Shown one piece after another: positions 1 through 64,000 of a DNA stretch of 64,000 nucleotides. The DNA comes from Myxococcales bacterium 68-20 (GTDB taxonomy: Bacteria; Myxococcota_A; Polyangia; Polyangiales; Polyangiaceae), in assembly GCA_001899635.1 (NCBI GenBank), contig MKVQ01000005.1, positions 683,114-747,113 on the forward strand, given 5' to 3'. Under the pieces are notes generated by a model. It searched no databases and had not been told where the DNA came from. It saw only the letters and a list, made by a program, of their open reading frames with translations. The translations under genes and the position numbers were made by a program. Positions within the stretch are counted from its first letter, which is position 1, and each line of letters starts with the position of its first letter.

Positions 1-540
1 GTCGCGTGGCAGATCCTCGCGCTCAACACGGAGAAGGCTCACAACCTGAAGGAGCGCTCGCTCGAGGTCATTCGCATCTACCGCAGCCTGCTCGAGGAGG
101 ACGACTCGCTCGCCGAGAACGGCTTCGCCTTCTACCTCGAGGATCCGGCGCTCGTGACGCTGGGCGTCTGCTACGAGAAGAACGCCCGCTTCGCCGGCGG
201 CGCGTATCACCCCGTGCTCCGGCGCCTGGAGGTGTTCTCGGAGGCCCCGATCGCAAAGGCGATCCACGAGCACGAGAGGCTCGCAACGCTGACTCTCGAG
301 GTCGAGGAGAAGGTCGCCGCCGCGGTCGCGAAGCTCCGCGAAAGAGGGCTCGTCAGCCCGTACCTCCGCTCGTTCGTCGTCGCTCGGATCAACCCGCTTC
401 GCTGGATCCAGGGCGACGTCCCGCCCGCCGAGAAGGTCCTCACCACGATGCGCGACCGTGCCGCCAAGTTCAACGCCGAGAAGGTCAAGCAAGAGGACCT
501 CACCCGCATGGGCGGCGGCGTTCCCGACGAAGAAGCCTGA
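1..540 (+). CDS. C-terminal part of a possible ParB-like protein (5' end outside window)
   Basis: The reading frame is open from base 1 to a TGA at 538-540, so 179 residues of a longer protein are visible. They are charged and mostly helical, with the stretch LVSPYLRSFVVARINPLRW near residue 117. The overall look recalls the C-terminal half of ParB/nuclease-like proteins that I associate with Deltaproteobacteria, but the diagnostic N-terminal domain lies outside the window, so this is a weak family guess. A 9-bp perfect hairpin follows the stop at once. The downstream membrane-protein gene starts 232 bp later and is probably a separate unit. Confidence 0.6.
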   Translation, partial: VAWQILALNTEKAHNLKERSLEVIRIYRSLLEEDDSLAENGFAFYLEDPALVTLGVCYEKNARFAGGAYHPVLRRLEVFSEAPIAKAIHEHERLATLTLEVEEKVAAAVAKLRERGLVSPYLRSFVVARINPLRWIQGDVPPAEKVLTTMRDRAAKFNAEKVKQEDLTRMGGGVPDEEA

Positions 541-542
541 AC

Positions 543-565
543 GCGAGCGCGAGGGCCGCGCTCGC
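543..565 (+). terminator. Hairpin just after the stop codon
   Basis: Perfect 9-bp inverted repeat (543-551 with 557-565) and a 5-nt loop, starting 3 nt after the TGA of the preceding gene. No U-tract follows, so intrinsic termination is inferred only from its place and strength. Confidence 0.4.
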
Positions 566-772
566 TGCTCGGGTGCTCGCGTGACGACCGCTCGCGATCA
601 TCCGCGACGTCCTCCCGAGCTCGAGTCGGATGGGCGCGGCGACACCGATCGACCGTCGCACCGGCGAGCACGACCGAACGCGTGCAGCTGCGTGCGCCTC
701 CACGCGAGCGCTCGGGGGCGCGCACGTTGCACGGCGAAAACGCGAAACCGGAAACGCGAAAGGAGCGTCCTC

Positions 773-1684
773 ATGACGACCGAAAACGCTGCTGTGCTCT
801 CGCCGGTGATGGCGGCCGCGCCGCCCGAGCGAGCGGGAAGACTGAGCTGGGGAGGTCTCATCGGCGGCCTCTTCGTCGCCCTCGCCGTATGGGTCCTCCT
901 CACCGTCCTCGGTCTCGCGGTGAGCCTGGCCGCGATCGAGCCCAGCAATCCCGCCGCGTCGCTCCGAGGGGTCGGGACCGCGGCCGGCATCTGGTCCGTC
1001 GTCGCATGGATCGGCGCTCTCTTCGCCGGAGGCGCGGTCGCGGGCCACGCCGCGGGCATCCTCGAGCGTCCGCGCGGAGCCATCCACGGCTTCGTGCTGT
1101 GGTCACTCGCGACCGTGCTCAGCATCTTCCTCGTCGCGGGACTCTTGCGCACCGTCGTTCGAGGCGCACTGGCAACGGCGGAGTCGGCGGTGGCGGCCGC
1201 GGGCGCGGTCGGCGCGGAGGCCGGCCAGGTCCTGGAGCTCGACGTCGGCGCGGTGCTCCGGCCGATCAACAACCGGCTCCTCAGCGAGGGCAGGAGCCCG
1301 ATCTCGCCGGCAGAGGTCCAGGCTGCGCTCCAGGACGTGACGGTCAGCGGCCTTCAGGCAGGGCGGCTCGACAAGAGCGCTATCGTCCGCACCCTCACCG
1401 AGAAGACGTCGCTCTCGCCGGGCGACGCGGACGACCTCGCAGACAGCGTCGTGGCGTGGTTCGACGAGCGCGCCGCCGTCGCGCAGGACGTCCGCGGCGC
1501 CGTGCTGTCGGCCGCAAGCACCACCGGCAAGGCGCTCTGGTGGGTCTTCTTCGGCATGACCCTCGGGCTCGGCGCGTCGCTGATCGGCTCCACGCTCGGA
1601 ACCGGACGCAGGCAGAAGCGAGCGGCTGCGCTCGCCGTCATGGAGCGGCCTCCGCTCGAGACCACACGCGAAGCGCACGCATGA
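773..1684 (+). CDS. Multi-pass membrane protein of unknown function
   Basis: 303 residues. The ATG at 773 is chosen because an AAAGGAG ribosome site lies about 8 nt upstream; the frame is open further upstream but that extension is low-complexity, non-membrane sequence. Four hydrophobic segments are visible (about residues 24-52, 70-95, 110-135 and 255-280), separated by a predicted soluble loop of about 115 residues between segments three and four. The arrangement recalls small YrzE-like membrane proteins, but I do not recognise a defined family. The frame and codon bias are typical of the window. Confidence 0.75.
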   Translation: MTTENAAVLSPVMAAAPPERAGRLSWGGLIGGLFVALAVWVLLTVLGLAVSLAAIEPSNPAASLRGVGTAAGIWSVVAWIGALFAGGAVAGHAAGILERPRGAIHGFVLWSLATVLSIFLVAGLLRTVVRGALATAESAVAAAGAVGAEAGQVLELDVGAVLRPINNRLLSEGRSPISPAEVQAALQDVTVSGLQAGRLDKSAIVRTLTEKTSLSPGDADDLADSVVAWFDERAAVAQDVRGAVLSAASTTGKALWWVFFGMTLGLGASLIGSTLGTGRRQKRAAALAVMERPPLETTREAHA

Positions 1685-1711
1685 AACCTCACCTGGCCCG
1701 CATGGCCGAGC

Positions 1712-2122
1712 TCACCTGATCCGGTCGACGTTCGCCTCCCACTCCTTGCCGTCGAACGGCTCGACCACGAAGCGCGACGCAGCGTCACCATCGAGGCAGC
1801 GGACGTTCACGTCGACGCCGTCCGGGTGCGATCGCGGCGTGTAGAACGGGTGCACGCCGCAGAAGCGGCAGAACGTGTGCTTCGCGACGTGCGTGCCCCA
1901 AGTATACGTGGTGATCGCCTCCGAGCCCGACAAGAGCTCGAATGCGTCCTTCGTGACGATGAGATGAAGGAAGCCCTTCATCCCGCACATGGAGCAGTTG
2001 CAGTCGAGCGCGCGACGCTCGCTCGTGCGCACGCGAAAGCGCACTCGACCGCAATGGCAGCCTCCCTCGAGGAGGAGGCCCGTCGCCTCAGGGCTCGTGG
2101 CGCGCGAGCTCTCGGAGCGCAT
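1712..2122 (-). CDS. GFA-family (glutathione-dependent formaldehyde-activating enzyme/CENP-V) protein
   Basis: 136 residues with the zinc-binding cysteine pattern of the GFA/CENP-V fold: GGCHCGRVRF near residue 20, CNCSMCG near residue 41, and HTFCRFCGVHPFY near residue 82. These enzymes add S-nucleophiles to, or act on, small carbonyl substrates; the exact substrate here is unknown. The only good start is the ATG at 2122, giving a 35-bp overlap with the 3' end of the E1 beta gene, so it is probably the last gene of that leftward operon. Confidence 0.85.
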   Translation of the reverse strand: MRSESSRATSPEATGLLLEGGCHCGRVRFRVRTSERRALDCNCSMCGMKGFLHLIVTKDAFELLSGSEAITTYTWGTHVAKHTFCRFCGVHPFYTPRSHPDGVDVNVRCLDGDAASRFVVEPFDGKEWEANVDRIR

Positions 2123-3155
2123 TCTTGATGCCCTCCTTCTGGGGAACGCTCGCCTGCTCGAGGTTGTCGGAGAGGCCGATCCCCGGAATGTGCGCGCCTG
2201 CGAGGAGCTTCGGCGGCGCGTAGAGCTCGTAGAACAGCTCCTCCACGACGCGACGGATGAGATGCTCGCCGAAGTTCGTCACCTCGGTGTCCTCGTTCAC
2301 GCAGAGCACGCGATGCGTCTTCTTCACGCTCGCCTTGATCGCGTCCCAGTCGTACGGGTGAAGCGAGCGCAGGTCGATGACCTCGACCTCGATCTTCTCG
2401 CTGCTCGCCAGCTCGTCGGCGGCGGCGACGGCCATCGGGACGTTGCGCCCGTACGTGAGCACGGTGACGTCGCGCCCCTCACGAGCGGTGCGCGCCTTTC
2501 CGATCGGGATGTAGAGCTCCTCGAGCTTCGGCCATTCCGGCTTCCACTTGTTCCGCGCCTCGCCGATCGGAGCGTCGATCATCTTCGAGAGCGTCTTGAG
2601 GTCGCCCGGCTCGCCGGGGATCTCCTCGCCGGGGAGCGCCTTCACGCGGAGGAGCGCCTTCGGCTTGAGGAACATGACGGGGTTCGGGTCGACGATCGCG
2701 CTCAGCATCAGGCCGTAGGCATCGCGCGGGTTCGACGGCATCACGATCTTCCACCCCGGCGTCCGCGTCGCCTGAGCGTCGAACGAGTGGGAGTGGTAGA
2801 TGCTGCCGCGGATGCCGGCGCCCACGGGCGTCATCATCACCATCGGCACGTTCCAGTCACCCGCGCTCGCCCAGTAGGTGTTGCCGGCGATCTTGAGGAG
2901 GTCGATGGTGTTGAAGGCGTAGTCGCAGAACTGGATCTCCGCGACCGGACGACGGCCGGCGAGCGCCAGGCCGATCGCCATGCCGATGACCCCGCGCTCG
3001 TCGAGCGGGGTGTTCCACGCGGTCTTCAGGCTCTGCGTTCCGGTGAAGACTCCGCCGAGCGGCGGCCCGACGTCCTCGCCGAAGATGTCGGTGACGCCGA
3101 GGCGCTCCTCTCCGACGTGGAGCGCCATCCGGATCGCTTGAATCATCGTCGCCAT
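2088..3155 (-). CDS. 2-oxoacid dehydrogenase E1 component, beta subunit
   Basis: 355 residues, full length for the transketolase-like E1 beta family. Visible landmarks are FGEDVG near residue 25, the pyrimidine-binding region around residues 50-110, GSIYHSHS, and the C-terminal transketolase domain with LRSLHPYDWD. With E1 alpha it forms the thiamine-diphosphate heterotetramer that decarboxylates pyruvate or branched-chain 2-oxoacids and passes the acyl group to a lipoyl E2. The gene follows E1 alpha after only 3 bp. Substrate cannot be settled from sequence; the branched-chain/acetoin/pyruvate subfamilies are all possible. No E2 or E3 gene is in the window. Confidence 0.93.
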   Translation of the reverse strand: MATMIQAIRMALHVGEERLGVTDIFGEDVGPPLGGVFTGTQSLKTAWNTPLDERGVIGMAIGLALAGRRPVAEIQFCDYAFNTIDLLKIAGNTYWASAGDWNVPMVMMTPVGAGIRGSIYHSHSFDAQATRTPGWKIVMPSNPRDAYGLMLSAIVDPNPVMFLKPKALLRVKALPGEEIPGEPGDLKTLSKMIDAPIGEARNKWKPEWPKLEELYIPIGKARTAREGRDVTVLTYGRNVPMAVAAADELASSEKIEVEVIDLRSLHPYDWDAIKASVKKTHRVLCVNEDTEVTNFGEHLIRRVVEELFYELYAPPKLLAGAHIPGIGLSDNLEQASVPQKEGIKNALRELARHEP

Positions 3156-3158
3156 GTC

Positions 3159-4214
3159 TCAGCTCTCTCCTGCGACGTAGTTCTTGTCGGCAAAGACGTA
3201 GTCCCAGATCGACTCGGGCTTCGGCTGCGGCTCCTCACGAACACGCTTCGATGCCTCGAGCAGTTCCTCGGTGAACCGCGCGCGCATATCATCCATCTCG
3301 CTGCGAGTTCGCAGCTTCCTCTCCTCGAGCTTCTTCTCGAAGCGTGCGAGGCAGTCGACCTCGGTGGTCACGAAGTTCGCTCCCGAAGCGCTCGAGTGGC
3401 CGTTCAGGCGCGAGACCATCGCCTCGAGGAGGTAGGGCTTGCGCTCGGTGCGCACGTAGTCCATCGCCTTCTTGAGCGCGGCCCAGCTCGTCTCGACGTC
3501 GTTGCCGTCGACCGTCGCGGTCGGCATGCCGAACGCCTTGCCGCGATCGGAGACACGCGCCTCGCCGTGCTGCCCGTCCCAGGGGGTCGAGATACCGTAC
3601 TGGTTGTTCGTCACCAGGATGAGGATCGGCAGCTCATGCCCCTTGCGGGAGCTCCACACGAGGCAGGTCGCGAAGTCGCCCTCCGCCGACCCCGCGTCAC
3701 CGCCGGTGACGATGGTGATGCCCTTCGAGCCGACCGCGCGCTGCGCCATCGCCGTGCCGGGCGCGATCGAGTACTGGACCTCGATTGGCGACGACACCGG
3801 CGCGACGTTCCACTTCCTCGCCGAGTAGTGACCGGCGAAGTTGCGGCCCCGCGAGTAGGGATCGGTCGCGGTGTTCTTCATCTGCCGGAGCGCGTCCACC
3901 GGATCGGCTCCCAGCGCGAGGAGCGTGGCGCTCGAGCGGTAGTGCAGATGCAGGTAGTCGTGCTGGAGGCCCGTCCCCTTGTCGGCGAGGAGGCCGAGCG
4001 GAACGTTGAAGGCCTCCTCACCGGGACCGCCGATCCAGAAGTAGCCGTCGCCCTGACGGTACATCGTGATGAGGCGCTCCTCGAGGACGCGCGCCTTGAG
4101 CATCAGCTCGTGGATGCGGAGCTGGAGCTCGGGAGCGAGGTGGTTCTCGGAACCGTGCGAGGTGGCGCTCCCGCTCGCGAGCGAGGAGGAGGCCGATTGA
4201 GCCGTCGTGGACAT
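3159..4214 (-). CDS. 2-oxoacid dehydrogenase E1 component, alpha subunit
   Basis: 351 residues. The thiamine-diphosphate binding motif is present as GGDAGSAEGD followed about 20 residues later by LVTNNQYG (the usual GDG...NN, here GDA). HLHYRSSA and YSRGRNFAGHY match the E1 alpha substrate and phosphorylation-loop regions. The N-terminal 25 residues are Ser/Ala-rich and probably disordered. First gene of the leftward E1 alpha-E1 beta-GFA cluster, divergent from a lipoprotein gene across a 193-bp spacer that contains a strong dyad. Confidence 0.93.
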   Translation of the reverse strand: MSTTAQSASSSLASGSATSHGSENHLAPELQLRIHELMLKARVLEERLITMYRQGDGYFWIGGPGEEAFNVPLGLLADKGTGLQHDYLHLHYRSSATLLALGADPVDALRQMKNTATDPYSRGRNFAGHYSARKWNVAPVSSPIEVQYSIAPGTAMAQRAVGSKGITIVTGGDAGSAEGDFATCLVWSSRKGHELPILILVTNNQYGISTPWDGQHGEARVSDRGKAFGMPTATVDGNDVETSWAALKKAMDYVRTERKPYLLEAMVSRLNGHSSASGANFVTTEVDCLARFEKKLEERKLRTRSEMDDMRARFTEELLEASKRVREEPQPKPESIWDYVFADKNYVAGES

Positions 4215-4295
4215 CAGGCACGCGTTTTACCCCGAGAGCGCCCGGAAATGCCACGCCGGAGACTGCCGCGGTGCGGCGTACGACTCGGACGCGCA

Positions 4296-4321
4296 CGGCG
4301 AGGCCTCGACGGGCCTCGCCG
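4296..4321. promoter_or_regulatory. 9-bp inverted repeat in the divergent E1 alpha/lipoprotein spacer
   Basis: Perfect 9-bp dyad (4296-4304 with 4313-4321) with an 8-nt loop, lying 82 bp upstream of E1 alpha and 87 bp upstream of the rightward lipoprotein gene. It could be an operator or a leader hairpin; no regulator gene is adjacent, so the role is inference. Confidence 0.3.
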
Positions 4322-4407
4322 ACGCGCGTCGTGCGCCGCGAAACGTGCGCGTCGGACGATGACGCAACGGCTGACCTCAGCCGCAGGAACCAGCTATCGT
4401 GACGGGC

Positions 4408-5220
4408 ATGATCCGTCGTCGTCTCCTCGGCGTCGTCCTGGCCGCAGGGGCATGCACACCGTTCGACGAATCGCCGACCACGAGCACCGGCGAAGACGGA
4501 GGCAGCGCTGACGCCGGCGCCGATGCGTCTTCGTTGCCGAGCCCGCGCGACGCGGGCGAATCGCGCGACGCCGGCGACGGAGGCACGGGTGCCGGGTCGC
4601 CGTGCGCAGGCAAGCACGTCGTCTGCGAGGACTTCGACGGGGAGTGGTCAGGCTGGCAGACGGTCACTCACTCGAGCTCGCCGCTGAACGCGGACACCAC
4701 GCGATTCGTCTCTCCACCGAGATCCCTCTCGGTCGAGGTGAACGCGAAGGTGAACGAGAACCATCCGTCGTTCCTCTCGCGGCCTTTCCCCGCCGCGCAG
4801 CGCTTCAGCCTCTCCGCCGACGTCCGCGCCGAGCTCACGGGTGCGCCGGACAGCGAGGTCGACCTCCTCGGCCTCGAGCTCGCTCCCCCCACCGGGATCC
4901 CCACCGAGATCCGCCGCTACTACGTCGCGATCATCGCCAGGTCGGACGGCAACTTCCACCTCGAGGTCAAGATCGAGGCCCCGGTCCAGCCGGTCGATAT
5001 GTCCGTCGAGCTGGCCCCGATCCCCGCAGACTTCACCCGCATCTCGATCGACCTCGACCTCGCAGCGGGGACGATCGTCGGCGCCGCCGGCCCAGTGCAA
5101 CAGGCGAGGCCCGTCACGACGGCGTCCAGCATGAGCGGCACGCTCGTCGTCGGCGCTGCCTGGGCCGCGAACTCCCGGGGGACCTACGCGATCAACGTCG
5201 ACAACGTGGTCCTCGACTGA
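4408..5220 (+). CDS. Secreted lipoprotein with a probable concanavalin/LamG-like domain
   Basis: 270 residues from the ATG at 4408 (a GTG at 4399 is the alternative). The signal peptide MIRRRLLGVVLAAGAC ends in a lipobox cysteine. A disordered linker rich in Gly, Asp and Ala follows (to about residue 65). The C-terminal 200 residues begin with CEDFDGEW and look like an all-beta, carbohydrate-binding-type jelly roll (repeated amphipathic strands, terminal NVDNVVLD). This layout is common in myxobacterial surface lipoproteins; no catalytic residues are evident. A hairpin follows the stop directly. Confidence 0.75.
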   Translation: MIRRRLLGVVLAAGACTPFDESPTTSTGEDGGSADAGADASSLPSPRDAGESRDAGDGGTGAGSPCAGKHVVCEDFDGEWSGWQTVTHSSSPLNADTTRFVSPPRSLSVEVNAKVNENHPSFLSRPFPAAQRFSLSADVRAELTGAPDSEVDLLGLELAPPTGIPTEIRRYYVAIIARSDGNFHLEVKIEAPVQPVDMSVELAPIPADFTRISIDLDLAAGTIVGAAGPVQQARPVTTASSMSGTLVVGAAWAANSRGTYAINVDNVVLD

Positions 5221-5240
5221 GTGGCCGCCGGCACGGCCAC
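5221..5240 (+). terminator. Hairpin directly after the stop codon
   Basis: Perfect 7-bp stem (5221-5227 with 5234-5240), 6-nt loop, abutting the TGA of the lipoprotein gene. No U-tract. Confidence 0.4.
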
Positions 5241-5336
5241 GTTTACGGGAGATTTCCGCAGGTGGCGGCCGCCCTCCGGGTCGCCCCAAAATTCCCCCGC
5301 GATCGCCCAAAACCGATACGATCGAGGTCGAGCGCT

Positions 5337-6617
5337 ATGAGCGAAGATCTCATGCTGCCGCAGGTGCCCGAGGCGAAGCCGGAAGATCCGGAGGACGTCT
5401 CGTGGGCGCTGTCGACGGCGGAAGCGATGTGGGCCCGCGGCGATCACTCCGAAGGCATCAAGTGGGTGCGTCGTGCTGCCGAGGCAGCCTCCGAAGCGGA
5501 GAAGGACGCTCGCGCGCTCGAGCTCGCGAAGGCCGCGGCGGATCTCACCGGGCTCGTCACACGGCAGACGAGCCGCGCGTCGATTGACCTCGAAGAGGTC
5601 GACCCGATGTCCGAGCCCGCACCTCCTCCCGTCCCGCCGGCACGGCATGCCACGCCCCCGAAGCCGCCGCCGAAGCCGAGCGGCGTCGCTGCGCCGAGGC
5701 CGCTGCCGACGTCGGTCACGAAGCTGGTCGCGACGCCGAGCCGGCCGCCGGCTCCCCTGCCCTCGCGAACGTCCCAGCCACCGGCGCCGCGAGCCTCGCA
5801 GCCGCCGAAGGGCAAGCCGCTCGGCACGAACACGCCGAGCAAGCCCGCGAGCGTCCGCCCCGGCGCGTCGACGAAGAAGAGCTCGCGGAAGTCCCGCGAG
5901 CACCTCGACGCGGAGGCACGCGAGGCGCAACAGGTCGCCGACGCCTCGCAACAGGTCGCGGCCGACGACGGCGCTGCCGGCAACCTGCTCTCCGCCGACA
6001 CCGCCGAGACCGCGGCGATCGACATCCCGATGCTGCGCCCCCGTCCGGAGATCGGGAACAACGAGCCCACGTTCGTCGGACGCATGAGCGACCTCACGAA
6101 GCCGACGGGCCGCTCGACCGACGAGTGGGACGCGTCGCCGACCGAGAACCTGACGGGTGACGAGCTTGCGTTCGCCGACGGCGATCGCAAGACCGTGGTC
6201 GGCGCACCGCCGACCGACTTCAAGTCGACGATGCAAAGCTTCCCGCGCCCCGGCGGAAAGGCTGTGGCGGCGGCGGTCCCGAACAAGGGGTCCCCGAACA
6301 AGGGCGGCCCGAACAAGGCGGACGGCGTTCGGCCCGCGTCGAATGCTCCCGTGACGGTCGCCGGGTCGATGCTCGCGCACGACGGCAGCGCTCCGCCGGC
6401 CGCGCCAGTCCCGCGCCGAACGAGCATCACGAACGAGCAGCACGACCCAGGCATCGCGACGTCGCAGGCGGTGCGCGTCGTGGTCTGGCGCGACGCGAAC
6501 GGCGTTCATGTCGCGCCCGCGGGCACGGTCGTGTCCGCGATCACGGTGGACGCGATGCTCGTCGCCCTCGAGCCCAACGCCGACTTGACGGCTTGGCTCA
6601 CGCAGAAGGGACGCTGA
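5337..6617 (+). CDS. Proline-rich protein of unknown function with helical N-terminus
   Basis: 426 residues; the ATG at 5337 begins the credible protein although the frame is open upstream. Residues 1-75 are acidic and helical and may form a TPR-like pair (ALSTAEAMWARGDHSEG). Residues 85-200 are low-complexity Pro/Ala/Ser/Lys. The acidic middle repeats PNKGSPNKGGPNK near residue 320. The last 55 residues form a compact alpha/beta piece (VRVVVWRDANGVHVAPAG). No family recognised. No signal peptide or membrane segment, so it is probably cytoplasmic. Confidence 0.75.
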   Translation: MSEDLMLPQVPEAKPEDPEDVSWALSTAEAMWARGDHSEGIKWVRRAAEAASEAEKDARALELAKAAADLTGLVTRQTSRASIDLEEVDPMSEPAPPPVPPARHATPPKPPPKPSGVAAPRPLPTSVTKLVATPSRPPAPLPSRTSQPPAPRASQPPKGKPLGTNTPSKPASVRPGASTKKSSRKSREHLDAEAREAQQVADASQQVAADDGAAGNLLSADTAETAAIDIPMLRPRPEIGNNEPTFVGRMSDLTKPTGRSTDEWDASPTENLTGDELAFADGDRKTVVGAPPTDFKSTMQSFPRPGGKAVAAAVPNKGSPNKGGPNKADGVRPASNAPVTVAGSMLAHDGSAPPAAPVPRRTSITNEQHDPGIATSQAVRVVVWRDANGVHVAPAGTVVSAITVDAMLVALEPNADLTAWLTQKGR

Positions 6618-6870
6618 GCCGTCAACGGCTCTCTTCTGCTCGCGACGCGCGACCCGCGACGCGAACGGCAGAAGTCCCTCCGCGAAAAAGTTTCGCTCGT
6701 CGGCGGGCAAGCAGAGCCGGAACAAAAACGACTCCTCGACGGTCGGAGCCCGCGGAAATCCCCGGCGAATCCCCGCGGGGCACACGACGAGATCCCTCCC
6801 CCGTCCGCCCGGAGGAACGTCCCCGCATAGATACGCTCGGGGTCCGGCCCGTGCTAGAAGAGGCGATCGT

Positions 6871-9702
<2,832 letters not shown>

Positions 9703-9708
9703 GCGGAG

Positions 9709-9741
9709 AAGCGTGGCACGCCGATCGTGCGTGCCACGCTT
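9709..9741 (+). terminator. 13-bp perfect hairpin after sucA
   Basis: Perfect 13-bp stem (9709-9721 with 9729-9741) and a 7-nt loop, beginning 7 nt after the sucA stop. It lies between convergent genes and could serve both; no U-tract follows on the + strand. Confidence 0.55.
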
Positions 9742-9827
9742 GAGCTCCAGCGGGAGAGAGGCTCACGATGAACGGTCGAACGTGATGGATCGCCATCCAT
9801 CGCGTATCGACCGTTGTCGCGTCAGCG

Positions 9828-10436
9828 TCAGAACGAAACGCCGGCCCAGAGGCGCGGCTCCCACTGCGAGATCACACCCACGGTCGTCGAGCTCGTCGTC
9901 GTGAACGCGAGAGGCGTGACGCCGATCACCATGGGGCCGAGCGGGAACTGCGCGCCCATCCCGTAGCGAAGGCCGTACGCGTTCGTGTCACTGAAGAAGT
10001 CACTCTTGAAGTCGAACCACGTGTGGTGAGGAACGAACGTGAAGAGCACCTCGAAGTGGCGGCCGGCTTCGAGCGCGAGCTCGACGACGACCCCGAACGA
10101 GACGTGAATCGCATCGACGTTCTCGTACCGGCGACCTTCGATCCCGAGATCGAGTCGTGACCTCCGCCCGATCCGCAGCCGATAGAGCCCGTCGACCTCG
10201 CCGGCCCATCCGCTCGCCACATCGGGACGTGCGAGCGTGAGTGACGAAGCGAGGGCGACGCGAATGGTCGCCACACGCGAGGCTCCGTCGTCCTGCTTCT
10301 TTGCGTCCGTCGGCGATGCCGGCCGCGACACGACCTCGACCGGCGAGCGCGACGGGCGGCTGCAAGCCTCGCACCCCACCAGATCGATAGGGATAGCCGC
10401 CCAGTCCTTCGGCTTTTCCCGTGGCCGAGGACGCAT
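9828..10436 (-). CDS. Probable outer-membrane beta-barrel protein, small
   Basis: 202 residues from the ATG at 10436. After a basic/polar N-terminus the protein becomes alternating strands from about residue 70 (YRLRIGRRSRLDLGIEGRRY, FGVVVELALEAGRHFEVLF, YGLRYGMGAQFPLGP) and ends RLWAGVSF, with the terminal Phe typical of Bam-inserted barrels. A clear signal peptide is missing from the chosen start, so either the start is wrong or export is unusual. Divergent from the mechanosensitive-channel gene with about 105 bp between starts. Confidence 0.55.
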   Translation of the reverse strand: MRPRPREKPKDWAAIPIDLVGCEACSRPSRSPVEVVSRPASPTDAKKQDDGASRVATIRVALASSLTLARPDVASGWAGEVDGLYRLRIGRRSRLDLGIEGRRYENVDAIHVSFGVVVELALEAGRHFEVLFTFVPHHTWFDFKSDFFSDTNAYGLRYGMGAQFPLGPMVIGVTPLAFTTTSSTTVGVISQWEPRLWAGVSF

Positions 10437-10541
10437 TCGCGTATCCCCATACGCACAGCTACGCGCGTATCGGGCTTCACACTGTCGCGCTCGTTCGAGC
10501 CCTTGACGCGCCCGCTCCAGCTGGTGCCTGATGCGCGCCGG

Positions 10542-12086
10542 ATGCAACACGAAGTGTTCTGGGCACTTGGCCTGTTCTTGGCGATCGTCGTGGTCGCCGC
10601 GCTCGTGAACCGCTTCAACGCCGCCCACCGCCTCCGCGTTCGACGCGTCGTCATCCTCTTCGTCCTCTACGTTGCGGCCTTCGCCCTGCACTTGGCGCTC
10701 GACGCCGCCGGAGCGAAGGTCTGGTCGTCTCGGGTCCTCGTCGGCGCGGAGCTCCTCAAGGCGTTCACGATGGTGAATCTCGGGGCGACCGCGACGTTCT
10801 CGGTGCTCCTCCCGCTCACCAGCGTGGCGTTGCCGATGATCGCGAGCGATCTGCTCGTCGGCGTCGGCTACATCGCCGCGACCCTCGGTGTCCTCTCCAC
10901 CCACGGCCTCAACCCGACCGGAGCGCTCGCCTCGGCGGCAGTCGTCAGCGCCGTGCTCGCGATCTCGCTCCAGAGCACGCTCGGGAACATCCTCGGCGGC
11001 GTCGCCCTCCAGCTCGACGGATCGATCCACGAAGGCGACTGGATCCAGCTCGACAACGGCAGGCAGGGACGCGTCCACGCGATCCGCTGGCGCCACACCG
11101 TCCTCGAGACGCGCGACTGGTCGACCATCATCGTGCCGAACGCGCAGCTGCTCGCGAACAACATCATGATCCTCGGCAAGCGGGGCGGACGCGGCGTCCC
11201 GCAGCGGCAGTGGATCTGGTTCAACGTCGACTTCCGCTTTCCGCCGACGAAGGTGGTCAAGACCGTCACCGATGCGCTCTGCTCCGCGCCCATCGCCGGC
11301 GTCGCCACCGACCCGGCGCCGGACGTCGTCTGCATGGACTTCGCCAAGGCCAACGGCGATAGCTTCGCCAGCTATGCCGTTCGTTACTGGCTCCCCGACA
11401 TGAACCAGACCGACTCGACGGCCTCGCGCGTCCGCGCGCGCGTCTTCACGTCACTCCGGCGTGCAGGCATCCCCCTCGCGCTCCCCGCGGCCACGACCTG
11501 GATCCAGGTCGACAACGACGAGCGGCAGCAGCGCAAGAAGGAGCGCCAGGTGTCCGAGCGCTTCGACGTGCTCCGCAACCTGCCCCTGTTCCGCTCGCTC
11601 ACCGACGAGGAGGTCAGGACCCTCGCCGCAGGTCTGAGCCACGTGATCTACACTGCCGGCGAGGTCTGCACGCGCCAGGGCGCCGTCGCCCACTGGCTCT
11701 ACATCCTCACCTCGGGCACGGTGGAGATCCGGACATCGATCGATCCCGACGGCGCGGACGGCCCTGCGCTGCCGACGTCGAAGGTGGTGAACCGACTGAC
11801 CGCCCCGGAGGTCTTCGGCGAGATGGGCTTGATCACCGGCCAGTCTCGCACCGCCGACGTCGTCGCGACCACCGACGTCGATTGCTACCGCCTCGACCGA
11901 GAGACGTTCGAGAAGATCCTGCTCGCACGACCGGAGATCGCGACGGAGCTCTCCGACCGCCTCGCCAAGCGTCGCGTCGAGCTCATCGCCGTGCGCGACG
12001 GTCTCGACGAGAAGGCCCTGCTCGCACGCCAGTCGATGGAGCGCGACCAGATCCTCGGCGCGATCCGTTCCTTCTTCAGCCTCTGA
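10542..12086 (+). CDS. MscS-family mechanosensitive channel with C-terminal cyclic-nucleotide-binding domain
   Basis: 514 residues from the ATG at 10542 (an in-frame TTG at 10503 is possible). Four membrane segments occupy about residues 6-145. The MscS pore/beta-domain signature follows: LAISLQSTLGNILGG then HEGDWIQLD and STIIVPNAQLL. A cNMP-binding domain follows from about residue 345 (LFRSLTDEEVRTLAAGL, FGEMGLITGQSRTADVVA). Such channels gate on membrane tension and can be tuned by cyclic nucleotides; ligand here is unknown. The next gene starts 13 bp after the stop and is probably co-transcribed. Confidence 0.92.
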   Translation: MQHEVFWALGLFLAIVVVAALVNRFNAAHRLRVRRVVILFVLYVAAFALHLALDAAGAKVWSSRVLVGAELLKAFTMVNLGATATFSVLLPLTSVALPMIASDLLVGVGYIAATLGVLSTHGLNPTGALASAAVVSAVLAISLQSTLGNILGGVALQLDGSIHEGDWIQLDNGRQGRVHAIRWRHTVLETRDWSTIIVPNAQLLANNIMILGKRGGRGVPQRQWIWFNVDFRFPPTKVVKTVTDALCSAPIAGVATDPAPDVVCMDFAKANGDSFASYAVRYWLPDMNQTDSTASRVRARVFTSLRRAGIPLALPAATTWIQVDNDERQQRKKERQVSERFDVLRNLPLFRSLTDEEVRTLAAGLSHVIYTAGEVCTRQGAVAHWLYILTSGTVEIRTSIDPDGADGPALPTSKVVNRLTAPEVFGEMGLITGQSRTADVVATTDVDCYRLDRETFEKILLARPEIATELSDRLAKRRVELIAVRDGLDEKALLARQSMERDQILGAIRSFFSL

Positions 12087-12099
12087 GGAGACCTTCGTC

Positions 12100-12798
12100 G
12101 TGATTGGCTTCGAGATTGGTACCCGCAGCGGAGAGGAGCTCGTTCGCTTCATCCGCACGCTCGGACAGCATCGCTACGTCGCGAGCCGTCTTCACCTCGT
12201 CCACGCGTTCGCGATCGAGGCCGCCGGCGAGCACCCTGCCCTCGCCGACGGCGCCGCATGGGCGCGGCGCGCGATCGGCTCGGCAGGCGCGCTCGACCTC
12301 GCCTCCAAGGACGAGCGTCTGTTCCGACGCGCGAGCGATGCCGAGGTCTGTGCCGTGCTCGAGACCTTCTGGACGTCGGGTGACGCGGCGGACGCGGCGA
12401 AGGCGCGCCTCCGCGAGCGCCTCGCGTCGGTGGACGCTCTCCCGGACGAGGCCCTCCTGCCGTTCGACGAGTCGCGGGAGGAAGACGTCTTCCCCGTGCT
12501 CGTCGATGCTGGCTGGGAGCTGCTCTCGCTCGCACACCTCGACTTCGAGAGGCACAAGGGCGCGATCCAGTCCTTCGACGATTTCGAGGTCGCGCGCTTC
12601 GAGGAGGAGAGCGCGATCCCTCCGCTCGTGACGCTGCACGAGCTGCCGATCCTCGGTGGCCTCGAGCTGCTCGGGGCGATCGACGAGACCGGCCAGTCGC
12701 GCGCACCGTTCGTGCTCTGGCAGCAGGGCCACGAGACGTACCTCGACTACGTCCTCCGCGGCGTGCTCCGGGCCTCCAAGATCACCGTCGACGACTAA
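12100..12798 (+). CDS. Conserved-looking protein of unknown function, probably co-transcribed with the MscS gene
   Basis: 232 residues, starting at a GTG (12100) with GAGGAGA 9 nt upstream. Acidic, soluble, alpha/beta, without signal peptide or membrane segment. Its ends are well ordered (MIGFEIGTRSGEELVRFIRT at the start; HETYLDYVLRGVLRASKITVDD at the end). I do not recognise the family. The short spacing suggests a role linked to the channel, but that is context only. Confidence 0.75.
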   Translation: MIGFEIGTRSGEELVRFIRTLGQHRYVASRLHLVHAFAIEAAGEHPALADGAAWARRAIGSAGALDLASKDERLFRRASDAEVCAVLETFWTSGDAADAAKARLRERLASVDALPDEALLPFDESREEDVFPVLVDAGWELLSLAHLDFERHKGAIQSFDDFEVARFEEESAIPPLVTLHELPILGGLELLGAIDETGQSRAPFVLWQQGHETYLDYVLRGVLRASKITVDD

Positions 12799-12880
12799 CG
12801 GCTGAGGCTTTCGCGCGCTCGAGCCGGTGCACGCCGCGCGAAGCGCTCGCGCCCCTGCGCCGAGGCGCGAACAGCGGAGC

Positions 12881-13114
12881 TCAGGCGTCGGCGTCGTCCG
12901 CGGACTTCGTCTTCGCTTCGTTCGCGAGCGCGACCGACGTCGCCCTCGCGGTCGAGTCCGCGTCGACCGTCGAGGCAGAAGCGAGCGCACCCGAACTCGA
13001 CGGGACAGCGCGATTCCACGGCTCTTTGGCCGTCTTGAGGACCGCTGCGACCCAGACGATGAGTCCCGCGACGACCACGGCCGTCACGGAGTAGAGCACG
13101 TTGGCTTCGGGCAT
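12881..13114 (-). CDS. Small single-pass membrane protein
   Basis: 77 residues from the ATG at 13114, which has GGAG just upstream; an ATG four codons earlier is an alternative. One membrane helix (VLYSVTAVVVAGLIVWVAAVL, residues 6-26), followed by a charged, Ala/Ser/Asp-rich tail of about 45 residues. Divergent from pheA with 35 bp between starts. Function unknown; probably real because the helix is well formed and codon bias matches the neighbours. Confidence 0.55.
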   Translation of the reverse strand: MPEANVLYSVTAVVVAGLIVWVAAVLKTAKEPWNRAVPSSSGALASASTVDADSTARATSVALANEAKTKSADDADA

Positions 13115-13149
13115 CGCTCCGCGCATCGTAGTCGTGCGAGGATGCGTGC

Positions 13150-14364
13150 GTGAAGCCCAAAGTGGGAAAGAAGCAGCCGGCGCGTGCGCGTCCGGCAACG
13201 AGCGGCGCCCTGCAGACCGACATCGTGATCCCCGGACTCGCCGATGCCCGCAAACGCATCGACGCGCTCGACGATCAGATCCTCGATCTCCTGGGCCGGC
13301 GGGCAAACGTGGCACGCGACATCGCCGAGAAGAAGCGCGCCGCGGCGATGCCGGTCTTCCATGACCCCGAGCGCGAGCGTCGCGTCCTCGAACGGCTCAT
13401 CGGTAAGGGAGGCGAACGCTTCCCGCCCGACGCCATCCGCGCGGTCTTCCGTGAAGTGATGAGCGCCTGCCTCTCCGTCGAGCAGCCACTCCGCGTGGCC
13501 TACCTCGGCCCGGAGGGGACGTTCACGCAGCTGGCAGCGCGGCGTCTGTTCGGGCTTCAGGCGCGCTACCGCGAGTGCGCCACGATCGACGCCGTGTTCG
13601 AGGCTGTGTCGAGCAAGGACGCGGCGTATGGCGTCGTGCCGTTCGAGAACTCGACCGAAGGCGCCGTGAGCATGACCTCGGACGCACTCCTCGACGACGA
13701 CCTCGTGATCCGGCAGGAGTGCGTGCTCCCGATCGCGCACGCGCTCCTCTCCCGCGCGCCGTCACTGTCGGCGATCACGACGGTCTATTCGCACCCGCAA
13801 GCCCTCGCGCAATGTCGCTCCTGGCTCGCGAAGCACCTGCCGCGCGCTCAGGTCGTCCAGACGACGTCGACGGCCGCGGCCGCCCGCGAGGCCAAGGCCG
13901 ACGATCACGCGGCGGCGATCGCGGCCGAGATCGCCGCCGAGATCCACGCGCTTCCGGTCGTACGGTCGAACATCCAGGATCGCGCCGAGAACGCGACGCG
14001 CTTCGTCGTGGTCGCACGCGAAGACGCTCCTCCGACCGGACGCGATCGCACGACGATCGCCTTCGGCGTCGCCGACGAGAAGGGCGCGCTCCGCCGCGTT
14101 CTCTCCGTGCTCGAAGACTGCGATGTGAACCTGACGCGCATCGAGTCTCGACCGAACAAGAACCGCGCGTGGCACTACCTGTTCCTCGTCGACCTCGAGG
14201 GACATCGCAAGGACGAGCCGGTCGCACGCGCGCTCGCCGCGGTCGCGAAGAGCGCCGACTTCGTGAAGGTCATCGGCAGCTATCCACGCGCCGAGCCTGC
14301 TGCCGAAGAGATGCGACGCACTCCATCTCCCTCCGAGAAGACGCCGCGCCGCCGGAGACGATGA
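13150..14364 (+). CDS. pheA: Bifunctional chorismate mutase / prephenate dehydratase (P-protein)
   Basis: 404 residues from a GTG start. A chorismate mutase type II domain lies at about 28-110 (RIDALDDQILDLLGRR), a prephenate dehydratase domain at about 115-295 (VAYLGPEGTFTQLAARRLFG, FENSTEGAV, and the catalytic TRF in ENATRFVVV), and an ACT regulatory domain at about 298-375 with the phenylalanine-binding ESRP motif. It carries out the two steps from chorismate to phenylpyruvate and should be inhibited by phenylalanine. The last 20 residues are a basic tail. Its TGA overlaps the ATG of the PrsW gene (ATGA). Confidence 0.96.
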   Translation: MKPKVGKKQPARARPATSGALQTDIVIPGLADARKRIDALDDQILDLLGRRANVARDIAEKKRAAAMPVFHDPERERRVLERLIGKGGERFPPDAIRAVFREVMSACLSVEQPLRVAYLGPEGTFTQLAARRLFGLQARYRECATIDAVFEAVSSKDAAYGVVPFENSTEGAVSMTSDALLDDDLVIRQECVLPIAHALLSRAPSLSAITTVYSHPQALAQCRSWLAKHLPRAQVVQTTSTAAAAREAKADDHAAAIAAEIAAEIHALPVVRSNIQDRAENATRFVVVAREDAPPTGRDRTTIAFGVADEKGALRRVLSVLEDCDVNLTRIESRPNKNRAWHYLFLVDLEGHRKDEPVARALAAVAKSADFVKVIGSYPRAEPAAEEMRRTPSPSEKTPRRRRR

Positions 14365-16415
14365 CGGCGATCCTCCGTCTCCTCTTCTTCGTCGGCACCC
14401 TCGCGCTCGCGCTCGCGGGCTGCGCGTCGCCGCCAGGGAGCGAGTACGTCCCCGGCATCTTCGCGTCGGCGCTCGCCGGGTCGGACGACGTCGAGCTCAC
14501 CTACGAGCTCGATGGCATGCCCCTGGGCTCCGCCGGCTTCGGCGAGGACCTCCGCGCCCTCGCCCTCCGGCGGCTCAGCGCAGGACGGATCAGCGCCGAC
14601 GTCACGCAGGACGAACGGCGCGTGCGCATCGTCGTCGACGAGGCCTACGCCCCGCGCGTCGACGAGCTCGTCACGTGGACCGGAACGCTCCTGCTGCTGG
14701 AGCCGGATCCCGATGTCCTCCTCACACCCGGCGACTCCTCGGGCCCGCTCGTCCTACGACGAGACGGCGCGGACCACTGGTACGAGGGCTCGCGCGCGGA
14801 CGTCCTTCACGCGATCGAGAACTGGCCCGTGGACCGCGATCATCGGCTCCTCGCCGAGCCGATGTGGGGCTCGACCGACGACCGAGGGGCCCAGCGCTGG
14901 CGTACGCGCGTCGTCAAGGCCGAGCCCACGGGAGAGCTCGGTGACGGCGCGCTCGTCGGCTGGGGCGACGGTCCGTCGCTTCGTATCCGCGGAACGAGCG
15001 GCTCGCCTTCCGAGTCCGCCGTCCAGAACGCGAAGGACCGCGCTGCAAAGCACGTCGTCGCGCGCGGACGCATCTCGCTCGGGGCCCCGACCTTCGGCGA
15101 GGCCGGCGCGCTCCACCTCTCGTTCGGCACCGGCGCCGAGGCCTACGCGCGCGCGCAGCAAGAGCGGCAGCTCCTGACGACACCGCGTCTCCCTCCCCTC
15201 CGGCGCGTCGGCGCGGTCGGGCTTCCGCCGAACCGCGGCCTGGCGCTCGCGTGCCTCGTCGTGCCGGTGCTGCTCTCGCTCGGATGGCTCGTGTTCGTGC
15301 GCCGCTTCGATCGCGCTCACCCGGAGCCGATGTGGCTCGTCGGCGTGACGTTCCTCTTCGGGGCGGCCGCGGTGGTGCCCGCGGGCCTCGCCGAGGCAGG
15401 CTTCGCTCGCGCGTCGCCGTGGCTCGATCCGAACCTCGTCACCTTTGGCGGAAGGACATTCGCCTTCCCGCTCGCATTCGTCGTCTTCACGGTCGTGGTC
15501 GGTCTCTCCGAGGAGGGCTCGAAGCGCCTCGCCGCGCAGCTCGCCGTACGGCGGCGCGAGTTCGACGAGCCCGTCGACGGCATCGTCTACGGCATCGTCG
15601 CGTCTCTCGGCTTCGCCGCCGCGGAGAACATCCGCTACTTCGCCATCGGTCGCCTCACGGCGCCTCTCGTAATCGCCCGCTGCTTCATGAGCGTGCCGGC
15701 GCACATGTTCTTCGGCGCGCTGTGGGGATACGCGCTCGGCGCGAAGCTCGTCGACGGAAAGACGCGAACGTGGGCGTGGCTGCTCCTCGCCGCGGCGTGC
15801 CACGGCCTCTTCGACGCGCTGCTCTCGACCGAGGGAGCCGGGATGCTCGCGGTGATGCTCAACGTCGGGCTCGCATCGGCTTTCGTCGTCCTCGTGCGCC
15901 GCGCGCTTCGCCACGGCGTGGTCACGAAGGAGATGCTCGCGATCCGTGCGGAAGATCGCGCCCTGATCCGCGTCGGACGTCCTGCGCTCTTCTGGGTCTC
16001 GGCCGTGCTGCTCCACGTCCTCGCGGTCGGGATCTTCGTCCTCGGCGCATACTGGCAGCTCTCGCGACATCGACCGTCGATGACGTTCGTGGCCGGCTCG
16101 AGCGCGATGCTCGCCCTCCTCGCGGTCGCCGCGCTCGGCGTCACGCAGACGGTCCCGCTCGACGTCGCGATCGACGATTACGGCGTGACCTTCGCCGGAG
16201 CAGCACGCCCGTGGCGAAGGATCCGAGGCTTCTCGGTCCGGGTCGATCGCGTGGAGCTCGACTGCGAGGGTGGCCCCATCGTCCTCGGCCCCGCGCCACC
16301 TCCCGCGATCGAGGCGATCGCCGCCGAGCTCGCGAAGCGTCTCGGCTCCGGCGGCAGCGATCGCCTGCTCACGCTCGAGAGCAGCCAGGACGCGAGGGTC
16401 GACGCGGTGGGCTGA
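14361..16415 (+). CDS. prsW: PrsW-family intramembrane metalloprotease with N-terminal lipoprotein-like domain
   Basis: 684 residues; ATG overlaps the pheA stop by 4 bp. The N-terminus has a lipobox (LALALAGC) and about 270 residues of predicted extracytoplasmic sequence. The PrsW core follows at about 290-540: eight or so membrane helices with the conserved GLSEEGSKR, AAENIRYF, PAHMFFGALWGYALG and CHGLFDALL motifs that form the glutamate/histidine metal site. After two more helices, the last 75 residues (VPLDVAIDDYGVTFAG, WRRIRGFSVRVD) resemble a bacterial PH-like fold. PrsW family members can cleave anti-sigma factors; no target is visible here. Confidence 0.85.
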   Translation: MTAILRLLFFVGTLALALAGCASPPGSEYVPGIFASALAGSDDVELTYELDGMPLGSAGFGEDLRALALRRLSAGRISADVTQDERRVRIVVDEAYAPRVDELVTWTGTLLLLEPDPDVLLTPGDSSGPLVLRRDGADHWYEGSRADVLHAIENWPVDRDHRLLAEPMWGSTDDRGAQRWRTRVVKAEPTGELGDGALVGWGDGPSLRIRGTSGSPSESAVQNAKDRAAKHVVARGRISLGAPTFGEAGALHLSFGTGAEAYARAQQERQLLTTPRLPPLRRVGAVGLPPNRGLALACLVVPVLLSLGWLVFVRRFDRAHPEPMWLVGVTFLFGAAAVVPAGLAEAGFARASPWLDPNLVTFGGRTFAFPLAFVVFTVVVGLSEEGSKRLAAQLAVRRREFDEPVDGIVYGIVASLGFAAAENIRYFAIGRLTAPLVIARCFMSVPAHMFFGALWGYALGAKLVDGKTRTWAWLLLAAACHGLFDALLSTEGAGMLAVMLNVGLASAFVVLVRRALRHGVVTKEMLAIRAEDRALIRVGRPALFWVSAVLLHVLAVGIFVLGAYWQLSRHRPSMTFVAGSSAMLALLAVAALGVTQTVPLDVAIDDYGVTFAGAARPWRRIRGFSVRVDRVELDCEGGPIVLGPAPPPAIEAIAAELAKRLGSGGSDRLLTLESSQDARVDAVG

Positions 16416-16430
16416 CGGCGCCCGCCGTCA
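16413..16430. terminator. Hairpin between convergent genes
   Basis: Perfect 7-bp stem (16413-16419 with 16424-16430), 4-nt loop, including the TGA of the PrsW gene and ending 3 bp before the L,D-transpeptidase stop. Likely to act in both directions. Confidence 0.4.
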
Positions 16431-16432
16431 CG

Positions 16433-18217
16433 TCACTCGTGAACGACGATGAGCGTGCCCGGCTTCTCGGCCGTCGACCAGACGCCGTGCCAGTTGTCTG
16501 GCATCCGCGGCTCCGACCAGTTGAAGAGCGCCCGGGCGTCCGCCGGCGCCATGTTCGTGCAGCCGTGGCTGCGGGTTCGGCCGAAGTTGTTGTGCCAGAA
16601 CGCGCCGTGAATCGCGTAGCTGCCGCTGTAGTACATGATCCAGGGGACGTCCTCGATCGAGTACGGACCGTCGCTCGCGACATCGCCGTCCATCGTCGCC
16701 GCGATGTGCTTCTCGCGGACGCGCCACGTGCCGGTCGGCGTCTTGTGGTTCTTTTCCTTGTTCGTCTTGTCTTCCCGGCCGGTCGACACGGCGGTCGCGA
16801 AGACGGGCTTGTCTCCCTCGAACGCAACGAGGGTCTGCGTCGAGAGGTTGACGTCGATCCACTTCTCGCCGGGAGCCAGCTCCTTCGGGGGATTTCCCGG
16901 GTTCGTCTTCACGACGTGGGAGGCCTTGACCCACCACCCCTCGTCGGTCTCGTCGTACCTCGAGCCGTCGATCGACACAGTGTCGCCCGTGAGCTTGAGC
17001 ACCGTGTGACGCGCGAGCGAGTCGGCCGCGGTGACAGCCTTCCGGCTGGCGCTGACGTTGTACTTCGTCGCCTTGTGGAACGTGACGATGCCGACCTGCG
17101 ATTTGCTCCCGGGCTTGCAGAGGTCGGGCGTCGGCTTCCTCGTGGCGGCGCCCGCAGCATCGTCGGCAGCGTCGAGCCAGATCCCCTGGAACTTGCTCGC
17201 GGCCTTGTGGACGTAGATGCGCTCGAACGGAGCGATGAGGGTGTTCGTGGTACGCCACCACTTCGAGCCCTTCTCGCTCATCTCCTTGTCGAGCCCGACG
17301 AAGAAGCCCTTCACCATCCGGCGGGCCATCGGGCCTTCGCCCCTGAGCTCGTCGAGCGTGACGGTAGGCTTTCCGCCGTCGTACTGGCGGAGGTACCACG
17401 GGGTCGAGTTCTCGACCTCCTCGGCCCCGAGCCCGAACGGATCGGTCGTGGTCGCGGTGATCGTGGTCGTCGTCTTTGCGAGCGTGAGCGGAACGCCAGC
17501 GTCGAGGTCGTCGCCGTAGGACGCGACGCTCTCCTCCGACGGCTCGACCGGCTTCGCCTTCTTCGGCTTCGGAGCGAGCCACGGCTCGAGCTTGAGGCGC
17601 TCCTCCCGCGACGGAATCGTGCGGTAGAGCGGCGTGCCGTTGGAGACGTTGTAGCCGTACTGGTAGGGAAGCGAAGACTCGAGGTCCGGCGGATGGGGGG
17701 CGAATTTGATCTTCGGATGGTTGAGGTCGAGCGAAGCGTACCGCCCGCACACGAAGCCGCCCTGGACGAGCTCGTACCAGCCGTCCTTGCAGTTCGACTT
17801 GGCGTGCGGCTGCGGAAGAACGGGAACCTTTTGTCCCTGCCGGATGTATCCGATGCGGACAGCTCCCTTGTCCCCCTTGTCCTTGTTGCGATCCTCGTCC
17901 TTCTTCGGCCACGCCATGTCGCTCATGATCGGCGTCTGGCCGAAGAGCGCCCCGATGAGGGGGCCGTCGTACGTCACCGGCTCGTCGGCCGCGGTGGGCT
18001 GCGCACCGTCCCCAGCGTCGGACTTGCCGTCGATGGCCGCATTCGCATTCGCATGGGCAGCCGCAGGCGCGGCAGAGCTGACCGCGCTGGTCGGGGGAGC
18101 GGCCGTCGTCTTCGTCGGATGGGAGGGGACTGGCTCCGACTTCGACTCGCTGCACGCCGCGATGCCGCCGGCAAGGCCGGAGGTCGCGAGGACGAGGGCA
18201 ACGATCGGACGGGACAT
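16433..18217 (-). CDS. L,D-transpeptidase (YkuD) lipoprotein with SH3-like domain
   Basis: 594 residues from the ATG at 18217, which gives a signal peptide with lipobox GGIAAC; an ATG at 18247 is also in frame. A linker rich in Ala/Ser/Asn follows, then an SH3-like piece (RIGYIRQGQKVPVLP). The YkuD domain is C-terminal: VNLSTQTLVAFEGDKPVFAT, GTWRVREKHI, YAIHGAFWHNNFG and the catalytic SHGCTNM with its cysteine. It would form 3-3 peptidoglycan crosslinks or attach proteins to peptidoglycan. The frame extends upstream but that part has no signal peptide. Confidence 0.9.
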   Translation of the reverse strand: MSRPIVALVLATSGLAGGIAACSESKSEPVPSHPTKTTAAPPTSAVSSAAPAAAHANANAAIDGKSDAGDGAQPTAADEPVTYDGPLIGALFGQTPIMSDMAWPKKDEDRNKDKGDKGAVRIGYIRQGQKVPVLPQPHAKSNCKDGWYELVQGGFVCGRYASLDLNHPKIKFAPHPPDLESSLPYQYGYNVSNGTPLYRTIPSREERLKLEPWLAPKPKKAKPVEPSEESVASYGDDLDAGVPLTLAKTTTTITATTTDPFGLGAEEVENSTPWYLRQYDGGKPTVTLDELRGEGPMARRMVKGFFVGLDKEMSEKGSKWWRTTNTLIAPFERIYVHKAASKFQGIWLDAADDAAGAATRKPTPDLCKPGSKSQVGIVTFHKATKYNVSASRKAVTAADSLARHTVLKLTGDTVSIDGSRYDETDEGWWVKASHVVKTNPGNPPKELAPGEKWIDVNLSTQTLVAFEGDKPVFATAVSTGREDKTNKEKNHKTPTGTWRVREKHIAATMDGDVASDGPYSIEDVPWIMYYSGSYAIHGAFWHNNFGRTRSHGCTNMAPADARALFNWSEPRMPDNWHGVWSTAEKPGTLIVVHE

Positions 18218-18492
18218 GGGACCGGGAATTCGGGTGCTAGCTCGCATGGGACTGCGCGGGCGTCGAGCCGTGGGCTCGGGTTTGGTCGTGAAATGCCAGA
18301 ACGCGGGAAATACAGCGAGTTTTTTGCAATCGACTCGAGGCTCTGGGTGGGGTCTTGCAGGACGAGGGAGCACGGGCGTACGGACACGCCTTAGCCAAGG
18401 TCGTGCCGGCGCCGGCCACCACTCATTCACCGGGAATTCCATGGTCTTGGGCTATGCTTCGTCTTAGGGTGTGGGCGTGAAGGGTCGATCGC

Positions 18493-20058
18493 GTGGCTAG
18501 GGAGACGCATCCCCCTCCGTCCTCGGCCCCCAGTCCGTTCGGGCTCCCCGGGCTCGGAAAGGGCCGTGGCTACCCGCTCCACGGCGACCCGACCCGGGGC
18601 GCGGCGCTCGATGCGCCGACCGCTCCCCACGCGACGAGCCCGGTCGAACGGCCGTCGAAGCTCACCGGGCCGGCACGGTTCTGGAGCGGCGGGCGGATGC
18701 GCACCGTCCTCGCCCTCACGTTCGCCTTCTCGCTGGCGATGCACTGGTTCATCGCGCCGTGGAACCTCCTGCCCGACAGCTCGGGCGTCGAGTTCAAGGA
18801 TCCGGAAGGCGACCTCTCGATCCCGGTCGACCTCCTCGGAGAAGAGGCTCCGCCCGCGCCCGCGCCCGCACCGCCCGAACCGGTGCCCGAACCGCCGACG
18901 CCGGAGGCGACGAAGGACCCGACCGCACCGCGCAAGCCGGACGCCGGCGCGAAGATCGTCGATGCCGGCGTAGACGCGGCCGTGAAGCTCGCGGAGATCC
19001 ACGATGCCGGCGCCGGCGAGGTCGACGACGCCGACGGCGGCGCACCGACCGACGCGGGCGAAGCAGACGGCAGCGCGAGCGACGACGGTGGTCTCGTCGC
19101 AACCGCCGATGCGGGCGGCGGGCCTGGCTCCGGAGGAGGACCGCGCGATCCGGAGAGCATGTTCGGCCTCTCGAAGGTCGTGAACGCAGGCGTCCAGAAC
19201 GTCGTGCTCGGCGTGAACGTCGCGCTAATCCGCAAGCACCCCGTCGGCGCGCGAATGGGGCCGGTGCTCCAGGCGATCCCGCAGTGGAGGGACTTCCTGC
19301 GGGGAGCGCCGTCGCCGGTCGATCCCATCCGTGACACGGACTGGATCCTCATCTACGGCCCGTCGCTGATCCACACCGAGAAGGATGCCGTGCTCGTCCG
19401 CTACAACGCGAACGACGACACGGTCGACGCGACGCTCGCGTCGATCGCCCAGAGCTACGACAAGGGCGGCCCGTTCGACGCAGGCGTGCCTGGCGTGAGA
19501 GGCTCGCTCGGCTTCGCCGACAACGCCCAGCGCGTGTTCCTCCGCCCACAGTCGAAGCTCCTCGTGATCGTCCCGCCGTCGCATGCACACGAAGCAGCGC
19601 TGACGTTCAGGAAGCAGGTGCCGCGCGGACCGTCGCCGTCCGAAGCGATGCGCCTCATCGTCAACAACCCGTCGAACCAGATCTCGATCCCGGGACTCAA
19701 GTTCTCCCAGTCGCTGAAGCAGATCCGACTCTGGATCGTCCCGCGCGCCGACGGCGGCGCAGACGTCTACGCCGAAGGCGACTGCACCGACGAGGCCTCT
19801 GCGATCGACTCCGCCGATCGCCTCACCGAGCTGCTCAAGCGGCAGAACAGCCTCGGCGTCCGCTTCGCGACGCGCGGCCTCCTCAACAATGCAGCCGTGA
19901 TCGCCGAGGGGAGCCGCATCAAGCTCCACATCGTCGCGACCGCGGAACAGCTCGAGGCCGTGCTTCAGCTCACCGCCGCCGCCGTCAACGCGCAGTTGGC
20001 GCCTGCAAGCGGAGGCGGTGGCGGCCCCGCTCCGCAAGCACCGTCACCGCGCGAGTGA
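18493..20058 (+). CDS. Single-pass membrane protein with TonB-like architecture, function unknown
   Basis: 521 residues from a GTG at 18493. A polar cytoplasmic N-terminus of about 68 residues precedes one membrane helix (RTVLALTFAFSLAMHWFIAP), then a Pro/Ala and Asp/Gly/Ala-rich spacer (residues 110-220), and a globular domain of about 290 residues (PESMFGLSKVVNAGVQNVVL, LLVIVPPSHAHEA) ending in a Gly/Pro tail. The helix plus Pro-rich periplasmic spacer resembles TonB or gliding-motor proteins. The catalytic or binding role is not recognisable. The preceding 275-bp spacer is shared with the divergent L,D-transpeptidase gene. Confidence 0.75.
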   Translation: MARETHPPPSSAPSPFGLPGLGKGRGYPLHGDPTRGAALDAPTAPHATSPVERPSKLTGPARFWSGGRMRTVLALTFAFSLAMHWFIAPWNLLPDSSGVEFKDPEGDLSIPVDLLGEEAPPAPAPAPPEPVPEPPTPEATKDPTAPRKPDAGAKIVDAGVDAAVKLAEIHDAGAGEVDDADGGAPTDAGEADGSASDDGGLVATADAGGGPGSGGGPRDPESMFGLSKVVNAGVQNVVLGVNVALIRKHPVGARMGPVLQAIPQWRDFLRGAPSPVDPIRDTDWILIYGPSLIHTEKDAVLVRYNANDDTVDATLASIAQSYDKGGPFDAGVPGVRGSLGFADNAQRVFLRPQSKLLVIVPPSHAHEAALTFRKQVPRGPSPSEAMRLIVNNPSNQISIPGLKFSQSLKQIRLWIVPRADGGADVYAEGDCTDEASAIDSADRLTELLKRQNSLGVRFATRGLLNNAAVIAEGSRIKLHIVATAEQLEAVLQLTAAAVNAQLAPASGGGGGPAPQAPSPRE

Positions 20059-20116
20059 CTCGGCTCCGGCTCGGTCCTGATGATCAGGGCCGCCTCGTCG
20101 TGGTAATCGAGGAAAC

Positions 20117-20605
20117 ATGCGTGCTCACCTCCGTTCGCCGATCTGCGGCGTCGCGATCCTCGCCACCGTCTCTCTCCTGCTCGGCGCCGTCGCCTGCTCG
20201 AAGAAGGTCGAAGAGCTCCCGCCGAGCGAATACACGCCGGCGTCGGCCACACCGCTCCCGCCCGGCCCCGACACGCTGCAGAAGGTCGACGAGGTGGTCG
20301 GCACCGGCCCGGAGGCAAAGACCGGCGACAAGGTGAAGGTGCACTACACCGGCACGCTGATGAACGGGAAGCAGTTCGACAGCTCGGTGGGCAAGTCGCC
20401 GTTCGAGTTCGAGCTCGGCAAGGGGAGCGTCATCAAGGGCTGGGACGAGGGCGTGCCCGGCATGAAGGTCGGCGGAAAGCGCAAGCTCACGATCCCGTGG
20501 CAGATGGCGTACGGCGAGGTGGGCAGCGGCTCGATCCCGCCGAAGGCCGCGCTCAACTTCGACGTCGAGCTCCTCGAGATCGTCGGCGCCGACGCGAAGA
20601 AGTAG
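20117..20605 (+). CDS. FKBP-type peptidyl-prolyl cis-trans isomerase lipoprotein
   Basis: 162 residues. The signal peptide ends LLLGAVACSKK (lipobox), so it should be membrane-anchored and act outside the cytoplasm. The FKBP domain spans about 60-155 with VKVHYTGTLMNGKQFDSS, FELGKGSVIKGWDEGVPGMK and IPPKAALNFDVELL, all typical active-site segments. It helps fold exported proteins by isomerising X-Pro bonds. The stop is only 6 bp from the stop of the convergent protease gene. Confidence 0.95.
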   Translation: MRAHLRSPICGVAILATVSLLLGAVACSKKVEELPPSEYTPASATPLPPGPDTLQKVDEVVGTGPEAKTGDKVKVHYTGTLMNGKQFDSSVGKSPFEFELGKGSVIKGWDEGVPGMKVGGKRKLTIPWQMAYGEVGSGSIPPKAALNFDVELLEIVGADAKK

Positions 20606-20611
20606 CTCGCA

Positions 20612-21742
20612 CTAACGCCGAAGGCGGCGCCGAGCGGCGGCAAGCGCGAGCGCGATCCCGACGACAGGAAGCCACGATGCGCCGCCGAGCGCGCGGGGAG
20701 CCGACGAGCAGGCTCCGCCGTTCTGCACGATCCTCCGTCGCGCCTTCTTTTTCTTCTTCGGCGTCACGTCCTCGTCGTCGTCCTCAATCGCTTCGTCGCC
20801 GTCCTCGTCAACATCGGTCGCCTCGTCGTCGGTGGTCGAGGTGTCGACGTCCACGGGCGGCTCGTCGTCCGTCTCGGGCGCGTCGGTGGTGGCGGGGAGC
20901 GGATGCCCCGCCGCCTGCGCCGCTTGACGGATCAACTGCTCGTTGAAGCGGACGCCTGCATAGATCGACGGGAGGTCGACGCAGCCGTTGCCGTGAGCGC
21001 CGGTCTGGGGAAAATCCGGGATCCCGCGCGACGTCACGGCGACGACGGCTCCGGCGGCATCGAAGAGCGGGCCGCCGCTGTCGCCGTAGCAGGTGGACTC
21101 GCCGGTCGCGACGTCGCCCTGCGGGAGCGCGTAGCTGATGCTCGCGTTTTGCTTCGTCTTGTACTGGAGCGTCTTCGGCCCCACGCCGAGCACCGTCGTC
21201 GTCCGCTGCATGCGCTGCGCGAGGCTGCGGTCCTGCCCGTCGACCCCGTAGCCCACCGCGGTCGTCGCCTCGTTCGCCGCGAGGGCCGAGAAGCGAACCG
21301 GCGCGATCTTCCCGCCGACGACGTCGCGATCGAGCTGGATGAGCGCGACGTCGAAGCTGCACATGTTCGAGGTCGCGGGGACGAAGATCTTTGCGCCTCG
21401 CGCCGCCGGAGCTCCGTTCGGACGCGCATTCACCCCGAGCATGATCGCGATCGAGCTCGGTTGCGCCTGCGTCCCGTAGCTCGCGCACTCGGCTTCACCG
21501 GTCGGCTGGGCAACGCAGTGCCGCGCCGTGAGCACCAGGTTCGGCGCGATGAGCGTGCCCGTACACGCCTGCTGCCCGTTCTGAGCGAGCATCACCGTCG
21601 CGTCCTGAGCGGTCGTCGAGACCGTGCCGCCGACCATCGCCTGCCCGGAGGTCTCGGTCGTCTCGTCGGCGGGAGCAGCGCAGGCGGTGACGGAGACGGC
21701 GAGGAGAGATGCCGTGAGCCAGGGCGAGACGCGCTTGGACAT
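20612..21742 (-). CDS. Trypsin-like serine protease (S1) with lipobox and C-terminal sorting-signal-like tail
   Basis: 376 residues from the ATG at 21742. The signal peptide ends in lipobox VTAC (Cys21). The S1 catalytic triad is His75 (LTARHC), Asp131 (SFDVALI) and Ser222 (CYGDSGGP). After residue 290 comes an acidic Asp/Glu/Thr-rich stalk, then KKKKKARRR, a Cys, a hydrophobic helix (WLPVVGIALALAAA) and RRRLRR. The end resembles MYXO-CTERM-type sorting signals, although the doubled-cysteine motif is not typical. The protease is secreted or surface-exposed; the substrate is unknown. Confidence 0.9.
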   Translation of the reverse strand: MSKRVSPWLTASLLAVSVTACAAPADETTETSGQAMVGGTVSTTAQDATVMLAQNGQQACTGTLIAPNLVLTARHCVAQPTGEAECASYGTQAQPSSIAIMLGVNARPNGAPAARGAKIFVPATSNMCSFDVALIQLDRDVVGGKIAPVRFSALAANEATTAVGYGVDGQDRSLAQRMQRTTTVLGVGPKTLQYKTKQNASISYALPQGDVATGESTCYGDSGGPLFDAAGAVVAVTSRGIPDFPQTGAHGNGCVDLPSIYAGVRFNEQLIRQAAQAAGHPLPATTDAPETDDEPPVDVDTSTTDDEATDVDEDGDEAIEDDDEDVTPKKKKKARRRIVQNGGACSSAPRALGGASWLPVVGIALALAAARRRLRR

Positions 21743-21937
21743 CGTCCTCGCGCCATTGCAGCGTGTGCGCCAGCGCAGCTCTCCGCGTTTTCGGGGTGAT
21801 CCGCGGGGTGATCCGGGCGATGCGCTGGATGTAGGCATCGCGATCGGGAATTGCCCACCCCCCGACGATCGCGCGGATCATGGGACAGGCGAGGAGCACC
21901 CCACGCGCACGGGCGCACGCGACGTCCTCGCGAGCAA

Positions 21938-22837
21938 CTACTTCAGCTGGCAGATGCGCGCTTGCTTGAAGAACGCCTTGGTCTGACGCGTGAAGAAGCC
22001 GACGGCCCCCTTCAGGTTGCCGAGGCCGCTCGCCGTCGCAGTCGTCGTCACGCCGCCATTCGTGACCGCGCAGGTGAGCGTGCCCTGCGCGAGGCGCGCC
22101 TTGATCGAGAACTCCTCGTTCGCCTGGAGCGCGGCGCGGTTCACGCGCTGGAGCGGGGTCGTCGTCACGGCGCTCGGCGTGCCCGTGAACCGGACGACGC
22201 TCGTCTTCTGCTCGGTCGCTTCGCCCTGCACGACCTCGACACCGCAGCCGACGGCCGAGAGCTGCCCGCCCGTCACGCTGGCGCCGAGGACGACGAAGTC
22301 CTGGCGGAGCCGCGGAGTGATCGCGCCGGACACCTCGGTCGAAGCCGAGCGGATCTCGACGATCACGTCCCCGACCGACGGAGTCTTGACGAAGACGGCG
22401 ACGTCGGCCGCGTCGGCCAGGCGGGTCTGCCGGTAGGCGGTGCCATCGTGCATCCAGCTCCCTTGCGAGAAACCATCGGCCGCCGCGAAGAAGCCCTTGT
22501 CGGTGGTGAGGTCGTCATCGAGCAGCTTCGTGCCGGCGATCGCCGCCGAGGTGGGATCACAGTCGTCGGCGTCGGGGATGCCGTCGCCGTCGGTGTCGGT
22601 CGGCGGCGTGGGCGTGGGATCGGGATCCGTCGTCGACGCCGGATCGTCGGTGTCGTCGTCGGTCGATGGAGTCGCCTCACCGCTGCTCGTCCCGTTCGTC
22701 CCCTTCGACGGCGACTTCGAGCTCGAGCCCGCGCGACGCGTCGTGTGTGTCGGCTCCGGCGCGCTGCACGCGAGCGTCGTCACGGCAAACGACGCGACGA
22801 GGCCAACGAACACGACACACGCACGCGACATCTCCAT
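21938..22837 (-). CDS. Secreted lipoprotein with calcium-binding thrombospondin-3-like motif
   Basis: 299 residues from the ATG at 22837, preceded by GAGGAG 8 nt upstream; a second ATG is two codons on. Signal peptide with lipobox TTLAC. A Thr/Ser/Asp/Pro-rich stalk leads to DTDGDGIPDADDCDPT (about residues 80-95), a calcium-binding thrombospondin type-3 repeat. The remaining 200 residues are a beta-rich domain (GSWMHDGTAYRQTRLADAAD) like the jelly-roll lectin domains of other myxobacterial lipoproteins. Function unknown. It is divergent from the lipoprotein gene at 22985. Confidence 0.75.
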   Translation of the reverse strand: MEMSRACVVFVGLVASFAVTTLACSAPEPTHTTRRAGSSSKSPSKGTNGTSSGEATPSTDDDTDDPASTTDPDPTPTPPTDTDGDGIPDADDCDPTSAAIAGTKLLDDDLTTDKGFFAAADGFSQGSWMHDGTAYRQTRLADAADVAVFVKTPSVGDVIVEIRSASTEVSGAITPRLRQDFVVLGASVTGGQLSAVGCGVEVVQGEATEQKTSVVRFTGTPSAVTTTPLQRVNRAALQANEEFSIKARLAQGTLTCAVTNGGVTTTATASGLGNLKGAVGFFTRQTKAFFKQARICQLK

Positions 22838-22984
22838 GCAACGCTCCTCGTCGGTCAGGATAGCGGGCATTCGCGAACGCGCTTGCTTTTCCGAGTGATC
22901 CCGGTTCACACGCGATCCACGCTGCGCGATCGGCGCAAGTGGCCACGTGACAGAACGACGAGCAGACGATGTAGACTGCCGCCG

Positions 22985-24199
22985 ATGTCGTCGCGCCGCC
23001 TCGCCTCGCTTGTCGCGTTTGCGCTCGCGTGCGGGAGCGCGTCGTGCGCGGCCATCCTCGGGTTCGAGCGCCTCTCCGAGGAGCTGGCCGAGGGCGGCAT
23101 CCCGGACGGCGGCGGGAGCGACGCCCCCACGCTCGACGGCGGCCCCGATGCTCCGACGAACGCGGCGTGCACGGAGCTCGGCGTCCCTGCCCCGCCCGCC
23201 GACGCCGCCGTCGGGACCACCCCCACGATCCTCGGCGCGCTCCGCGTGCTGGATTTCGGGCTCGAGGTCGACGGCGCCGGACCGCAGATCCCCGGCTTCA
23301 ACCTCGATCTCACCTGCTCGACCGACATCGCCTCGAGCAGCTGCACGACGAAGCTCCTGCCGACGACGTTCGAGACGCACGCCAAGGACAAGAACGCCAG
23401 CGGGCTCGACAACGCGGGCTTCAGCTTGATCGAGTACATCTCGCGCTTCAGCGACGTGCTCAGCCCGAAGGGCATCAACGACGGCATCAAGGCCGGCAAA
23501 TACGGCGCCGTGATCCGCGTCGAGGGGTGGAACGGCCTCCCCGACGACGACGACATCCGCGTCGAGATCTTCCCCGCCATCGGCTTCGACGAGAACGGCA
23601 ACGGTGGCGCGACGCCGGAGCTCGATGAGGACGACCTCTGGCTGCTCGACGGCCGCTTCAAGGTCGGCGGGGTCCTGGAGGCTTCGACGATCAAATCGGA
23701 TCGCGCGTGGGTCGCGGGCGGCCGGGCGGTGGCGCGCTTCAAGCACGTCACGCTCCCGCTGCTCCTCGCCGACGATCCGAAGCCGTTCGACGTCCACATG
23801 ACCGACGCAGTGGTCGCGGTGACGATCGGAACGGCCCCGTCGGGCAAGCGAGAGCTTCGTGACGGCGTCATCGGCGGTCGCTGGAAGACGTCGGACTTCC
23901 TCGCGCAGGTGCGGACGATCTTCCTCGCGAACTCGAACGGTCTCGTGAACACGACGCTCTGCGACGACGTCCCCGGCGCCAAGCTGATCTACGGCAGCGT
24001 GAAGGACACGATCTGCGACGGCCGCGACATCCGCTCCGACAGCGAAGACGGCAAGGGCCTGCCCTGCGATGCGATCTCGGCGGGAGCGCGCATCGAGACG
24101 TACCGGGTCAACGAGCTCGGGACGTTCGCGATGCCGAACGACGGCGGCGTGCGCTGCCAGGCTCCGGCGATCCCGCTCGGCGACGACTGCCCGCCCTGA
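22985..24199 (+). CDS. Lipoprotein, paralogue of the one at 55450-56709
   Basis: 404 residues. Signal peptide MSSRRLASLVAFALACGSASC ends in a probable lipobox. After an Asp/Gly/Pro linker the protein is a single large domain with VIRVEGWNGLPDDDDIRVEI (near residue 175), AVVAVTIGTAPSGKRELRDG and LPCDAISAGARIE near the end. The same order of motifs occurs in the lipoprotein at 55450-56709, so the two define a paralogous family. No enzyme signature is visible. The gene converges on the aminopeptidase gene with 28 bp between stops. Confidence 0.8.
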   Translation: MSSRRLASLVAFALACGSASCAAILGFERLSEELAEGGIPDGGGSDAPTLDGGPDAPTNAACTELGVPAPPADAAVGTTPTILGALRVLDFGLEVDGAGPQIPGFNLDLTCSTDIASSSCTTKLLPTTFETHAKDKNASGLDNAGFSLIEYISRFSDVLSPKGINDGIKAGKYGAVIRVEGWNGLPDDDDIRVEIFPAIGFDENGNGGATPELDEDDLWLLDGRFKVGGVLEASTIKSDRAWVAGGRAVARFKHVTLPLLLADDPKPFDVHMTDAVVAVTIGTAPSGKRELRDGVIGGRWKTSDFLAQVRTIFLANSNGLVNTTLCDDVPGAKLIYGSVKDTICDGRDIRSDSEDGKGLPCDAISAGARIETYRVNELGTFAMPNDGGVRCQAPAIPLGDDCPP

Positions 24200-24227
24200 A
24201 GAGCGCCGCCCCGCGAGGTCGGAGCGC

Positions 24228-25277
24228 TCAGGGACAGCCGCCGGCGATGAGCGGGCGGAGCAGGATCGCGGGGTCGGTGTGAGGAGGCGACGCCGCCGCG
24301 ATCGGGCGCACTCGATCGAGCGTCTTCAGCATGCGGGGAAAGCTGCCGCCGCACGTCGCGAGGAGCTCGGCGAGCTCCGGCTTGCCCGAGCCGTAGGTCT
24401 TGTATTGGATGAGCGTCGCGTTCGTGACCGGGCGCTTGATCTTGAGCTCGGCGCGGAGGGCGTCGGTGATGCGCTTCTTCTCGGCGAGCTTCTCCTCGCG
24501 CGAGAGCTTCGACGCGTAGAGCTTCGCGAGCTCCGCGTAGGCAGCCTTCATGACCTGCCCCCGTCGCGTGCCTCTCGCGCGCGCCTCGAGGAAGCTGGCC
24601 TTCTCCGGCGAGTCCGGCCCCCGCGCCTCGTCGAGGTACTTCGCGGCGAGCTCGTCGCCGAAGAATGACGCCACGCTCTCGTTGAGGGTGCTCTGGTTCG
24701 GGACGTAGAACGTCGCGTGGAGCGTCTCGTGGAGCACCACGTCGGCGAGATCGCCGAGCGCGTCGTCGCCGTCCGAGATCATCGTCGAGAGGATCGGGTC
24801 GTCGAACCAGCCGAGAGTCGAATACGCCTGCGACGGCCGGAGGTCGACGTCCCAGCCCTCGGCGGCGAGCTCGTCGGCATACGCCTTCGCCTCCTTGCGA
24901 TCGAACCAACCGGTATACGTGATGCTCCCGACGATCGGGAACTTCCACGCGCGCGGCCGGAACGCGAGCGGATGACACGCGCTCACCACCCAGACGACGG
25001 CAGGGCGACTGATCCACACGTAGCGCTCGTAGTTGTCCGTCCGGGCAAGGCCGTAGCGTTCGCCGAACGCCTTGATCGGAGCGACATGCGCGAGGAGGTC
25101 GCGGGTGCGCTTGTCGAGATGGCCGCCCTTGACCACCTCGTCGATCGCGATGCCGCGCCGGTTCAGGTCCTCCTGCCCGGCCGCAGCCTGGGTGATGTAG
25201 CGCACCGGCAAGCAGCCCGCCGTGAGGAGGACGAAGAGGGCTAGAGCGACGACGTGCAGAGGGCGCATGGCGCGCAT
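24228..25277 (-). CDS. Predicted zinc aminopeptidase lipoprotein (COG4324-like)
   Basis: 349 residues from the ATG at 25277 (ATGs at 25298 and 25268 are also in frame). Signal peptide with lipobox LLTAGC. The zincin motif HETLH sits at about residue 188 (DVVLHETLHATFYV), followed by the third-ligand region NESVASFFGDELA. GWFDDPILSTM and WKFPIVGSITYTGWFD match the conserved parts of the predicted aminopeptidase family (DUF2265). It should hydrolyse peptides on the periplasmic or surface side. Divergent from the TPR gene across about 415 bp. Confidence 0.85.
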   Translation of the reverse strand: MRAMRPLHVVALALFVLLTAGCLPVRYITQAAAGQEDLNRRGIAIDEVVKGGHLDKRTRDLLAHVAPIKAFGERYGLARTDNYERYVWISRPAVVWVVSACHPLAFRPRAWKFPIVGSITYTGWFDRKEAKAYADELAAEGWDVDLRPSQAYSTLGWFDDPILSTMISDGDDALGDLADVVLHETLHATFYVPNQSTLNESVASFFGDELAAKYLDEARGPDSPEKASFLEARARGTRRGQVMKAAYAELAKLYASKLSREEKLAEKKRITDALRAELKIKRPVTNATLIQYKTYGSGKPELAELLATCGGSFPRMLKTLDRVRPIAAASPPHTDPAILLRPLIAGGCP

Positions 25278-25692
25278 GGCGGCGGACCATGCTCGCATCG
25301 CTCAGGAGTGCGCGCCACCGATCCGGCGAGCGAGACCGGCCGGCCCGCCGGTCGACGGATGACCTCCTCCCCGAACGATCACATCCACCACGTCTCTCCG
25401 GCCGAGCGCGCCGCGCCGCGCGGCCATTTTGTCCCAGCGCCGTGCTCGCGCCCTCGCGCCCCCCTCGCGCTAGCCGTCAGGGTCAGCCGCAAGGCCTTCG
25501 AGGCCTCGCTCGGCGAGCCCGCCCGGCGGGCATCCAGAACCCCACAGGATTTCGAGGCCCAGCTCGATCAACCGCGCGCTCGCCGCCAGCACGGGACGAT
25601 CCGAGCTCCTCCGTGTCTCGGTCAAGAAGCACGGGAAGGACGAGCGTGCTTGACGCCCGCCTCTCCTTTCAGCAAAACGAGTCCTTCGAGCG
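25278..25692. other. Spacer between divergent genes; no gene seen
   Basis: About 415 bp separating the aminopeptidase and TPR genes. Open frames here lack ribosome sites and credible protein composition. Both promoters must lie here; I could not pick them with confidence. Confidence 0.4.
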
Positions 25693-26718
25693 ATGGATCA
25701 ACTCTCCGCGCATCTCGATCGAGGCTGGGACCTCGCGCAGAAGGGCGACGCCGCCGGCGCAAGCGCATGCGCCAAACGCGCGCTGGAAATCGATCCGCAG
25801 TCGCCCGAGGTGCACAACCTCCTCGGCTACACGTCCGCGTTGTCGGGCGAGTCGGACGAGGCGCTCGAGCACTATCGGCAGGCGATCGCGCTCGACGAGA
25901 CGTACCTCGAAGCGATGCTCAACGCCGCCGAGGTGCTCATGCACCCGCTCGGCGAGTGGGATGAAGCCGTGGACCTTTGTGACGACGCGCTCGAGTACGC
26001 GGAGACGAAAGAGGAGATGGCCGACTGCCTGCTCCTCCGCGTCGACGCGCTGCTCGGCAAGGGCGACGTCGAGGAAGCGAAGAAGTGCATGGCACGTTTG
26101 CCCGATCCGCCCTTCGAGAACGGGAGCTACGTCTTCCTGATCGGGCGCGCGTACTACGAGCTCGGTGAGACCGAGAAGGCCGCTCCGTTCATCGAGGAGG
26201 CCGTGCGCACCGATCCGACCCACGCGGACGCCTACTATTACCTCGGGCTCCTGCGCGACGACGCGGGCGACACGCGCGGCGCCGTCGAGGCGTTCCTCCG
26301 CTCGCGCGCGCTCGACATGACGAAGCCGCCCCCTGCCTGGGCGCCCTCGCCGGACGCGTTCGCGCAGCTCGTCCGCCGCGTCATCCAGAGCCTCGACGCG
26401 CTTCTCGCGCGCTGGGTCCGCGACGCCGACATCTACATCGTCGACGTGCCGGGCGCCGAGCTCGTGGTCGACGGCGTCGATCCGCGCGCGATGGTGATCC
26501 TCGACGCGCGCACGCCGGAGGAGGCCGCTGCGGCAGGCCTCGGCGACACCGGCGGATTGCAGGCGCGGCTCTTCATCTACCAGCGCAACGTCGAGCGTGG
26601 CGCCGGCTCGGTCGCGGCGCTCGAGAGCGAGCTGACGGCGGGGCTCGAGCGCGAGATCACCGCGGTGTTCCTCGATCGCGACAGTCCGACTCCCCCCGAG
26701 AAGCATCAGCTGAACTGA
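25693..26718 (+). CDS. TPR protein with a C-terminal zincin-like domain lacking the metal site
   Basis: 341 residues. Residues 5-215 are about six tetratricopeptide repeats (ALEIDPQSPEVHNLLGYTSA; AVRTDPTHADAYYYLGLL). The C-terminal 110 residues (IVDVPGAELVVDGVDP, ARLFIYQRNVERGAGS) look like the small zincin-like metallopeptidase family of PF06262 type. Where that family has HEIxHHF, this protein has REITAVF (residues 320-326), so both metal-binding histidines are absent. It is therefore probably a scaffold rather than an enzyme. The domain match is by eye and needs profile confirmation. The DPP-IV-like gene follows after 71 bp. Confidence 0.85.
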   Translation: MDQLSAHLDRGWDLAQKGDAAGASACAKRALEIDPQSPEVHNLLGYTSALSGESDEALEHYRQAIALDETYLEAMLNAAEVLMHPLGEWDEAVDLCDDALEYAETKEEMADCLLLRVDALLGKGDVEEAKKCMARLPDPPFENGSYVFLIGRAYYELGETEKAAPFIEEAVRTDPTHADAYYYLGLLRDDAGDTRGAVEAFLRSRALDMTKPPPAWAPSPDAFAQLVRRVIQSLDALLARWVRDADIYIVDVPGAELVVDGVDPRAMVILDARTPEEAAAAGLGDTGGLQARLFIYQRNVERGAGSVAALESELTAGLEREITAVFLDRDSPTPPEKHQLN

Positions 26719-26789
26719 GCTCGCAGGCTTCGGCTCCAGCCGCCGGAGCGACGACCGCCGGCCGGGCGCGGCGGAGAACAGGACATTCC

Positions 26790-29150
26790 ATGAGCCGGCG
26801 AAGCATCCTCACGATCACGATCGGCGCGGCCGCTCTCGTCGCCTGCGGCGGCCACACGAGCCCCCACTCGGGATCGCGATCCCTCCTCCGCGTCCTCCAC
26901 GATCAGCCCTCCGTCCCGCTGAAGATCGAGCGGGTGGAGATCGCGCCGGCGAGCGCGAGCCGCGTGGGCTTCGCGCGCATGGCCCGGCATCCCGAGCCCG
27001 GCTGGAACGTGCCGCGCCAGACGCAGCATGCGCCCGACGGCAAGACGGTGACGTTCCTCGCGAGCGAGCAGGGCGACGAGACGATGTCGCTCTTCGCGTT
27101 CGACGCCACGACGGGCAAGAGCGAGGTGCTTCTCCGGGCCAAGGACCTCGGCGACACGGGGACGGCCACGCGCTCGCGCGAAGAGGAGCTCCGCCGCGAG
27201 CGCCAGCGGGATCGCAACGAAGGCATCACCCAGCACCTGTGGGCGAAGAAGACGAAGCTGCTCGTCATCCCGCACGCAGGCGACATCTTCGTCCGCGACT
27301 TCGCGCGTGAGCCCGCGGGCACCGTCCGACGCCTGACGAAGACGCCCGAGCCGGAGCTCGACGCTCGACCGTGCGACACGGGAGAGCGCATCGCGTTCGT
27401 CCGCAAGGGTGAGCTCTTCTCCATCGACGTCGCGACCGGCAAGGAGACCGCGCTCACGACCCCCGTGCGGAACGTGCCCGAGGGCATCACCGGCATCACG
27501 CGCGGGCTCTCCGACTTCGTCGCGCAGGAGGAGCTCGGCGAACCGAGCGGCTTCTTCTGGTCGCCGAAGTGCGATCGCCTCGTGTACCTCGAGGTCGACG
27601 AGCGGCCGGTCGAGCAGCTCCCCGTGCTCGGCTACCGAGGCGAGCCCGATCTGATGATGCAGCGCTACCCGCGCGCCGGGAAGAAGAACCCGTCCGTGCG
27701 CGCGGGCATCGTCGACGTCGCGACGCGGAAGACGACGTGGCTCGACTGGCGCGACCCGCCGGCGAAGAAGGGTGACGCTCCCTCCGAGCGTTACCTCGGC
27801 CGCTTCACGTGGAGCGCCGACGGCAAGTCGCTCTTCGTCCAGTCGATGACGCGCGATCAGAAGCGCGTCGCCCTCGTGCGTGTCGATCCGTCGAGCGGAG
27901 CCACGACCGAGCTCGCCGTCGAGACGAGCCCCGCGTGGGTCTCGTTCTCACCGATCCGCGTACTGTCGGGGTCGAACGACCTCGTCGTCACGTCGACGAA
28001 GTCGGGCCACCGCCATCTCGAGGTCCGCAGCCAGAAGGACGGCGCGCTCGTCCGCGCCCTCACGAGCGGCGACTGGGACGTCGAGTCGATCGCGGGCATC
28101 GACGAGGCCGGAGGCCGCGTGCTCTTCAGCGGCACCAAGGACGGCCCGCTCGAGCGCCATCTCTATTCGGTCCCGCTGGTCGCGAACCCGAACGCGGCGG
28201 ACGCCGCCAAGGCCACCGTCACGCGCCTCACGACCGAGCGCGGGGTACACTCGGTGAAGGTCGACGAGACAGGGGCGACCTGGGTCGACGTCCACTCCGC
28301 GACCGACCGGCCCCCGGCGGCGGTCGTCGTGCGCGACGGAAAGGTCGCCGGCCAGCTCCCCGTCCCGTCCGATCCCGACATCACGGCCCTCGGTCTCCGC
28401 CCCGTCGAGCACGTGACGGTGAAGGCCAAGGACGGCGAGACGCTCCACGGCGCGCTCCTCCGCCCGCGCGTGCTCACCGGCCGCCATCCGGCGATCGTCG
28501 TGGTCTACGGCGGGCCCGAGGCGCAGCTCGTCTACGACTCGTGGGCTCCACGCCTCCTCTGGCAGCACCTCGCCGATCGCGGCTTCGTCGTCTTCCAGCT
28601 CGACAACCGCGGCTCCGGCGGGCGCGGGCGCGCCTTCGCGCAGAAGGTCCACAAGCAGCTCGGCCAGCTCGAGCTCGAAGATCAGATCACGGGCGCGGAG
28701 TACCTCGCCTCCCTGCCCTTCGTCGATGCCTCACGCATCGGCATCTACGGGCACAGCTACGGCGGTTTCATGGCGGCCCTCGCAATGTTCGAGGGAAAGG
28801 GCGTCTTCCGCGCGGGCGTGGCCGGAGCGCCGGTCACCGACTGGCGGCTCTACGACACGGGCTACACCGAACGCTACATGGAGACGCCGGAGACCAACGC
28901 CGCCGGATACGAGGCCTCCGACCTCGCGAAGAAGGTCGCCGGACTCACTGGCAAGCTGATGCTCACGCACGCGCTGATGGACGAAAACGTGCACTACGCA
29001 CACACCGCCCGTCTCGTGGACGCGCTGATCGCCGCCGACAAGCGCTTCGAGCTCCTCGTCCTCCCAGGCGAGCGCCACGGACTTCGAGCCCCTGCTGCCC
29101 GAGCGTACGTCCCGAAGCGCATCGCCGAGTTTTTCGCCGAGAACCTGTAG
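26790..29150 (+). CDS. S9 family peptidase (dipeptidyl peptidase IV-like) lipoprotein
   Basis: 786 residues. Signal peptide with lipobox AALVACGG. The N-terminal half is a DPP-IV-type beta-propeller (DGKTVTFLASEQGDETM, LFSIDVATGKE, FTWSADGKSLFVQS). The C-terminal alpha/beta-hydrolase domain carries the catalytic triad Ser656 (YGHSYGGFM), Asp731 (HALMDENVHY) and His763 (PGERHGLR). It should release dipeptides, typically X-Pro, from peptides outside the cytoplasm. Full length for the family. A weak 6-bp hairpin lies at 29153-29168 just after the stop. Confidence 0.95.
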   Translation: MSRRSILTITIGAAALVACGGHTSPHSGSRSLLRVLHDQPSVPLKIERVEIAPASASRVGFARMARHPEPGWNVPRQTQHAPDGKTVTFLASEQGDETMSLFAFDATTGKSEVLLRAKDLGDTGTATRSREEELRRERQRDRNEGITQHLWAKKTKLLVIPHAGDIFVRDFAREPAGTVRRLTKTPEPELDARPCDTGERIAFVRKGELFSIDVATGKETALTTPVRNVPEGITGITRGLSDFVAQEELGEPSGFFWSPKCDRLVYLEVDERPVEQLPVLGYRGEPDLMMQRYPRAGKKNPSVRAGIVDVATRKTTWLDWRDPPAKKGDAPSERYLGRFTWSADGKSLFVQSMTRDQKRVALVRVDPSSGATTELAVETSPAWVSFSPIRVLSGSNDLVVTSTKSGHRHLEVRSQKDGALVRALTSGDWDVESIAGIDEAGGRVLFSGTKDGPLERHLYSVPLVANPNAADAAKATVTRLTTERGVHSVKVDETGATWVDVHSATDRPPAAVVVRDGKVAGQLPVPSDPDITALGLRPVEHVTVKAKDGETLHGALLRPRVLTGRHPAIVVVYGGPEAQLVYDSWAPRLLWQHLADRGFVVFQLDNRGSGGRGRAFAQKVHKQLGQLELEDQITGAEYLASLPFVDASRIGIYGHSYGGFMAALAMFEGKGVFRAGVAGAPVTDWRLYDTGYTERYMETPETNAAGYEASDLAKKVAGLTGKLMLTHALMDENVHYAHTARLVDALIAADKRFELLVLPGERHGLRAPAARAYVPKRIAEFFAENL

Positions 29151-29492
29151 CGCGCTCCTCCCGGAGCGTGGTCCGAGACGGGGCGGCTCTTCAGGGCCTC
29201 GGCGTGTCTCGGCACGATCCATGAGCCCGTGCGCCTCCTCCCGCGAGCTGCGGAGGAGCTTTGGCTGCCGCGGCGGACGTCTGGGCGCTGAAGCGCATCG
29301 CTCGCGAGATGCTCGAACAGCGCCCTGAAGCCGAGTCGAAGGAGCTTTGCTTCCCTAGTTCCGGGCAATGCAAAACTCGCTCAGCTCGATCGCATCGACG
29401 GAGCCTCGTGACGCACCACCAGCCCTCGCGACGATCGCGTAGCCGCGACGGCGCTCGCAGGCTCTTGCGGTCAACTCACCGAGCGGTCAACA
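29151..29492. other. Spacer; no gene seen
   Basis: About 340 bp between the DPP-IV-like and cupin genes. It begins with a 6-bp hairpin (29153-29158 with 29163-29168) that may end the peptidase transcript. No convincing ORF on either strand. Confidence 0.4.
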
Positions 29493-29501
29493 TTGCCGCC
29501 C

Positions 29502-29987
29502 GTGCCGAGCGAGAAGAAGCGTACTCCGATCCATCTGCCTCCGGGCGCAGGCCGCGCGTACGCGATGGGCCCGCTACATGCGGTCTTCAAGGCGGACGGC
29601 GACGAGACGCGCGGGCGGTACTCGATCTCGGAGTGGTGGCTCGAGCCCTACACGCGCGGCCCGGGCGCGCACACGCACGAGGAAGACGACGTCTTCTTCG
29701 TGCTCGAGGGGACGATGAGCTTCTTCGTGGGCGGCGCGTGGATCGACGCGCCGAAGGGCTCGCTGGTGATCGCGCCCGGAGGCACGGCACACGACTTCGA
29801 GAACCGCACCGCCGAGCGGGCGGGCGCGCTCAACCTCTCCGTACCCGGCGACTTCGAGCCGAACATGGAGGGGATCGCCGAGTGGTTTCGTGCGCGCTCC
29901 GCCGCCGAGTCCCGCACGGAGAACGCGCCAGACAGCCAATCGGTTGATCCAGACAGCCGCGACGCTCGAAGCAAAGAGCGCGGTTAA
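29502..29987 (+). CDS. Cupin-domain protein
   Basis: 161 residues from a GTG at 29502 (a TTG three codons earlier is the alternative; no clear ribosome site for either). A single cupin fold spans about 25-120: first motif PGAHTHEEDDVFFVLEG with the metal-binding His/His/Glu, second motif GSLVIAPGGTAHDFENR with the last histidine. The C-terminal 45 residues are charged and probably disordered. Cupins of this size can be dioxygenases, isomerases or sensors; nothing in the neighbourhood narrows it down. Confidence 0.88.
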   Translation: MPSEKKRTPIHLPPGAGRAYAMGPLHAVFKADGDETRGRYSISEWWLEPYTRGPGAHTHEEDDVFFVLEGTMSFFVGGAWIDAPKGSLVIAPGGTAHDFENRTAERAGALNLSVPGDFEPNMEGIAEWFRARSAAESRTENAPDSQSVDPDSRDARSKERG

Positions 29988-30061
29988 CACTCGTCGGTGA
30001 CGTCCACGACCACGCGCCGGCTTCCGCCGAGCCTCGTTCGAGGGCGAAACGCGAATCAGCG

Positions 30062-31612
30062 TCAGTGCCACGTGCCGACGCCGATGCCGAAGTTCTGATA
30101 GCGCTGCGCGATGTCGAGGAACGCGCTCACACGCCACTGATGCTCGGGAAAGAGGTCGAAGATGCTCCACTTCAAGACCCGCACGTCGAAGCCGACCGTG
30201 AAGTGCTGCCGCGCGGTCCCGTCGCGGAAGCGTGACGGCTCGAGGTACACGCCGGCGCGCGTCTTGAGGAGGTTCGGCACCGGCTCGCTCTCCACGGCAA
30301 GGCGCGGCGCGACCGTGACACGCGAGCCGACGAGCTCACGCCGTTGATCGATGAACCCCTCGAGCGCGACCGCCTCCGCGCTCGCCCCGGTCACGAGCAC
30401 GCTCGCGAGCAGCAGCACGTGCTCGCGCGGCCAATTCAGGTACCGCGCCTTCCGCTCGTCGTGCAGGCGCTTCTCGATCTCCGCGAGCTCTGCGTCTTCG
30501 AGAGCCTGCACGGCCGCTTCCTCGCGCGCCATCTGCGCGAGACGCCGGGCGCGTTTGCCTCGATCAATCCGTGACCTCGCCAACATCATCGACGCGGTCT
30601 CGGCCCGGCGAGCGGCAAGGCGCTTGGCGCGCCGGTCCAGGATGATGCGCTCGCGCTCGCGCTTCTGCTCGAGCGGGTCGATCCACGATGGGTTGAGCGG
30701 CCGCGGACCGAGCTGGTAGGCCACCCCCGCCTCGAGCTCCCACGGTTGGACGATCCGATCGGGAACGATGAACGCGGGGCCCGCGCGCCGGATCACCGCT
30801 CCGCTCGCCTGCTGCTCCCGGATCAGGTTCTCGAGACTGAACGAGCTCGCCGAGACGGGCGCCCGCGCAGTGAGACCGACGCGCCACGACCTCCCCTCGG
30901 GCTTCACGATGAGCCCCGCCTGCGGTCCGGCCCCCAGCATGGAGATGACGCCGGCGTCGCTGTTGCCGACCTCGTTGATGTCGACGTACGCCAAGCGCAG
31001 GCCCGCGCCGACGCAGAGCTGGTTCTTCAAGAAACCGTACGCGCCTACGGCGTGGACCCTCGTGAGGCCGACGGTGAGTGACGGCTGGGCGCTGGCTTGC
31101 GCGGCGACGTCGTAGCGGAGCATGTCCGCCGTCACGGTCATGCCGAAGTTGCCGATCTGCCCCCAGAGACCGGCGTTGAGATAGAGGAACCGATCCGTCG
31201 TCTCGACGGTGGAGCGATGGGGCAAGCCGAGGCGCCTGTTGCGCTCGATCTGCCGTTCGATCCCCTTCTCACCGCGATTGTTGAAGTCGGTCCCGCCATA
31301 CGCGCCGGGGAACGCGATCCCGGCGGTGGGCTCCCACTCGAAGCGATCGATGCTGTGCGCCTCGCGCACGGCGGGCGCCGCTGCGTTGTTGTAGACGCCC
31401 TCGAGCGACTGCGCCGTCGCGGTCGTCGCGCCGGCGAGGCCGGTGATTCGTCCGGGTGCGAGAAGCGGCCCCTGGAACAGCTCGAGCGCGTAGTCGTTCC
31501 GCTCGATCGGTGGCGGCTCCTGTGCCGACGCCGTGCGCGGGACGGTAAGCACGAACGAGAGAGCGGCGGCGGCGAGGGCGAGGGCGAGCCTCGTACGCCG
31601 GAGCAGCGTCAG
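30062..31612 (-). CDS. Outer-membrane beta-barrel protein with inserted helical segment; CTG start
   Basis: 516 residues if translation starts at CTG 31612, inside the TGA of the regulator gene (CTGA overlap). No ATG, GTG or TTG is placed to give the signal peptide, which is excellent from this CTG: LTLLRRTR, a Leu/Ala core, then ASA-Q. The mature protein is strand-rich with aromatic-ended strands (FGMTVTADMLRYDVAAQAS, LRLAYVDINEVGNSDAG) like FadL/OmpP1-type porins. At about residues 313-393 an Arg/Glu/Ala-rich helical segment (QKRERERIILDRRAKRLAAR) is inserted between strands. It ends in barrel-like strands (QNFGIGVGTWH). Last gene of a three-gene operon. Confidence 0.8.
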   Translation of the reverse strand: MTLLRRTRLALALAAAALSFVLTVPRTASAQEPPPIERNDYALELFQGPLLAPGRITGLAGATTATAQSLEGVYNNAAAPAVREAHSIDRFEWEPTAGIAFPGAYGGTDFNNRGEKGIERQIERNRRLGLPHRSTVETTDRFLYLNAGLWGQIGNFGMTVTADMLRYDVAAQASAQPSLTVGLTRVHAVGAYGFLKNQLCVGAGLRLAYVDINEVGNSDAGVISMLGAGPQAGLIVKPEGRSWRVGLTARAPVSASSFSLENLIREQQASGAVIRRAGPAFIVPDRIVQPWELEAGVAYQLGPRPLNPSWIDPLEQKRERERIILDRRAKRLAARRAETASMMLARSRIDRGKRARRLAQMAREEAAVQALEDAELAEIEKRLHDERKARYLNWPREHVLLLASVLVTGASAEAVALEGFIDQRRELVGSRVTVAPRLAVESEPVPNLLKTRAGVYLEPSRFRDGTARQHFTVGFDVRVLKWSIFDLFPEHQWRVSAFLDIAQRYQNFGIGVGTWH

Positions 31613-32283
31613 TCGCTCGTCGGGGGCGCCTGACGCAGGAGAAAGCGCACGAGCGGCTCCGCGTCGAGCTTCGCGGTCGCAAGCAGCGTCTCGATCAGCC
31701 GCTTGCCGAGGCGCGCGAGCTCGAGGAGCTGCTTGATGCGCTCGTACTGGAGCTCGGCGCGAGCGCGCGTCTTCGGATCCGACGAGCTCCGCAGCTTCGC
31801 GACGTCCGAGAGCGCCTCCTCGAACGACTCGATGGCCATGACGATCTCCGTCTTCTCGCGTTCGCTGAAGACGCGGGAGATCATCCGCCAAAGCTGCACC
31901 TCGGCCGCGTAGAAGTCCTTGCGCTCACCCTGCACCCAGACCTTGCGCACGACTCCCCAGCGAGCGAGCTCGTTCAGCGTCATGCTGACGGCGCCGCTGG
32001 ACAGCTTCAGCGCCTGCCGCAGATCCTCGGCGCTGAGCGGCTCGGGCGACAGGTACAGCACGGCCCAGATGCGGCCCATGTTCCGCTTGAAGCCCCAAAA
32101 CTCGATGAGTCGACCGACCACGTCGCTCACCGCGGCTTCGCTCGGCCATAGCGTGTGCTTCTCCTTGCCCACGACTTCGGTCTCGCTTTCGGTGTAGGCC
32201 GGATCGGACCGCTCACGCAAGGCGCGAGGCGCGCCGTCGCCGTCTCGCGACCGCGTCGGTGAGCCGTCCGCGCCGCCGCTCAC
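31609..32283 (-). CDS. GbsR/MarR-family transcriptional regulator
   Basis: 224 residues from a GTG at 32283 that overlaps the polyprenyl synthase stop (GTGA). A winged-helix domain occupies about 55-135 (MGRIWAVLYLSPEPLSAEDL, LSSGAVSMTLNELARWGVV, the recognition helix), followed by a long helical dimerisation region. This matches GbsR-type regulators, which often control transport or osmotic genes and sometimes themselves. The gene lies between the synthase and the outer-membrane protein gene, and an AT-rich dyad upstream of the operon is a candidate binding site. Confidence 0.9.
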   Translation of the reverse strand: MSGGADGSPTRSRDGDGAPRALRERSDPAYTESETEVVGKEKHTLWPSEAAVSDVVGRLIEFWGFKRNMGRIWAVLYLSPEPLSAEDLRQALKLSSGAVSMTLNELARWGVVRKVWVQGERKDFYAAEVQLWRMISRVFSEREKTEIVMAIESFEEALSDVAKLRSSSDPKTRARAELQYERIKQLLELARLGKRLIETLLATAKLDAEPLVRFLLRQAPPTSD

Positions 32284-33335
32284 GAGACCCGAGCGGCGAG
32301 CCCGCGGGCGACATCGGCGAGCGCCTCGCTCGCAGGACAGCGCGGGACGATCGCGAGCTCGGCGAGGGCGCGATCCGTCTCCCCACGCGCGAGCTGGCGG
32401 ACCCGCTCGCAGGCCCCCGACTCGCGCACAAAGGAACCGAGCTCGCGCGCCGCAGCCTCGTCCCCCTCACGCACGCGTGCGACCAGGGAGCCCACCCGCG
32501 CGCCGCCGTCGGTGCCGGCGGACGCGGCTCGGATCAACGGCAGCGTGACCTTGCCCTCGGCGAGGTCGGCGAAGAGCGTCTTGCCGGTGCGCGCGGCGTC
32601 GCCGTCGTAGTCGAGCAGATCGTCGACGAGCTGGAAGGCGACACCGAGGCTCGCGCCGAAGCGCCCGAGGGCGTCGACGGCAGCTTGGGGCGCGCCGCCC
32701 GTGCGAGCGCCGGCGCGGAGCGCCCACTCGAAGAGCGACGCCGTCTTGCCGCGGACGATCGCGAAGTAGGTCGCTTCGTCGAGGGAGACGGCGACGCGAC
32801 CACGAAGCTGGATGATCTCGCCGTCGACGAGCTGGCCGAGCGTCGCGACGAGCTCCGTCCACGTGGCCGTGTCGCTCACGCCGGCCCCCATGCTCGCGAG
32901 GCGGAGCGCCTCGACGAGGAGCATGTCGCCCGCGAGGACACTCACGGCGTTGCCCCAGACCCGACGCGACGTCGGCCGACCCCGGCGCTGATCGGCGTCG
33001 TCGATGACGTCGTCGTGGAGGAGCGTCGCCATGTGCACGAGCTCGGCGGCAGCACCGAGGTCACGCGCGCGCGCGTCGATCGCGCCGAAGCACGCAGTCG
33101 CGAGCAGGAGCCCGAGCGGCCGAACGCGCTTGCCGCCGGCGTCGAAGAGATGGCGGGCCGACTCGGTCCCCGGTGACACGCCCGCCGCGACGCGCGTCGC
33201 GATGAGCTCCTCGATTTCGGCCATCTCCCGTGCGACGAGCGACCGAACCTCGGCAACGCGCGCGGCCGGCAGCTCGCCGACACGCTCGGGGGCCGCGGTC
33301 TCGTGAAGGACAGGGAGGGCGGTCGCCAACGTCAT
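32280..33335 (-). CDS. Polyprenyl diphosphate synthase
   Basis: 351 residues from the ATG at 33335; a TTG 11 codons upstream is in frame but less likely. The first aspartate-rich motif is LLHDDVIDDAD (about residue 105) and the second is DDLLDYDGD (about residue 235). DAGGKRVRPLGLLLA and GDMLLVEALRL are other family signatures. It condenses isopentenyl diphosphate onto an allylic chain, probably giving a long-chain product for quinones or lipid carriers, though chain length cannot be read from the sequence. First gene of the operon with the GbsR regulator and outer-membrane protein. Confidence 0.95.
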   Translation of the reverse strand: MTLATALPVLHETAAPERVGELPAARVAEVRSLVAREMAEIEELIATRVAAGVSPGTESARHLFDAGGKRVRPLGLLLATACFGAIDARARDLGAAAELVHMATLLHDDVIDDADQRRGRPTSRRVWGNAVSVLAGDMLLVEALRLASMGAGVSDTATWTELVATLGQLVDGEIIQLRGRVAVSLDEATYFAIVRGKTASLFEWALRAGARTGGAPQAAVDALGRFGASLGVAFQLVDDLLDYDGDAARTGKTLFADLAEGKVTLPLIRAASAGTDGGARVGSLVARVREGDEAAARELGSFVRESGACERVRQLARGETDRALAELAIVPRCPASEALADVARGLAARVS

Positions 33336-33397
33336 GCAAATGTCGGAGTGCTCGAAACTCCACGACAATCGAGCACCTGCTCAGTCGTCACGGAACT

Positions 33398-33413
33398 TTC
33401 AAAAGTATTTGAA
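33398..33413. promoter_or_regulatory. AT-rich dyad upstream of the polyprenyl synthase operon
   Basis: 16-bp sequence TTCAAAAGTATTTGAA, a perfect dyad of TTCAAA/TTTGAA with a 4-bp centre, 63 bp upstream of the ATG at 33335. It stands out in a very GC-rich spacer. It is a plausible operator for the GbsR/MarR regulator encoded in the operon; this is inference. Confidence 0.45.
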
Positions 33414-33546
33414 CGGACTATGCGAGCAACTCGCGGCGGGGTCAAGCCCGGCCGACCGGGGGTGGCCCAGAGGACGCTCCGTGCGATCCGTCCGCGACCG
33501 GCAGCGTCCGAGACGCGCGGTCGGTCGTCACGTCACGCACGTCACG

Positions 33547-34584
33547 TCAGTGGAGGATCTGGGCATGCCTCTCGGCAGCCTTGCGCCCGCGCTCGCGAAT
33601 GGCCCTCACCAGGCGCGAGTCGGACGTCCGCTCGATATCGGCCCCCTCCCTCGGCTCGGCGTTCGCGTCGAAGCCCGGCCAGCGCGGGAGGAAGCGGGCC
33701 GCGAGCGCCATCGTCTCGGCCCACAGCCCCGGCGTGACGGCGCGGAGCACGGGCGCGATGCGTGCCTCGGGGGTGAACGCGACCTCGAGCTCGCCGCGAG
33801 CAATGGCAGAGACGATCCGGCGCGCCGCGCGATCGGCATCGATCGAGACGATCGGTGCCGTCGCCCCGGTGCCGAACCAGGCGTACTCGAGATCGTGATT
33901 GCCCTTGAACTCGGCATGCACGTGCGAGCCCGTCCGCATCAGACCGGGAACCACGGTCACGACGTTGACGCCGTCCGCCGCGAGCTCTGCGCGGAGCGAC
34001 TCGGTGAGGCCCATCACGCCGAACTTCGCCGCACAGTACGGCGCCAGGTGAGGAACTCCGACGCGCGCTCCGATGGAGGTGACCACCGCGATCGTCCCGC
34101 GCTTGCGCTGGCGCATCTTGGGCACGACCGCGAGGACGGGATTCAGCGTGGTGTAGAAGATCGACGCGAGCGCCCGATCGAAGTCGTCCTTCGTCCACGA
34201 CTCCACCGGCCCCACGGCGATGGTCGCTGCATTCGTGACGAGGATGTCGATCGGGCCGAGGGGCGCGCACGTGCTGCCCAGGAAGCGCTCGACCTCGTTC
34301 GCGTTCGAGAGGTCGCACGCTTCCGCGCAGACCTGAACCCCCATCCCCCGGAGCTCGGATGCGACCTTGTCGAGCTCATGCTCGTGCCGTGCGCAGATGC
34401 CGATCGTCCCGACGCCGCGACGGCCGAGCTCGAGCGCGATCGCCCTCCCGAGCCCACGCGAGGCCCCGCAAACGACCGCCGTTGCCCCGCGGAGCTCGAC
34501 GGCGCGCCGGCGCTTCGTGAGCTCCCAGGCGAGCCGTCCCATCCCGATCGCAAGCGCCGCAACACCGATGGTCCTCTTGTTCAC
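33547..34584 (-). CDS. Short-chain dehydrogenase/reductase with N-terminal membrane-like segment
   Basis: 345 residues from a GTG at 34584, with GAGGAGGG about 7 nt upstream. A short hydrophobic N-terminus (TIGVAALAIGMGRLAWEL) precedes a classical SDR domain: VVCGASRGLGRAI for cofactor binding, TNAAT, the catalytic Ser in VVTSIGA and YCAAK. The glycine pattern suggests NADP. The C-terminal 80 residues extend beyond the core fold (RAVTPGLWAETMALAARF) and may touch the membrane. Substrate unknown. A second SDR gene lies 140 bp upstream on the same strand. Confidence 0.92.
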   Translation of the reverse strand: MNKRTIGVAALAIGMGRLAWELTKRRRAVELRGATAVVCGASRGLGRAIALELGRRGVGTIGICARHEHELDKVASELRGMGVQVCAEACDLSNANEVERFLGSTCAPLGPIDILVTNAATIAVGPVESWTKDDFDRALASIFYTTLNPVLAVVPKMRQRKRGTIAVVTSIGARVGVPHLAPYCAAKFGVMGLTESLRAELAADGVNVVTVVPGLMRTGSHVHAEFKGNHDLEYAWFGTGATAPIVSIDADRAARRIVSAIARGELEVAFTPEARIAPVLRAVTPGLWAETMALAARFLPRWPGFDANAEPREGADIERTSDSRLVRAIRERGRKAAERHAQILH

Positions 34585-34724
34585 GTGACCCTCCTCGTTG
34601 CTCGGACTGGCCTTCGACCGGCCGCGCAAACCGAGCGAGGCGAGCGGCGGCCAGTCGAACGAGAAAGCATCGTCCGCGCCTGCCGGCCGAACGGCGCCTC
34701 TCGAGGGCCGGGAACGTCGAGGCC

Positions 34725-35510
34725 TCAGCCGCCGATCGCCGTCGCTCCGCCGCAGATCGAGAGCGCCTGGCCCGTGATTGCATCCCCCGACGACGAGCAG
34801 AGGAAAAGGACGAGATCGGCGACCTCTTCCGGCTCGAGGAAGCGGCCGAGCGGGACCGCCGCGCACTCCGCGGCCTTCGCCTCCTCCGGTGTCTTGCCGT
34901 CTCGGGTCGCGATCTCGCGGATGCCGTTCTCGCCCATCGCCGTGTCGACCCATCCGGGAAGGACGGCGTTGCAAGTGATCTTCCTCGGGGCGAGCTCGTG
35001 CGCGGTCGCTCTGACGAGGCCGAGGATGCCGGCCTTGCTCGCGCAGTAGGCCGCGTGGCCGGCGACGCCGAGCTTCGCGAGGACGCTGCTCATGGCGATG
35101 AGGCGGCCCGGTCCCTTCATCCGCTTCGCGGCGGCGTCGAAGGTGTAATAAGCCCCCATCAGGTTGGTCGAGAGGATGGCCTCGGCACGCGCCAGGTCGT
35201 CGCCCAGGTCGACGCGACCGGACTGGCCTGCGTTGGCGATGACGATGTCGAGGCCGTCGAAGACCTCGACGGCGCGATCGACCGCGGCCGAAAGGTGCGC
35301 CGCGTCTCGGACGTCGCCCGGCACGTGACGCGCCTTGCCTCCGCCGTAGACGATCTCGCCCACGGTTTCACCGAGCGCCCTCTCGTCGCGACCCGTGACG
35401 ACGATCCGCACCCCGCGCGCGGCGAGTGCGAGCGCGATACTCCGACCGATGCCCTTGCCTCCGCCGGTGACCAGCGCGACCTTGCCGTCGAGTCCCTTCA
35501 ATCCCTTCAT
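34725..35510 (-). CDS. Short-chain dehydrogenase/reductase (FabG-like)
   Basis: 261 residues, the usual SDR length. LVTGGGKGIGRSIALAL binds the cofactor, IANAG and the catalytic MSSVLAK...YCASK follow, and GDAITGQALSICGGATAIG is the typical C-terminus of 3-oxoacyl-ACP-reductase-like proteins. It reduces or oxidises a keto/hydroxy substrate; without genetic context the substrate is unknown. It is not within a fatty-acid synthesis cluster, so it is unlikely to be the housekeeping FabG. Confidence 0.93.
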   Translation of the reverse strand: MKGLKGLDGKVALVTGGGKGIGRSIALALAARGVRIVVTGRDERALGETVGEIVYGGGKARHVPGDVRDAAHLSAAVDRAVEVFDGLDIVIANAGQSGRVDLGDDLARAEAILSTNLMGAYYTFDAAAKRMKGPGRLIAMSSVLAKLGVAGHAAYCASKAGILGLVRATAHELAPRKITCNAVLPGWVDTAMGENGIREIATRDGKTPEEAKAAECAAVPLGRFLEPEEVADLVLFLCSSSGDAITGQALSICGGATAIGG

Positions 35511-35649
35511 GAGGCGCGGATGTTATCGCATTCGTGTGCGTCGCCGGCGCACCGTCCTCATCGGACTGGCCTCCGAGCGCTCCAGACCTCGGCCGTTCGG
35601 CTGCTTCCGCGGTTGACGCATCGGAGGCGAGGGCGGTACACCCCATGCC

Positions 35650-36108
35650 GTGACTCGTAAACAGCGCGTGACGCGCGTGGTGTACGGCGCCTACGTGGTC
35701 GTCGTGGCCGCGTTCGTCGTTTCGAACATCGCGCAGGTCGCGAGCACGGTCTTCAGCGGCCGCGAGGGCGGGAGCGAGGCTGCAGCTGCCGATCCGCGCT
35801 TCCCCAAGGTGGGCCCGGCCTGCGCCAAGCTCTTCGAGGAGCAGGTCCAGGCGATCGAAAAGGCACGTCAGGCCGCGAGCAGCGAGGCGAGCGCCGAAGC
35901 GGCCAAGGCGCGCTATGAAAGCGAGCGAAGCGCCGCGCGCTCCCCGGATCTGGAGCGGACATGTTCGGCCGAGCCGTCCGGTACCGACGCGCTCGCCAGC
36001 CTGGCTCGGTTGGACCGTCAGGCCGAGTCCGAGTCCGTTCGGAGCGCCACCGAGCTTAGGTCCGTGCGCCTCGCCGCTCAGTCGTTTATAAGTGGTCACC
36101 CAAAATGA
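35650..36108 (+). CDS. Small membrane protein with coiled-coil tail, coupled to the RNA helicase gene
   Basis: 152 residues from a GTG at 35650. One membrane helix near the N-terminus (GAYVVVVAAFVVSNIAQV), then a helical charged domain of about 100 residues (CAKLFEEQVQAIEKARQAAS) with two cysteines. Family not recognised. Its TGA overlaps the ATG of the helicase gene (ATGA at 36105-36108), so the two are likely translated together. Confidence 0.7.
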   Translation: MTRKQRVTRVVYGAYVVVVAAFVVSNIAQVASTVFSGREGGSEAAAADPRFPKVGPACAKLFEEQVQAIEKARQAASSEASAEAAKARYESERSAARSPDLERTCSAEPSGTDALASLARLDRQAESESVRSATELRSVRLAAQSFISGHPK

Positions 36109-38330
36109 ACCAGGCGTCCGCCACCATCGCAGCCGATAAAGAGGCCGCGCCCACCCCGACCTTCGATGCCATCCCGCTGGGAGGCGAGGTCCGGAAGGCC
36201 GTCGACGCGCTCGGCTACGTCCACCCGACGCCGGTCCAGCTCGCCGTCTTCGATCCCGCGTCACGCGGCAAGAGCCTGGTCGTCCAGGCGCGCACCGGGA
36301 CCGGGAAGACGGCCGCGTTCGGCCTCCCCATCATCGATTCGCTGGTGAAGCGCTCGCAGGCGGGCGTCCAGGCGCTGATCCTGACCCCGACCCGCGAGCT
36401 CGCGCTCCAGGTCGCGCGCGAGCTCGAGCAGCTCGCTCAGTTCCGCGGCACCAAGATCGTCCCGATCTACGGCGGCGCTCCGATGGGCCGACAGGTCACG
36501 GCGCTCGAGGAAGGCGCGCAGGTCGTGGTCGGCACCCCCGGCCGTGTCCTCGACCACCTCCGCCGCGGCACGCTCGACCCGTCCGCCATCCGTATCTTCG
36601 TCCTCGACGAGGCGGACGAGATGCTGAGCATGGGCTTCCAGAAGGAGCTCAACGCCATCATCGAGACGCTGCCGACGGACCGGCAGGGCCTCTACTTTAG
36701 CGCCACCATCCCGCCGGACGTCGAGCGCCTCGCGAACAGCCACCTTCGCGATCCCGAGTGGGTCACGCTCTCGAGCGACCAGATCGGCGCGCTCTCGATC
36801 AGCCATTTCGTCTACCTCGTCCGCGAGGGGGACAAGCGCGCAGCCCTCGCCCGCATCATCGAGGTCGAAGACCCCGAGAGCGCCGTCGTCTTCTGCAACA
36901 CGAAGGACGAGACCGAGCGCGTGGCCGAGGCTCTCAAGGCCCGCGGCTACGAGGCTGACTGGCTCAACGGCGACCTCGAGCAGCGCGAGCGCGAGCGCGT
37001 GATGCAGGCCACCCGCGAGGGCAAGCTCCGCTTCCTCGTCGCGACCGACGTCGCCGCGCGAGGCATCGACATCTCGCACCTCACCCACGTCATCAACGCC
37101 GACTTCCCGGAGTCCGCGGAGCAGTACGTCCACCGCACGGGCCGCACCGGCCGCGCGGGGCGCACCGGCACGGCCATCTCGATGGTCGGCCCGAAGGACG
37201 TCGGGCACCTGTACATGCTCCGCCTGACGTACAAGATCCGCCCGATCGAGCGGATGTTGCCGACGCAGGGCGAGCTCCGCACCCGCGCCGAGGCCGACAT
37301 GATCGCCTTCCTCGCGGACGCGTACGCCGGCAAGACGCAGGATCCGCAGCACCTCGCGATCGCCCGGCGCCTGCTCACGCACGACAGCGCCGAGGTCGTG
37401 ATCGCCGGACTGCTCGCCGATCACCTCGGCGCCTCTGCGCAGGACACCACGCAGGAAGCGGCCGACGCGCGCCGAGCGAAGAACCCGCCGCCGGTCCGCA
37501 TCGAGGAGCGTCGCGAGGCGCGTCCGGCCGACCGCGAGCCGCGTACGCTCCGTGACGGCGAGAAGCCTGCAAGCGAGCGTGGCGAGCGACGTGATCGGGG
37601 TCGCGATCGCGATCGCGATCACCGTGGCGGCGAGCGTCGTGAGCGGCGCCCGCAGTCGGCGCTCTCCAACTGGGAGCCGCCCTCGGAGAAGGACGACGAC
37701 GCGCCCCTCTTCCGCGACGACGGCACGAAGCCGGGCCTCGGCCCGAAGACGACGCCGGAGCAGGCACCGCAAGCGCAGCAGTCGCGTGATCGCGACCGCG
37801 ATCGCGGCGGACGGCGCGGTCGCTCGCGCTTCGGAGACGGAGAGGCGCGCGGCGGCTTCGGACGACGCGGTCCCGTCGACGCGGACGCGGACACGGTCGA
37901 CATCGGCCGGCCGCCGCTGCCCTCGTACCACATCGAAGACGAGCCCACGGTCGTCTTCGGGGGGCGCTTGCCCAAGCCGCACGCCGCGCAGGTCTCGCGC
38001 GAGCATGCGCCGGAGTCCGCCCCGCGCGAGCATGCGCCGGAGTCCGCCCCGCGCGAGCGCGACGACAAGCGCACGGACGCAGACGACCCCAGCTTCACGA
38101 ACGTCTTCCTCAACGTGGGCCGCCGCGACGGCCTTCGCGCCGAGGACGTCCAGCAGCTCCTCGTCGAGAAAGCCGGCCTCACGGAGTCGGACGTCGGGCA
38201 CATCCGACTCCGCGATCGCATCACGTTCGTGGGCATCCGCAAGGAGCACTCCGAGCGCGCGATCCAGGCGCTCGTCGGCGTCGTCGTCGGCGAGCGGACC
38301 GTGAACGCCGAGCCCGCGCGCGAGCGCTGA
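36105..38330 (+). CDS. deaD: DEAD-box ATP-dependent RNA helicase with DbpA-type RNA-binding domain
   Basis: 741 residues. Helicase motifs in order: PTPVQLAVF (Q), ARTGTGKTAAF (I), PTRELALQV (Ia), GTPGRVLDHL (Ib), VLDEADEML (II), FSATIP (III), VFCNTK (IV), ATDVAARGID (V) and HRTGRTGRAG (VI). A charged Arg/Asp/Glu-rich low-complexity region (about 450-650) follows, with a perfect 27-bp repeat encoding EHAPESAPR twice. The C-terminal 75 residues (NVFLNVGRRDGLRAEDVQQL) are a DbpA-like RNA-binding domain. It should remodel structured RNA in ribosome assembly or cold adaptation. CsdA/DeaD is the closest general model. Confidence 0.95.
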   Translation: MNQASATIAADKEAAPTPTFDAIPLGGEVRKAVDALGYVHPTPVQLAVFDPASRGKSLVVQARTGTGKTAAFGLPIIDSLVKRSQAGVQALILTPTRELALQVARELEQLAQFRGTKIVPIYGGAPMGRQVTALEEGAQVVVGTPGRVLDHLRRGTLDPSAIRIFVLDEADEMLSMGFQKELNAIIETLPTDRQGLYFSATIPPDVERLANSHLRDPEWVTLSSDQIGALSISHFVYLVREGDKRAALARIIEVEDPESAVVFCNTKDETERVAEALKARGYEADWLNGDLEQRERERVMQATREGKLRFLVATDVAARGIDISHLTHVINADFPESAEQYVHRTGRTGRAGRTGTAISMVGPKDVGHLYMLRLTYKIRPIERMLPTQGELRTRAEADMIAFLADAYAGKTQDPQHLAIARRLLTHDSAEVVIAGLLADHLGASAQDTTQEAADARRAKNPPPVRIEERREARPADREPRTLRDGEKPASERGERRDRGRDRDRDHRGGERRERRPQSALSNWEPPSEKDDDAPLFRDDGTKPGLGPKTTPEQAPQAQQSRDRDRDRGGRRGRSRFGDGEARGGFGRRGPVDADADTVDIGRPPLPSYHIEDEPTVVFGGRLPKPHAAQVSREHAPESAPREHAPESAPRERDDKRTDADDPSFTNVFLNVGRRDGLRAEDVQQLLVEKAGLTESDVGHIRLRDRITFVGIRKEHSERAIQALVGVVVGERTVNAEPARER
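38001..38054 (+). repeat. Perfect 27-bp tandem duplication inside the helicase gene
   Basis: Two identical 27-bp units (38001-38027 and 38028-38054) each encoding EHAPESAPR in the disordered linker. In frame, so copy changes would not break the protein. Confidence 0.85.
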
Positions 38331-38389
38331 TCGCTCGAGTCCCGGCGGGCGACTTGCGCCGGGCCAAGTTTCGGCGAGGCTCGTCGCGC

Positions 38390-38537
38390 CGCGTGCACCC
38401 TGCGCGCCGCGACGAGCCCAGTATCGGCGGGTCGCGACGCGCGTGTGGGCTGCTCGCGTGCCCCCCGCGCGCCGCGACGAGCCCAGTATCGGCGAGTCGC
38501 GACGCGCGTGTGGGTTGCTCACGTGCACCGACGAGCC
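38390..38537. repeat. 65-bp tandem repeat, two full copies plus a partial
   Basis: Copies at 38390-38454 and 38455-38519 differ at only a handful of positions; a degenerate partial third copy begins at 38520. The conserved core contains GACGAGCCCAGTATCGGCG. Copy number and spacing are too low and too uniform (no unique spacers) for CRISPR. Confidence 0.85.
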
Positions 38538-38578
38538 ACGCTCGCCAAACACGAATAGAACGCGAATCGCAACTGCGA

Positions 38579-38675
38579 TTGGACGGCGCGCCTCGAAAGC
38601 GCAATTCGACGCGCGCCGAACGGCGCCACTGCGGGTCGTTGGGGCGCGAGCTCCAAATTCGATGCCCACGTCCAA
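38579..38675. repeat. Dispersed foldable repeat, copy 1
   Basis: The core at 38602-38660 matches 62968-63026 over about 59 nt at roughly three quarters identity, including CTGCGGGT and GTTGGGGCGC. A 7-bp hairpin with a GCGA loop sits at 38639-38656. The core is flanked by complementary 7-mers (38579-38585 and 38669-38675). It lies 108 bp upstream of the pseudokinase gene. Confidence 0.5.
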
Positions 38676-38782
38676 CGAGAAGTACCGGCGCTGCATTTTT
38701 CCGTCGTCCGGGCCCGAACATCCGCGAGCATTCCCGCGTGTTCTATTGAGTGGAGTTAGCGACCTCAGGTAACGTTGACTCC

Positions 38783-40354
38783 ATGTCGGCACTCGCTTCG
38801 CCCGCGACCGCGGGCGTGCAACCCTCGGCGCCAACAACGTTTCGCGCCGTCATGGACTCGCGACGCGCCGAAGGCCGCCGCCTCACGCTCGATGACGCCA
38901 TCGCGGTCATCGTCCCGGTGTGCACCGACCTGAAAGAGCGCCATGCGCGAGGCGAGGCGCACTACGTCCACCCGTCCGCGATCGCCTCGGGCCCGGACGG
39001 CCTGATGCGCGTCGAGCCGCAGCTCGCGGTCAACCCGAAGGACCCGCGCGATCGTGCTGCCCTCGCGCCCGAGGTGCTTCGCACGAACAGCCCGGGCGAC
39101 GCGCGCGCGAGCGTGTTCGCCGTCGGCGCGATGCTCTACGAGGCCGTGTGCGGGACGCCCGTCGGGCCTGGAATGCGCCGGCCACGCGACGTCAATCCGG
39201 ACCTCCCGGAAGCCCTCGAGCACCTGCTCGCGAAGGCGCTCGTCGCCGACCCGTCCCATCGTCCGGACGACCTCGGCGCGCTCGCGAGCGCGATGCATCA
39301 CCTCGCGCCGATGAAGAGCATCCCGCCGCCGGACGCGGATGTCTCGAAGCTCGATCGCTCGGAGAACTTCGAGGTCGACATCCGTCTCTCGATCATGCCA
39401 CCCGAGCGCGGCCCGGGCGTGGAGCCGCCTCCCCCGTCGATCCCGCAGCCGATCGCCCCGATGTCGTCGGCCATGTCCGTGCAGGCGCAAGCGCAGGCGC
39501 AGGCGCAGGCGCAGCTCGCGCGGGACCCGACGCGTCAGCTCGCCGTGCTCAAGGCGCGCCTCGAGTCCGATCCGCGCCCGCGCTACGTCGTGAACAAGGA
39601 GCGCATGGACCACGGCCCCTTCAGCGCCGTCGAGCTCCTCCAGCAGATCGCGTCGCACAAGTTCGTCGGCAAGGACATCCTCCGCGACGAGCTCACCGGC
39701 GGTTCGAAGGAGATCGACGAGTGGGAGGAGTTCGCGCCCTTCGCTCAGCACGCGCGCATGCATCGCGACATCGCGCATGAGAAGAAGGAAGTCGCGAAGG
39801 TCGAGAAGGCCGAGAAGAAGGCGGGCGCCGCGAAGTTCATCATCGGCGGAGTCATGGCCGTCGCGCTCCTCGGCGTGGGCATCTTCTTCGTCATCCAGCA
39901 GGTCGGCTCGCGCAAGGATGGCGGCGATCTGAGCGACGATCCTTCCGCGGTCGACCTCTCGGGCGGCGGCTCGCTCAAGGGCGGAAAGAAGGCCGCCACT
40001 GGCGGCGGCGGCGGCGGCAAGGGCGGCGGCGGATTCGTCGGCGGGATGAGCTACGAGGCGGCGCTCAACTCGAACAACCAGGAGATCAGCATGGGCGGCG
40101 GCAAGGGCGCCCCCGATCTCACCGACGCCCAGCTCTCCGCGCCGATGAGGAACGCGGCGTTCATCAGCAGTTGCGGCGCGCCCGATAGCATGAAGGTCAC
40201 GGTGAAGGTCGCCGTGAAGAACGGGCGCGCAGTCGGCGTGAGCGTCTACACGAACCCGTCGAACCAGGGCGTCGCGGCCTGCGTCGATCGCCACGTTCGC
40301 GGCCTCGGTTGGCATCCGAACTCGAAGATGGACTTCTTCACGACGACGTACTGA
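38783..40354 (+). CDS. Pseudokinase-GYF-membrane-AgmX/PglI C-terminal domain fusion
   Basis: 523 residues from the ATG at 38783. Residues 20-180 look like only the C-lobe of a Hanks kinase: APEVLR (APE motif), ASVFAVGAMLYEAVCGTPV, and LLAKALVADPSHRP, but the catalytic-loop region reads YVHPSAI and there is no DFG or N-lobe lysine. A Gln-Ala repeat follows (about 232-243), then a GYF_2-like domain (RYVVNKERMDHGPFSAVELL, about 265-320), one membrane helix (FIIGGVMAVALLGVGIFFVI, about 351-370), a Gly-rich hinge, and an AgmX/PglI-type C-terminal domain (SVYTNPSNQGVAACVDRHVR). AgmX relatives are linked to gliding motility in myxobacteria. Probably a signalling scaffold. Confidence 0.82.
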   Translation: MSALASPATAGVQPSAPTTFRAVMDSRRAEGRRLTLDDAIAVIVPVCTDLKERHARGEAHYVHPSAIASGPDGLMRVEPQLAVNPKDPRDRAALAPEVLRTNSPGDARASVFAVGAMLYEAVCGTPVGPGMRRPRDVNPDLPEALEHLLAKALVADPSHRPDDLGALASAMHHLAPMKSIPPPDADVSKLDRSENFEVDIRLSIMPPERGPGVEPPPPSIPQPIAPMSSAMSVQAQAQAQAQAQLARDPTRQLAVLKARLESDPRPRYVVNKERMDHGPFSAVELLQQIASHKFVGKDILRDELTGGSKEIDEWEEFAPFAQHARMHRDIAHEKKEVAKVEKAEKKAGAAKFIIGGVMAVALLGVGIFFVIQQVGSRKDGGDLSDDPSAVDLSGGGSLKGGKKAATGGGGGGKGGGGFVGGMSYEAALNSNNQEISMGGGKGAPDLTDAQLSAPMRNAAFISSCGAPDSMKVTVKVAVKNGRAVGVSVYTNPSNQGVAACVDRHVRGLGWHPNSKMDFFTTTY

Positions 40355-40453
40355 CGAGGCTCGAGTCTCGAGGCTCTGCTCGAGGCCAGCCGAGCTCCGG
40401 TCGAAGCGGAGGGACCTGGATGGGATGGAACGCGGGCTGCAGCGCTCGCGTGC

Positions 40454-41428
40454 ATGGCCCGCCACGCGCCCGCAAAAACAAGCAACGATCGAGCTTCTCG
40501 TGACGACAGCGAAGTGCGCAGCCACGCCCCACGTGGCGCAGCGCGTGGCATCTGGAGCGGGTCGATCAGCTTCGGCTTGCTCCAGATCCCCGTCAGCCTC
40601 ATCCCGGCGGAGAGCCGCTCGGACGAGCTGCACTTCCGACTGCTCGACCGACGCGACCTCGCGCCCGTCCGCTACGAACGGGTGAGCACCGCGACCGGCA
40701 AGCCCGTCGAGTGGAAGGACATCGTCAAGGGATACGAGATCGAGAAAGACAGCTACGTCGTCGTCGAGCCGGAGGACTTCGCGAAGGCGAACGTGAAGGC
40801 GACGCAGACGATCGACATCCAGGACTTCGTCCCGCGCGACCAGATCGATCCGGCGTTCTTCGAGACGCCCTACTTCGTCGTGCCGCAGCCCCGATCGATG
40901 AAGGCGTACGTCCTTCTTCGCGATGCGCTGAAGAAGCGGGACGCGGTGGCGGTCGCGACGTTCGTCCTACGCACCCGCGAGCACCTCGTCGCGGTCATGC
41001 CGGGGAACAACGGAGCGCTCATGCTCGAGGTGCTCCGCTTCGGTCACCAGCTGAAGGACGTCGAGGACGTTCCCCTCCCCGCCCCCTCGAGCACGGCCGC
41101 GCCGAGCGAGCGCGAGCTCGCGATGGCGGACCAGCTCATCGGAGGGATGATGAGCGACTGGGAGCCGCGCAAGTACAAGGACCGGTACTACCGCGACGTG
41201 ATGAAGGTCATCGAGGAGAAGGCAAGCACCGGCGCGACCACGGAGCACCACGCGCGGACGGCCGGCACCGTTGCGCGTGACGACGTGGTCGACCTCCTCG
41301 CCCTGCTCGAGAAGAGCGTTGCGAAGACGGGCCGCGCAGCCAACGAAACGCGACCAGGCCCGAAGAAGGCGCGGGCCACCAGGGCCGGCGGCGCGCGCAA
41401 GGCTGCGAAGAAGAGGCGCGCGGCTTGA
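40454..41428 (+). CDS. ku: Ku DNA-end-binding protein
   Basis: 324 residues. The bacterial Ku core spans about 30-280: IWSGSISFGLLQIPVSLIPA, RYERVSTATGKPVEW, YEIEKDSYVVVEPED, FFETPYFVVPQP and ELAMADQLIGGMMSDWEP. The tail (residues 290-324) is Lys/Arg/Ala-rich, as in many bacterial Ku proteins, and would add DNA binding. Ku dimers encircle DNA ends and recruit LigD for non-homologous end joining. The stop overlaps the ATG of the DUF72 gene (TGATG). Confidence 0.97.
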   Translation: MARHAPAKTSNDRASRDDSEVRSHAPRGAARGIWSGSISFGLLQIPVSLIPAESRSDELHFRLLDRRDLAPVRYERVSTATGKPVEWKDIVKGYEIEKDSYVVVEPEDFAKANVKATQTIDIQDFVPRDQIDPAFFETPYFVVPQPRSMKAYVLLRDALKKRDAVAVATFVLRTREHLVAVMPGNNGALMLEVLRFGHQLKDVEDVPLPAPSSTAAPSERELAMADQLIGGMMSDWEPRKYKDRYYRDVMKVIEEKASTGATTEHHARTAGTVARDDVVDLLALLEKSVAKTGRAANETRPGPKKARATRAGGARKAAKKRRAA

Positions 41429-42447
41429 TGGCCTCTCCGCCCCGAGACACGGAGCGCGGCGCCGGTCGCGAGCACGTGGTGCGGGTCGGCATCTCGGGCT
41501 GGCGCTACCCGTCGTGGCGCGGCGTCTTCTATCCGAAAGGCCTCGCTCAGCGCCGTGAGCTCGAATACGCGAGCCGCCAGCTCCGGACCGTGGAGATCAA
41601 CGGGTCCTTCTACTCGCTCCAGCGACCGTCGAGCTACGTCGAGTGGCACCGGGCGACACCGGACGACTTCGTGTTCGCCGTGAAGGGCGGGCGGTTCATC
41701 ACCCACAACAAGAAGCTGAAGGACTGCGCCGGTGCGCTGTCGAACTTCTTCGCCTCCGGGGTGCTCGCGCTGGACGACAAGCTCGGGCCAATCCTGTGGC
41801 AGCTCCCTCCGCAGCTCTCGTTCCAGTCCGAGCGCATCGAGGCCTTCCTGGCGTCGCTGCCGCGAACGACACGCGAGGCAGCAGAGCTCGCCCGCCGTCA
41901 CGATGGGCGGCTCACGCATGGATCTTGGCTCGACGTGCGCGTCGATCGACCGGTGCTCCACGCACTGGAGGTGCGGCACGATTCGTTCGTCGACCCTGCG
42001 TTCATCCGGCTGCTCCGGAGGGCGAACGTCGCCCTCTGCGTGGCGGACACCGCGGGGACGTGGCCCTACCTCGAGGACGTCACGGCCGACTTCGTCTACG
42101 TGCGCCTCCATGGCGCGAAGCGCCTCTACGCGAGCGGCTACTCGAAGAGCGACCTCGATCGCTGGGCGACGCGCATCGCCGCCTGGCAGCACGGTGAGAC
42201 GCCCACCAGCACCTCGCTCGCGGCACCGGAGACGAGGCCGCCGTCATCGGCCGCCGGACGGGACGTCTACGTCTACTTCGACAACGACGTGAAGGTGCAT
42301 GCCCCGTTCGACGCGATGAACCTCGCGGCGCGCTTTGGTCATGGCCAGCGGGTGGCTTTTCCTCGGAAGGAGGAGCGAAGCGTCGTGGACGCGGTCGGCC
42401 GCGACGATCGCTTTCGCTACGGCCAGCGCCGCAGGAGGAGCGCGTGA
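41428..42447 (+). CDS. DUF72 (YecE-like) TIM-barrel protein between ku and ligD
   Basis: 339 residues from the ATG at 41428, whose first base is the last base of the ku TGA. DUF72 signatures: VGISGWRYPSWRGVFYPKG, TVEINGSFYSLQ, FVFAVKGGRFITHNKKLKD, GPILWQLPPQ, EVRHDSF and VYVYFDNDVKVHAPFDA. The family adopts a TIM barrel distantly like endonuclease IV/xylose isomerase, with unknown chemistry. The position, with overlapping junctions to both ku and ligD, suggests a function in end joining. Confidence 0.93.
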   Translation: MASPPRDTERGAGREHVVRVGISGWRYPSWRGVFYPKGLAQRRELEYASRQLRTVEINGSFYSLQRPSSYVEWHRATPDDFVFAVKGGRFITHNKKLKDCAGALSNFFASGVLALDDKLGPILWQLPPQLSFQSERIEAFLASLPRTTREAAELARRHDGRLTHGSWLDVRVDRPVLHALEVRHDSFVDPAFIRLLRRANVALCVADTAGTWPYLEDVTADFVYVRLHGAKRLYASGYSKSDLDRWATRIAAWQHGETPTSTSLAAPETRPPSSAAGRDVYVYFDNDVKVHAPFDAMNLAARFGHGQRVAFPRKEERSVVDAVGRDDRFRYGQRRRRSA

Positions 42448-45065
42448 AGCGAGGCGCGACCGGGGACGCAGGGCGCTCTCTCGAGCGCTACGAGGCAATG
42501 CGCGACTTCGCCCACACGACGGAGCCGAGCGGACGCAGCGCTCGCTCGGCGACGGGGCGCTCGTTCGTCGTCCAGAAGCACGATGCCCGGCGGCTGCACT
42601 ACGACTTTCGCCTCGAGCACGAGGGTGTCCTCCTGAGCTGGGCGGTGCCGAAGGGCCCCAGCCTCGCACCGGGCGACAAGCGCCTCGCCGTCCAGACGGA
42701 GGACCATCCGATCGACTACCGCGACTTCGAGGGCACCATCCCCGAAGGGCAATACGGCGGCGGGCCGGTGATCGTCTGGGATCGAGGCACGTGGGAGCCG
42801 ATCGGCGACCCCGACGAGGGGCTCGCGAAGGGACGTCTCGACTTCGAGCTCGACGGCGAAAAGCTTCAGGGCCGCTTCATCCTCGTCCGGACGACGATGG
42901 GCAAAGGCTCGAAGAAGCCGACATGGCTCTTGATGAAGCGGAGCGACGAGCACGCAAGGACCGGGTCTGCGGCCGACATCGTCGACGCGCAGCCCGGGAG
43001 CGTCCTCACCGGCCGCACGCTCGATGACGTCCGCGCCGGTGTCCCGGCGACCGCGCGGGAGCGGAAGGCGCGCTCGCGAGCGTCACCGCACGAGCGCACG
43101 ACGACGCCCATCGAGGACCGGCCGGCCGCGCTGCCTCCGTTCGGATCCGTCGCGCCGCAGCTCGCGACGTTCGTGAAGGACGTGCCGAGATCCGGACCGT
43201 GGATCTACGAGATCAAGTACGACGGCTACCGCGCGCTCGCCTGGCTCGATGACGGCGCGGTCCGCATCGCGTCTCGGCGCGGCCTCGACTGGACCGCCCA
43301 GTACCCCGACATCGCGCGCGCGCTTTCACGTGTGCGCGCGCGGACGGCGATCTTCGACGGAGAGGTCGCCTACGTGCGCCCGGACGGCCGCACCGACTTC
43401 CAGAAGCTGCAGAACGCCCTCGGTAGCGGCGCACCGAAGGAGCGGGCGCGGCTCGTCTACTTCGTCTTCGATCTCCTCTTCTACGACGGCGCCGATCTCC
43501 GCGGAGAGCCGCTCGAGCTACGCAAGGACACGCTGCGCACCATCCTCGCCGGAGAGGCGCCGCCCCTCGTGATGAGCAATCACGTGGAAGACGGGGCGGC
43601 GTTCTTCCACGAGGCATGCAAGATCGGGCTCGAGGGCGTCATCGGCAAGCGCACCGACCGCCCGTACACGTCCGGGCGCACCCGGGACTGGATCAAGGTC
43701 AAGTGCGAGCAGCGCCAGGAGCTCGTCATCGTCGGCTACACGCCGCTGAAGGGCAGCCGGAGCGGCATCGGTGCGCTGCTCCTCGGTGTCTACGACGGAG
43801 ACGACCTGCGCTACGCGGGCAAGGTCGGAACGGGCTTCTCGTATGCCACGCTGAAGGACCTCGCAGCGCGCCTCGGCGCGCTCGAGATCGCCGCGCCTCG
43901 CCTGACGAACCCTCCACGCATGCGCGACGTTCAATGGGTGGAGCCGAAGCTCGTCTGCGAGGTTCGCTTCTCGGAATGGACGGCGGACGGGGTACTCCGC
44001 CAGTCGTCGTTCGAGGGGCTTCGCCTCGACAAGAGCCCGCGCGAAGTCCGCCGCGAGACCCCGCAGCCGCCCCCGAGATCGATCGCGCCATCCCCAGCTG
44101 AACCCGCTGTGCGCGCACGCGCTCCACTAGTGAGACGAGACGCGAGGCCACGAGTGGGCGGCATCGTCGTCAGCCATGCCGACCGCATCATCGACAGCAC
44201 GAGCGGCCTCACGAAGCTCGACCTCGTTCGCTTCATGGAGGCGGTGGCAGGCGCGATGCTCCCCTTCGCCGCGAAGCGGCCGCTGATGCTCGTCCGCTGT
44301 CCGGCCGGCACGCAGGCGACCGTGTTCCGCCAGTCCGATCGGCGCGCGGGGAAGAGTCCGCGCTGCTTCGTGCAGAAGCACGAGGGAAAGGGCCTCGAGG
44401 AGGTCGGGCTCGGCACGACCATCCTCGGCGACGAGCCGGCGATCTACGTGACGAGCACGCGCCAGCTCGTCCTGCTCGCCCAGAACAACGCCTTCGAGCT
44501 GCACGGCTGGGGCTCGACCCTGCCGCGATGGGATCGCCCGGATTGGATCGTGTTCGACCTCGACCCCGACGAGGCCCTCTCGTTCGAGCGCGTCATCGAG
44601 AGCGCATTCGAGATGCGCGAGGCGCTCCGCACGCTCCACCTCGAGAGCTGGGTGAAGACCACCGGCGGCAAGGGCCTCCACGTGGTCGTGCCGATCGCCC
44701 GCCGCTACGACTGGGCCACGGTCCGGAGCGCGTCACGGGAGATCGCGCGCCTGATGGCGCGGGCGGCGCCAGACCGCTACGTCGCGACCGTGTCGAAGCG
44801 CGCGCGCGCCGGGAAGATCTTCATCGACTGGATGCGCAATGCCGAAGGCGCGACCGCGGTCCTCCCCTACTCCGCGCGTGCGCGACCGGGTCTACCCGTC
44901 GCCGTTCCGATCGCGTGGAAGGACCTTCGCAGCGTCGTTCCCGAGGAGCTCACCATCGCGACCGTCCCCCGGATGCTCGCACGCCGGAGGACCGATCCAT
45001 GGGCGGACCTCCTGTCGAGCAAGCAGACCTTGCCGCGCGAGCTGCTCGACGCCATCGCCGAGTAG
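42444..45065 (+). CDS. ligD: Multifunctional DNA ligase D (phosphoesterase-ligase-polymerase)
   Basis: 873 residues from a GTG overlapping the DUF72 stop (GTGA). The phosphoesterase domain is first (about 35-165: FVVQKHDARRLHYDFRLEH, EGQYGGGPVIVWDRGTW). The ligase domain follows (about 220-540), with the adenylation motif KYDGYRALAW near residue 256 and TRDWIKVKCEQRQELVIVGY. The primase-polymerase domain is last (about 570-870), with the catalytic aspartates in FDLDPDE near residue 702, TGGKGLHVVVPI and FIDWMRNAEGATAVLPYSAR. The PE-Lig-Pol order matches Pseudomonas LigD. It processes, fills and seals Ku-bound ends. Confidence 0.97.
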   Translation: MKRGATGDAGRSLERYEAMRDFAHTTEPSGRSARSATGRSFVVQKHDARRLHYDFRLEHEGVLLSWAVPKGPSLAPGDKRLAVQTEDHPIDYRDFEGTIPEGQYGGGPVIVWDRGTWEPIGDPDEGLAKGRLDFELDGEKLQGRFILVRTTMGKGSKKPTWLLMKRSDEHARTGSAADIVDAQPGSVLTGRTLDDVRAGVPATARERKARSRASPHERTTTPIEDRPAALPPFGSVAPQLATFVKDVPRSGPWIYEIKYDGYRALAWLDDGAVRIASRRGLDWTAQYPDIARALSRVRARTAIFDGEVAYVRPDGRTDFQKLQNALGSGAPKERARLVYFVFDLLFYDGADLRGEPLELRKDTLRTILAGEAPPLVMSNHVEDGAAFFHEACKIGLEGVIGKRTDRPYTSGRTRDWIKVKCEQRQELVIVGYTPLKGSRSGIGALLLGVYDGDDLRYAGKVGTGFSYATLKDLAARLGALEIAAPRLTNPPRMRDVQWVEPKLVCEVRFSEWTADGVLRQSSFEGLRLDKSPREVRRETPQPPPRSIAPSPAEPAVRARAPLVRRDARPRVGGIVVSHADRIIDSTSGLTKLDLVRFMEAVAGAMLPFAAKRPLMLVRCPAGTQATVFRQSDRRAGKSPRCFVQKHEGKGLEEVGLGTTILGDEPAIYVTSTRQLVLLAQNNAFELHGWGSTLPRWDRPDWIVFDLDPDEALSFERVIESAFEMREALRTLHLESWVKTTGGKGLHVVVPIARRYDWATVRSASREIARLMARAAPDRYVATVSKRARAGKIFIDWMRNAEGATAVLPYSARARPGLPVAVPIAWKDLRSVVPEELTIATVPRMLARRRTDPWADLLSSKQTLPRELLDAIAE

Positions 45066-45094
45066 CTCGCGCGAACGCAGGTCGCGGAGAAGGA

Positions 45095-45457
45095 CTACTG
45101 CGCGCCCGGCGGCTTCGGGAGGCAGGCCGCGGCGGGACCACCGGCGACGAAGCACGTCGTGCCCTGGATGCAGTCTGCATCCGACAGGCAGGGGAACGCG
45201 CACTTCTGGTACTGCAGGTTGCACCGGTGCGTCATGCACTGCGAGTCGTTCTGGCAGGCGAGCGCCGTCGGCCCGGGCGTCGCCATCTGGCCCGGCGCGA
45301 CGGTGGCGCTCGGCTGGGGCTGCGGCTGAGGCTGAGGCTGCTGGTAGCCAGGCGGCGGCTGCGCGGGCGTGGCGGGCGGCGGCTCGTCCTTGCTGCACGC
45401 GACGACCAACCCGACCATCGAAACGACACCGACCACCGCGAACGAGATCCTTGCCAT
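45095..45457 (-). CDS. Small cysteine-rich lipoprotein
   Basis: 120 residues; GGAGGA lies just upstream of the ATG at 45457. Signal peptide with lipobox GLVVACSKD, then a Pro/Gln-rich spacer (QPQPQPQPQP), and a C-terminal module with eight cysteines (CQNDSQCMTHRCN, CLSDADCIQGTTC). This Cys pattern recurs in myxobacterial surface lipoproteins and would be disulfide-bonded outside the cell. Function unknown. It faces ligD tail-to-tail with 29 bp between stops. Confidence 0.75.
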   Translation of the reverse strand: MARISFAVVGVVSMVGLVVACSKDEPPPATPAQPPPGYQQPQPQPQPQPSATVAPGQMATPGPTALACQNDSQCMTHRCNLQYQKCAFPCLSDADCIQGTTCFVAGGPAAACLPKPPGAQ

Positions 45458-45663
45458 GATTCCTCCAAGCTACGGACACACGACCTCTACCAGAGAGGCG
45501 ACTATCACTTATCGGCCGCGCGTAGGACCGTCAACCGGCCTTCTTTTCGCGGTCCGCTCGATCCGTCGGCGTCATCCGAGGCACCGCTCGTCTCAACGCG
45601 CGACACGCGCGCGCCTTACACCCCGGACGGGTGAGCGCGGCCAAATGGTATCGTCCGCTCCGC

Positions 45664-46371
45664 ATGCGTGGTTGGACGGACCTCACGGGCATCTTCGTCA
45701 TCGGTATCGTGCTTGGGCTTGGTGCTCTGGGCTGCACGCGCGGTGCTCCCCCCGCCCCCGAAGGCGTCGACGCGACCGTGGCTCCGCTCCCGGGCCCGGT
45801 CACGACGCTGTCCGGAACGACCGACGCCGGTCCGGCCGCCAAGCCCGAGACCTCGCTCGACGCGGGCTCCGCTCCGCCTGCAGCCGCGGCATCGGCCGTC
45901 GACGCGGGCGATCCGGGGAGCCTGCCGCAGACACGCGACCGTCCGGAAGCGTCGAGCCCTGCGCTCGACGAACGCGCAGCAGCGCTCTGGGACGCCATCG
46001 TCCACGACGATGCCGATCGCGGGATGGCGTTCTTCTTCCCGGTCACCGCATACGAGCAGGTCAAGGCGATCGCCTATCCCGCGTCCGACTGGCGCCGCCG
46101 GCTCGTCGCCGCTTACAAGCGAGACATCCACGCGCTCCACGAGCGCCTCGGCAGCAAGGCGGAGTCGGCGAAGCTCGTGCGCCTCGACGTCCCGAACGAG
46201 CGTGCGCGCTGGGTCGAGCCGAACGAGGAGTCGAACAAGCTCGGATACTGGCGCGTGTACGGCACCCGCATCGTCTACGAGGTCGACGGTAAGGAGCGCG
46301 CGCTGGACGTCACCTCGCTCATCTCGTGGCGCGGCGAGTGGTACGTCGTCCACCTGACCGGCTTCAAGTGA
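45664..46371 (+). CDS. Lipoprotein with small C-terminal alpha/beta domain
   Basis: 235 residues from the ATG at 45664 (GTG at 45631 is in frame but weakens the signal peptide). Lipobox VLGLGALGC, then an Ala/Pro/Asp-rich stalk to about residue 95. The C-terminal 135 residues (ALWDAIVHDDADRGMAFFFP, RAYKRDIH-like helix, LDVTSLISWRGEWYVVHLTG) have the look of an NTF2-like fold. No family or catalytic residues recognised. Next on this strand is the alpha/beta hydrolase, beyond the tRNA region. Confidence 0.7.
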   Translation: MRGWTDLTGIFVIGIVLGLGALGCTRGAPPAPEGVDATVAPLPGPVTTLSGTTDAGPAAKPETSLDAGSAPPAAAASAVDAGDPGSLPQTRDRPEASSPALDERAAALWDAIVHDDADRGMAFFFPVTAYEQVKAIAYPASDWRRRLVAAYKRDIHALHERLGSKAESAKLVRLDVPNERARWVEPNEESNKLGYWRVYGTRIVYEVDGKERALDVTSLISWRGEWYVVHLTGFK

Positions 46372-46454
46372 CGGCTCGCACCGCGCGAGCTCTCGCTCGT
46401 CGCGAGCGCACGAACGCTCCCGCTTCTCTCGAGAGAGCCGCGGGAGTCGCCAAA

Positions 46455-46492
46455 TGTTGGTGGGCCGAGCGGGGCACGATTCCGGGACCTAC
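46455..46492. repeat. Displaced copy of the tRNA-Lys 3' end (attachment-site-like direct repeat)
   Basis: 38 bp matching 47642-47679 at 36 of 38 positions (differences at 46469 and 46481), same orientation. It covers the CCA end, acceptor 3' strand and T-arm of tRNA-Lys but none of the 5' half. This is the pattern left when an element integrates at a tRNA 3' end. Confidence 0.8.
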
Positions 46493-46654
46493 TGAGCGGC
46501 GCTCGTAACGGTCGAGGCCCTTCACGACAGATGATCGCGTCGCGTCGCGTCGCGTCGTCCGCGGACGCTCGGGACTCAGACGCTCCTGACGAAATCGGGT
46601 GGAACGGGCCGCGCTCTGTGCGGGCCGGTGTCAGTGCTTGGGCGCCAGTACGTC

Positions 46655-47206
46655 TCAGCGGTACGGCGCACCGCAGCCCGCACACGTCTTGAGATCAACA
46701 GGCGTGAGCTCTCCGCAGAACTGGCACCGTGTGACGAGTATCTGACGCTCGATCACGCGCTCGACAACGACCGAACCTACTGCCGAAGGGGCTGAGCCGG
46801 CGACCGTAGAGGACGAGGTGTCCGTGACGCCCGCCTCGGATTCGGGCGCGTCACATCCAGTTCGCCGACGCACCTCGTTGAAGACCTCCTCATCGGAGAA
46901 GGCCTCCAGAACCGCCGCCACCTTCGCCTTCCTTCGCTCGTAGCGGAGGTCTTCGAGCGTGACCACCCCGGCAAGAAAGTCGTCAAAGATTGCGTCAACG
47001 GCCTCGGAGAGCGGTCCCGTCTCAATGTCCTGTCGTCGTCGGATCTCACTGAGAACATGCTCGTCACTGAACCCATCGAGGACAGCGCAGACCTTGGGCT
47101 TGCGTCGCTCGCGACGTAGATCTTCGGTCGACGCCACCTCGCGCAGGAAGTCGTCGAAGATGGCGTCCACCGCCTCCTGAAGTGCGGATCGGTCAGAGCC
47201 TGGCAC
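46655..47206 (-). CDS. Protein with internal 48-residue duplication and C-terminal zinc ribbon
   Basis: 183 residues from a GTG at 47206. Two tandem copies of a helical unit (residues 10-57 and 67-114) begin EAVDAIFDDFL and end with IRRR/VRRR, at about 65% identity; each contains ERRK and FSDE. A Ser/Thr/Val linker leads to a four-cysteine zinc ribbon, CQFCGELTPVDLKTCAGCG, at the C-terminus. Family unknown to me. Third codon positions are noticeably less GC-rich than in neighbours, and the gene lies between the tRNA-Lys gene and its displaced 3' fragment, so transfer is likely. Confidence 0.75.
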   Translation of the reverse strand: MPGSDRSALQEAVDAIFDDFLREVASTEDLRRERRKPKVCAVLDGFSDEHVLSEIRRRQDIETGPLSEAVDAIFDDFLAGVVTLEDLRYERRKAKVAAVLEAFSDEEVFNEVRRRTGCDAPESEAGVTDTSSSTVAGSAPSAVGSVVVERVIERQILVTRCQFCGELTPVDLKTCAGCGAPYR

Positions 47207-47641
47207 GCGACCATTCTACGGCCATGACTGCTCGAAGGAGGAAGACATCGCGGAGTCACGTGCCCCGTCGCTTGCCTCGGGCGAGGGCGTACGCGGAACG
47301 TCGGCCTCAGAACTCCTGCAACTCGCCCGCCTGCCGTCCCGGCGGGAGGTCAGGATCGTCCGGCGGGACGATCCCTGAGCGGGAGACCCTGGCCGGGGAG
47401 CGTCGTCACGTAGACCTGACGGGAGCCGCACGCCCGCCACTCGGCGGCAGCCTCCTGGGTCGCATCCACGATGACCTCGTCGTCGGCCGAGACCTGGACG
47501 TAGAGGTCTCCGGGCGGGTCAGAGGCGGCGCAGCCAGCCAAGCTCAGCGGCGCCAGGGCTGTGATGAATGAGTGATGGCCGCTGGCGGGTCCAGTGGACC
47601 GATTGGACGCCGGGGGGCCCCCTACCCCCTATTTCCGGCGT
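47207..47641. other. Remainder of the tRNA-bounded interval; one doubtful lipoprotein reading
   Basis: About 435 bp between the zinc-ribbon gene and the tRNA. Apart from the start-less lipoprotein frame at 47350-47541, I see no integrase, no other gene and no clear repeat. Confidence 0.4.
47350..47541 (-). pseudogene. Possible truncated small lipoprotein gene
   Basis: From a TTG at 47541 the frame encodes 63 residues, but the credible signal sequence begins further upstream: SFITALAPLSLAGC carries a good lipobox, followed by DLYVQVSADDEVIVDA. No ATG, GTG or TTG precedes this signal sequence within the open frame, so the start has been lost or is non-canonical. It ends at 47350. It lies inside the tRNA-bounded interval, which would fit decay after rearrangement. 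Confidence 0.3.
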
Positions 47642-47644
47642 TGT

Positions 47645-47720
47645 TGGTGGGCCGACCGGGGCACGATCCCGGGACCTACGGATTAAAAGTCCGCAGCTCT
47701 ACCAACTGAGCTATCGGCCC
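47645..47720 (-). tRNA. trnK: tRNA-Lys (anticodon UUU)
   Basis: 76 nt read on the minus strand, starting GGGCCGATAGCTCAGTTGG. All four arms pair: acceptor GGGCCGA/TCGGCCC, anticodon stem with loop CUUUUAA giving anticodon UUU, T-arm CCGGG/CCCGG. The CCA end is encoded. Its 3' 38 bp region is duplicated at 46455-46492. Confidence 0.97.
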
Positions 47721-47810
47721 AATCGTACGCCCCATCGATTACGGCGGAGGGCGCGCGTCGTCCACCGATTTCCGCCACGACCGTGGCAGGCGCGTTGCTT
47801 GATCGCGGGT

Positions 47811-48593
47811 ATGGAGCGCTGGAGCCCGCTCTGGACGGGGTTTCTCGAGGCTGTCGCGCTCGTCACGCTGGCGGGTGAAGCCTGCACGAAGCCTCAGCCG
47901 AGAGCCGACGCGGAGCCCGGCGCGAGCGCGACGACGCGAGCGGCCGAGGTGGTGGCTCCGCCGGCGCCCCCGCGCTCGAGCCCGATCGGGACGGTCGCGG
48001 TGCCGGACGACCGCGACGTGCTCGTCGTCACCGGCGAGACGAGACGCCCCATCGTCTACCTCCACGGGATGTGCGGCGAGGCCCGCTCCGATCTCGAGGC
48101 GTGGTCCGCGAGCGTGCGCGAGCACGGGACCGTCATCGCGCTCGAGGGCGACGCGGCCTGTCCGCGCGGCAGCGGCCGATCGTGGTCGGTGAGCCCCGAC
48201 GCGCTCGACACGCGCATCGACTCGGCGATCGAAGCCGTCTCCTCCGCACGCGCGATCGAGCTCGACCCTCGCGAGGTGATCGTGATCGGCGAGTCGATGG
48301 GAGCCTCTCGCGCGCTCGGCCTCGCGAGCCGCTTCCCGGCAAAGTACACGCGCCTCGTGCTCGTTGGCGGGCCCGAGACGCCTTCTGCCAAGGACCTGCG
48401 CGGCGTGAAGGCCGCCGCGCTCCTCGCCGGGGAGCACGAATCCCAGGCGAAGATGAGGCAGGGGACTGCCCGCCTCGAGAGCGCCGGCGTGGACGCGCGC
48501 TTCTGGGAGCTGGCCGGCGCGACCCACGGAACGTACGGCAGCGACGGCGCTCGTACGATGGGCGAGGCCGTCGCGTTCGTCGCGCAGCGCTGA
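47811..48593 (+). CDS. Alpha/beta hydrolase, probably exported
   Basis: 260 residues from the ATG at 47811. A hydrophobic N-terminus (FLEAVALVTLAGEAC) with a weak lipobox precedes an Ala/Pro linker. The hydrolase fold has the oxyanion region IVYLHGMCGEARSD, the nucleophile elbow VIGESMGASRAL, an acid loop at LLAGEHESQ and the histidine in LAGATHGTYG. It should hydrolyse an ester or peptide bond; the substrate is unknown. A 14-bp hairpin follows about 75 bp after the stop. Confidence 0.85.
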   Translation: MERWSPLWTGFLEAVALVTLAGEACTKPQPRADAEPGASATTRAAEVVAPPAPPRSSPIGTVAVPDDRDVLVVTGETRRPIVYLHGMCGEARSDLEAWSASVREHGTVIALEGDAACPRGSGRSWSVSPDALDTRIDSAIEAVSSARAIELDPREVIVIGESMGASRALGLASRFPAKYTRLVLVGGPETPSAKDLRGVKAAALLAGEHESQAKMRQGTARLESAGVDARFWELAGATHGTYGSDGARTMGEAVAFVAQR

Positions 48594-48667
48594 GGTCCGG
48601 CCGGACGGATGCCGGCGCGGCACGCTCACGATGGCGGTTCGCCACTCTCTCTGCGGTCGATAGCGAA

Positions 48668-48699
48668 AGGCGCCCGGCGGATCACTCCGCCGGACGCCT
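48668..48699. terminator. Hairpin between convergent genes
   Basis: 14-bp stem with one mismatch (48668-48681 with 48686-48699), loop TCAC, followed on the + strand by CTCTCTATTT. Sits between the stops at 48593 and 48757, so it probably serves both genes. Confidence 0.6.
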
Positions 48700-48756
48700 C
48701 TCTATTTGCTCCCGCCCGCACCGCCCGACGCGAGGACGAGCGAGACCAAACTCGAA

Positions 48757-49491
48757 TCAAAAGCGGCCGAACACACCGATCCCTGCGCCAGCCCGGAACG
48801 AGATCGGCGCGACCCGCACCTCGGGCTTCGTCGCCTCGGCGCTCTTCTGCTTGATCGTGGTCGACTCCGGGATGACGAGCGACCCGAGGCCCATCAGGAT
48901 GCCGGCGCCCTGCACGACGCCGCTCGTGATGAGCATGGCCGTCGCGACGTCCTCACCCGCACCGCAGGGATGCTCGGCGCTGCAGCCGCGGTGGGCAAGG
49001 TCCATCCACGGACCGGCGACGGGGATGAAGAGCTTCTTGTCGGCCTCGCGATCGCTCATCGCGCCAACGACGACCGAGGGGGCGTAGCTCAGGAGGAATA
49101 CGCCGGCGCCGGTGCGAAGGAGCGGGCCGTTCGGCAGGTGTGTCTCCACACGTTCCCCGCCGGGCGGAGAGTACGGTGCTGCGGTCGTCTGCGCCGTTCC
49201 GACCGGCTGCTGCTGCACCTGCTGCTGCGGCACGGTCTGGTGCGGTTGCGCCGGCTGGACCTGCTGCGGCTGTTGAGAGGGCTGGAACGGCTGCCCGGCT
49301 TGCTGCTCCGCCGGGACCTGCTGTGCCGGCTGCTGCGTCGGCTGCCCCGCTTGCGGCTGCCCCGGCTGCGTCTGGACCGGCTGCCTCTGGCCGGGCTGCG
49401 TCGGCGTGGTCGCCTGCCCGAAGCTCGTGCTCGCACAGAGGAGCGCTACGCCTGCGGTCGCCACGGCGACGGGAATATGGAGTGTGCTCAT
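48757..49491 (-). CDS. Exported protein with Gln/Pro-rich N-terminal region
   Basis: 244 residues; AGGAAGGAAA lies upstream of the ATG at 49491. Signal peptide ending SFGQ. Residues 27-110 are low-complexity Gln/Pro/Thr/Gly (QPGQPQAGQPTQQPAQQ). The C-terminal half is ordered, with two hydrophobic stretches (LLRTGAGVFLLSYAPSVVVG; AMLITSGVVQGAGILMGLGS), and ends in VGVFGRF-like strands with a terminal Phe. It may sit in the envelope or outer membrane. Family not recognised. Confidence 0.72.
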   Translation of the reverse strand: MSTLHIPVAVATAGVALLCASTSFGQATTPTQPGQRQPVQTQPGQPQAGQPTQQPAQQVPAEQQAGQPFQPSQQPQQVQPAQPHQTVPQQQVQQQPVGTAQTTAAPYSPPGGERVETHLPNGPLLRTGAGVFLLSYAPSVVVGAMSDREADKKLFIPVAGPWMDLAHRGCSAEHPCGAGEDVATAMLITSGVVQGAGILMGLGSLVIPESTTIKQKSAEATKPEVRVAPISFRAGAGIGVFGRF

Positions 49492-49824
49492 GAGCGTTTC
49501 CTTCCTGGAGTCGTTCACGCGGGCTGTCGTCGGGGCGGCAACGAGGGGGATAGCAACCCGGATGCCCACCCTCGCGCAGCGGCACGAACAGCGCACCGCG
49601 CGCGAACGACGCCGCGAGTTCGTGACGACGGTCACCGCATCGCCGGAGACACGCGCCGCGAGCGTGACGCCAATGCAGCCTCGCTCGGGCCGAGAGCCTC
49701 ACGCATCGGCGGCGACTTCGCCTCAGATGAGGCGCCGCCGCCGCGATCTCTCGACGCTGCGCCACGCGGGCAAGTCCGGCGCGCAGCCAACGCGCACGGT
49801 CGCGCTCGACCTCGAAGCGCGTCG
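49492..49824. other. Spacer upstream of the Gln/Pro-rich gene; no gene seen
   Basis: About 330 bp between the ATG at 49491 and the GH31 stop, both genes on the minus strand. No ORF with a ribosome site; the promoter of the Gln/Pro-rich gene should be here. Confidence 0.4.
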
Positions 49825-52350
49825 TCAACGGAGGCGCATCACGTCCCAGCGCACGCGACGCGCCGACGGGCCTCGAGCCTCGACGGTCACGTCGCCATGC
49901 GTGACGGAGAACGCGGGCGCGAGCGGCGTCGTCACACGGAGGCGCTCGAACGCTCCCTCGTCGCTCGTGCTCACGCAACCGCCCTCGCACGCGGCGAGGA
50001 CGTCCTCGCCAACCTCGGGCAAGCCGCTCGGCGGGGCACTCGCCGCCGCGCGCCGCGCGACGAGCTCGGTGCCGTCGGCGAGCGTGATCGTGGCATCGCG
50101 TCCTGCCGAGAGCGCGACGAGGACGTCGAGGCGGTCCTTCACATGCTCGAGCGTGACGATCCCCGGAACGGTCGCTGGCGCGAGCGTCTCGATCGATGGG
50201 TCGAGCAGCGGGACGATCCCGCCGTCCTTCAGGAGCAGCGGGAGGCGCGCCAACGGCGCAGGCAGCGTGACGCGACGGCCGCCGTCGTGCACGGCGCGGT
50301 CCGTGAGATCGACCCACTTCCCCGGCGGGAGCCAGGTGCCTTTCGTCACAGCTCCGCGCTCGACGACCGGCGCGGCCCAGAGGGACGCGCCGAGGTAGAA
50401 CGAGCTCTCCGCCTTCCACGCTTCGGGCTCGCGCGGATGATGCAGGAACGGGTGGCGCATGATCGGGACGCCGGTGCGGTTGGACTCGCGGATCAGCACC
50501 TCGAAGTACGGCATCAGACGCGTGTGGAGACGCGCCATGTCGCCGTAGACGCGAACGGTCTCCTCGTCGTCCCAGAGCTTCCACTTCTTGCGGCGGCCGA
50601 GCGGATTCGCGCAGGCGTTCTGCTCCATCATGATCGGCGAGACGGCACCGACCGCGGCCCAGCGGAGATACATCTCCTTGTCGTACGGAAAGTCCGTGAT
50701 GCACTTGAAGCCGGTGACGTCGCTCCCCCACAAGGGCACGCCGCTCATGCCGAGGTTCAGGCCGCCGCGGAGCATCGCTGGGAGCCCCTGGGTCTCGTCG
50801 AAGGTCGCCTCCGGATCGCCGCTCCACACCGCAGGCACCCACTGCTGCGTGCCGGTGTACCCCGAGCGGACGAAGAAGAGGAAGTCACCCTGGCGCTCCG
50901 CTTCGAGGAGCTCGTGAGCCGCCTTCGCGCTCAGCACGGGGAAGGCGTTGTGCATCTCGTCGCCCTTGCGGCCGTCGGCGAAGATCCACGAGCGCCGGAC
51001 GTACTCGCCGAAGTCGTGCATCCAGCCGTCGTAGCCGAGCACCAGCGTGCGCCGGAGGAGATCCTGGAACCACGTGACCGCCTCCGGATTGGTGAGGTCG
51101 ATCGTCGCGAGCGTCTGAGCATCCCCCGAGATGAAGAACGTCTCGCCGATCGTTCCCTCGGCGGTCATCGCGAAGAGACGGCGCTCCTTCCCGTACGCGA
51201 GATCGGCCTCGGCCTGAGGCTTCGACGTCGAGATGTACGGGTTGTTGTACGCCATCACCTTGAAGCCCCAGGCGTGTGCGTCGCGGGTCCAGGCGAGGAG
51301 CTCCGCTTCGCGTCCGAGCTCGGAGCGAGCCGGAAGGAGGTGGACCGCGTCGTCGAGGCCCGTCGTCGGCACGCGCGCCTCCCGGAGCTTCTTCCACTCG
51401 AGGACATCACCGACGCGGTCGCCGTTGCTCACTCGGCGCCGCGGACCGAACACCCACGATGCAGGGACCATCGGGCGGCCCGTGTCGCGGGTGAAGTCGT
51501 CGAGCGAGGCGAGCGGATCATCGTGGACGTAGACCACGGTCTCGAAGGAGCTCGTGCTCGCCGCGACCCGCCAGGCGTCCTTGCGCTCGCTGCCGAAGTG
51601 GGTCTCCGTGCGGAACGTCGTCGCGAGATGCACCGCGTAGCCCGCGCTCGAGAGGACGAACGGGACCGGGAAGTACGTCATCGACGGACCGTTCGGGAAC
51701 GGGTTCTGCTCGTCCGCGGGGACCCGCTCCCCCTTCCCCGCGCCGCCCTCTTCCGCCCACGCGTACATCGAGAGGCCGCGGTGATCGACGCTCGCGAAGC
51801 GCTCGCCGAGACCGAAGAAGTGATCGTCGGCGCCGAGCGCGAACGAGAGCGAGGTCTTGTTCCACGCGCCCGGCGCAGCCGTGCCGTCGGGGGACGACGC
51901 CGTCGTCTTCAGGCTCACCTTCGCACCGTCGAGGGCGACGTCGATCCGGATCTTCCCTGCCCCCGCATCGAGCTCGAACGACGCGCTCGCGTCCGTCCGC
52001 CCGAGCACGCGCCCTCGCGCGCCGTGCGCCCACGGTCGCTCCTCGGGGTAATAACCATCCCAGCCCGGGATCACCTTGATGCCGTCGGGCCCCTGGTCGT
52101 GCGTCGCAGCCGGGGCGCCGTAGGCGTCGGCGCCACCTCCCGTCAGCGTGCGGAGGACCACCTTGCCGCTCGGATCGAGGATGCGGATCTCGAACGGCGC
52201 GAGGGCGACGCTCACGCCCGCGCCGGCGCTTCGCAGCTCGACGGGCGGCGGCACCTCGGTGTCGTCGTCACACGCCGGCGCGATGCCGAGGACGGAGACT
52301 CCGACCAGCGCGAGGACGCACGTCTTCGAGGCCCGCACCATCGTAGACAT
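49825..52350 (-). CDS. Glycoside hydrolase family 31 lipoprotein
   Basis: 841 residues from the ATG at 52350 (other ATGs at 52368 and 52341). Signal peptide with lipobox GIAPAC. An N-terminal beta-sandwich (FFGLGERFASVDHRGLSM) precedes the (beta/alpha)8 barrel. The nucleophile aspartate is in LGYDGWMHDFGEY, similar to the DFGEY motif of the YihQ-like GH31 branch, and the acid/base region is VWSGDPEATFD. GVPLWGSDVTGF is also typical. It would cleave an alpha-glycoside outside the cytoplasm. Sulfoquinovosidase activity is not assured because I cannot find the sulfonate-binding residues. Confidence 0.9.
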   Translation of the reverse strand: MSTMVRASKTCVLALVGVSVLGIAPACDDDTEVPPPVELRSAGAGVSVALAPFEIRILDPSGKVVLRTLTGGGADAYGAPAATHDQGPDGIKVIPGWDGYYPEERPWAHGARGRVLGRTDASASFELDAGAGKIRIDVALDGAKVSLKTTASSPDGTAAPGAWNKTSLSFALGADDHFFGLGERFASVDHRGLSMYAWAEEGGAGKGERVPADEQNPFPNGPSMTYFPVPFVLSSAGYAVHLATTFRTETHFGSERKDAWRVAASTSSFETVVYVHDDPLASLDDFTRDTGRPMVPASWVFGPRRRVSNGDRVGDVLEWKKLREARVPTTGLDDAVHLLPARSELGREAELLAWTRDAHAWGFKVMAYNNPYISTSKPQAEADLAYGKERRLFAMTAEGTIGETFFISGDAQTLATIDLTNPEAVTWFQDLLRRTLVLGYDGWMHDFGEYVRRSWIFADGRKGDEMHNAFPVLSAKAAHELLEAERQGDFLFFVRSGYTGTQQWVPAVWSGDPEATFDETQGLPAMLRGGLNLGMSGVPLWGSDVTGFKCITDFPYDKEMYLRWAAVGAVSPIMMEQNACANPLGRRKKWKLWDDEETVRVYGDMARLHTRLMPYFEVLIRESNRTGVPIMRHPFLHHPREPEAWKAESSFYLGASLWAAPVVERGAVTKGTWLPPGKWVDLTDRAVHDGGRRVTLPAPLARLPLLLKDGGIVPLLDPSIETLAPATVPGIVTLEHVKDRLDVLVALSAGRDATITLADGTELVARRAAASAPPSGLPEVGEDVLAACEGGCVSTSDEGAFERLRVTTPLAPAFSVTHGDVTVEARGPSARRVRWDVMRLR

Positions 52351-52422
52351 GAATGTAGCGCGTCCCATGCGGGGACCAAGGCGGGCGCCGCTACCCCGAG
52401 CTCGCGCGCGCTCCGCCGGCGG

Positions 52423-53001
52423 TCACATGCACCAGCACTGCGGCCGATCGGAGACCTGGACTCCGTACGAAAGGCCGCACGTGCCGCTGTACGCGCGCCC
52501 GCGATCGGCCTTGCACGCCTGCTCGCAGTCGAGGACGTTCGTCGTGCCGGCGGTCGTGCAGACCGTGAGCGAGCCGTCGCCATTGCAGGTCGCGAGCGTC
52601 CCCGAACACGGAGGAAAACACGTATCCAGCACCCGCGACGTCGAGGATAGCAGCTCGGCGCAGCTCGCGCTCGAGAGCGCGTCGGCGCAGGTGCCCGTCA
52701 CGAGGATCGCCGTGAACTGGCTCCTGCAATCTTCCATCGTGACGGCCTGCCCACACTCGGTGATGAGGCGGCTGCAGAGCTTCTCCGCATTGATCGGTCG
52801 CCGGCTGCTCGTCCCGCCCCCCGACGACGACGTGGCACCGGAGCTCGAGCTGCTGGAGGACGACGACGACGACGACGACGTGCTCGTCTCCGTTCCCGGG
52901 TACGGCTCACATCCGACGACCGCGATCGCGAAGAGGCCGAGCCAGGCGCACGCCACGCACCGGCGTCCAGCGAAGTCACCACCCGTGCGCTTTACATTCA
53001 T
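52423..53001 (-). CDS. Cysteine-rich lipoprotein with polyserine linker
   Basis: 192 residues from the ATG at 53001. Signal peptide with lipobox IAVVGCEP. A run of 13 serines (about residues 42-54), encoded largely by TCG repeats, forms the linker. The C-terminal domain has about a dozen cysteines (KLCSRLITECGQAVTMEDC, CKADRGRAYSGTCG, PQCWCM), so it should be disulfide-rich and extracellular. Function unknown. It sits between the GH31 and beta-helix lipoprotein genes, all on the minus strand. Confidence 0.75.
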   Translation of the reverse strand: MNVKRTGGDFAGRRCVACAWLGLFAIAVVGCEPYPGTETSTSSSSSSSSSSSSSGATSSSGGGTSSRRPINAEKLCSRLITECGQAVTMEDCRSQFTAILVTGTCADALSSASCAELLSSTSRVLDTCFPPCSGTLATCNGDGSLTVCTTAGTTNVLDCEQACKADRGRAYSGTCGLSYGVQVSDRPQCWCM

Positions 53002-53056
53002 CGTCACGGCGCTACTCGGTCTCACGGCCACTCCGTAGCACGGCTCCGGCGGTCGA

Positions 53057-55447
53057 TCACGGGGCGCCGTCGAGCGTGATCGGCGCCGGGAGCGGCACCT
53101 CGCCGGCGCCGACCTTCGAGCCGTTCTCGATGAAGCGGGTGTCCGAGGTGAAGGCGACCGAGAGGGGCGTGAGCTCAGCCGGAACCGCTGTGACCTCGAC
53201 GAGCTCGACGCCCTGCTGCGTGTGGACCCCGATCGGATTCGCGCGCACGATCGACGACGCGACGGAGCCCTTGGCGTTCGAGAAGACGAGGCCGACGCCC
53301 GCGTGGCCCTGGACGACGGAGTTGGACATGACGAGCGCTCCCCCCTGCGTGATCGCGACGCCGTGACCGAAGCCAATGCTCGTCTTCTGGATGCCCTCCA
53401 GGTGACAAGCGTCGACGGTGGCGAGCGTGTCGTCACCGAGGACCACGAGCCCGACCTCCGTTCCGCCGCGCACGCGCACGCGCGATAGATCGAGCGCTGC
53501 GCCGAGCTGGACGTTCAGCGCGCGCCCCTGCTCGGACGGGCCGTTCGGCAGGGTATCGATGATCGAGACCCCACGCAGCTTCGCGACGGTGCCAGGATCC
53601 GCGGCGTAGACCGCGGCGTTCGCGGCGCGCACGATCGCAGCGTCCTCGACGGAGAGCTCCGCGCCGCTTCCGGCGACGAGCGCGAAGCCGGTGCCGTCCT
53701 CGACCGCGTTCACGTCTCGGATCGACGCGCGTCGGAGCGAGAGCTTGGTACCGGCCCCCGCCGCGAAAAGGCCGATGCCGTCGTTCTTCCTCATGAGCAC
53801 GTCGGTCGCGTCGAGCGAGCCACCCCTGGAGACGAAGACGCCGGCGCCGAACTGATCGCGCTCGTCGTCGACATCCCGCTTCGTGCTCGCCACGACGAAC
53901 CGCGCGGCGGTCGCGGTACCGGCGATCGCCAGCCCTACGGAGGTGACGTCGGCGACGTAGAGATCCGTCGCCTCGAGCTTCCCGGTGACCGCGACGCCGG
54001 CGCTTCGGGACTCGACGATCGCAGTCCGAGCGATGGTCGCCGAGCTCTTCTCGTCGACCACGACCCCCGCCGAGCCCGCGAGCGCGGCGCCCCTGAGGTC
54101 GCGAACGACGCTCGACGCGATCGTCGCCGTCCCTCCGGACTTCACCTGTACGCCGCTCTTCTCCGAACGCGCGCACGTCGTCCCCGTCATGTCGACGGAG
54201 CCCTTGCCCTCGACGAGGATACACGCGGCCACGGTGTCGGTCCCCGTGGTCGGCCCGGGGCGGACCACGGCCACGAACGAGCGCTCGAGGCGCGCCGAGG
54301 TCTCGGGGTCCGCGGCCTGCCTCGCCACCACGACTCCGCCGGTGAACGTGTCGAGGATGGCGCTCTCCCTCACCGTGATCTCGCCGCCCGTTTGCGCACC
54401 AACGCCCCACCCGTAGGCGCGGTTGCTCGCGCGCTGGGTCACGCCCGCGATCACGGTGCGCGCGATCGTCAGGCGCCCGCTCTTCTGCGCGCTCGCGCCC
54501 ATCTCCGAAGAGCTCGTGATCGCCGAATCCTCGATCGTCATCTCGCTCTCGAAGCCCGACGCAACGCCCTGACCGAAGCGCCCCGAGCCGTCGGGGAGCG
54601 TGCCCCGGACGACGACGCCCTTCGCCGTGACCCGCGTGCCTACGTCGGCGCCGAGGATCCCGAGACGGCGGTTCGCCTCCAGCACGAGACCATCGAGCGC
54701 GATCACCGAGCCCGCGCTGGCCGTGACGCCGACCTCGAAGTCCGTGATCGTGAGGCCACGGATCGATGCCTCGAGCTTCCTCAGCACCTCGATCCCCGGC
54801 GTCGTCGCGGCGGCGCCGCTCAGCGTGACCTTCGCTGCGCATCGGCCGACCAGCGTGACGTTCTTCGCGAGCGTGACCGTGCCCGTGTACGTGCCCTCTT
54901 CGATCGCGATCGTCGCTCCGGACGGCGCGGCCGCGATCGCCGCCTGGATGGTCGCGAAGTGCGTCGCGTCGATCTGCCCTCCCGAATACGAGTCGTCGAC
55001 GAAGTACGTCGCGCTCGGCGGCGGGAACGGCGCGGAGCAGTCGCCCACGGGTACGCACGTCGTCGCGCCGAGCCGCGGACGCGTCGCCCCGGTGCAAGCC
55101 GCGTCGGCGATCACCGGCGTGCACCCGAAGCCGGAGGCATCGCGGGTGAACCCGGAAGGACACTCCTCGGGACCGACGGGCGTGCACTCGGTCTGTCCGA
55201 AGAACGCGACCGCGCCGGGGGCGCACGACGTCGCGAGCTCCCCACATGCCGCTCCGCCCTCACCGGTGCCGTCGAGGCAGCCCTCGAAGCCAGCGGGCGC
55301 GCAGCGATCCCCGGAGACCGCGAAGCCTGCCTCGCAGACCAGCGGCGGCGCCGGCGTCGCCGCTTCCCCTCCCGGCGCGCCGTCGTCGCCGCACGCAACG
55401 GCGCAAACGGCGACCAGTGCCGCCAGCACGATGCCCCACGTCCTCAT
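53057..55447 (-). CDS. Large lipoprotein with right-handed parallel beta-helix
   Basis: 796 residues; GGAGGT is 7 nt upstream of the ATG at 55447. Signal peptide with lipobox VCAVACGD. A cysteine-rich region (residues 36-135; CEAGFAVSGDRC, CPSGFTRDASGFGC) precedes a pectate-lyase-like beta-helix of about 600 residues built from repeated turns (ATFATIQAAIAAAPSGATIA-type entry, then VTLVGRC, GLTITDFEVGV, GVVVDEKSSATIARTAI). Such helices bind or cleave polysaccharides; no catalytic set is evident. It starts 2 bp after the stop of the preceding lipoprotein gene, forming an operon. Confidence 0.85.
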   Translation of the reverse strand: MRTWGIVLAALVAVCAVACGDDGAPGGEAATPAPPLVCEAGFAVSGDRCAPAGFEGCLDGTGEGGAACGELATSCAPGAVAFFGQTECTPVGPEECPSGFTRDASGFGCTPVIADAACTGATRPRLGATTCVPVGDCSAPFPPPSATYFVDDSYSGGQIDATHFATIQAAIAAAPSGATIAIEEGTYTGTVTLAKNVTLVGRCAAKVTLSGAAATTPGIEVLRKLEASIRGLTITDFEVGVTASAGSVIALDGLVLEANRRLGILGADVGTRVTAKGVVVRGTLPDGSGRFGQGVASGFESEMTIEDSAITSSSEMGASAQKSGRLTIARTVIAGVTQRASNRAYGWGVGAQTGGEITVRESAILDTFTGGVVVARQAADPETSARLERSFVAVVRPGPTTGTDTVAACILVEGKGSVDMTGTTCARSEKSGVQVKSGGTATIASSVVRDLRGAALAGSAGVVVDEKSSATIARTAIVESRSAGVAVTGKLEATDLYVADVTSVGLAIAGTATAARFVVASTKRDVDDERDQFGAGVFVSRGGSLDATDVLMRKNDGIGLFAAGAGTKLSLRRASIRDVNAVEDGTGFALVAGSGAELSVEDAAIVRAANAAVYAADPGTVAKLRGVSIIDTLPNGPSEQGRALNVQLGAALDLSRVRVRGGTEVGLVVLGDDTLATVDACHLEGIQKTSIGFGHGVAITQGGALVMSNSVVQGHAGVGLVFSNAKGSVASSIVRANPIGVHTQQGVELVEVTAVPAELTPLSVAFTSDTRFIENGSKVGAGEVPLPAPITLDGAP

Positions 55448-55449
55448 CG

Positions 55450-56709
55450 TCAACCTCCGTCGGAAACACCGGCATCGGTGGTGCCGGCATCGGTGTCGGG
55501 GCCAGTCCTGGGGACCACGCACTCGACGAGCGGCGCGACCGCCTCGGTCCGGCCCGCTTTCGCCTGCCGCGCGTTGAACGTGACGCCCATGCTCATCGCA
55601 TCGCACGGCACGTTGGGATCGTTCCGGCCATCGGCGAGGACGTCGAGGTTGTCGTTCACGAACGTCGACGTCAGCTCGTAGTTGTCCTTGTCGTTCGTCT
55701 CGCAGAAACCGATGAGGCGGAAGCCCTTGATGACGTCTTGCTGGCGCGCGCGACCGGCGATCACGCCGTCCTCGATCCGCCAGACGTTGTCCTGCCCCTT
55801 GAGCAACTTGCCGACGACGATGCCCTTCTGGAGACGGATCGGGTACGCGACGACGAGCCCCTTGTAGCCCGGGAACCAGAAGAGCGTGTCCTCCGGGAGC
55901 TGCGTCACGAGGTAGTTTTCCCGGACGTAGGCGTCGGCGCTGAAGATCTTGGAGTCGGGCAGGTCCGGCCCTCCGCGCTTCTCGAGGAGCGTGTCTTCCT
56001 GCAGCGTCCACGGCATGTCCGGCGTGAAACACGGCTGCGTCACCCAGGAGGGCTGCGAACAATCCCAGGGAAGCGGCTTCTCGAGACCGGGCGAAGGATA
56101 GAGATCGATGCGGACGCGATCGTCGTTGGGCTCCCCGTTGTAGCCGGTGACTCGGATGATGAAAGTGTAGTGGCCGACGCACAGCGCGCAGTTGAACGCG
56201 TCGTCCGAGAGGCCGTACTGCTTCGCGAGCTGCGGGACGAGCGCCGCGGAGTACTCCAGCTTGCCGAAGGTGTTGTCGCGGCAGTACTTGCCGTCACGCG
56301 GGAGCTGCGATGCCCCGGCCTTGCAGCTCGGCGGAGGATCCTCGGAGGTGCACGTCTCGGACGCCGTGCACACGCCATCGAGATCGAGACCGATGTCCTG
56401 CCACGCGTTCGGATCGACGCCCCCCTGCTCGTTCAGGGAGCCGAGGCGCATCGAGGAGATCGCGAGGACGATCGCCCCGACGTCCTTGTCGCTCCCTGGG
56501 GCGGGACGGTCCTCCGGGCGGGGCGCTCCGGCGCTGAAGCAGCCGCGCGAGTCCGGCTTCGACCACCAGCCGATGCCGTTCTTCGCGGGCGGCCTATCGG
56601 TCGCGTCGTCGACGAGGAGCGACGTGTCGTACGTGTTGCAGCCGTGCAGCCCGGTCACGATGCCGGCCGCCCCGAGAAGGAAGATGGAGAAGAGGCCGCA
56701 TGTCCTCAT
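55450..56709 (-). CDS. Lipoprotein, paralogue of the one at 22985-24199
   Basis: 419 residues from the ATG at 56709, with GAGAGG just upstream; an ATG four codons earlier is the alternative. Signal peptide with lipobox VTGLHGC. The mature domain contains FIIRVTGYNGEPNDDRVRID, DGVIAGRARQQDVIKGFRL and VPCDAMSMGVTFNA, in the same order as the lipoprotein at 22985-24199. Many cysteines suggest disulfides. The C-terminus is Asp/Gly/Thr-rich. First gene of an operon with the beta-helix lipoprotein, suggesting a joint surface role. Confidence 0.8.
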   Translation of the reverse strand: MRTCGLFSIFLLGAAGIVTGLHGCNTYDTSLLVDDATDRPPAKNGIGWWSKPDSRGCFSAGAPRPEDRPAPGSDKDVGAIVLAISSMRLGSLNEQGGVDPNAWQDIGLDLDGVCTASETCTSEDPPPSCKAGASQLPRDGKYCRDNTFGKLEYSAALVPQLAKQYGLSDDAFNCALCVGHYTFIIRVTGYNGEPNDDRVRIDLYPSPGLEKPLPWDCSQPSWVTQPCFTPDMPWTLQEDTLLEKRGGPDLPDSKIFSADAYVRENYLVTQLPEDTLFWFPGYKGLVVAYPIRLQKGIVVGKLLKGQDNVWRIEDGVIAGRARQQDVIKGFRLIGFCETNDKDNYELTSTFVNDNLDVLADGRNDPNVPCDAMSMGVTFNARQAKAGRTEAVAPLVECVVPRTGPDTDAGTTDAGVSDGG

Positions 56710-56994
56710 CCGCCTCTCCATCGTAGCGCCATTTCCGGCCGCGCGGTGTCTCCCGGACATCCGGCCAACGCTGCGCGCGCGATGCCCCCGCACTGGCCCG
56801 GCGCCTGCACGAGGCGAAGCGTCGAACGAAGCCTATTCTGCCGGCCTCTCGCCTCCTGTCCTTCCCGGTCGATCGTCGCTGGCAGCGCCCAGCCAGCGCG
56901 ACGGCGCCGGTCGCGCTCGGTCCAAGGTCCGGGTTCGACGATCGGCCACTCTTAGAGCTTGATCTACGGCTTTCGCGCTGGAATACGAATGGTC

Positions 56995-58611
56995 ATGAGC
57001 GAAGTGGGGAAGATCGTCGGGTTGCTCAAGTCGGAGGCGATCGAGAAGCAGATCGCGGCCGCGATCGTGCTGGGTGAGCTGAAGGCGAAGGGGCCGGGGG
57101 TCGTCGAAGGACTGGGGGCGGTGCTGGAGAGCGGGGTATCGCTCCTGCAGATGCACGCCCTCGACGCTCTCGCGCGCGTGGGATGCAAGAAGGCCCTCCC
57201 GCAGATCTTCCCGCTGCTCTCGACGAGCAACGACGACGTCCGGCGGGCAGCAACCCGCGCCGTCGCGAGCGTGGGCGAAGAGGTCGTGCCGCTCATCAAG
57301 GAGAAGATGGCGACGGCCGGTCCGGAGGAGCGGCGCGCGCTCGACGCCGCGCTCGCCGAGCTCGGCGGCAAGGACGCGTTCTCCGCGCTCGTGAAGGGCC
57401 TCGCATCGAGCGACGCCGAGGCGGCGAAGGCGGCGGCCCTCGCCGTGCGCCAGCAGATCAAGGGCGCCGACGGCAACAAGCGCCGGAGCTACCTCGCGGA
57501 GATCGAGCGCTTCCTCGAGGCGCAGAAGAAGAAGGGCGGAGCGCCTGGCGCGACCGCGGCCGCGGTGAAGATCCTCGGCTACCTCGAGGACGAGAAGACG
57601 GTCCCGATGCTGCTCCAGTACAGCGGCGACGAGCAGCAGCACGCGAGCGTCCGCCAGGAGGCGATCATCGCGTTCCGCTTCGCGCTGCAGAAGACCAAGC
57701 CGAACGCGAAGGTCGTCGACACCCTCGTGAAGGCCGCCGAAGCCGCGGACCGCACGCTCGCGCAGACGGCGCTCCACACGCTCGGCAGCCTCCAGGTCGG
57801 CGAGGACTCCGCCAAGCGCCTCGAGAAGCTCGCGTTGCACCCCGACTTCGATCGCGCGCGATTCGTCCTCGATCTGCTCGGCCGCACGGGCGGCAACGAG
57901 GCCGCGCGCGTCCTCACGAAGACGCTCACGTCGACCACCGATCGGCGTTATGCCGAAGCGGCGGCGAGCGGCCTCTCCGGCAAGGAGGACGCCGTCCCCG
58001 CCCTCGCGAAGGCGCTGCTCGAGACCACGAACCCCGACCGCGCGTGGGTCCTCCGCAACGTGCTCCGACCGACGGCGAAGAAGATCTCGCCTGCGCTCCG
58101 GAAGCAGATCCTCGAAGAGGCGATCGATCGACTCGGCAAGGGTGAACGCAACTACGAGGCGCACCTCGACGTCGCCCGCGACGCCGATCCCGGCGGCGTC
58201 GCCGAAGCCCTCCGCGCGCTCGCCGCTCGCCTCCGCAAGAAGGACGAGAACAAGGCGCGCGTCGTCCTCTCGATCCTCTGCAAGTCCGACCGCGCAACCG
58301 ACGACGACCGCTACACGCTCGCCTCCCTCGAGCTCACGCGCTCGAACCGCGACACCCGACCGGCATCGCGCGCGGGCGACGAGTCGCTCCGCATCCTCGG
58401 AAACCTCCTCCGCCACGGCTTCGACGTCGCGCGTGCGCTGAAGAAGGACCGCGCCCTCGAGCTCGATCATCTCTACTACGTGGGCTTCCACTTCACGGAG
58501 GAAGGCCACCCGCTCGGAGAGGAGCTCCTCGAAGAGGTCGTGAAGAAGGGCGGCCGCACCAAGATGGCGAAGATGGCGAAGAACAAGCTCGCCCTCGCCG
58601 AAGCGTCCTGA
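56995..58611 (+). CDS. HEAT-repeat protein
   Basis: 538 residues from the ATG at 56995 (an ATG two codons earlier is possible). The whole length is alpha-helical HEAT-like repeats: LLQMHALDALARVGCKKALP, DDVRRAATRAVASVGEEVVP, SVRQEAIIAFRFAL, AQTALHTLGSLQVGEDSAKR. No signal peptide or membrane segment, so it is cytoplasmic. It should act as a protein-interaction scaffold; partner unknown. The phosphatase gene starts 15 bp after its stop. Confidence 0.88.
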   Translation: MSEVGKIVGLLKSEAIEKQIAAAIVLGELKAKGPGVVEGLGAVLESGVSLLQMHALDALARVGCKKALPQIFPLLSTSNDDVRRAATRAVASVGEEVVPLIKEKMATAGPEERRALDAALAELGGKDAFSALVKGLASSDAEAAKAAALAVRQQIKGADGNKRRSYLAEIERFLEAQKKKGGAPGATAAAVKILGYLEDEKTVPMLLQYSGDEQQHASVRQEAIIAFRFALQKTKPNAKVVDTLVKAAEAADRTLAQTALHTLGSLQVGEDSAKRLEKLALHPDFDRARFVLDLLGRTGGNEAARVLTKTLTSTTDRRYAEAAASGLSGKEDAVPALAKALLETTNPDRAWVLRNVLRPTAKKISPALRKQILEEAIDRLGKGERNYEAHLDVARDADPGGVAEALRALAARLRKKDENKARVVLSILCKSDRATDDDRYTLASLELTRSNRDTRPASRAGDESLRILGNLLRHGFDVARALKKDRALELDHLYYVGFHFTEEGHPLGEELLEEVVKKGGRTKMAKMAKNKLALAEAS

Positions 58612-58626
58612 TCAGCGAGGCACGAG

Positions 58627-59895
58627 ATGAAGACCACGACGCTCCTCGCCATCGGGCTCCTCGCGCTCTCGAGCCTCGTCGTCTCGGCGTGCGGGACGGA
58701 CGCGCCCGCCACCCCATCGACCGACACCGACGCGGGCTCGTCGGAGGAAACGCCTGGCATCGCGTGTCCGCCGTCGGGTGTGAGCAAAGGCCCATGGTCA
58801 CTCGCGATGACGCGCACGTCGATGAAGGTGCGCTGGGAGGCCTGTCGGCCAGGCACCAACGGCGCCCTCTTCGTGCGCCCGGAGGCGGGCGGGCCCGAGC
58901 GCGAGGCACCGAGCGTCGAGTCGGAGCGCATCCTCGTCGAGCGACACACCTCCCTCAACGTCGACTCGCCTCCCGACGAGCCCGGCACGTTCTACATGCA
59001 CGACGCCGCGCTCACCGACCTCACCCCGGGCACGTGTTACCGCTACGAGCTCGGAGCCGATCGGTCGCTCGGCGGACGGTTCTGCACCTCGCAGCCGGAC
59101 GGCGGCCGCGTGCACTGGCTCACGATCGGCGACACGAACGCGCTGCTCGGGACCTCCACGCGAAACGTGCTCGAGCACAACGTGCCGCTCGGCGCGGACT
59201 TCATCCTGCACGGCGGCGACATCCAGTACTACAAGTCCGTCCTCGAGACGTGGGCGGGCTGGTTCCCGGTGATGCGCCCGCTCCTCTCCCTCGGAGCGTT
59301 CCAGCCGGCGCTCGGCAACCACGAGCGCGAGACCCCCGACGAGCTGGAGGACTACAGCCTTCGCTTCTTCGGCGACGAAGCGTTCGGCGGACGGGACATG
59401 TGGTACCGCTTCGAGAGCGGCGGCGTTCACTTCTTCGTCATCGACTCCGATCAGCCGCTCGCCCCGTCGACGACGCAAGGCGCCTGGCTCACCGCAGCGC
59501 TCGCGGATGCCGCGCGCGCCCCGGGTCATCGCGCGTCGATCGTCGTGATGCACCGCGCCTTCATGACGTGCAGCGACGGCGACGGCCTCACCGACGACCG
59601 AATCGCGTACGCGTCGATCTTCGCCCAGAGCAAGGTCGCGCTCGTCATCCAGGCGCACATCCACGGCTACGAGCGCTTCGAAGCCGACGGGATCACGTAC
59701 GTGACGAGCGGCGGCGGCGGCGGCCTGCTGTCCGAGATCGACGCCAACGCCTCGCGCGCCGAATGCGCGATGCGGAAGGCCGCCGGAGCCTTCTTCCATG
59801 CAGTCGATTTCGTCGTCGAGGGGAATCAGCTCACGGGCAAGGCGATCGACGATCGGGGCGCGGTCCGCGACACCTTCACCGTCACGCTCCCCTGA
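58627..59895 (+). CDS. Metallophosphoesterase lipoprotein (purple acid phosphatase-like)
   Basis: 422 residues. Signal peptide with lipobox SLVVSACG. An N-terminal fibronectin-like domain (SMKVRWEACRPG, DLTPGTCYRYELGAD) precedes the calcineurin-like metal domain, with ligand motifs GDTN, HGGDIQYY, LGNHERE, VVMHRAF and AHIHGYERF in the proper order. Domain order and motifs match purple acid phosphatases. It should hydrolyse phosphomonoesters outside the cytoplasm, perhaps for phosphate scavenging. Confidence 0.92.
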   Translation: MKTTTLLAIGLLALSSLVVSACGTDAPATPSTDTDAGSSEETPGIACPPSGVSKGPWSLAMTRTSMKVRWEACRPGTNGALFVRPEAGGPEREAPSVESERILVERHTSLNVDSPPDEPGTFYMHDAALTDLTPGTCYRYELGADRSLGGRFCTSQPDGGRVHWLTIGDTNALLGTSTRNVLEHNVPLGADFILHGGDIQYYKSVLETWAGWFPVMRPLLSLGAFQPALGNHERETPDELEDYSLRFFGDEAFGGRDMWYRFESGGVHFFVIDSDQPLAPSTTQGAWLTAALADAARAPGHRASIVVMHRAFMTCSDGDGLTDDRIAYASIFAQSKVALVIQAHIHGYERFEADGITYVTSGGGGGLLSEIDANASRAECAMRKAAGAFFHAVDFVVEGNQLTGKAIDDRGAVRDTFTVTLP

Positions 59896-59985
59896 CGCGG
59901 GCGCCGGCTGCGAGCCTGCCGAGCCTATGAGGGCGCACACGCCACTTGACCGCGCCGACAACGGGACGATGATGTCGACGCCGTC

Positions 59986-60492
59986 ATGCTCGACCTCGTT
60001 CGCACCTCGCTCCACCGCGCGATCACCACTCCCGCCGGCGATCGGTTCTTCCCCGTCCGCGTCCCGAAGGACCTCGCGCGTCGCTTCAACGCGCTCATCG
60101 GCGATCCGATCTGCTCGCAAGAGGAGCTCGAGCGCCGTCGCGCCGGCCTCGCGAAGCTCGAGGAGCTGAAGAAGAACGGCGGCAAGCCGCTCGAGACGAC
60201 CCCGAGCGCCGCGCCGGCCGTGCAGGCGCCGGTGATGGTCTACCTCGAGAAGGATCGCAACGCGCGGATGCTCGGTCGCATCAAGGAGATGCTCGACGCG
60301 AAGCAGATCACGTACACGCTGCTCGACGTCGCCGACGACGCGACCACGAAGCACTTCGTCCTCCGCGAGGCGAAGTGCAAGGACGACGACCTCCCCGTCG
60401 TCTTCATCGCGGGCACACCGGTCGGCGGCTACAACGAGCTCGTCGACTGGGACGTGTCGGGCCGGCTCGCGAACGCGCTCGCGGGAAAGTGA
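59986..60492 (+). CDS. Glutaredoxin-fold protein without the CxxC motif
   Basis: 168 residues. An N-terminal helical region (RRFNALIGDPICSQEELERR) precedes a thioredoxin/glutaredoxin fold at about 80-165: VMVYLEKDRNARMLGRIKEM, ITYTLLDVADD, the cis-proline segment LPVVFIAGTPVGGYNELVDW. Where CPYC would stand there is KDRN, so it is unlikely to be a dithiol oxidoreductase. SH3BGRL-like glutaredoxin relatives also lack the pair. The stop overlaps the GTG of the next gene (GTGA). Confidence 0.8.
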   Translation: MLDLVRTSLHRAITTPAGDRFFPVRVPKDLARRFNALIGDPICSQEELERRRAGLAKLEELKKNGGKPLETTPSAAPAVQAPVMVYLEKDRNARMLGRIKEMLDAKQITYTLLDVADDATTKHFVLREAKCKDDDLPVVFIAGTPVGGYNELVDWDVSGRLANALAGK

Positions 60493-60893
60493 CCGTCGCC
60501 CTTCCCCTCGCCTCCTACAAGATCCGCCTCCACGACACGCACGTGCGCGCGGTCCCTGCGCGCACGGCCGACGGCACGGCCTTCGAAGGCCCGGGCGTCG
60601 ATCTGCGAGGCGCCGACGCGAAGGCGGCGATCGAGGCGGTCCGTCCGCTGATCGAATGGCTCGACGCACGCGAGCCGGGCGTCCAGGTGCGCTCGATCTC
60701 CGTACGCACAAGCGGCCCGCGCGTCCTCATCTCCCTCGCCCCCGCCGGGGCGGATCCGCGCCCACGCGCGATGAGGTTCGATCCGCCCTATGCGAACGAG
60801 CTCCGCGACGCGGGGCTCGAGGCGGAGCGCGTGATCGGCGAAGCGTGCGTCCGGATCCTGGCGAAGCGAGCGGACGACGTGACGCCCCACTAG
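60489..60893 (+). CDS. Small protein of unknown function coupled to the glutaredoxin-fold gene
   Basis: 134 residues from a GTG overlapping the previous stop by 4 bp. Alpha/beta, soluble: SYKIRLHDTHVRAVPARTAD, SISVRTSGPRVLISLAPAG. Conserved-looking but unrecognised. The tight coupling suggests it acts with the glutaredoxin-fold protein. Confidence 0.7.
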   Translation: MTVALPLASYKIRLHDTHVRAVPARTADGTAFEGPGVDLRGADAKAAIEAVRPLIEWLDAREPGVQVRSISVRTSGPRVLISLAPAGADPRPRAMRFDPPYANELRDAGLEAERVIGEACVRILAKRADDVTPH

Positions 60894-60939
60894 AGATTCG
60901 TCGCTCGCGGCCGTTCTCGATCGCGTGAAGGACGAACGC

Positions 60940-61467
60940 TCAGCGCTCGCGCTTGAACCCGAGGCTCTTGCCGAGATGCCCGAGCCGCCGCGCCTCCAGG
61001 CACGCCGGCGATCCCGGCTCGACGATGCGGCAGTCCTCGGGGCGAACCTCGTAGATGGCGCAGGGGTACTGCTCGGGGGTGGAGACGTCGAGCCCACCGC
61101 AGCGCTCACCGGCGTTCTTGATGAAGCGGAAGTGCGGAGGCCGGTCCTGGAGCTCGGTGTAGATCGGCAGGAGCCGCTCGCCCATCCGCGCTTCGTCGGC
61201 CTCGAGCAGGTGCACCGTCTGTGGCCCGTGATGGCAGCAACGCCCACATGCCACGCAGTCGGCACCGTCGGGATCAGGCTCGCCATGAACTGGAGTGAGA
61301 GGCACGGTGCCTCCCGTTATCCCGCCGGATTCGAGCGAGCAAGCTCCGCCAGGAAGTTCGAAGCGAGACGCCCTCGCCGTCGTGCGCCGAGCGGTCGCGC
61401 CCGGAGCCTCCGCAGCGGAGCGTCTTCGACCCGCATCGAACGGAGCACCCGCTATCTCGACGAGCAT
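60940..61467 (-). CDS. YkgJ-family cysteine-cluster protein
   Basis: 175 residues from the ATG at 61467, which has GGAG upstream; other in-frame ATGs exist at 61488 and 61557. The cluster starts with CVACGRCCHHG near residue 72, continues with CGGLDVSTPEQYPCAIYEVRPEDCR and ends SPACLEARR. The family binds zinc or an iron-sulfur cluster through these cysteines; its reaction is not established. The first 65 residues are poorly conserved in character and the true start may be later. Confidence 0.85.
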   Translation of the reverse strand: MLVEIAGAPFDAGRRRSAAEAPGATARRTTARASRFELPGGACSLESGGITGGTVPLTPVHGEPDPDGADCVACGRCCHHGPQTVHLLEADEARMGERLLPIYTELQDRPPHFRFIKNAGERCGGLDVSTPEQYPCAIYEVRPEDCRIVEPGSPACLEARRLGHLGKSLGFKRER

Positions 61468-61596
61468 GCTCCGCTCCCGTGCGCTCATGTGCACGCATCC
61501 TCCAAACGAGGGACTGCGGCGACCCGTCGGTCGGTGGTAGGCTGAACCGGCACGCATCCTACCGAGGGGGGAACGCGAGTTTTACCAGGAACGCTG

Positions 61597-62907
61597 ATGA
61601 GCGAGCCCAAGTCGCCTGAGGGGGGGGCTGACTTCCAGACGACGGAGACGTCGTCCGCGATCCGTCCGCTCGCCCCGCCCGACGTCATCGACGGACGCTA
61701 TCGCGTGCTCGGACGCCTCGGTGCCGGCGCGATGGGCGTGGTCCTGCGCGCCGAAGACGTGTTCCTCGAGCGGCCGGTCGCGATCAAGATCGTGGCGCCG
61801 TCCAAGGACCCCGCGGTGGGCCAGCGCTTCGTGAAGGAGGCGCAGGCGCTCGCACAGGTCCGCCACGAGAACGTGGTCCAGGTCTACGCGTTCGGACCGT
61901 TCCAGCACTCTGCGTACCTCGCGATGGAGCTCGTGATGGGCGAGTCGCTCGAGAGCATCATCGACGCGCACACACGACAGGGCACGACAGTCGCCCTGCC
62001 CCGCGCGGTCGCGCTGCTCCGCGCGGTCGCTCACGGCCTCGACGCCGTGCATGCGCGACAGCTCGTTCATCGAGACGTGAAGCCCGCGAACATCATCGTC
62101 GAGAAAGGGACGGACCGCCCCGTCCTCATCGACTTCGGTCTCGCGCGCCGACGCTCGAAGTCGGATCCGCGGATCTCGATCACCGGCGGCACACCTTCGT
62201 ACATGGCGCCGGAGCAGGCGCAGGATCCGGACGGCACGCGTGTCACCCCTCGCGCGGACATCTACGCGCTCGCGTGCACGGCCTTCGAGCTCTTCACCGG
62301 GCGCGCAGTGTTCGAGGGCAACGACGTCTTCACGGTGCTGGCGGCACATCTGAGGGATCAGCCGCGTCGCATCTCGAGCCTCCGTCCGGAGCTCACACCC
62401 ATCGACGATGTCCTCTTCCGCGCGCTCTCGAAGGTGCCGCAGGACCGCCCCGCCTCCGCCGGCGAGCTCGTCGCCGCACTGGAGACCGCGCTCGGTCGCG
62501 TCGACGCTCGAACGCAGAGCGGTCCTCGCGTGGCGGTCCTCGCTGCGGACGGCGGTCTCCGCCGCTCGCTCGTCCGGAACACGACGAGCGCGCTCCGCGG
62601 ACACGGCCACCAGGTCAGCTGCGACACGGCCGAGTCCGCCGCCGAAGCGACCGCCCTCGTCGAGAGCGGAGGCTACGACCTCCTCGTCGTGGACGAGGAG
62701 TCGGCCGACGGCCGCCTCGCCGAGCTCGTGCAGCTCGCCCGCGCTCGCCATACGAACGCCGAGGTCCTCATCTTGAGCCGCGACCTCCCCGCGACGACGC
62801 TCGCGCTCGGCGACGTGCGGGTCCGGCACCTCGTCCCGAAGCCGGTCAACGTGCACATGCTCGCGGCCGTCATCGGCCGCCTCGATCTCGTCAAGCGCTT
62901 AGCTTAG
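61597..62907 (+). CDS. Ser/Thr protein kinase with C-terminal receiver-like domain
   Basis: 436 residues. Hanks kinase at about 30-300: GAGAMGVVLRAED (P-loop), AIKIV (lysine), HRDVKPANIIV (catalytic loop), IDFGLARRR, YMAPEQ and DIYALACTAFELFTG. No membrane segment follows; instead residues 308-430 form a response-regulator-like domain: VAVLAADGG, YDLLVVDEES (candidate phospho-aspartate), ILSRD and LVPKPVN with the conserved Lys-Pro. This joins Hanks and two-component signalling in one soluble protein. Confidence 0.93.
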   Translation: MSEPKSPEGGADFQTTETSSAIRPLAPPDVIDGRYRVLGRLGAGAMGVVLRAEDVFLERPVAIKIVAPSKDPAVGQRFVKEAQALAQVRHENVVQVYAFGPFQHSAYLAMELVMGESLESIIDAHTRQGTTVALPRAVALLRAVAHGLDAVHARQLVHRDVKPANIIVEKGTDRPVLIDFGLARRRSKSDPRISITGGTPSYMAPEQAQDPDGTRVTPRADIYALACTAFELFTGRAVFEGNDVFTVLAAHLRDQPRRISSLRPELTPIDDVLFRALSKVPQDRPASAGELVAALETALGRVDARTQSGPRVAVLAADGGLRRSLVRNTTSALRGHGHQVSCDTAESAAEATALVESGGYDLLVVDEESADGRLAELVQLARARHTNAEVLILSRDLPATTLALGDVRVRHLVPKPVNVHMLAAVIGRLDLVKRLA

Positions 62908-62959
62908 GCGGCCGAGCGAGCATCACCCCTGTTTCGGGAGCCTCCCCCTCGAGCTCCCC

Positions 62960-63037
62960 GAATCGTCCAACTCGACGCGCGCAGCAGGCGCTCCTCTGCG
63001 GGTGGTTGGGGCGCAACCCCAAGTTCTTGGACGGTTC
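62960..63037. repeat. Dispersed foldable repeat, copy 2, between convergent kinases
   Basis: Core 62968-63026 matches copy 1 (38602-38660). It is closed by an 11-bp stem with one wobble (62960-62970 with 63027-63037) and contains an internal 6-bp hairpin (63006-63011 with 63017-63022). It fills the space between the two kinase stops, so it may also act as a terminator. Confidence 0.55.
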
Positions 63038-63038
63038 T

Positions 63039-64000
63039 TCACTCGAGAGCGCTACGGCCGAACGTGGCGGGCCACTCGGCCTCTTCGACCATCGACCACA
63101 CCGCGCGGAGGTCGCTTCGGATCTCCTCCGCCGTCGGACGATGCCGCGGGTCGCGCCGGAGCGTGGGCACGAGCACCTCAGCCAGCGGGCCGACCTCGGG
63201 GTTTCCGATGAGCGCCTTCATCGGCTCGGGGAAGCCGTCATGGGAGACGTGCATCGTGATCTGCGCGACCTCGTTCGGTGCATCGAAGAGGACCTTGCCC
63301 GTGAGCATCTCGAACGCGAGACATCCGAACGAGTAGATGTCGGCTGCGGACGGCGCCGGGACGAACCCCTCGGGGAGGACACCCCAGACCTCGGGCGCGC
63401 CGTATGGTCCGGTCCCGCACCCCTGACGGAGCTTTCGGCCCGCGAGCCCGAAGTCCACGAGGACGCCTTGTTCGCCGCGCCGGAGCAGCACGTTCGACGG
63501 CTTGAGATCGAGATGGCCGATGCCGACGGAGTGCATCGCCTCGAGGCCGGCGAGGACGTCGTCGAGCGCTCGGAGGCACCGCTTCATGTCAAACGTGCGC
63601 GATTGGATCACGCGCTCCAGCGTGACGCCCTCGACGAGCTCCATCACGAGGATGGGAAGCGGCTTCGTGCCCATGTCGAACGTCACGAAGCGCGCGAGGT
63701 TCGTGTGGTTCGGCAGCATGATGAGCGCCGATGCCTCGTCGCGAAACATCTTGAGGAACTCGTCCTGCGAGAGGCTGCGCGCCGCGGTCGCGTTGTAGTC
63801 GGGCACCTTGAGGGCGAAGCGGTCTGCGTTGGGCTCGTGCTTGTCCTCTGCCCTCGTCACGATGAAGACCGACGCGGTGCCGCCGACGCCGAGAGCGCGC
63901 TGTACGAAGAAGCCGCCGATCGTACGGCGGGCCGGGAGCCAGGGCGGGAGCTGGTCGGCGACGCTCAGGGTGCCCGCCTCGGCAGAGGGACGCTCGACGG
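63039..64000 (-). CDS. Ser/Thr protein kinase with HLD catalytic loop (5' end outside window)
   Basis: 320 residues are visible and the frame stays open to the window edge; the GTG at 63860 would remove the glycine loop, so the true start lies beyond 64000. Motifs: RALGVGGTASVFIV (glycine loop), FALKVPD, GHLDLKPSNVLLR (catalytic loop with HLD instead of HRD), VDFGLAGRK, YGAPEVWG and DIYSFGCLAFEMLTG. The catalytic Asp and DFG are intact, so activity is likely. The HLD form suggests weak dependence on activation-loop phosphorylation. Confidence 0.9.
   Translation of the reverse strand, partial: VERPSAEAGTLSVADQLPPWLPARRTIGGFFVQRALGVGGTASVFIVTRAEDKHEPNADRFALKVPDYNATAARSLSQDEFLKMFRDEASALIMLPNHTNLARFVTFDMGTKPLPILVMELVEGVTLERVIQSRTFDMKRCLRALDDVLAGLEAMHSVGIGHLDLKPSNVLLRRGEQGVLVDFGLAGRKLRQGCGTGPYGAPEVWGVLPEGFVPAPSAADIYSFGCLAFEMLTGKVLFDAPNEVAQITMHVSHDGFPEPMKALIGNPEVGPLAEVLVPTLRRDPRHRPTAEEIRSDLRAVWSMVEEAEWPATFGRSALE

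What the first reader, a model, noticed from the sequence alone, without database searches (positions are those of the whole stretch)
46455..47720. 1.19-kb interval bounded by tRNA-Lys and a displaced copy of its 3' end
A 38-bp direct repeat (36/38) of the tRNA-Lys 3' end lies 1187 bp downstream of the intact gene. This is the architecture left by site-specific integration at a tRNA. The interval holds a compositionally distinct gene and no integrase, so it may be a minimal satellite element, a decayed island, or a cargo unit mobilised in trans.
Basis: partly seen in the sequence, partly recalled or inferred. Interest (0 to 1): 0.68.

Follow-up and report, generated by a model that had tools for sequence, protein, structure and literature searches.

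The report
Integrase-less island at a tRNA gene
A 1.2-kb stretch of DNA sits where mobile elements of this bacterial family often insert, at the end of a lysine tRNA gene; it holds no insertion enzyme, but it carries a small, intact-looking gene built from two copies of a piece of an anti-phage defence protein.

Summary
The repeat is real: tRNA-Lys(UUU) lies on the minus strand (47645-47720) and a displaced copy of its 3' half (36/38) lies at 46455-46492, the only such copy found in the 11.9-Mb genome. The island reading is supported: the same tRNA end has displaced copies in at least seven other genomes of the family, and tyrosine integrases abut it in seven. The interval has no integrase, and its protein is absent from 37 relatives.

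Mobilisation in trans is not supported. In six of nine readable tRNA/copy pairs the copy starts exactly at the anticodon loop; here all seven loop bases differ, so the end is truncated or was made by a T-arm-type integrase. Best filing: a decayed, CIME-like remnant. No clean empty site was found.

The cargo is the unexpected part: a 183-aa protein with two tandem copies of a ~50-aa module otherwise seen here only in DISARM DrmB proteins (26 of 26 loci), plus a zinc ribbon. The copies diverged under constraint (dN 0.27, dS 1.94). The genome has no other DrmB match. A decoy or modulator of DISARM-type helicases is possible but untested.

The parts
47645..47720 (-). tRNA-Lys(UUU), intact; attL-like end
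   Evidence: ARAGORN
46455..46492 (-). displaced copy of the tRNA 3' end (tRNA nt 42 to 3 bases past the CCA, 36/38); attR-like end
46493..47644 (.). interval (1152 bp) between the two ends; no integrase
46655..47206 (-). cargo gene, 183 aa, GTG start: two DrmB-type modules, linker, zinc ribbon
47033..47182 (-). module 1 (residues 9-58)
46862..47011 (-). module 2 (residues 66-115)
46673..46726 (-). zinc ribbon CxxC-x10-CxxC (residues 161-178)
   Evidence: sequence; model; tail matches in three relatives
47350..47541 (-). small ORF (63 aa, TTG); the frame is open upstream and looks like a lipoprotein signal by eye, without an ATG/GTG/TTG there; possibly a broken gene
   Evidence: one match in the genome, itself
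45631..46371 (+). flanking gene 'lipoB' on the displaced-copy side
   Evidence: homologues in 8 of 20 relatives' loci
47811..48593 (+). flanking alpha/beta-hydrolase-like gene 'ABH' on the tRNA side
   Evidence: homologues in 4 of 20 relatives' loci; Pfam matches below cut-off

Best explanation
A mobile element with a tyrosine integrase inserted into the 3' end of tRNA-Lys(UUU), supplied a new 3' half to the gene and left the original one 1.15 kb away. Deletions then removed the integrase and most of the element and left a short cargo remnant, a CIME-like island that probably can no longer excise because the displaced end lacks the anticodon-loop bases. The surviving cargo gene encodes a constrained 183-aa protein with two copies of a DrmB module and a zinc ribbon. 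Shown: the two ends, use of the site by integrases in the family, absence of the cargo protein from the relatives searched, no integrase inside, constraint between the two modules. Inferred: the original integrase, the deletions, present immobility, and that the cargo protein works by binding a DrmA/YprA-type helicase or its DNA.
For: Repeat and orientation; single copy in the genome. Same tRNA end displaced in G001, G023, G309, G334, G367, G372 (two copies) and G373. A tyrosine-integrase frame abuts tRNA-Lys in G023, G334, G367, G372, G020, G373 and G012 (own profile); PF00589 over cut-off for the 6 of these 7 that were submitted. In 6 of 9 readable pairs the copy starts at nt 32, the first base of the anticodon loop. 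From the lipoB stop to the same GGTGGGCC landmark is 87 bp at the displaced copy and 85 bp at the tRNA 3' end on G006 contig C152. The slot holds other genes in genus mates: Uma2-family in G003, a protein without Pfam match in G005, an ORF weakly like phrog_4350 in G006. Full-length cargo protein in 0 of 37 relatives. dN 0.27, dS 1.94 over 50 codons.
Against: No integrase or recognisable piece of one in the interval. No clean empty site: of the four interval-free relatives (G009, G004, G002 of the genus, G022 of the family) all have the tRNA inverted relative to lipoB, and only G009 shows both flanking genes; G006 C152 begins inside the tRNA, so it may be an empty site or another displaced end. 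The G000 copy does not start at nt 32 as most others do. In G309, G334, G373 and for one G372 copy the tRNA and the copy are on different contigs, so those intervals are not shown to be bounded by them. The G023 integrase has only a weak match among G000's integrase loci (best E 1.5e-4). G001 has another interval without integrase at this tRNA, which could hint at elements moved in trans.
Confidence: 0.75

Rival explanations
1. A minimal element that is still mobilised in trans by an integrase of another element acting on both ends (an active CIME or satellite).
For: Both ends are present; integrases using this tRNA exist in the family; a second integrase-less interval stands at the same tRNA in G001; the cargo is constrained.
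Against: The displaced end lacks all seven anticodon-loop bases, the point where 6 of 9 pairs begin; no other copy of the interval was found (which scored only 3 candidates per genome) and its protein is in 0 of 37 relatives.
Confidence: 0.13
2. The displaced copy arose by a partial duplication of the tRNA, or is a decayed second tRNA-Lys, without any integration.
For: No integrase inside; the copy does not start at the usual crossover base; the tRNA neighbourhood has been rearranged, as its orientation differs between relatives; a 74-nt tRNA-like duplicate exists elsewhere in the genome, within the tRNA array.
Against: Homology covers exactly the 3' half and a few bases beyond, as in the integrase-linked pairs of relatives; foreign-looking, constrained cargo in between; recurrent use of this site.
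Confidence: 0.08
3. About the cargo: it is an inhibitor of DISARM (a DrmB decoy). It is compatible with the best explanation above.
For: Two detached copies of a module seen only in DrmB; no other DrmB match in the host genome, as a mobile anti-defence gene would allow.
Against: No test; no phage, viral or plasmid element carries such a protein in the searches made; the module's role in DrmB is unknown; the zinc-ribbon tail resembles tails of proteins in three relatives, so a household role is as easy to imagine.
Confidence: 0.2
4. About the cargo: it is a regulator or partner of another helicase of the YprA family in the host, or of DNA, unrelated to DISARM.
For: The host has two MZB/DUF1998 ORFs of 986 and 1805 aa; the module is helical and the tail is a zinc ribbon.
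Against: The module was not matched in those ORFs: module and DrmB searches of this genome returned the cargo gene alone.
Confidence: 0.25

Closest known systems
tDNA genomic islands (Islander; PMC4383910, start of abstract and passages seen)
   Same: regenerated tRNA and displaced 3' fragment mark the ends; tyrosine integrases of relatives abut this tRNA
   Different: only 1.15 kb and no integrase inside; displaced fragment lacks the anticodon loop
CIME, cis-mobilizable element (PMC5704250, passages seen)
   Same: ends kept, no integration or transfer genes; tRNA-Lys 3' ends are also targets of IMEs there
   Different: no evidence that the parent was an ICE or IME; one end may be too damaged to work
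DISARM DrmB (PMC9142583, passages seen; PDB 7s9v chain B)
   Same: two copies of a ~50-aa module that lies at about residues 262-319 of the 618-aa Trichormus DrmB
   Different: no DUF1998/MZB, no N-terminal half, no DrmA gene beside it, module duplicated, own zinc ribbon

Membership tests
tDNA genomic island | intact tRNA gene plus displaced tRNA fragment in direct orientation | tested here: met
tDNA genomic island | integrase gene inside the island | tested here: not met
   six frames read; integrase profile on L162; two minus-strand ORFs searched against Pfam and PADLOC, (the plus-strand frames were only read)
tDNA genomic island | target used by integrases in related genomes | tested here: met
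tDNA genomic island | empty site in a close relative | tested here: inconclusive
   interval-free relatives have the tRNA inverted; G006 contig breaks in the tRNA
CIME | attL and attR retained | tested here: inconclusive
   both ends present, but the displaced one lacks nt 32-38
CIME | integration and transfer genes lost | tested here: met
CIME | derived from an ICE or IME and mobilisable in cis | not tested
   no parent element with matching ends was found
phage satellite | integrase and packaging or capsid-hijacking genes | tested here: not met
DISARM DrmB | DUF1998/MZB domain | tested here: not met
   none by Pfam in the cargo protein; present in Trichormus DrmB
DISARM DrmB | drmA beside the gene | tested here: not met
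   neighbouring ORFs are other genes; by contrast 22 of 22 module loci tested have DrmA beside DrmB

The most novel reading that the evidence does not exclude
The cargo gene is a detached, duplicated DrmB module acting as an inhibitor (decoy) of DISARM-type helicases, carried by an element that inserts at tRNA-Lys; the seven differing loop bases would then be the trace of an integrase that tolerates a mismatched overlap rather than of decay.
Probability: 0.15. Interest if true: 0.65.

Novelty: new member of a known kind. Interest (0 to 1): 0.4.

Why it matters
Integrase-less remnants at tRNA genes are a known kind, so the interval itself is ordinary. The cargo is not: a module otherwise seen here only inside DrmB has been detached, doubled and kept under constraint. 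One library search with three phrases found no paper that holds 'anti-DISARM', 'DISARM inhibitor' or 'anti-DISARM protein', so a protein that blocks DISARM would be a new handle on how DrmAB is activated. The set of tRNA-Lys ends in this family is also a ready series for studying where integrases cut.

Tried and rejected
Rejected: chance repeat (E 3e-13); one of many fragments (4 places in the genome); satellite (no such genes); cargo as a plain decaying DrmB fragment (dN well below dS and module doubled; but dS is near saturation and rests on 50 codons).

Led nowhere: Pfam, NCBIfam, PADLOC and PHROGs gave nothing convincing for the cargo protein (best Pfam E 0.0034 below its cut-off, best PADLOC DrmD E 0.016); solved-structure sequences best E 0.5; Foldseek of its model, nothing at E <= 0.001 in PDB or viral models; phages none; viral contigs none; genome contigs with the whole protein none. 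Plasmids: 6 records, 4 annotated DUF1998 and 2 hypothetical; I looked at the neighbours of one of them, and another (AP018182.1) came back as L111. The DrmB model was poor (mean pLDDT 50.9); I use it only to note that its module segment shows the same four-helix pattern (blocks of pLDDT 79-84).

Limits: (interval DNA, 107 other family genomes) scored only 3 first-look candidates per genome and its match list was cut, so absence rests mainly (37 relatives, all candidates scored) and on the module searches (which scored at most 23 and 35 candidates per genome). Numbers of displaced copies are lower bounds. The regions were chosen partly because they held copies, so 7 integrases is no frequency. 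One search read the wrong strand for several loci and was replaced. The tRNA scan reached only the fetched stretches.

Full report
OBSERVATION. tRNA-Lys(UUU) is at 47645-47720 on the minus strand. Its 3' half recurs in direct orientation at 46455-46495, 36/38 over the core, so the interval lies 3' of the tRNA. A search of the whole genome (G000, 11.9 Mb, 52 contigs) gave four places: the tRNA, this copy and two weaker matches. In a scan of 100 tRNAs in 60 fetched loci (40 of G000, 20 of relatives) this copy (38 nt, E 3e-13) was the strongest partial displaced 3' copy in G000. Against that: inside the tRNA array of contig C1 there is a stronger, full-length tRNA-Thr-like duplicate (74 nt, E 6e-22) and several weak matches; elsewhere in G000 the next is a 21-nt exact copy of a tRNA-His 3' end 9.9 kb away.

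SURROUNDINGS. The tRNA lies between 'lipoB' (45631-46371) and 'ABH' (47811-48593). Of 20 loci of relatives round tRNA-Lys, 8 hold lipoB and 4 hold ABH. From the lipoB stop to the same landmark (GGTGGGCC) is 87 bp at the displaced copy of G000 and 85 bp at the tRNA 3' end on G006 contig C152, so the displaced copy stands where an original 3' end would be expected. Genus mates have other genes in the slot: a Uma2-family protein in G003, a protein without Pfam match in G005, and in G006 at least 1 kb with an ORF weakly like phrog_4350 (E 7e-5). G009, G004 and G002 (same genus) and G022 (same family) have no interval (17-123 bp between lipoB and tRNA), but there the tRNA has the opposite orientation; only G009 shows both flanking genes. 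This is against a simple empty-site proof.

THE SITE IS USED. Displaced copies of the same tRNA end were found in G001, G023, G309, G334, G367, G372 (two) and G373. In G309, G334, G373 and for one G372 copy the copy is on another contig than the tRNA. Tyrosine-integrase frames abut tRNA-Lys in G023, G334, G367, G372, G020, G373 and G012, of 36 loci searched; six of these were given to Pfam and all six pass the PF00589 cut-off, the seventh was not submitted. I aligned ten own-tRNA/own-copy pairs. G006 cannot be read because the contig begins inside the tRNA. Of the other nine, six (G023, one of G372, G367, G373, G309, G334) start exactly at nt 32, the first base of the anticodon loop; the other G372 copy starts at about 34; G001 starts at about 30 with two mismatches in the anticodon, and its repeat runs at least 27 bases past the tRNA (G367's runs at least 45 past, with one mismatch); G000 starts at 42 (39 and 40 also match), with all seven loop bases different.

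READING. Crossovers in tRNA genes fall into the anticodon loop and the T-loop/T-acceptor region (Islander, PMC4383910, passages). The G000 end is either a truncated anticodon-type site or a T-arm-type site; I cannot decide. In the first case the present ends could hardly be recombined by integrases of the kind seen here. An element that has lost integration and transfer genes but kept its ends is called a CIME (PMC5704250, passages). I call the interval CIME-like, not a proven CIME, because the parent is unknown and one end may be defective.

THE CARGO. ORF 46655-47206 (minus) encodes 183 aa. tblastn against plasmids gave 6 cyanobacterial records, 4 annotated DUF1998 and 2 hypothetical; in NC_007412.1 the gene lies between drmA and drmC. 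Residues 1-59 match residues 262-319 of that Trichormus DrmB at 53% (E 2e-16, one-subject search), and residues 66-115 match the same stretch at 48%. A three-row profile found the module in 13 of 281 other genomes of the phylum, in 6 of 182 other genomes of the order, three of them shared with the first set, and in 10 loci of genome contigs. All 23 loci align with DrmB (L120 in two frames, L109 cut short), and so do the 3 new loci: 26 of 26. DrmA lies beside it in 22 of 22 loci tested; L106-L109 were not given to that test. Only the window's protein is short and has two modules. DrmB as a query matched nothing else in G000; G000 has two MZB/DUF1998 ORFs, of 986 and 1805 aa. Between the two modules 20 codons differ silently, 15 change the residue and 15 are identical; dN 0.27, dS 1.94. 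This speaks for selection on both copies, with the caution that dS is near saturation. The AlphaFold2 model (mean pLDDT 79, pTM 0.51) shows four helices per module, a disordered linker 128-154 and a zinc ribbon. The zinc-ribbon tail matches proteins of three relatives; in one, a membrane helix seems to precede it (by eye). Structural searches gave no significant match.

WHAT IT MAY DO. In the Serratia DrmAB structure the N-terminal half of DrmB moves on DNA loading and the DUF1998 domain is the hinge (PMC9142583, passages); a 2025 preprint describes DrmB as OB-CON-DUF1998 (PMC12458937, passages). That the module belongs to the connector region is my inference from its position. A detached pair of such modules could compete for the helicase or its DNA. 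Nothing here tests this. One search with three phrases found no paper on an anti-DISARM protein; this says nothing about papers outside the library.

VERDICT. Ordinary in kind (a decayed island at a tRNA), with one cargo gene of real interest.

Noticed in passing
window 47645-47720; L010, L011, L014: The T-loop of tRNA-Lys(UUU) reads AUCGUGC or AUCGUUC in G000, G003, G005 and G006, against the UUCRANN consensus (PMC9897764, passages); the other 43 of 47 distinct tRNA-Lys rows have UUC[AG]A. The same four have the tRNA inverted relative to lipoB compared with G009, G004, G002 and G022.
   Followed up: partly
L045:1-4013 (G001 contig C324): Another interval without integrase (about 3.9 kb) at tRNA-Lys, with an HNH nuclease ORF (3117-3812) resembling PtuB-type defence nucleases; its repeat runs past the tRNA into a GC-rich, terminator-like stretch.
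   Followed up: partly
G000:C1:231135-239730 (L137): Dense tRNA array, 24 tRNA-model matches in 8.6 kb, including a second tRNA-Lys(UUU) with a consensus T-loop.
   Followed up: no
L151:87-107 and 9995-10070 (G000 contig C6): 21-nt exact copy of a tRNA-His 3' end 9.9 kb downstream of the gene, possibly a second island.
   Followed up: no
L063, L064 (G000 contigs C47 and C6): An integrase match with an in-frame stop beside tRNA-Gly and a partial integrase beside tRNA-Met.
   Followed up: no
L056:6961-18808 (G023): 11.7-kb island with integrase between tRNA-Lys and a 45-nt exact copy of its 3' end.
   Followed up: partly
window 40454-45065: Ku-like, DUF72-like and ligase-D-like genes in a row (names recalled from the sequences, from no family search).
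   Followed up: no
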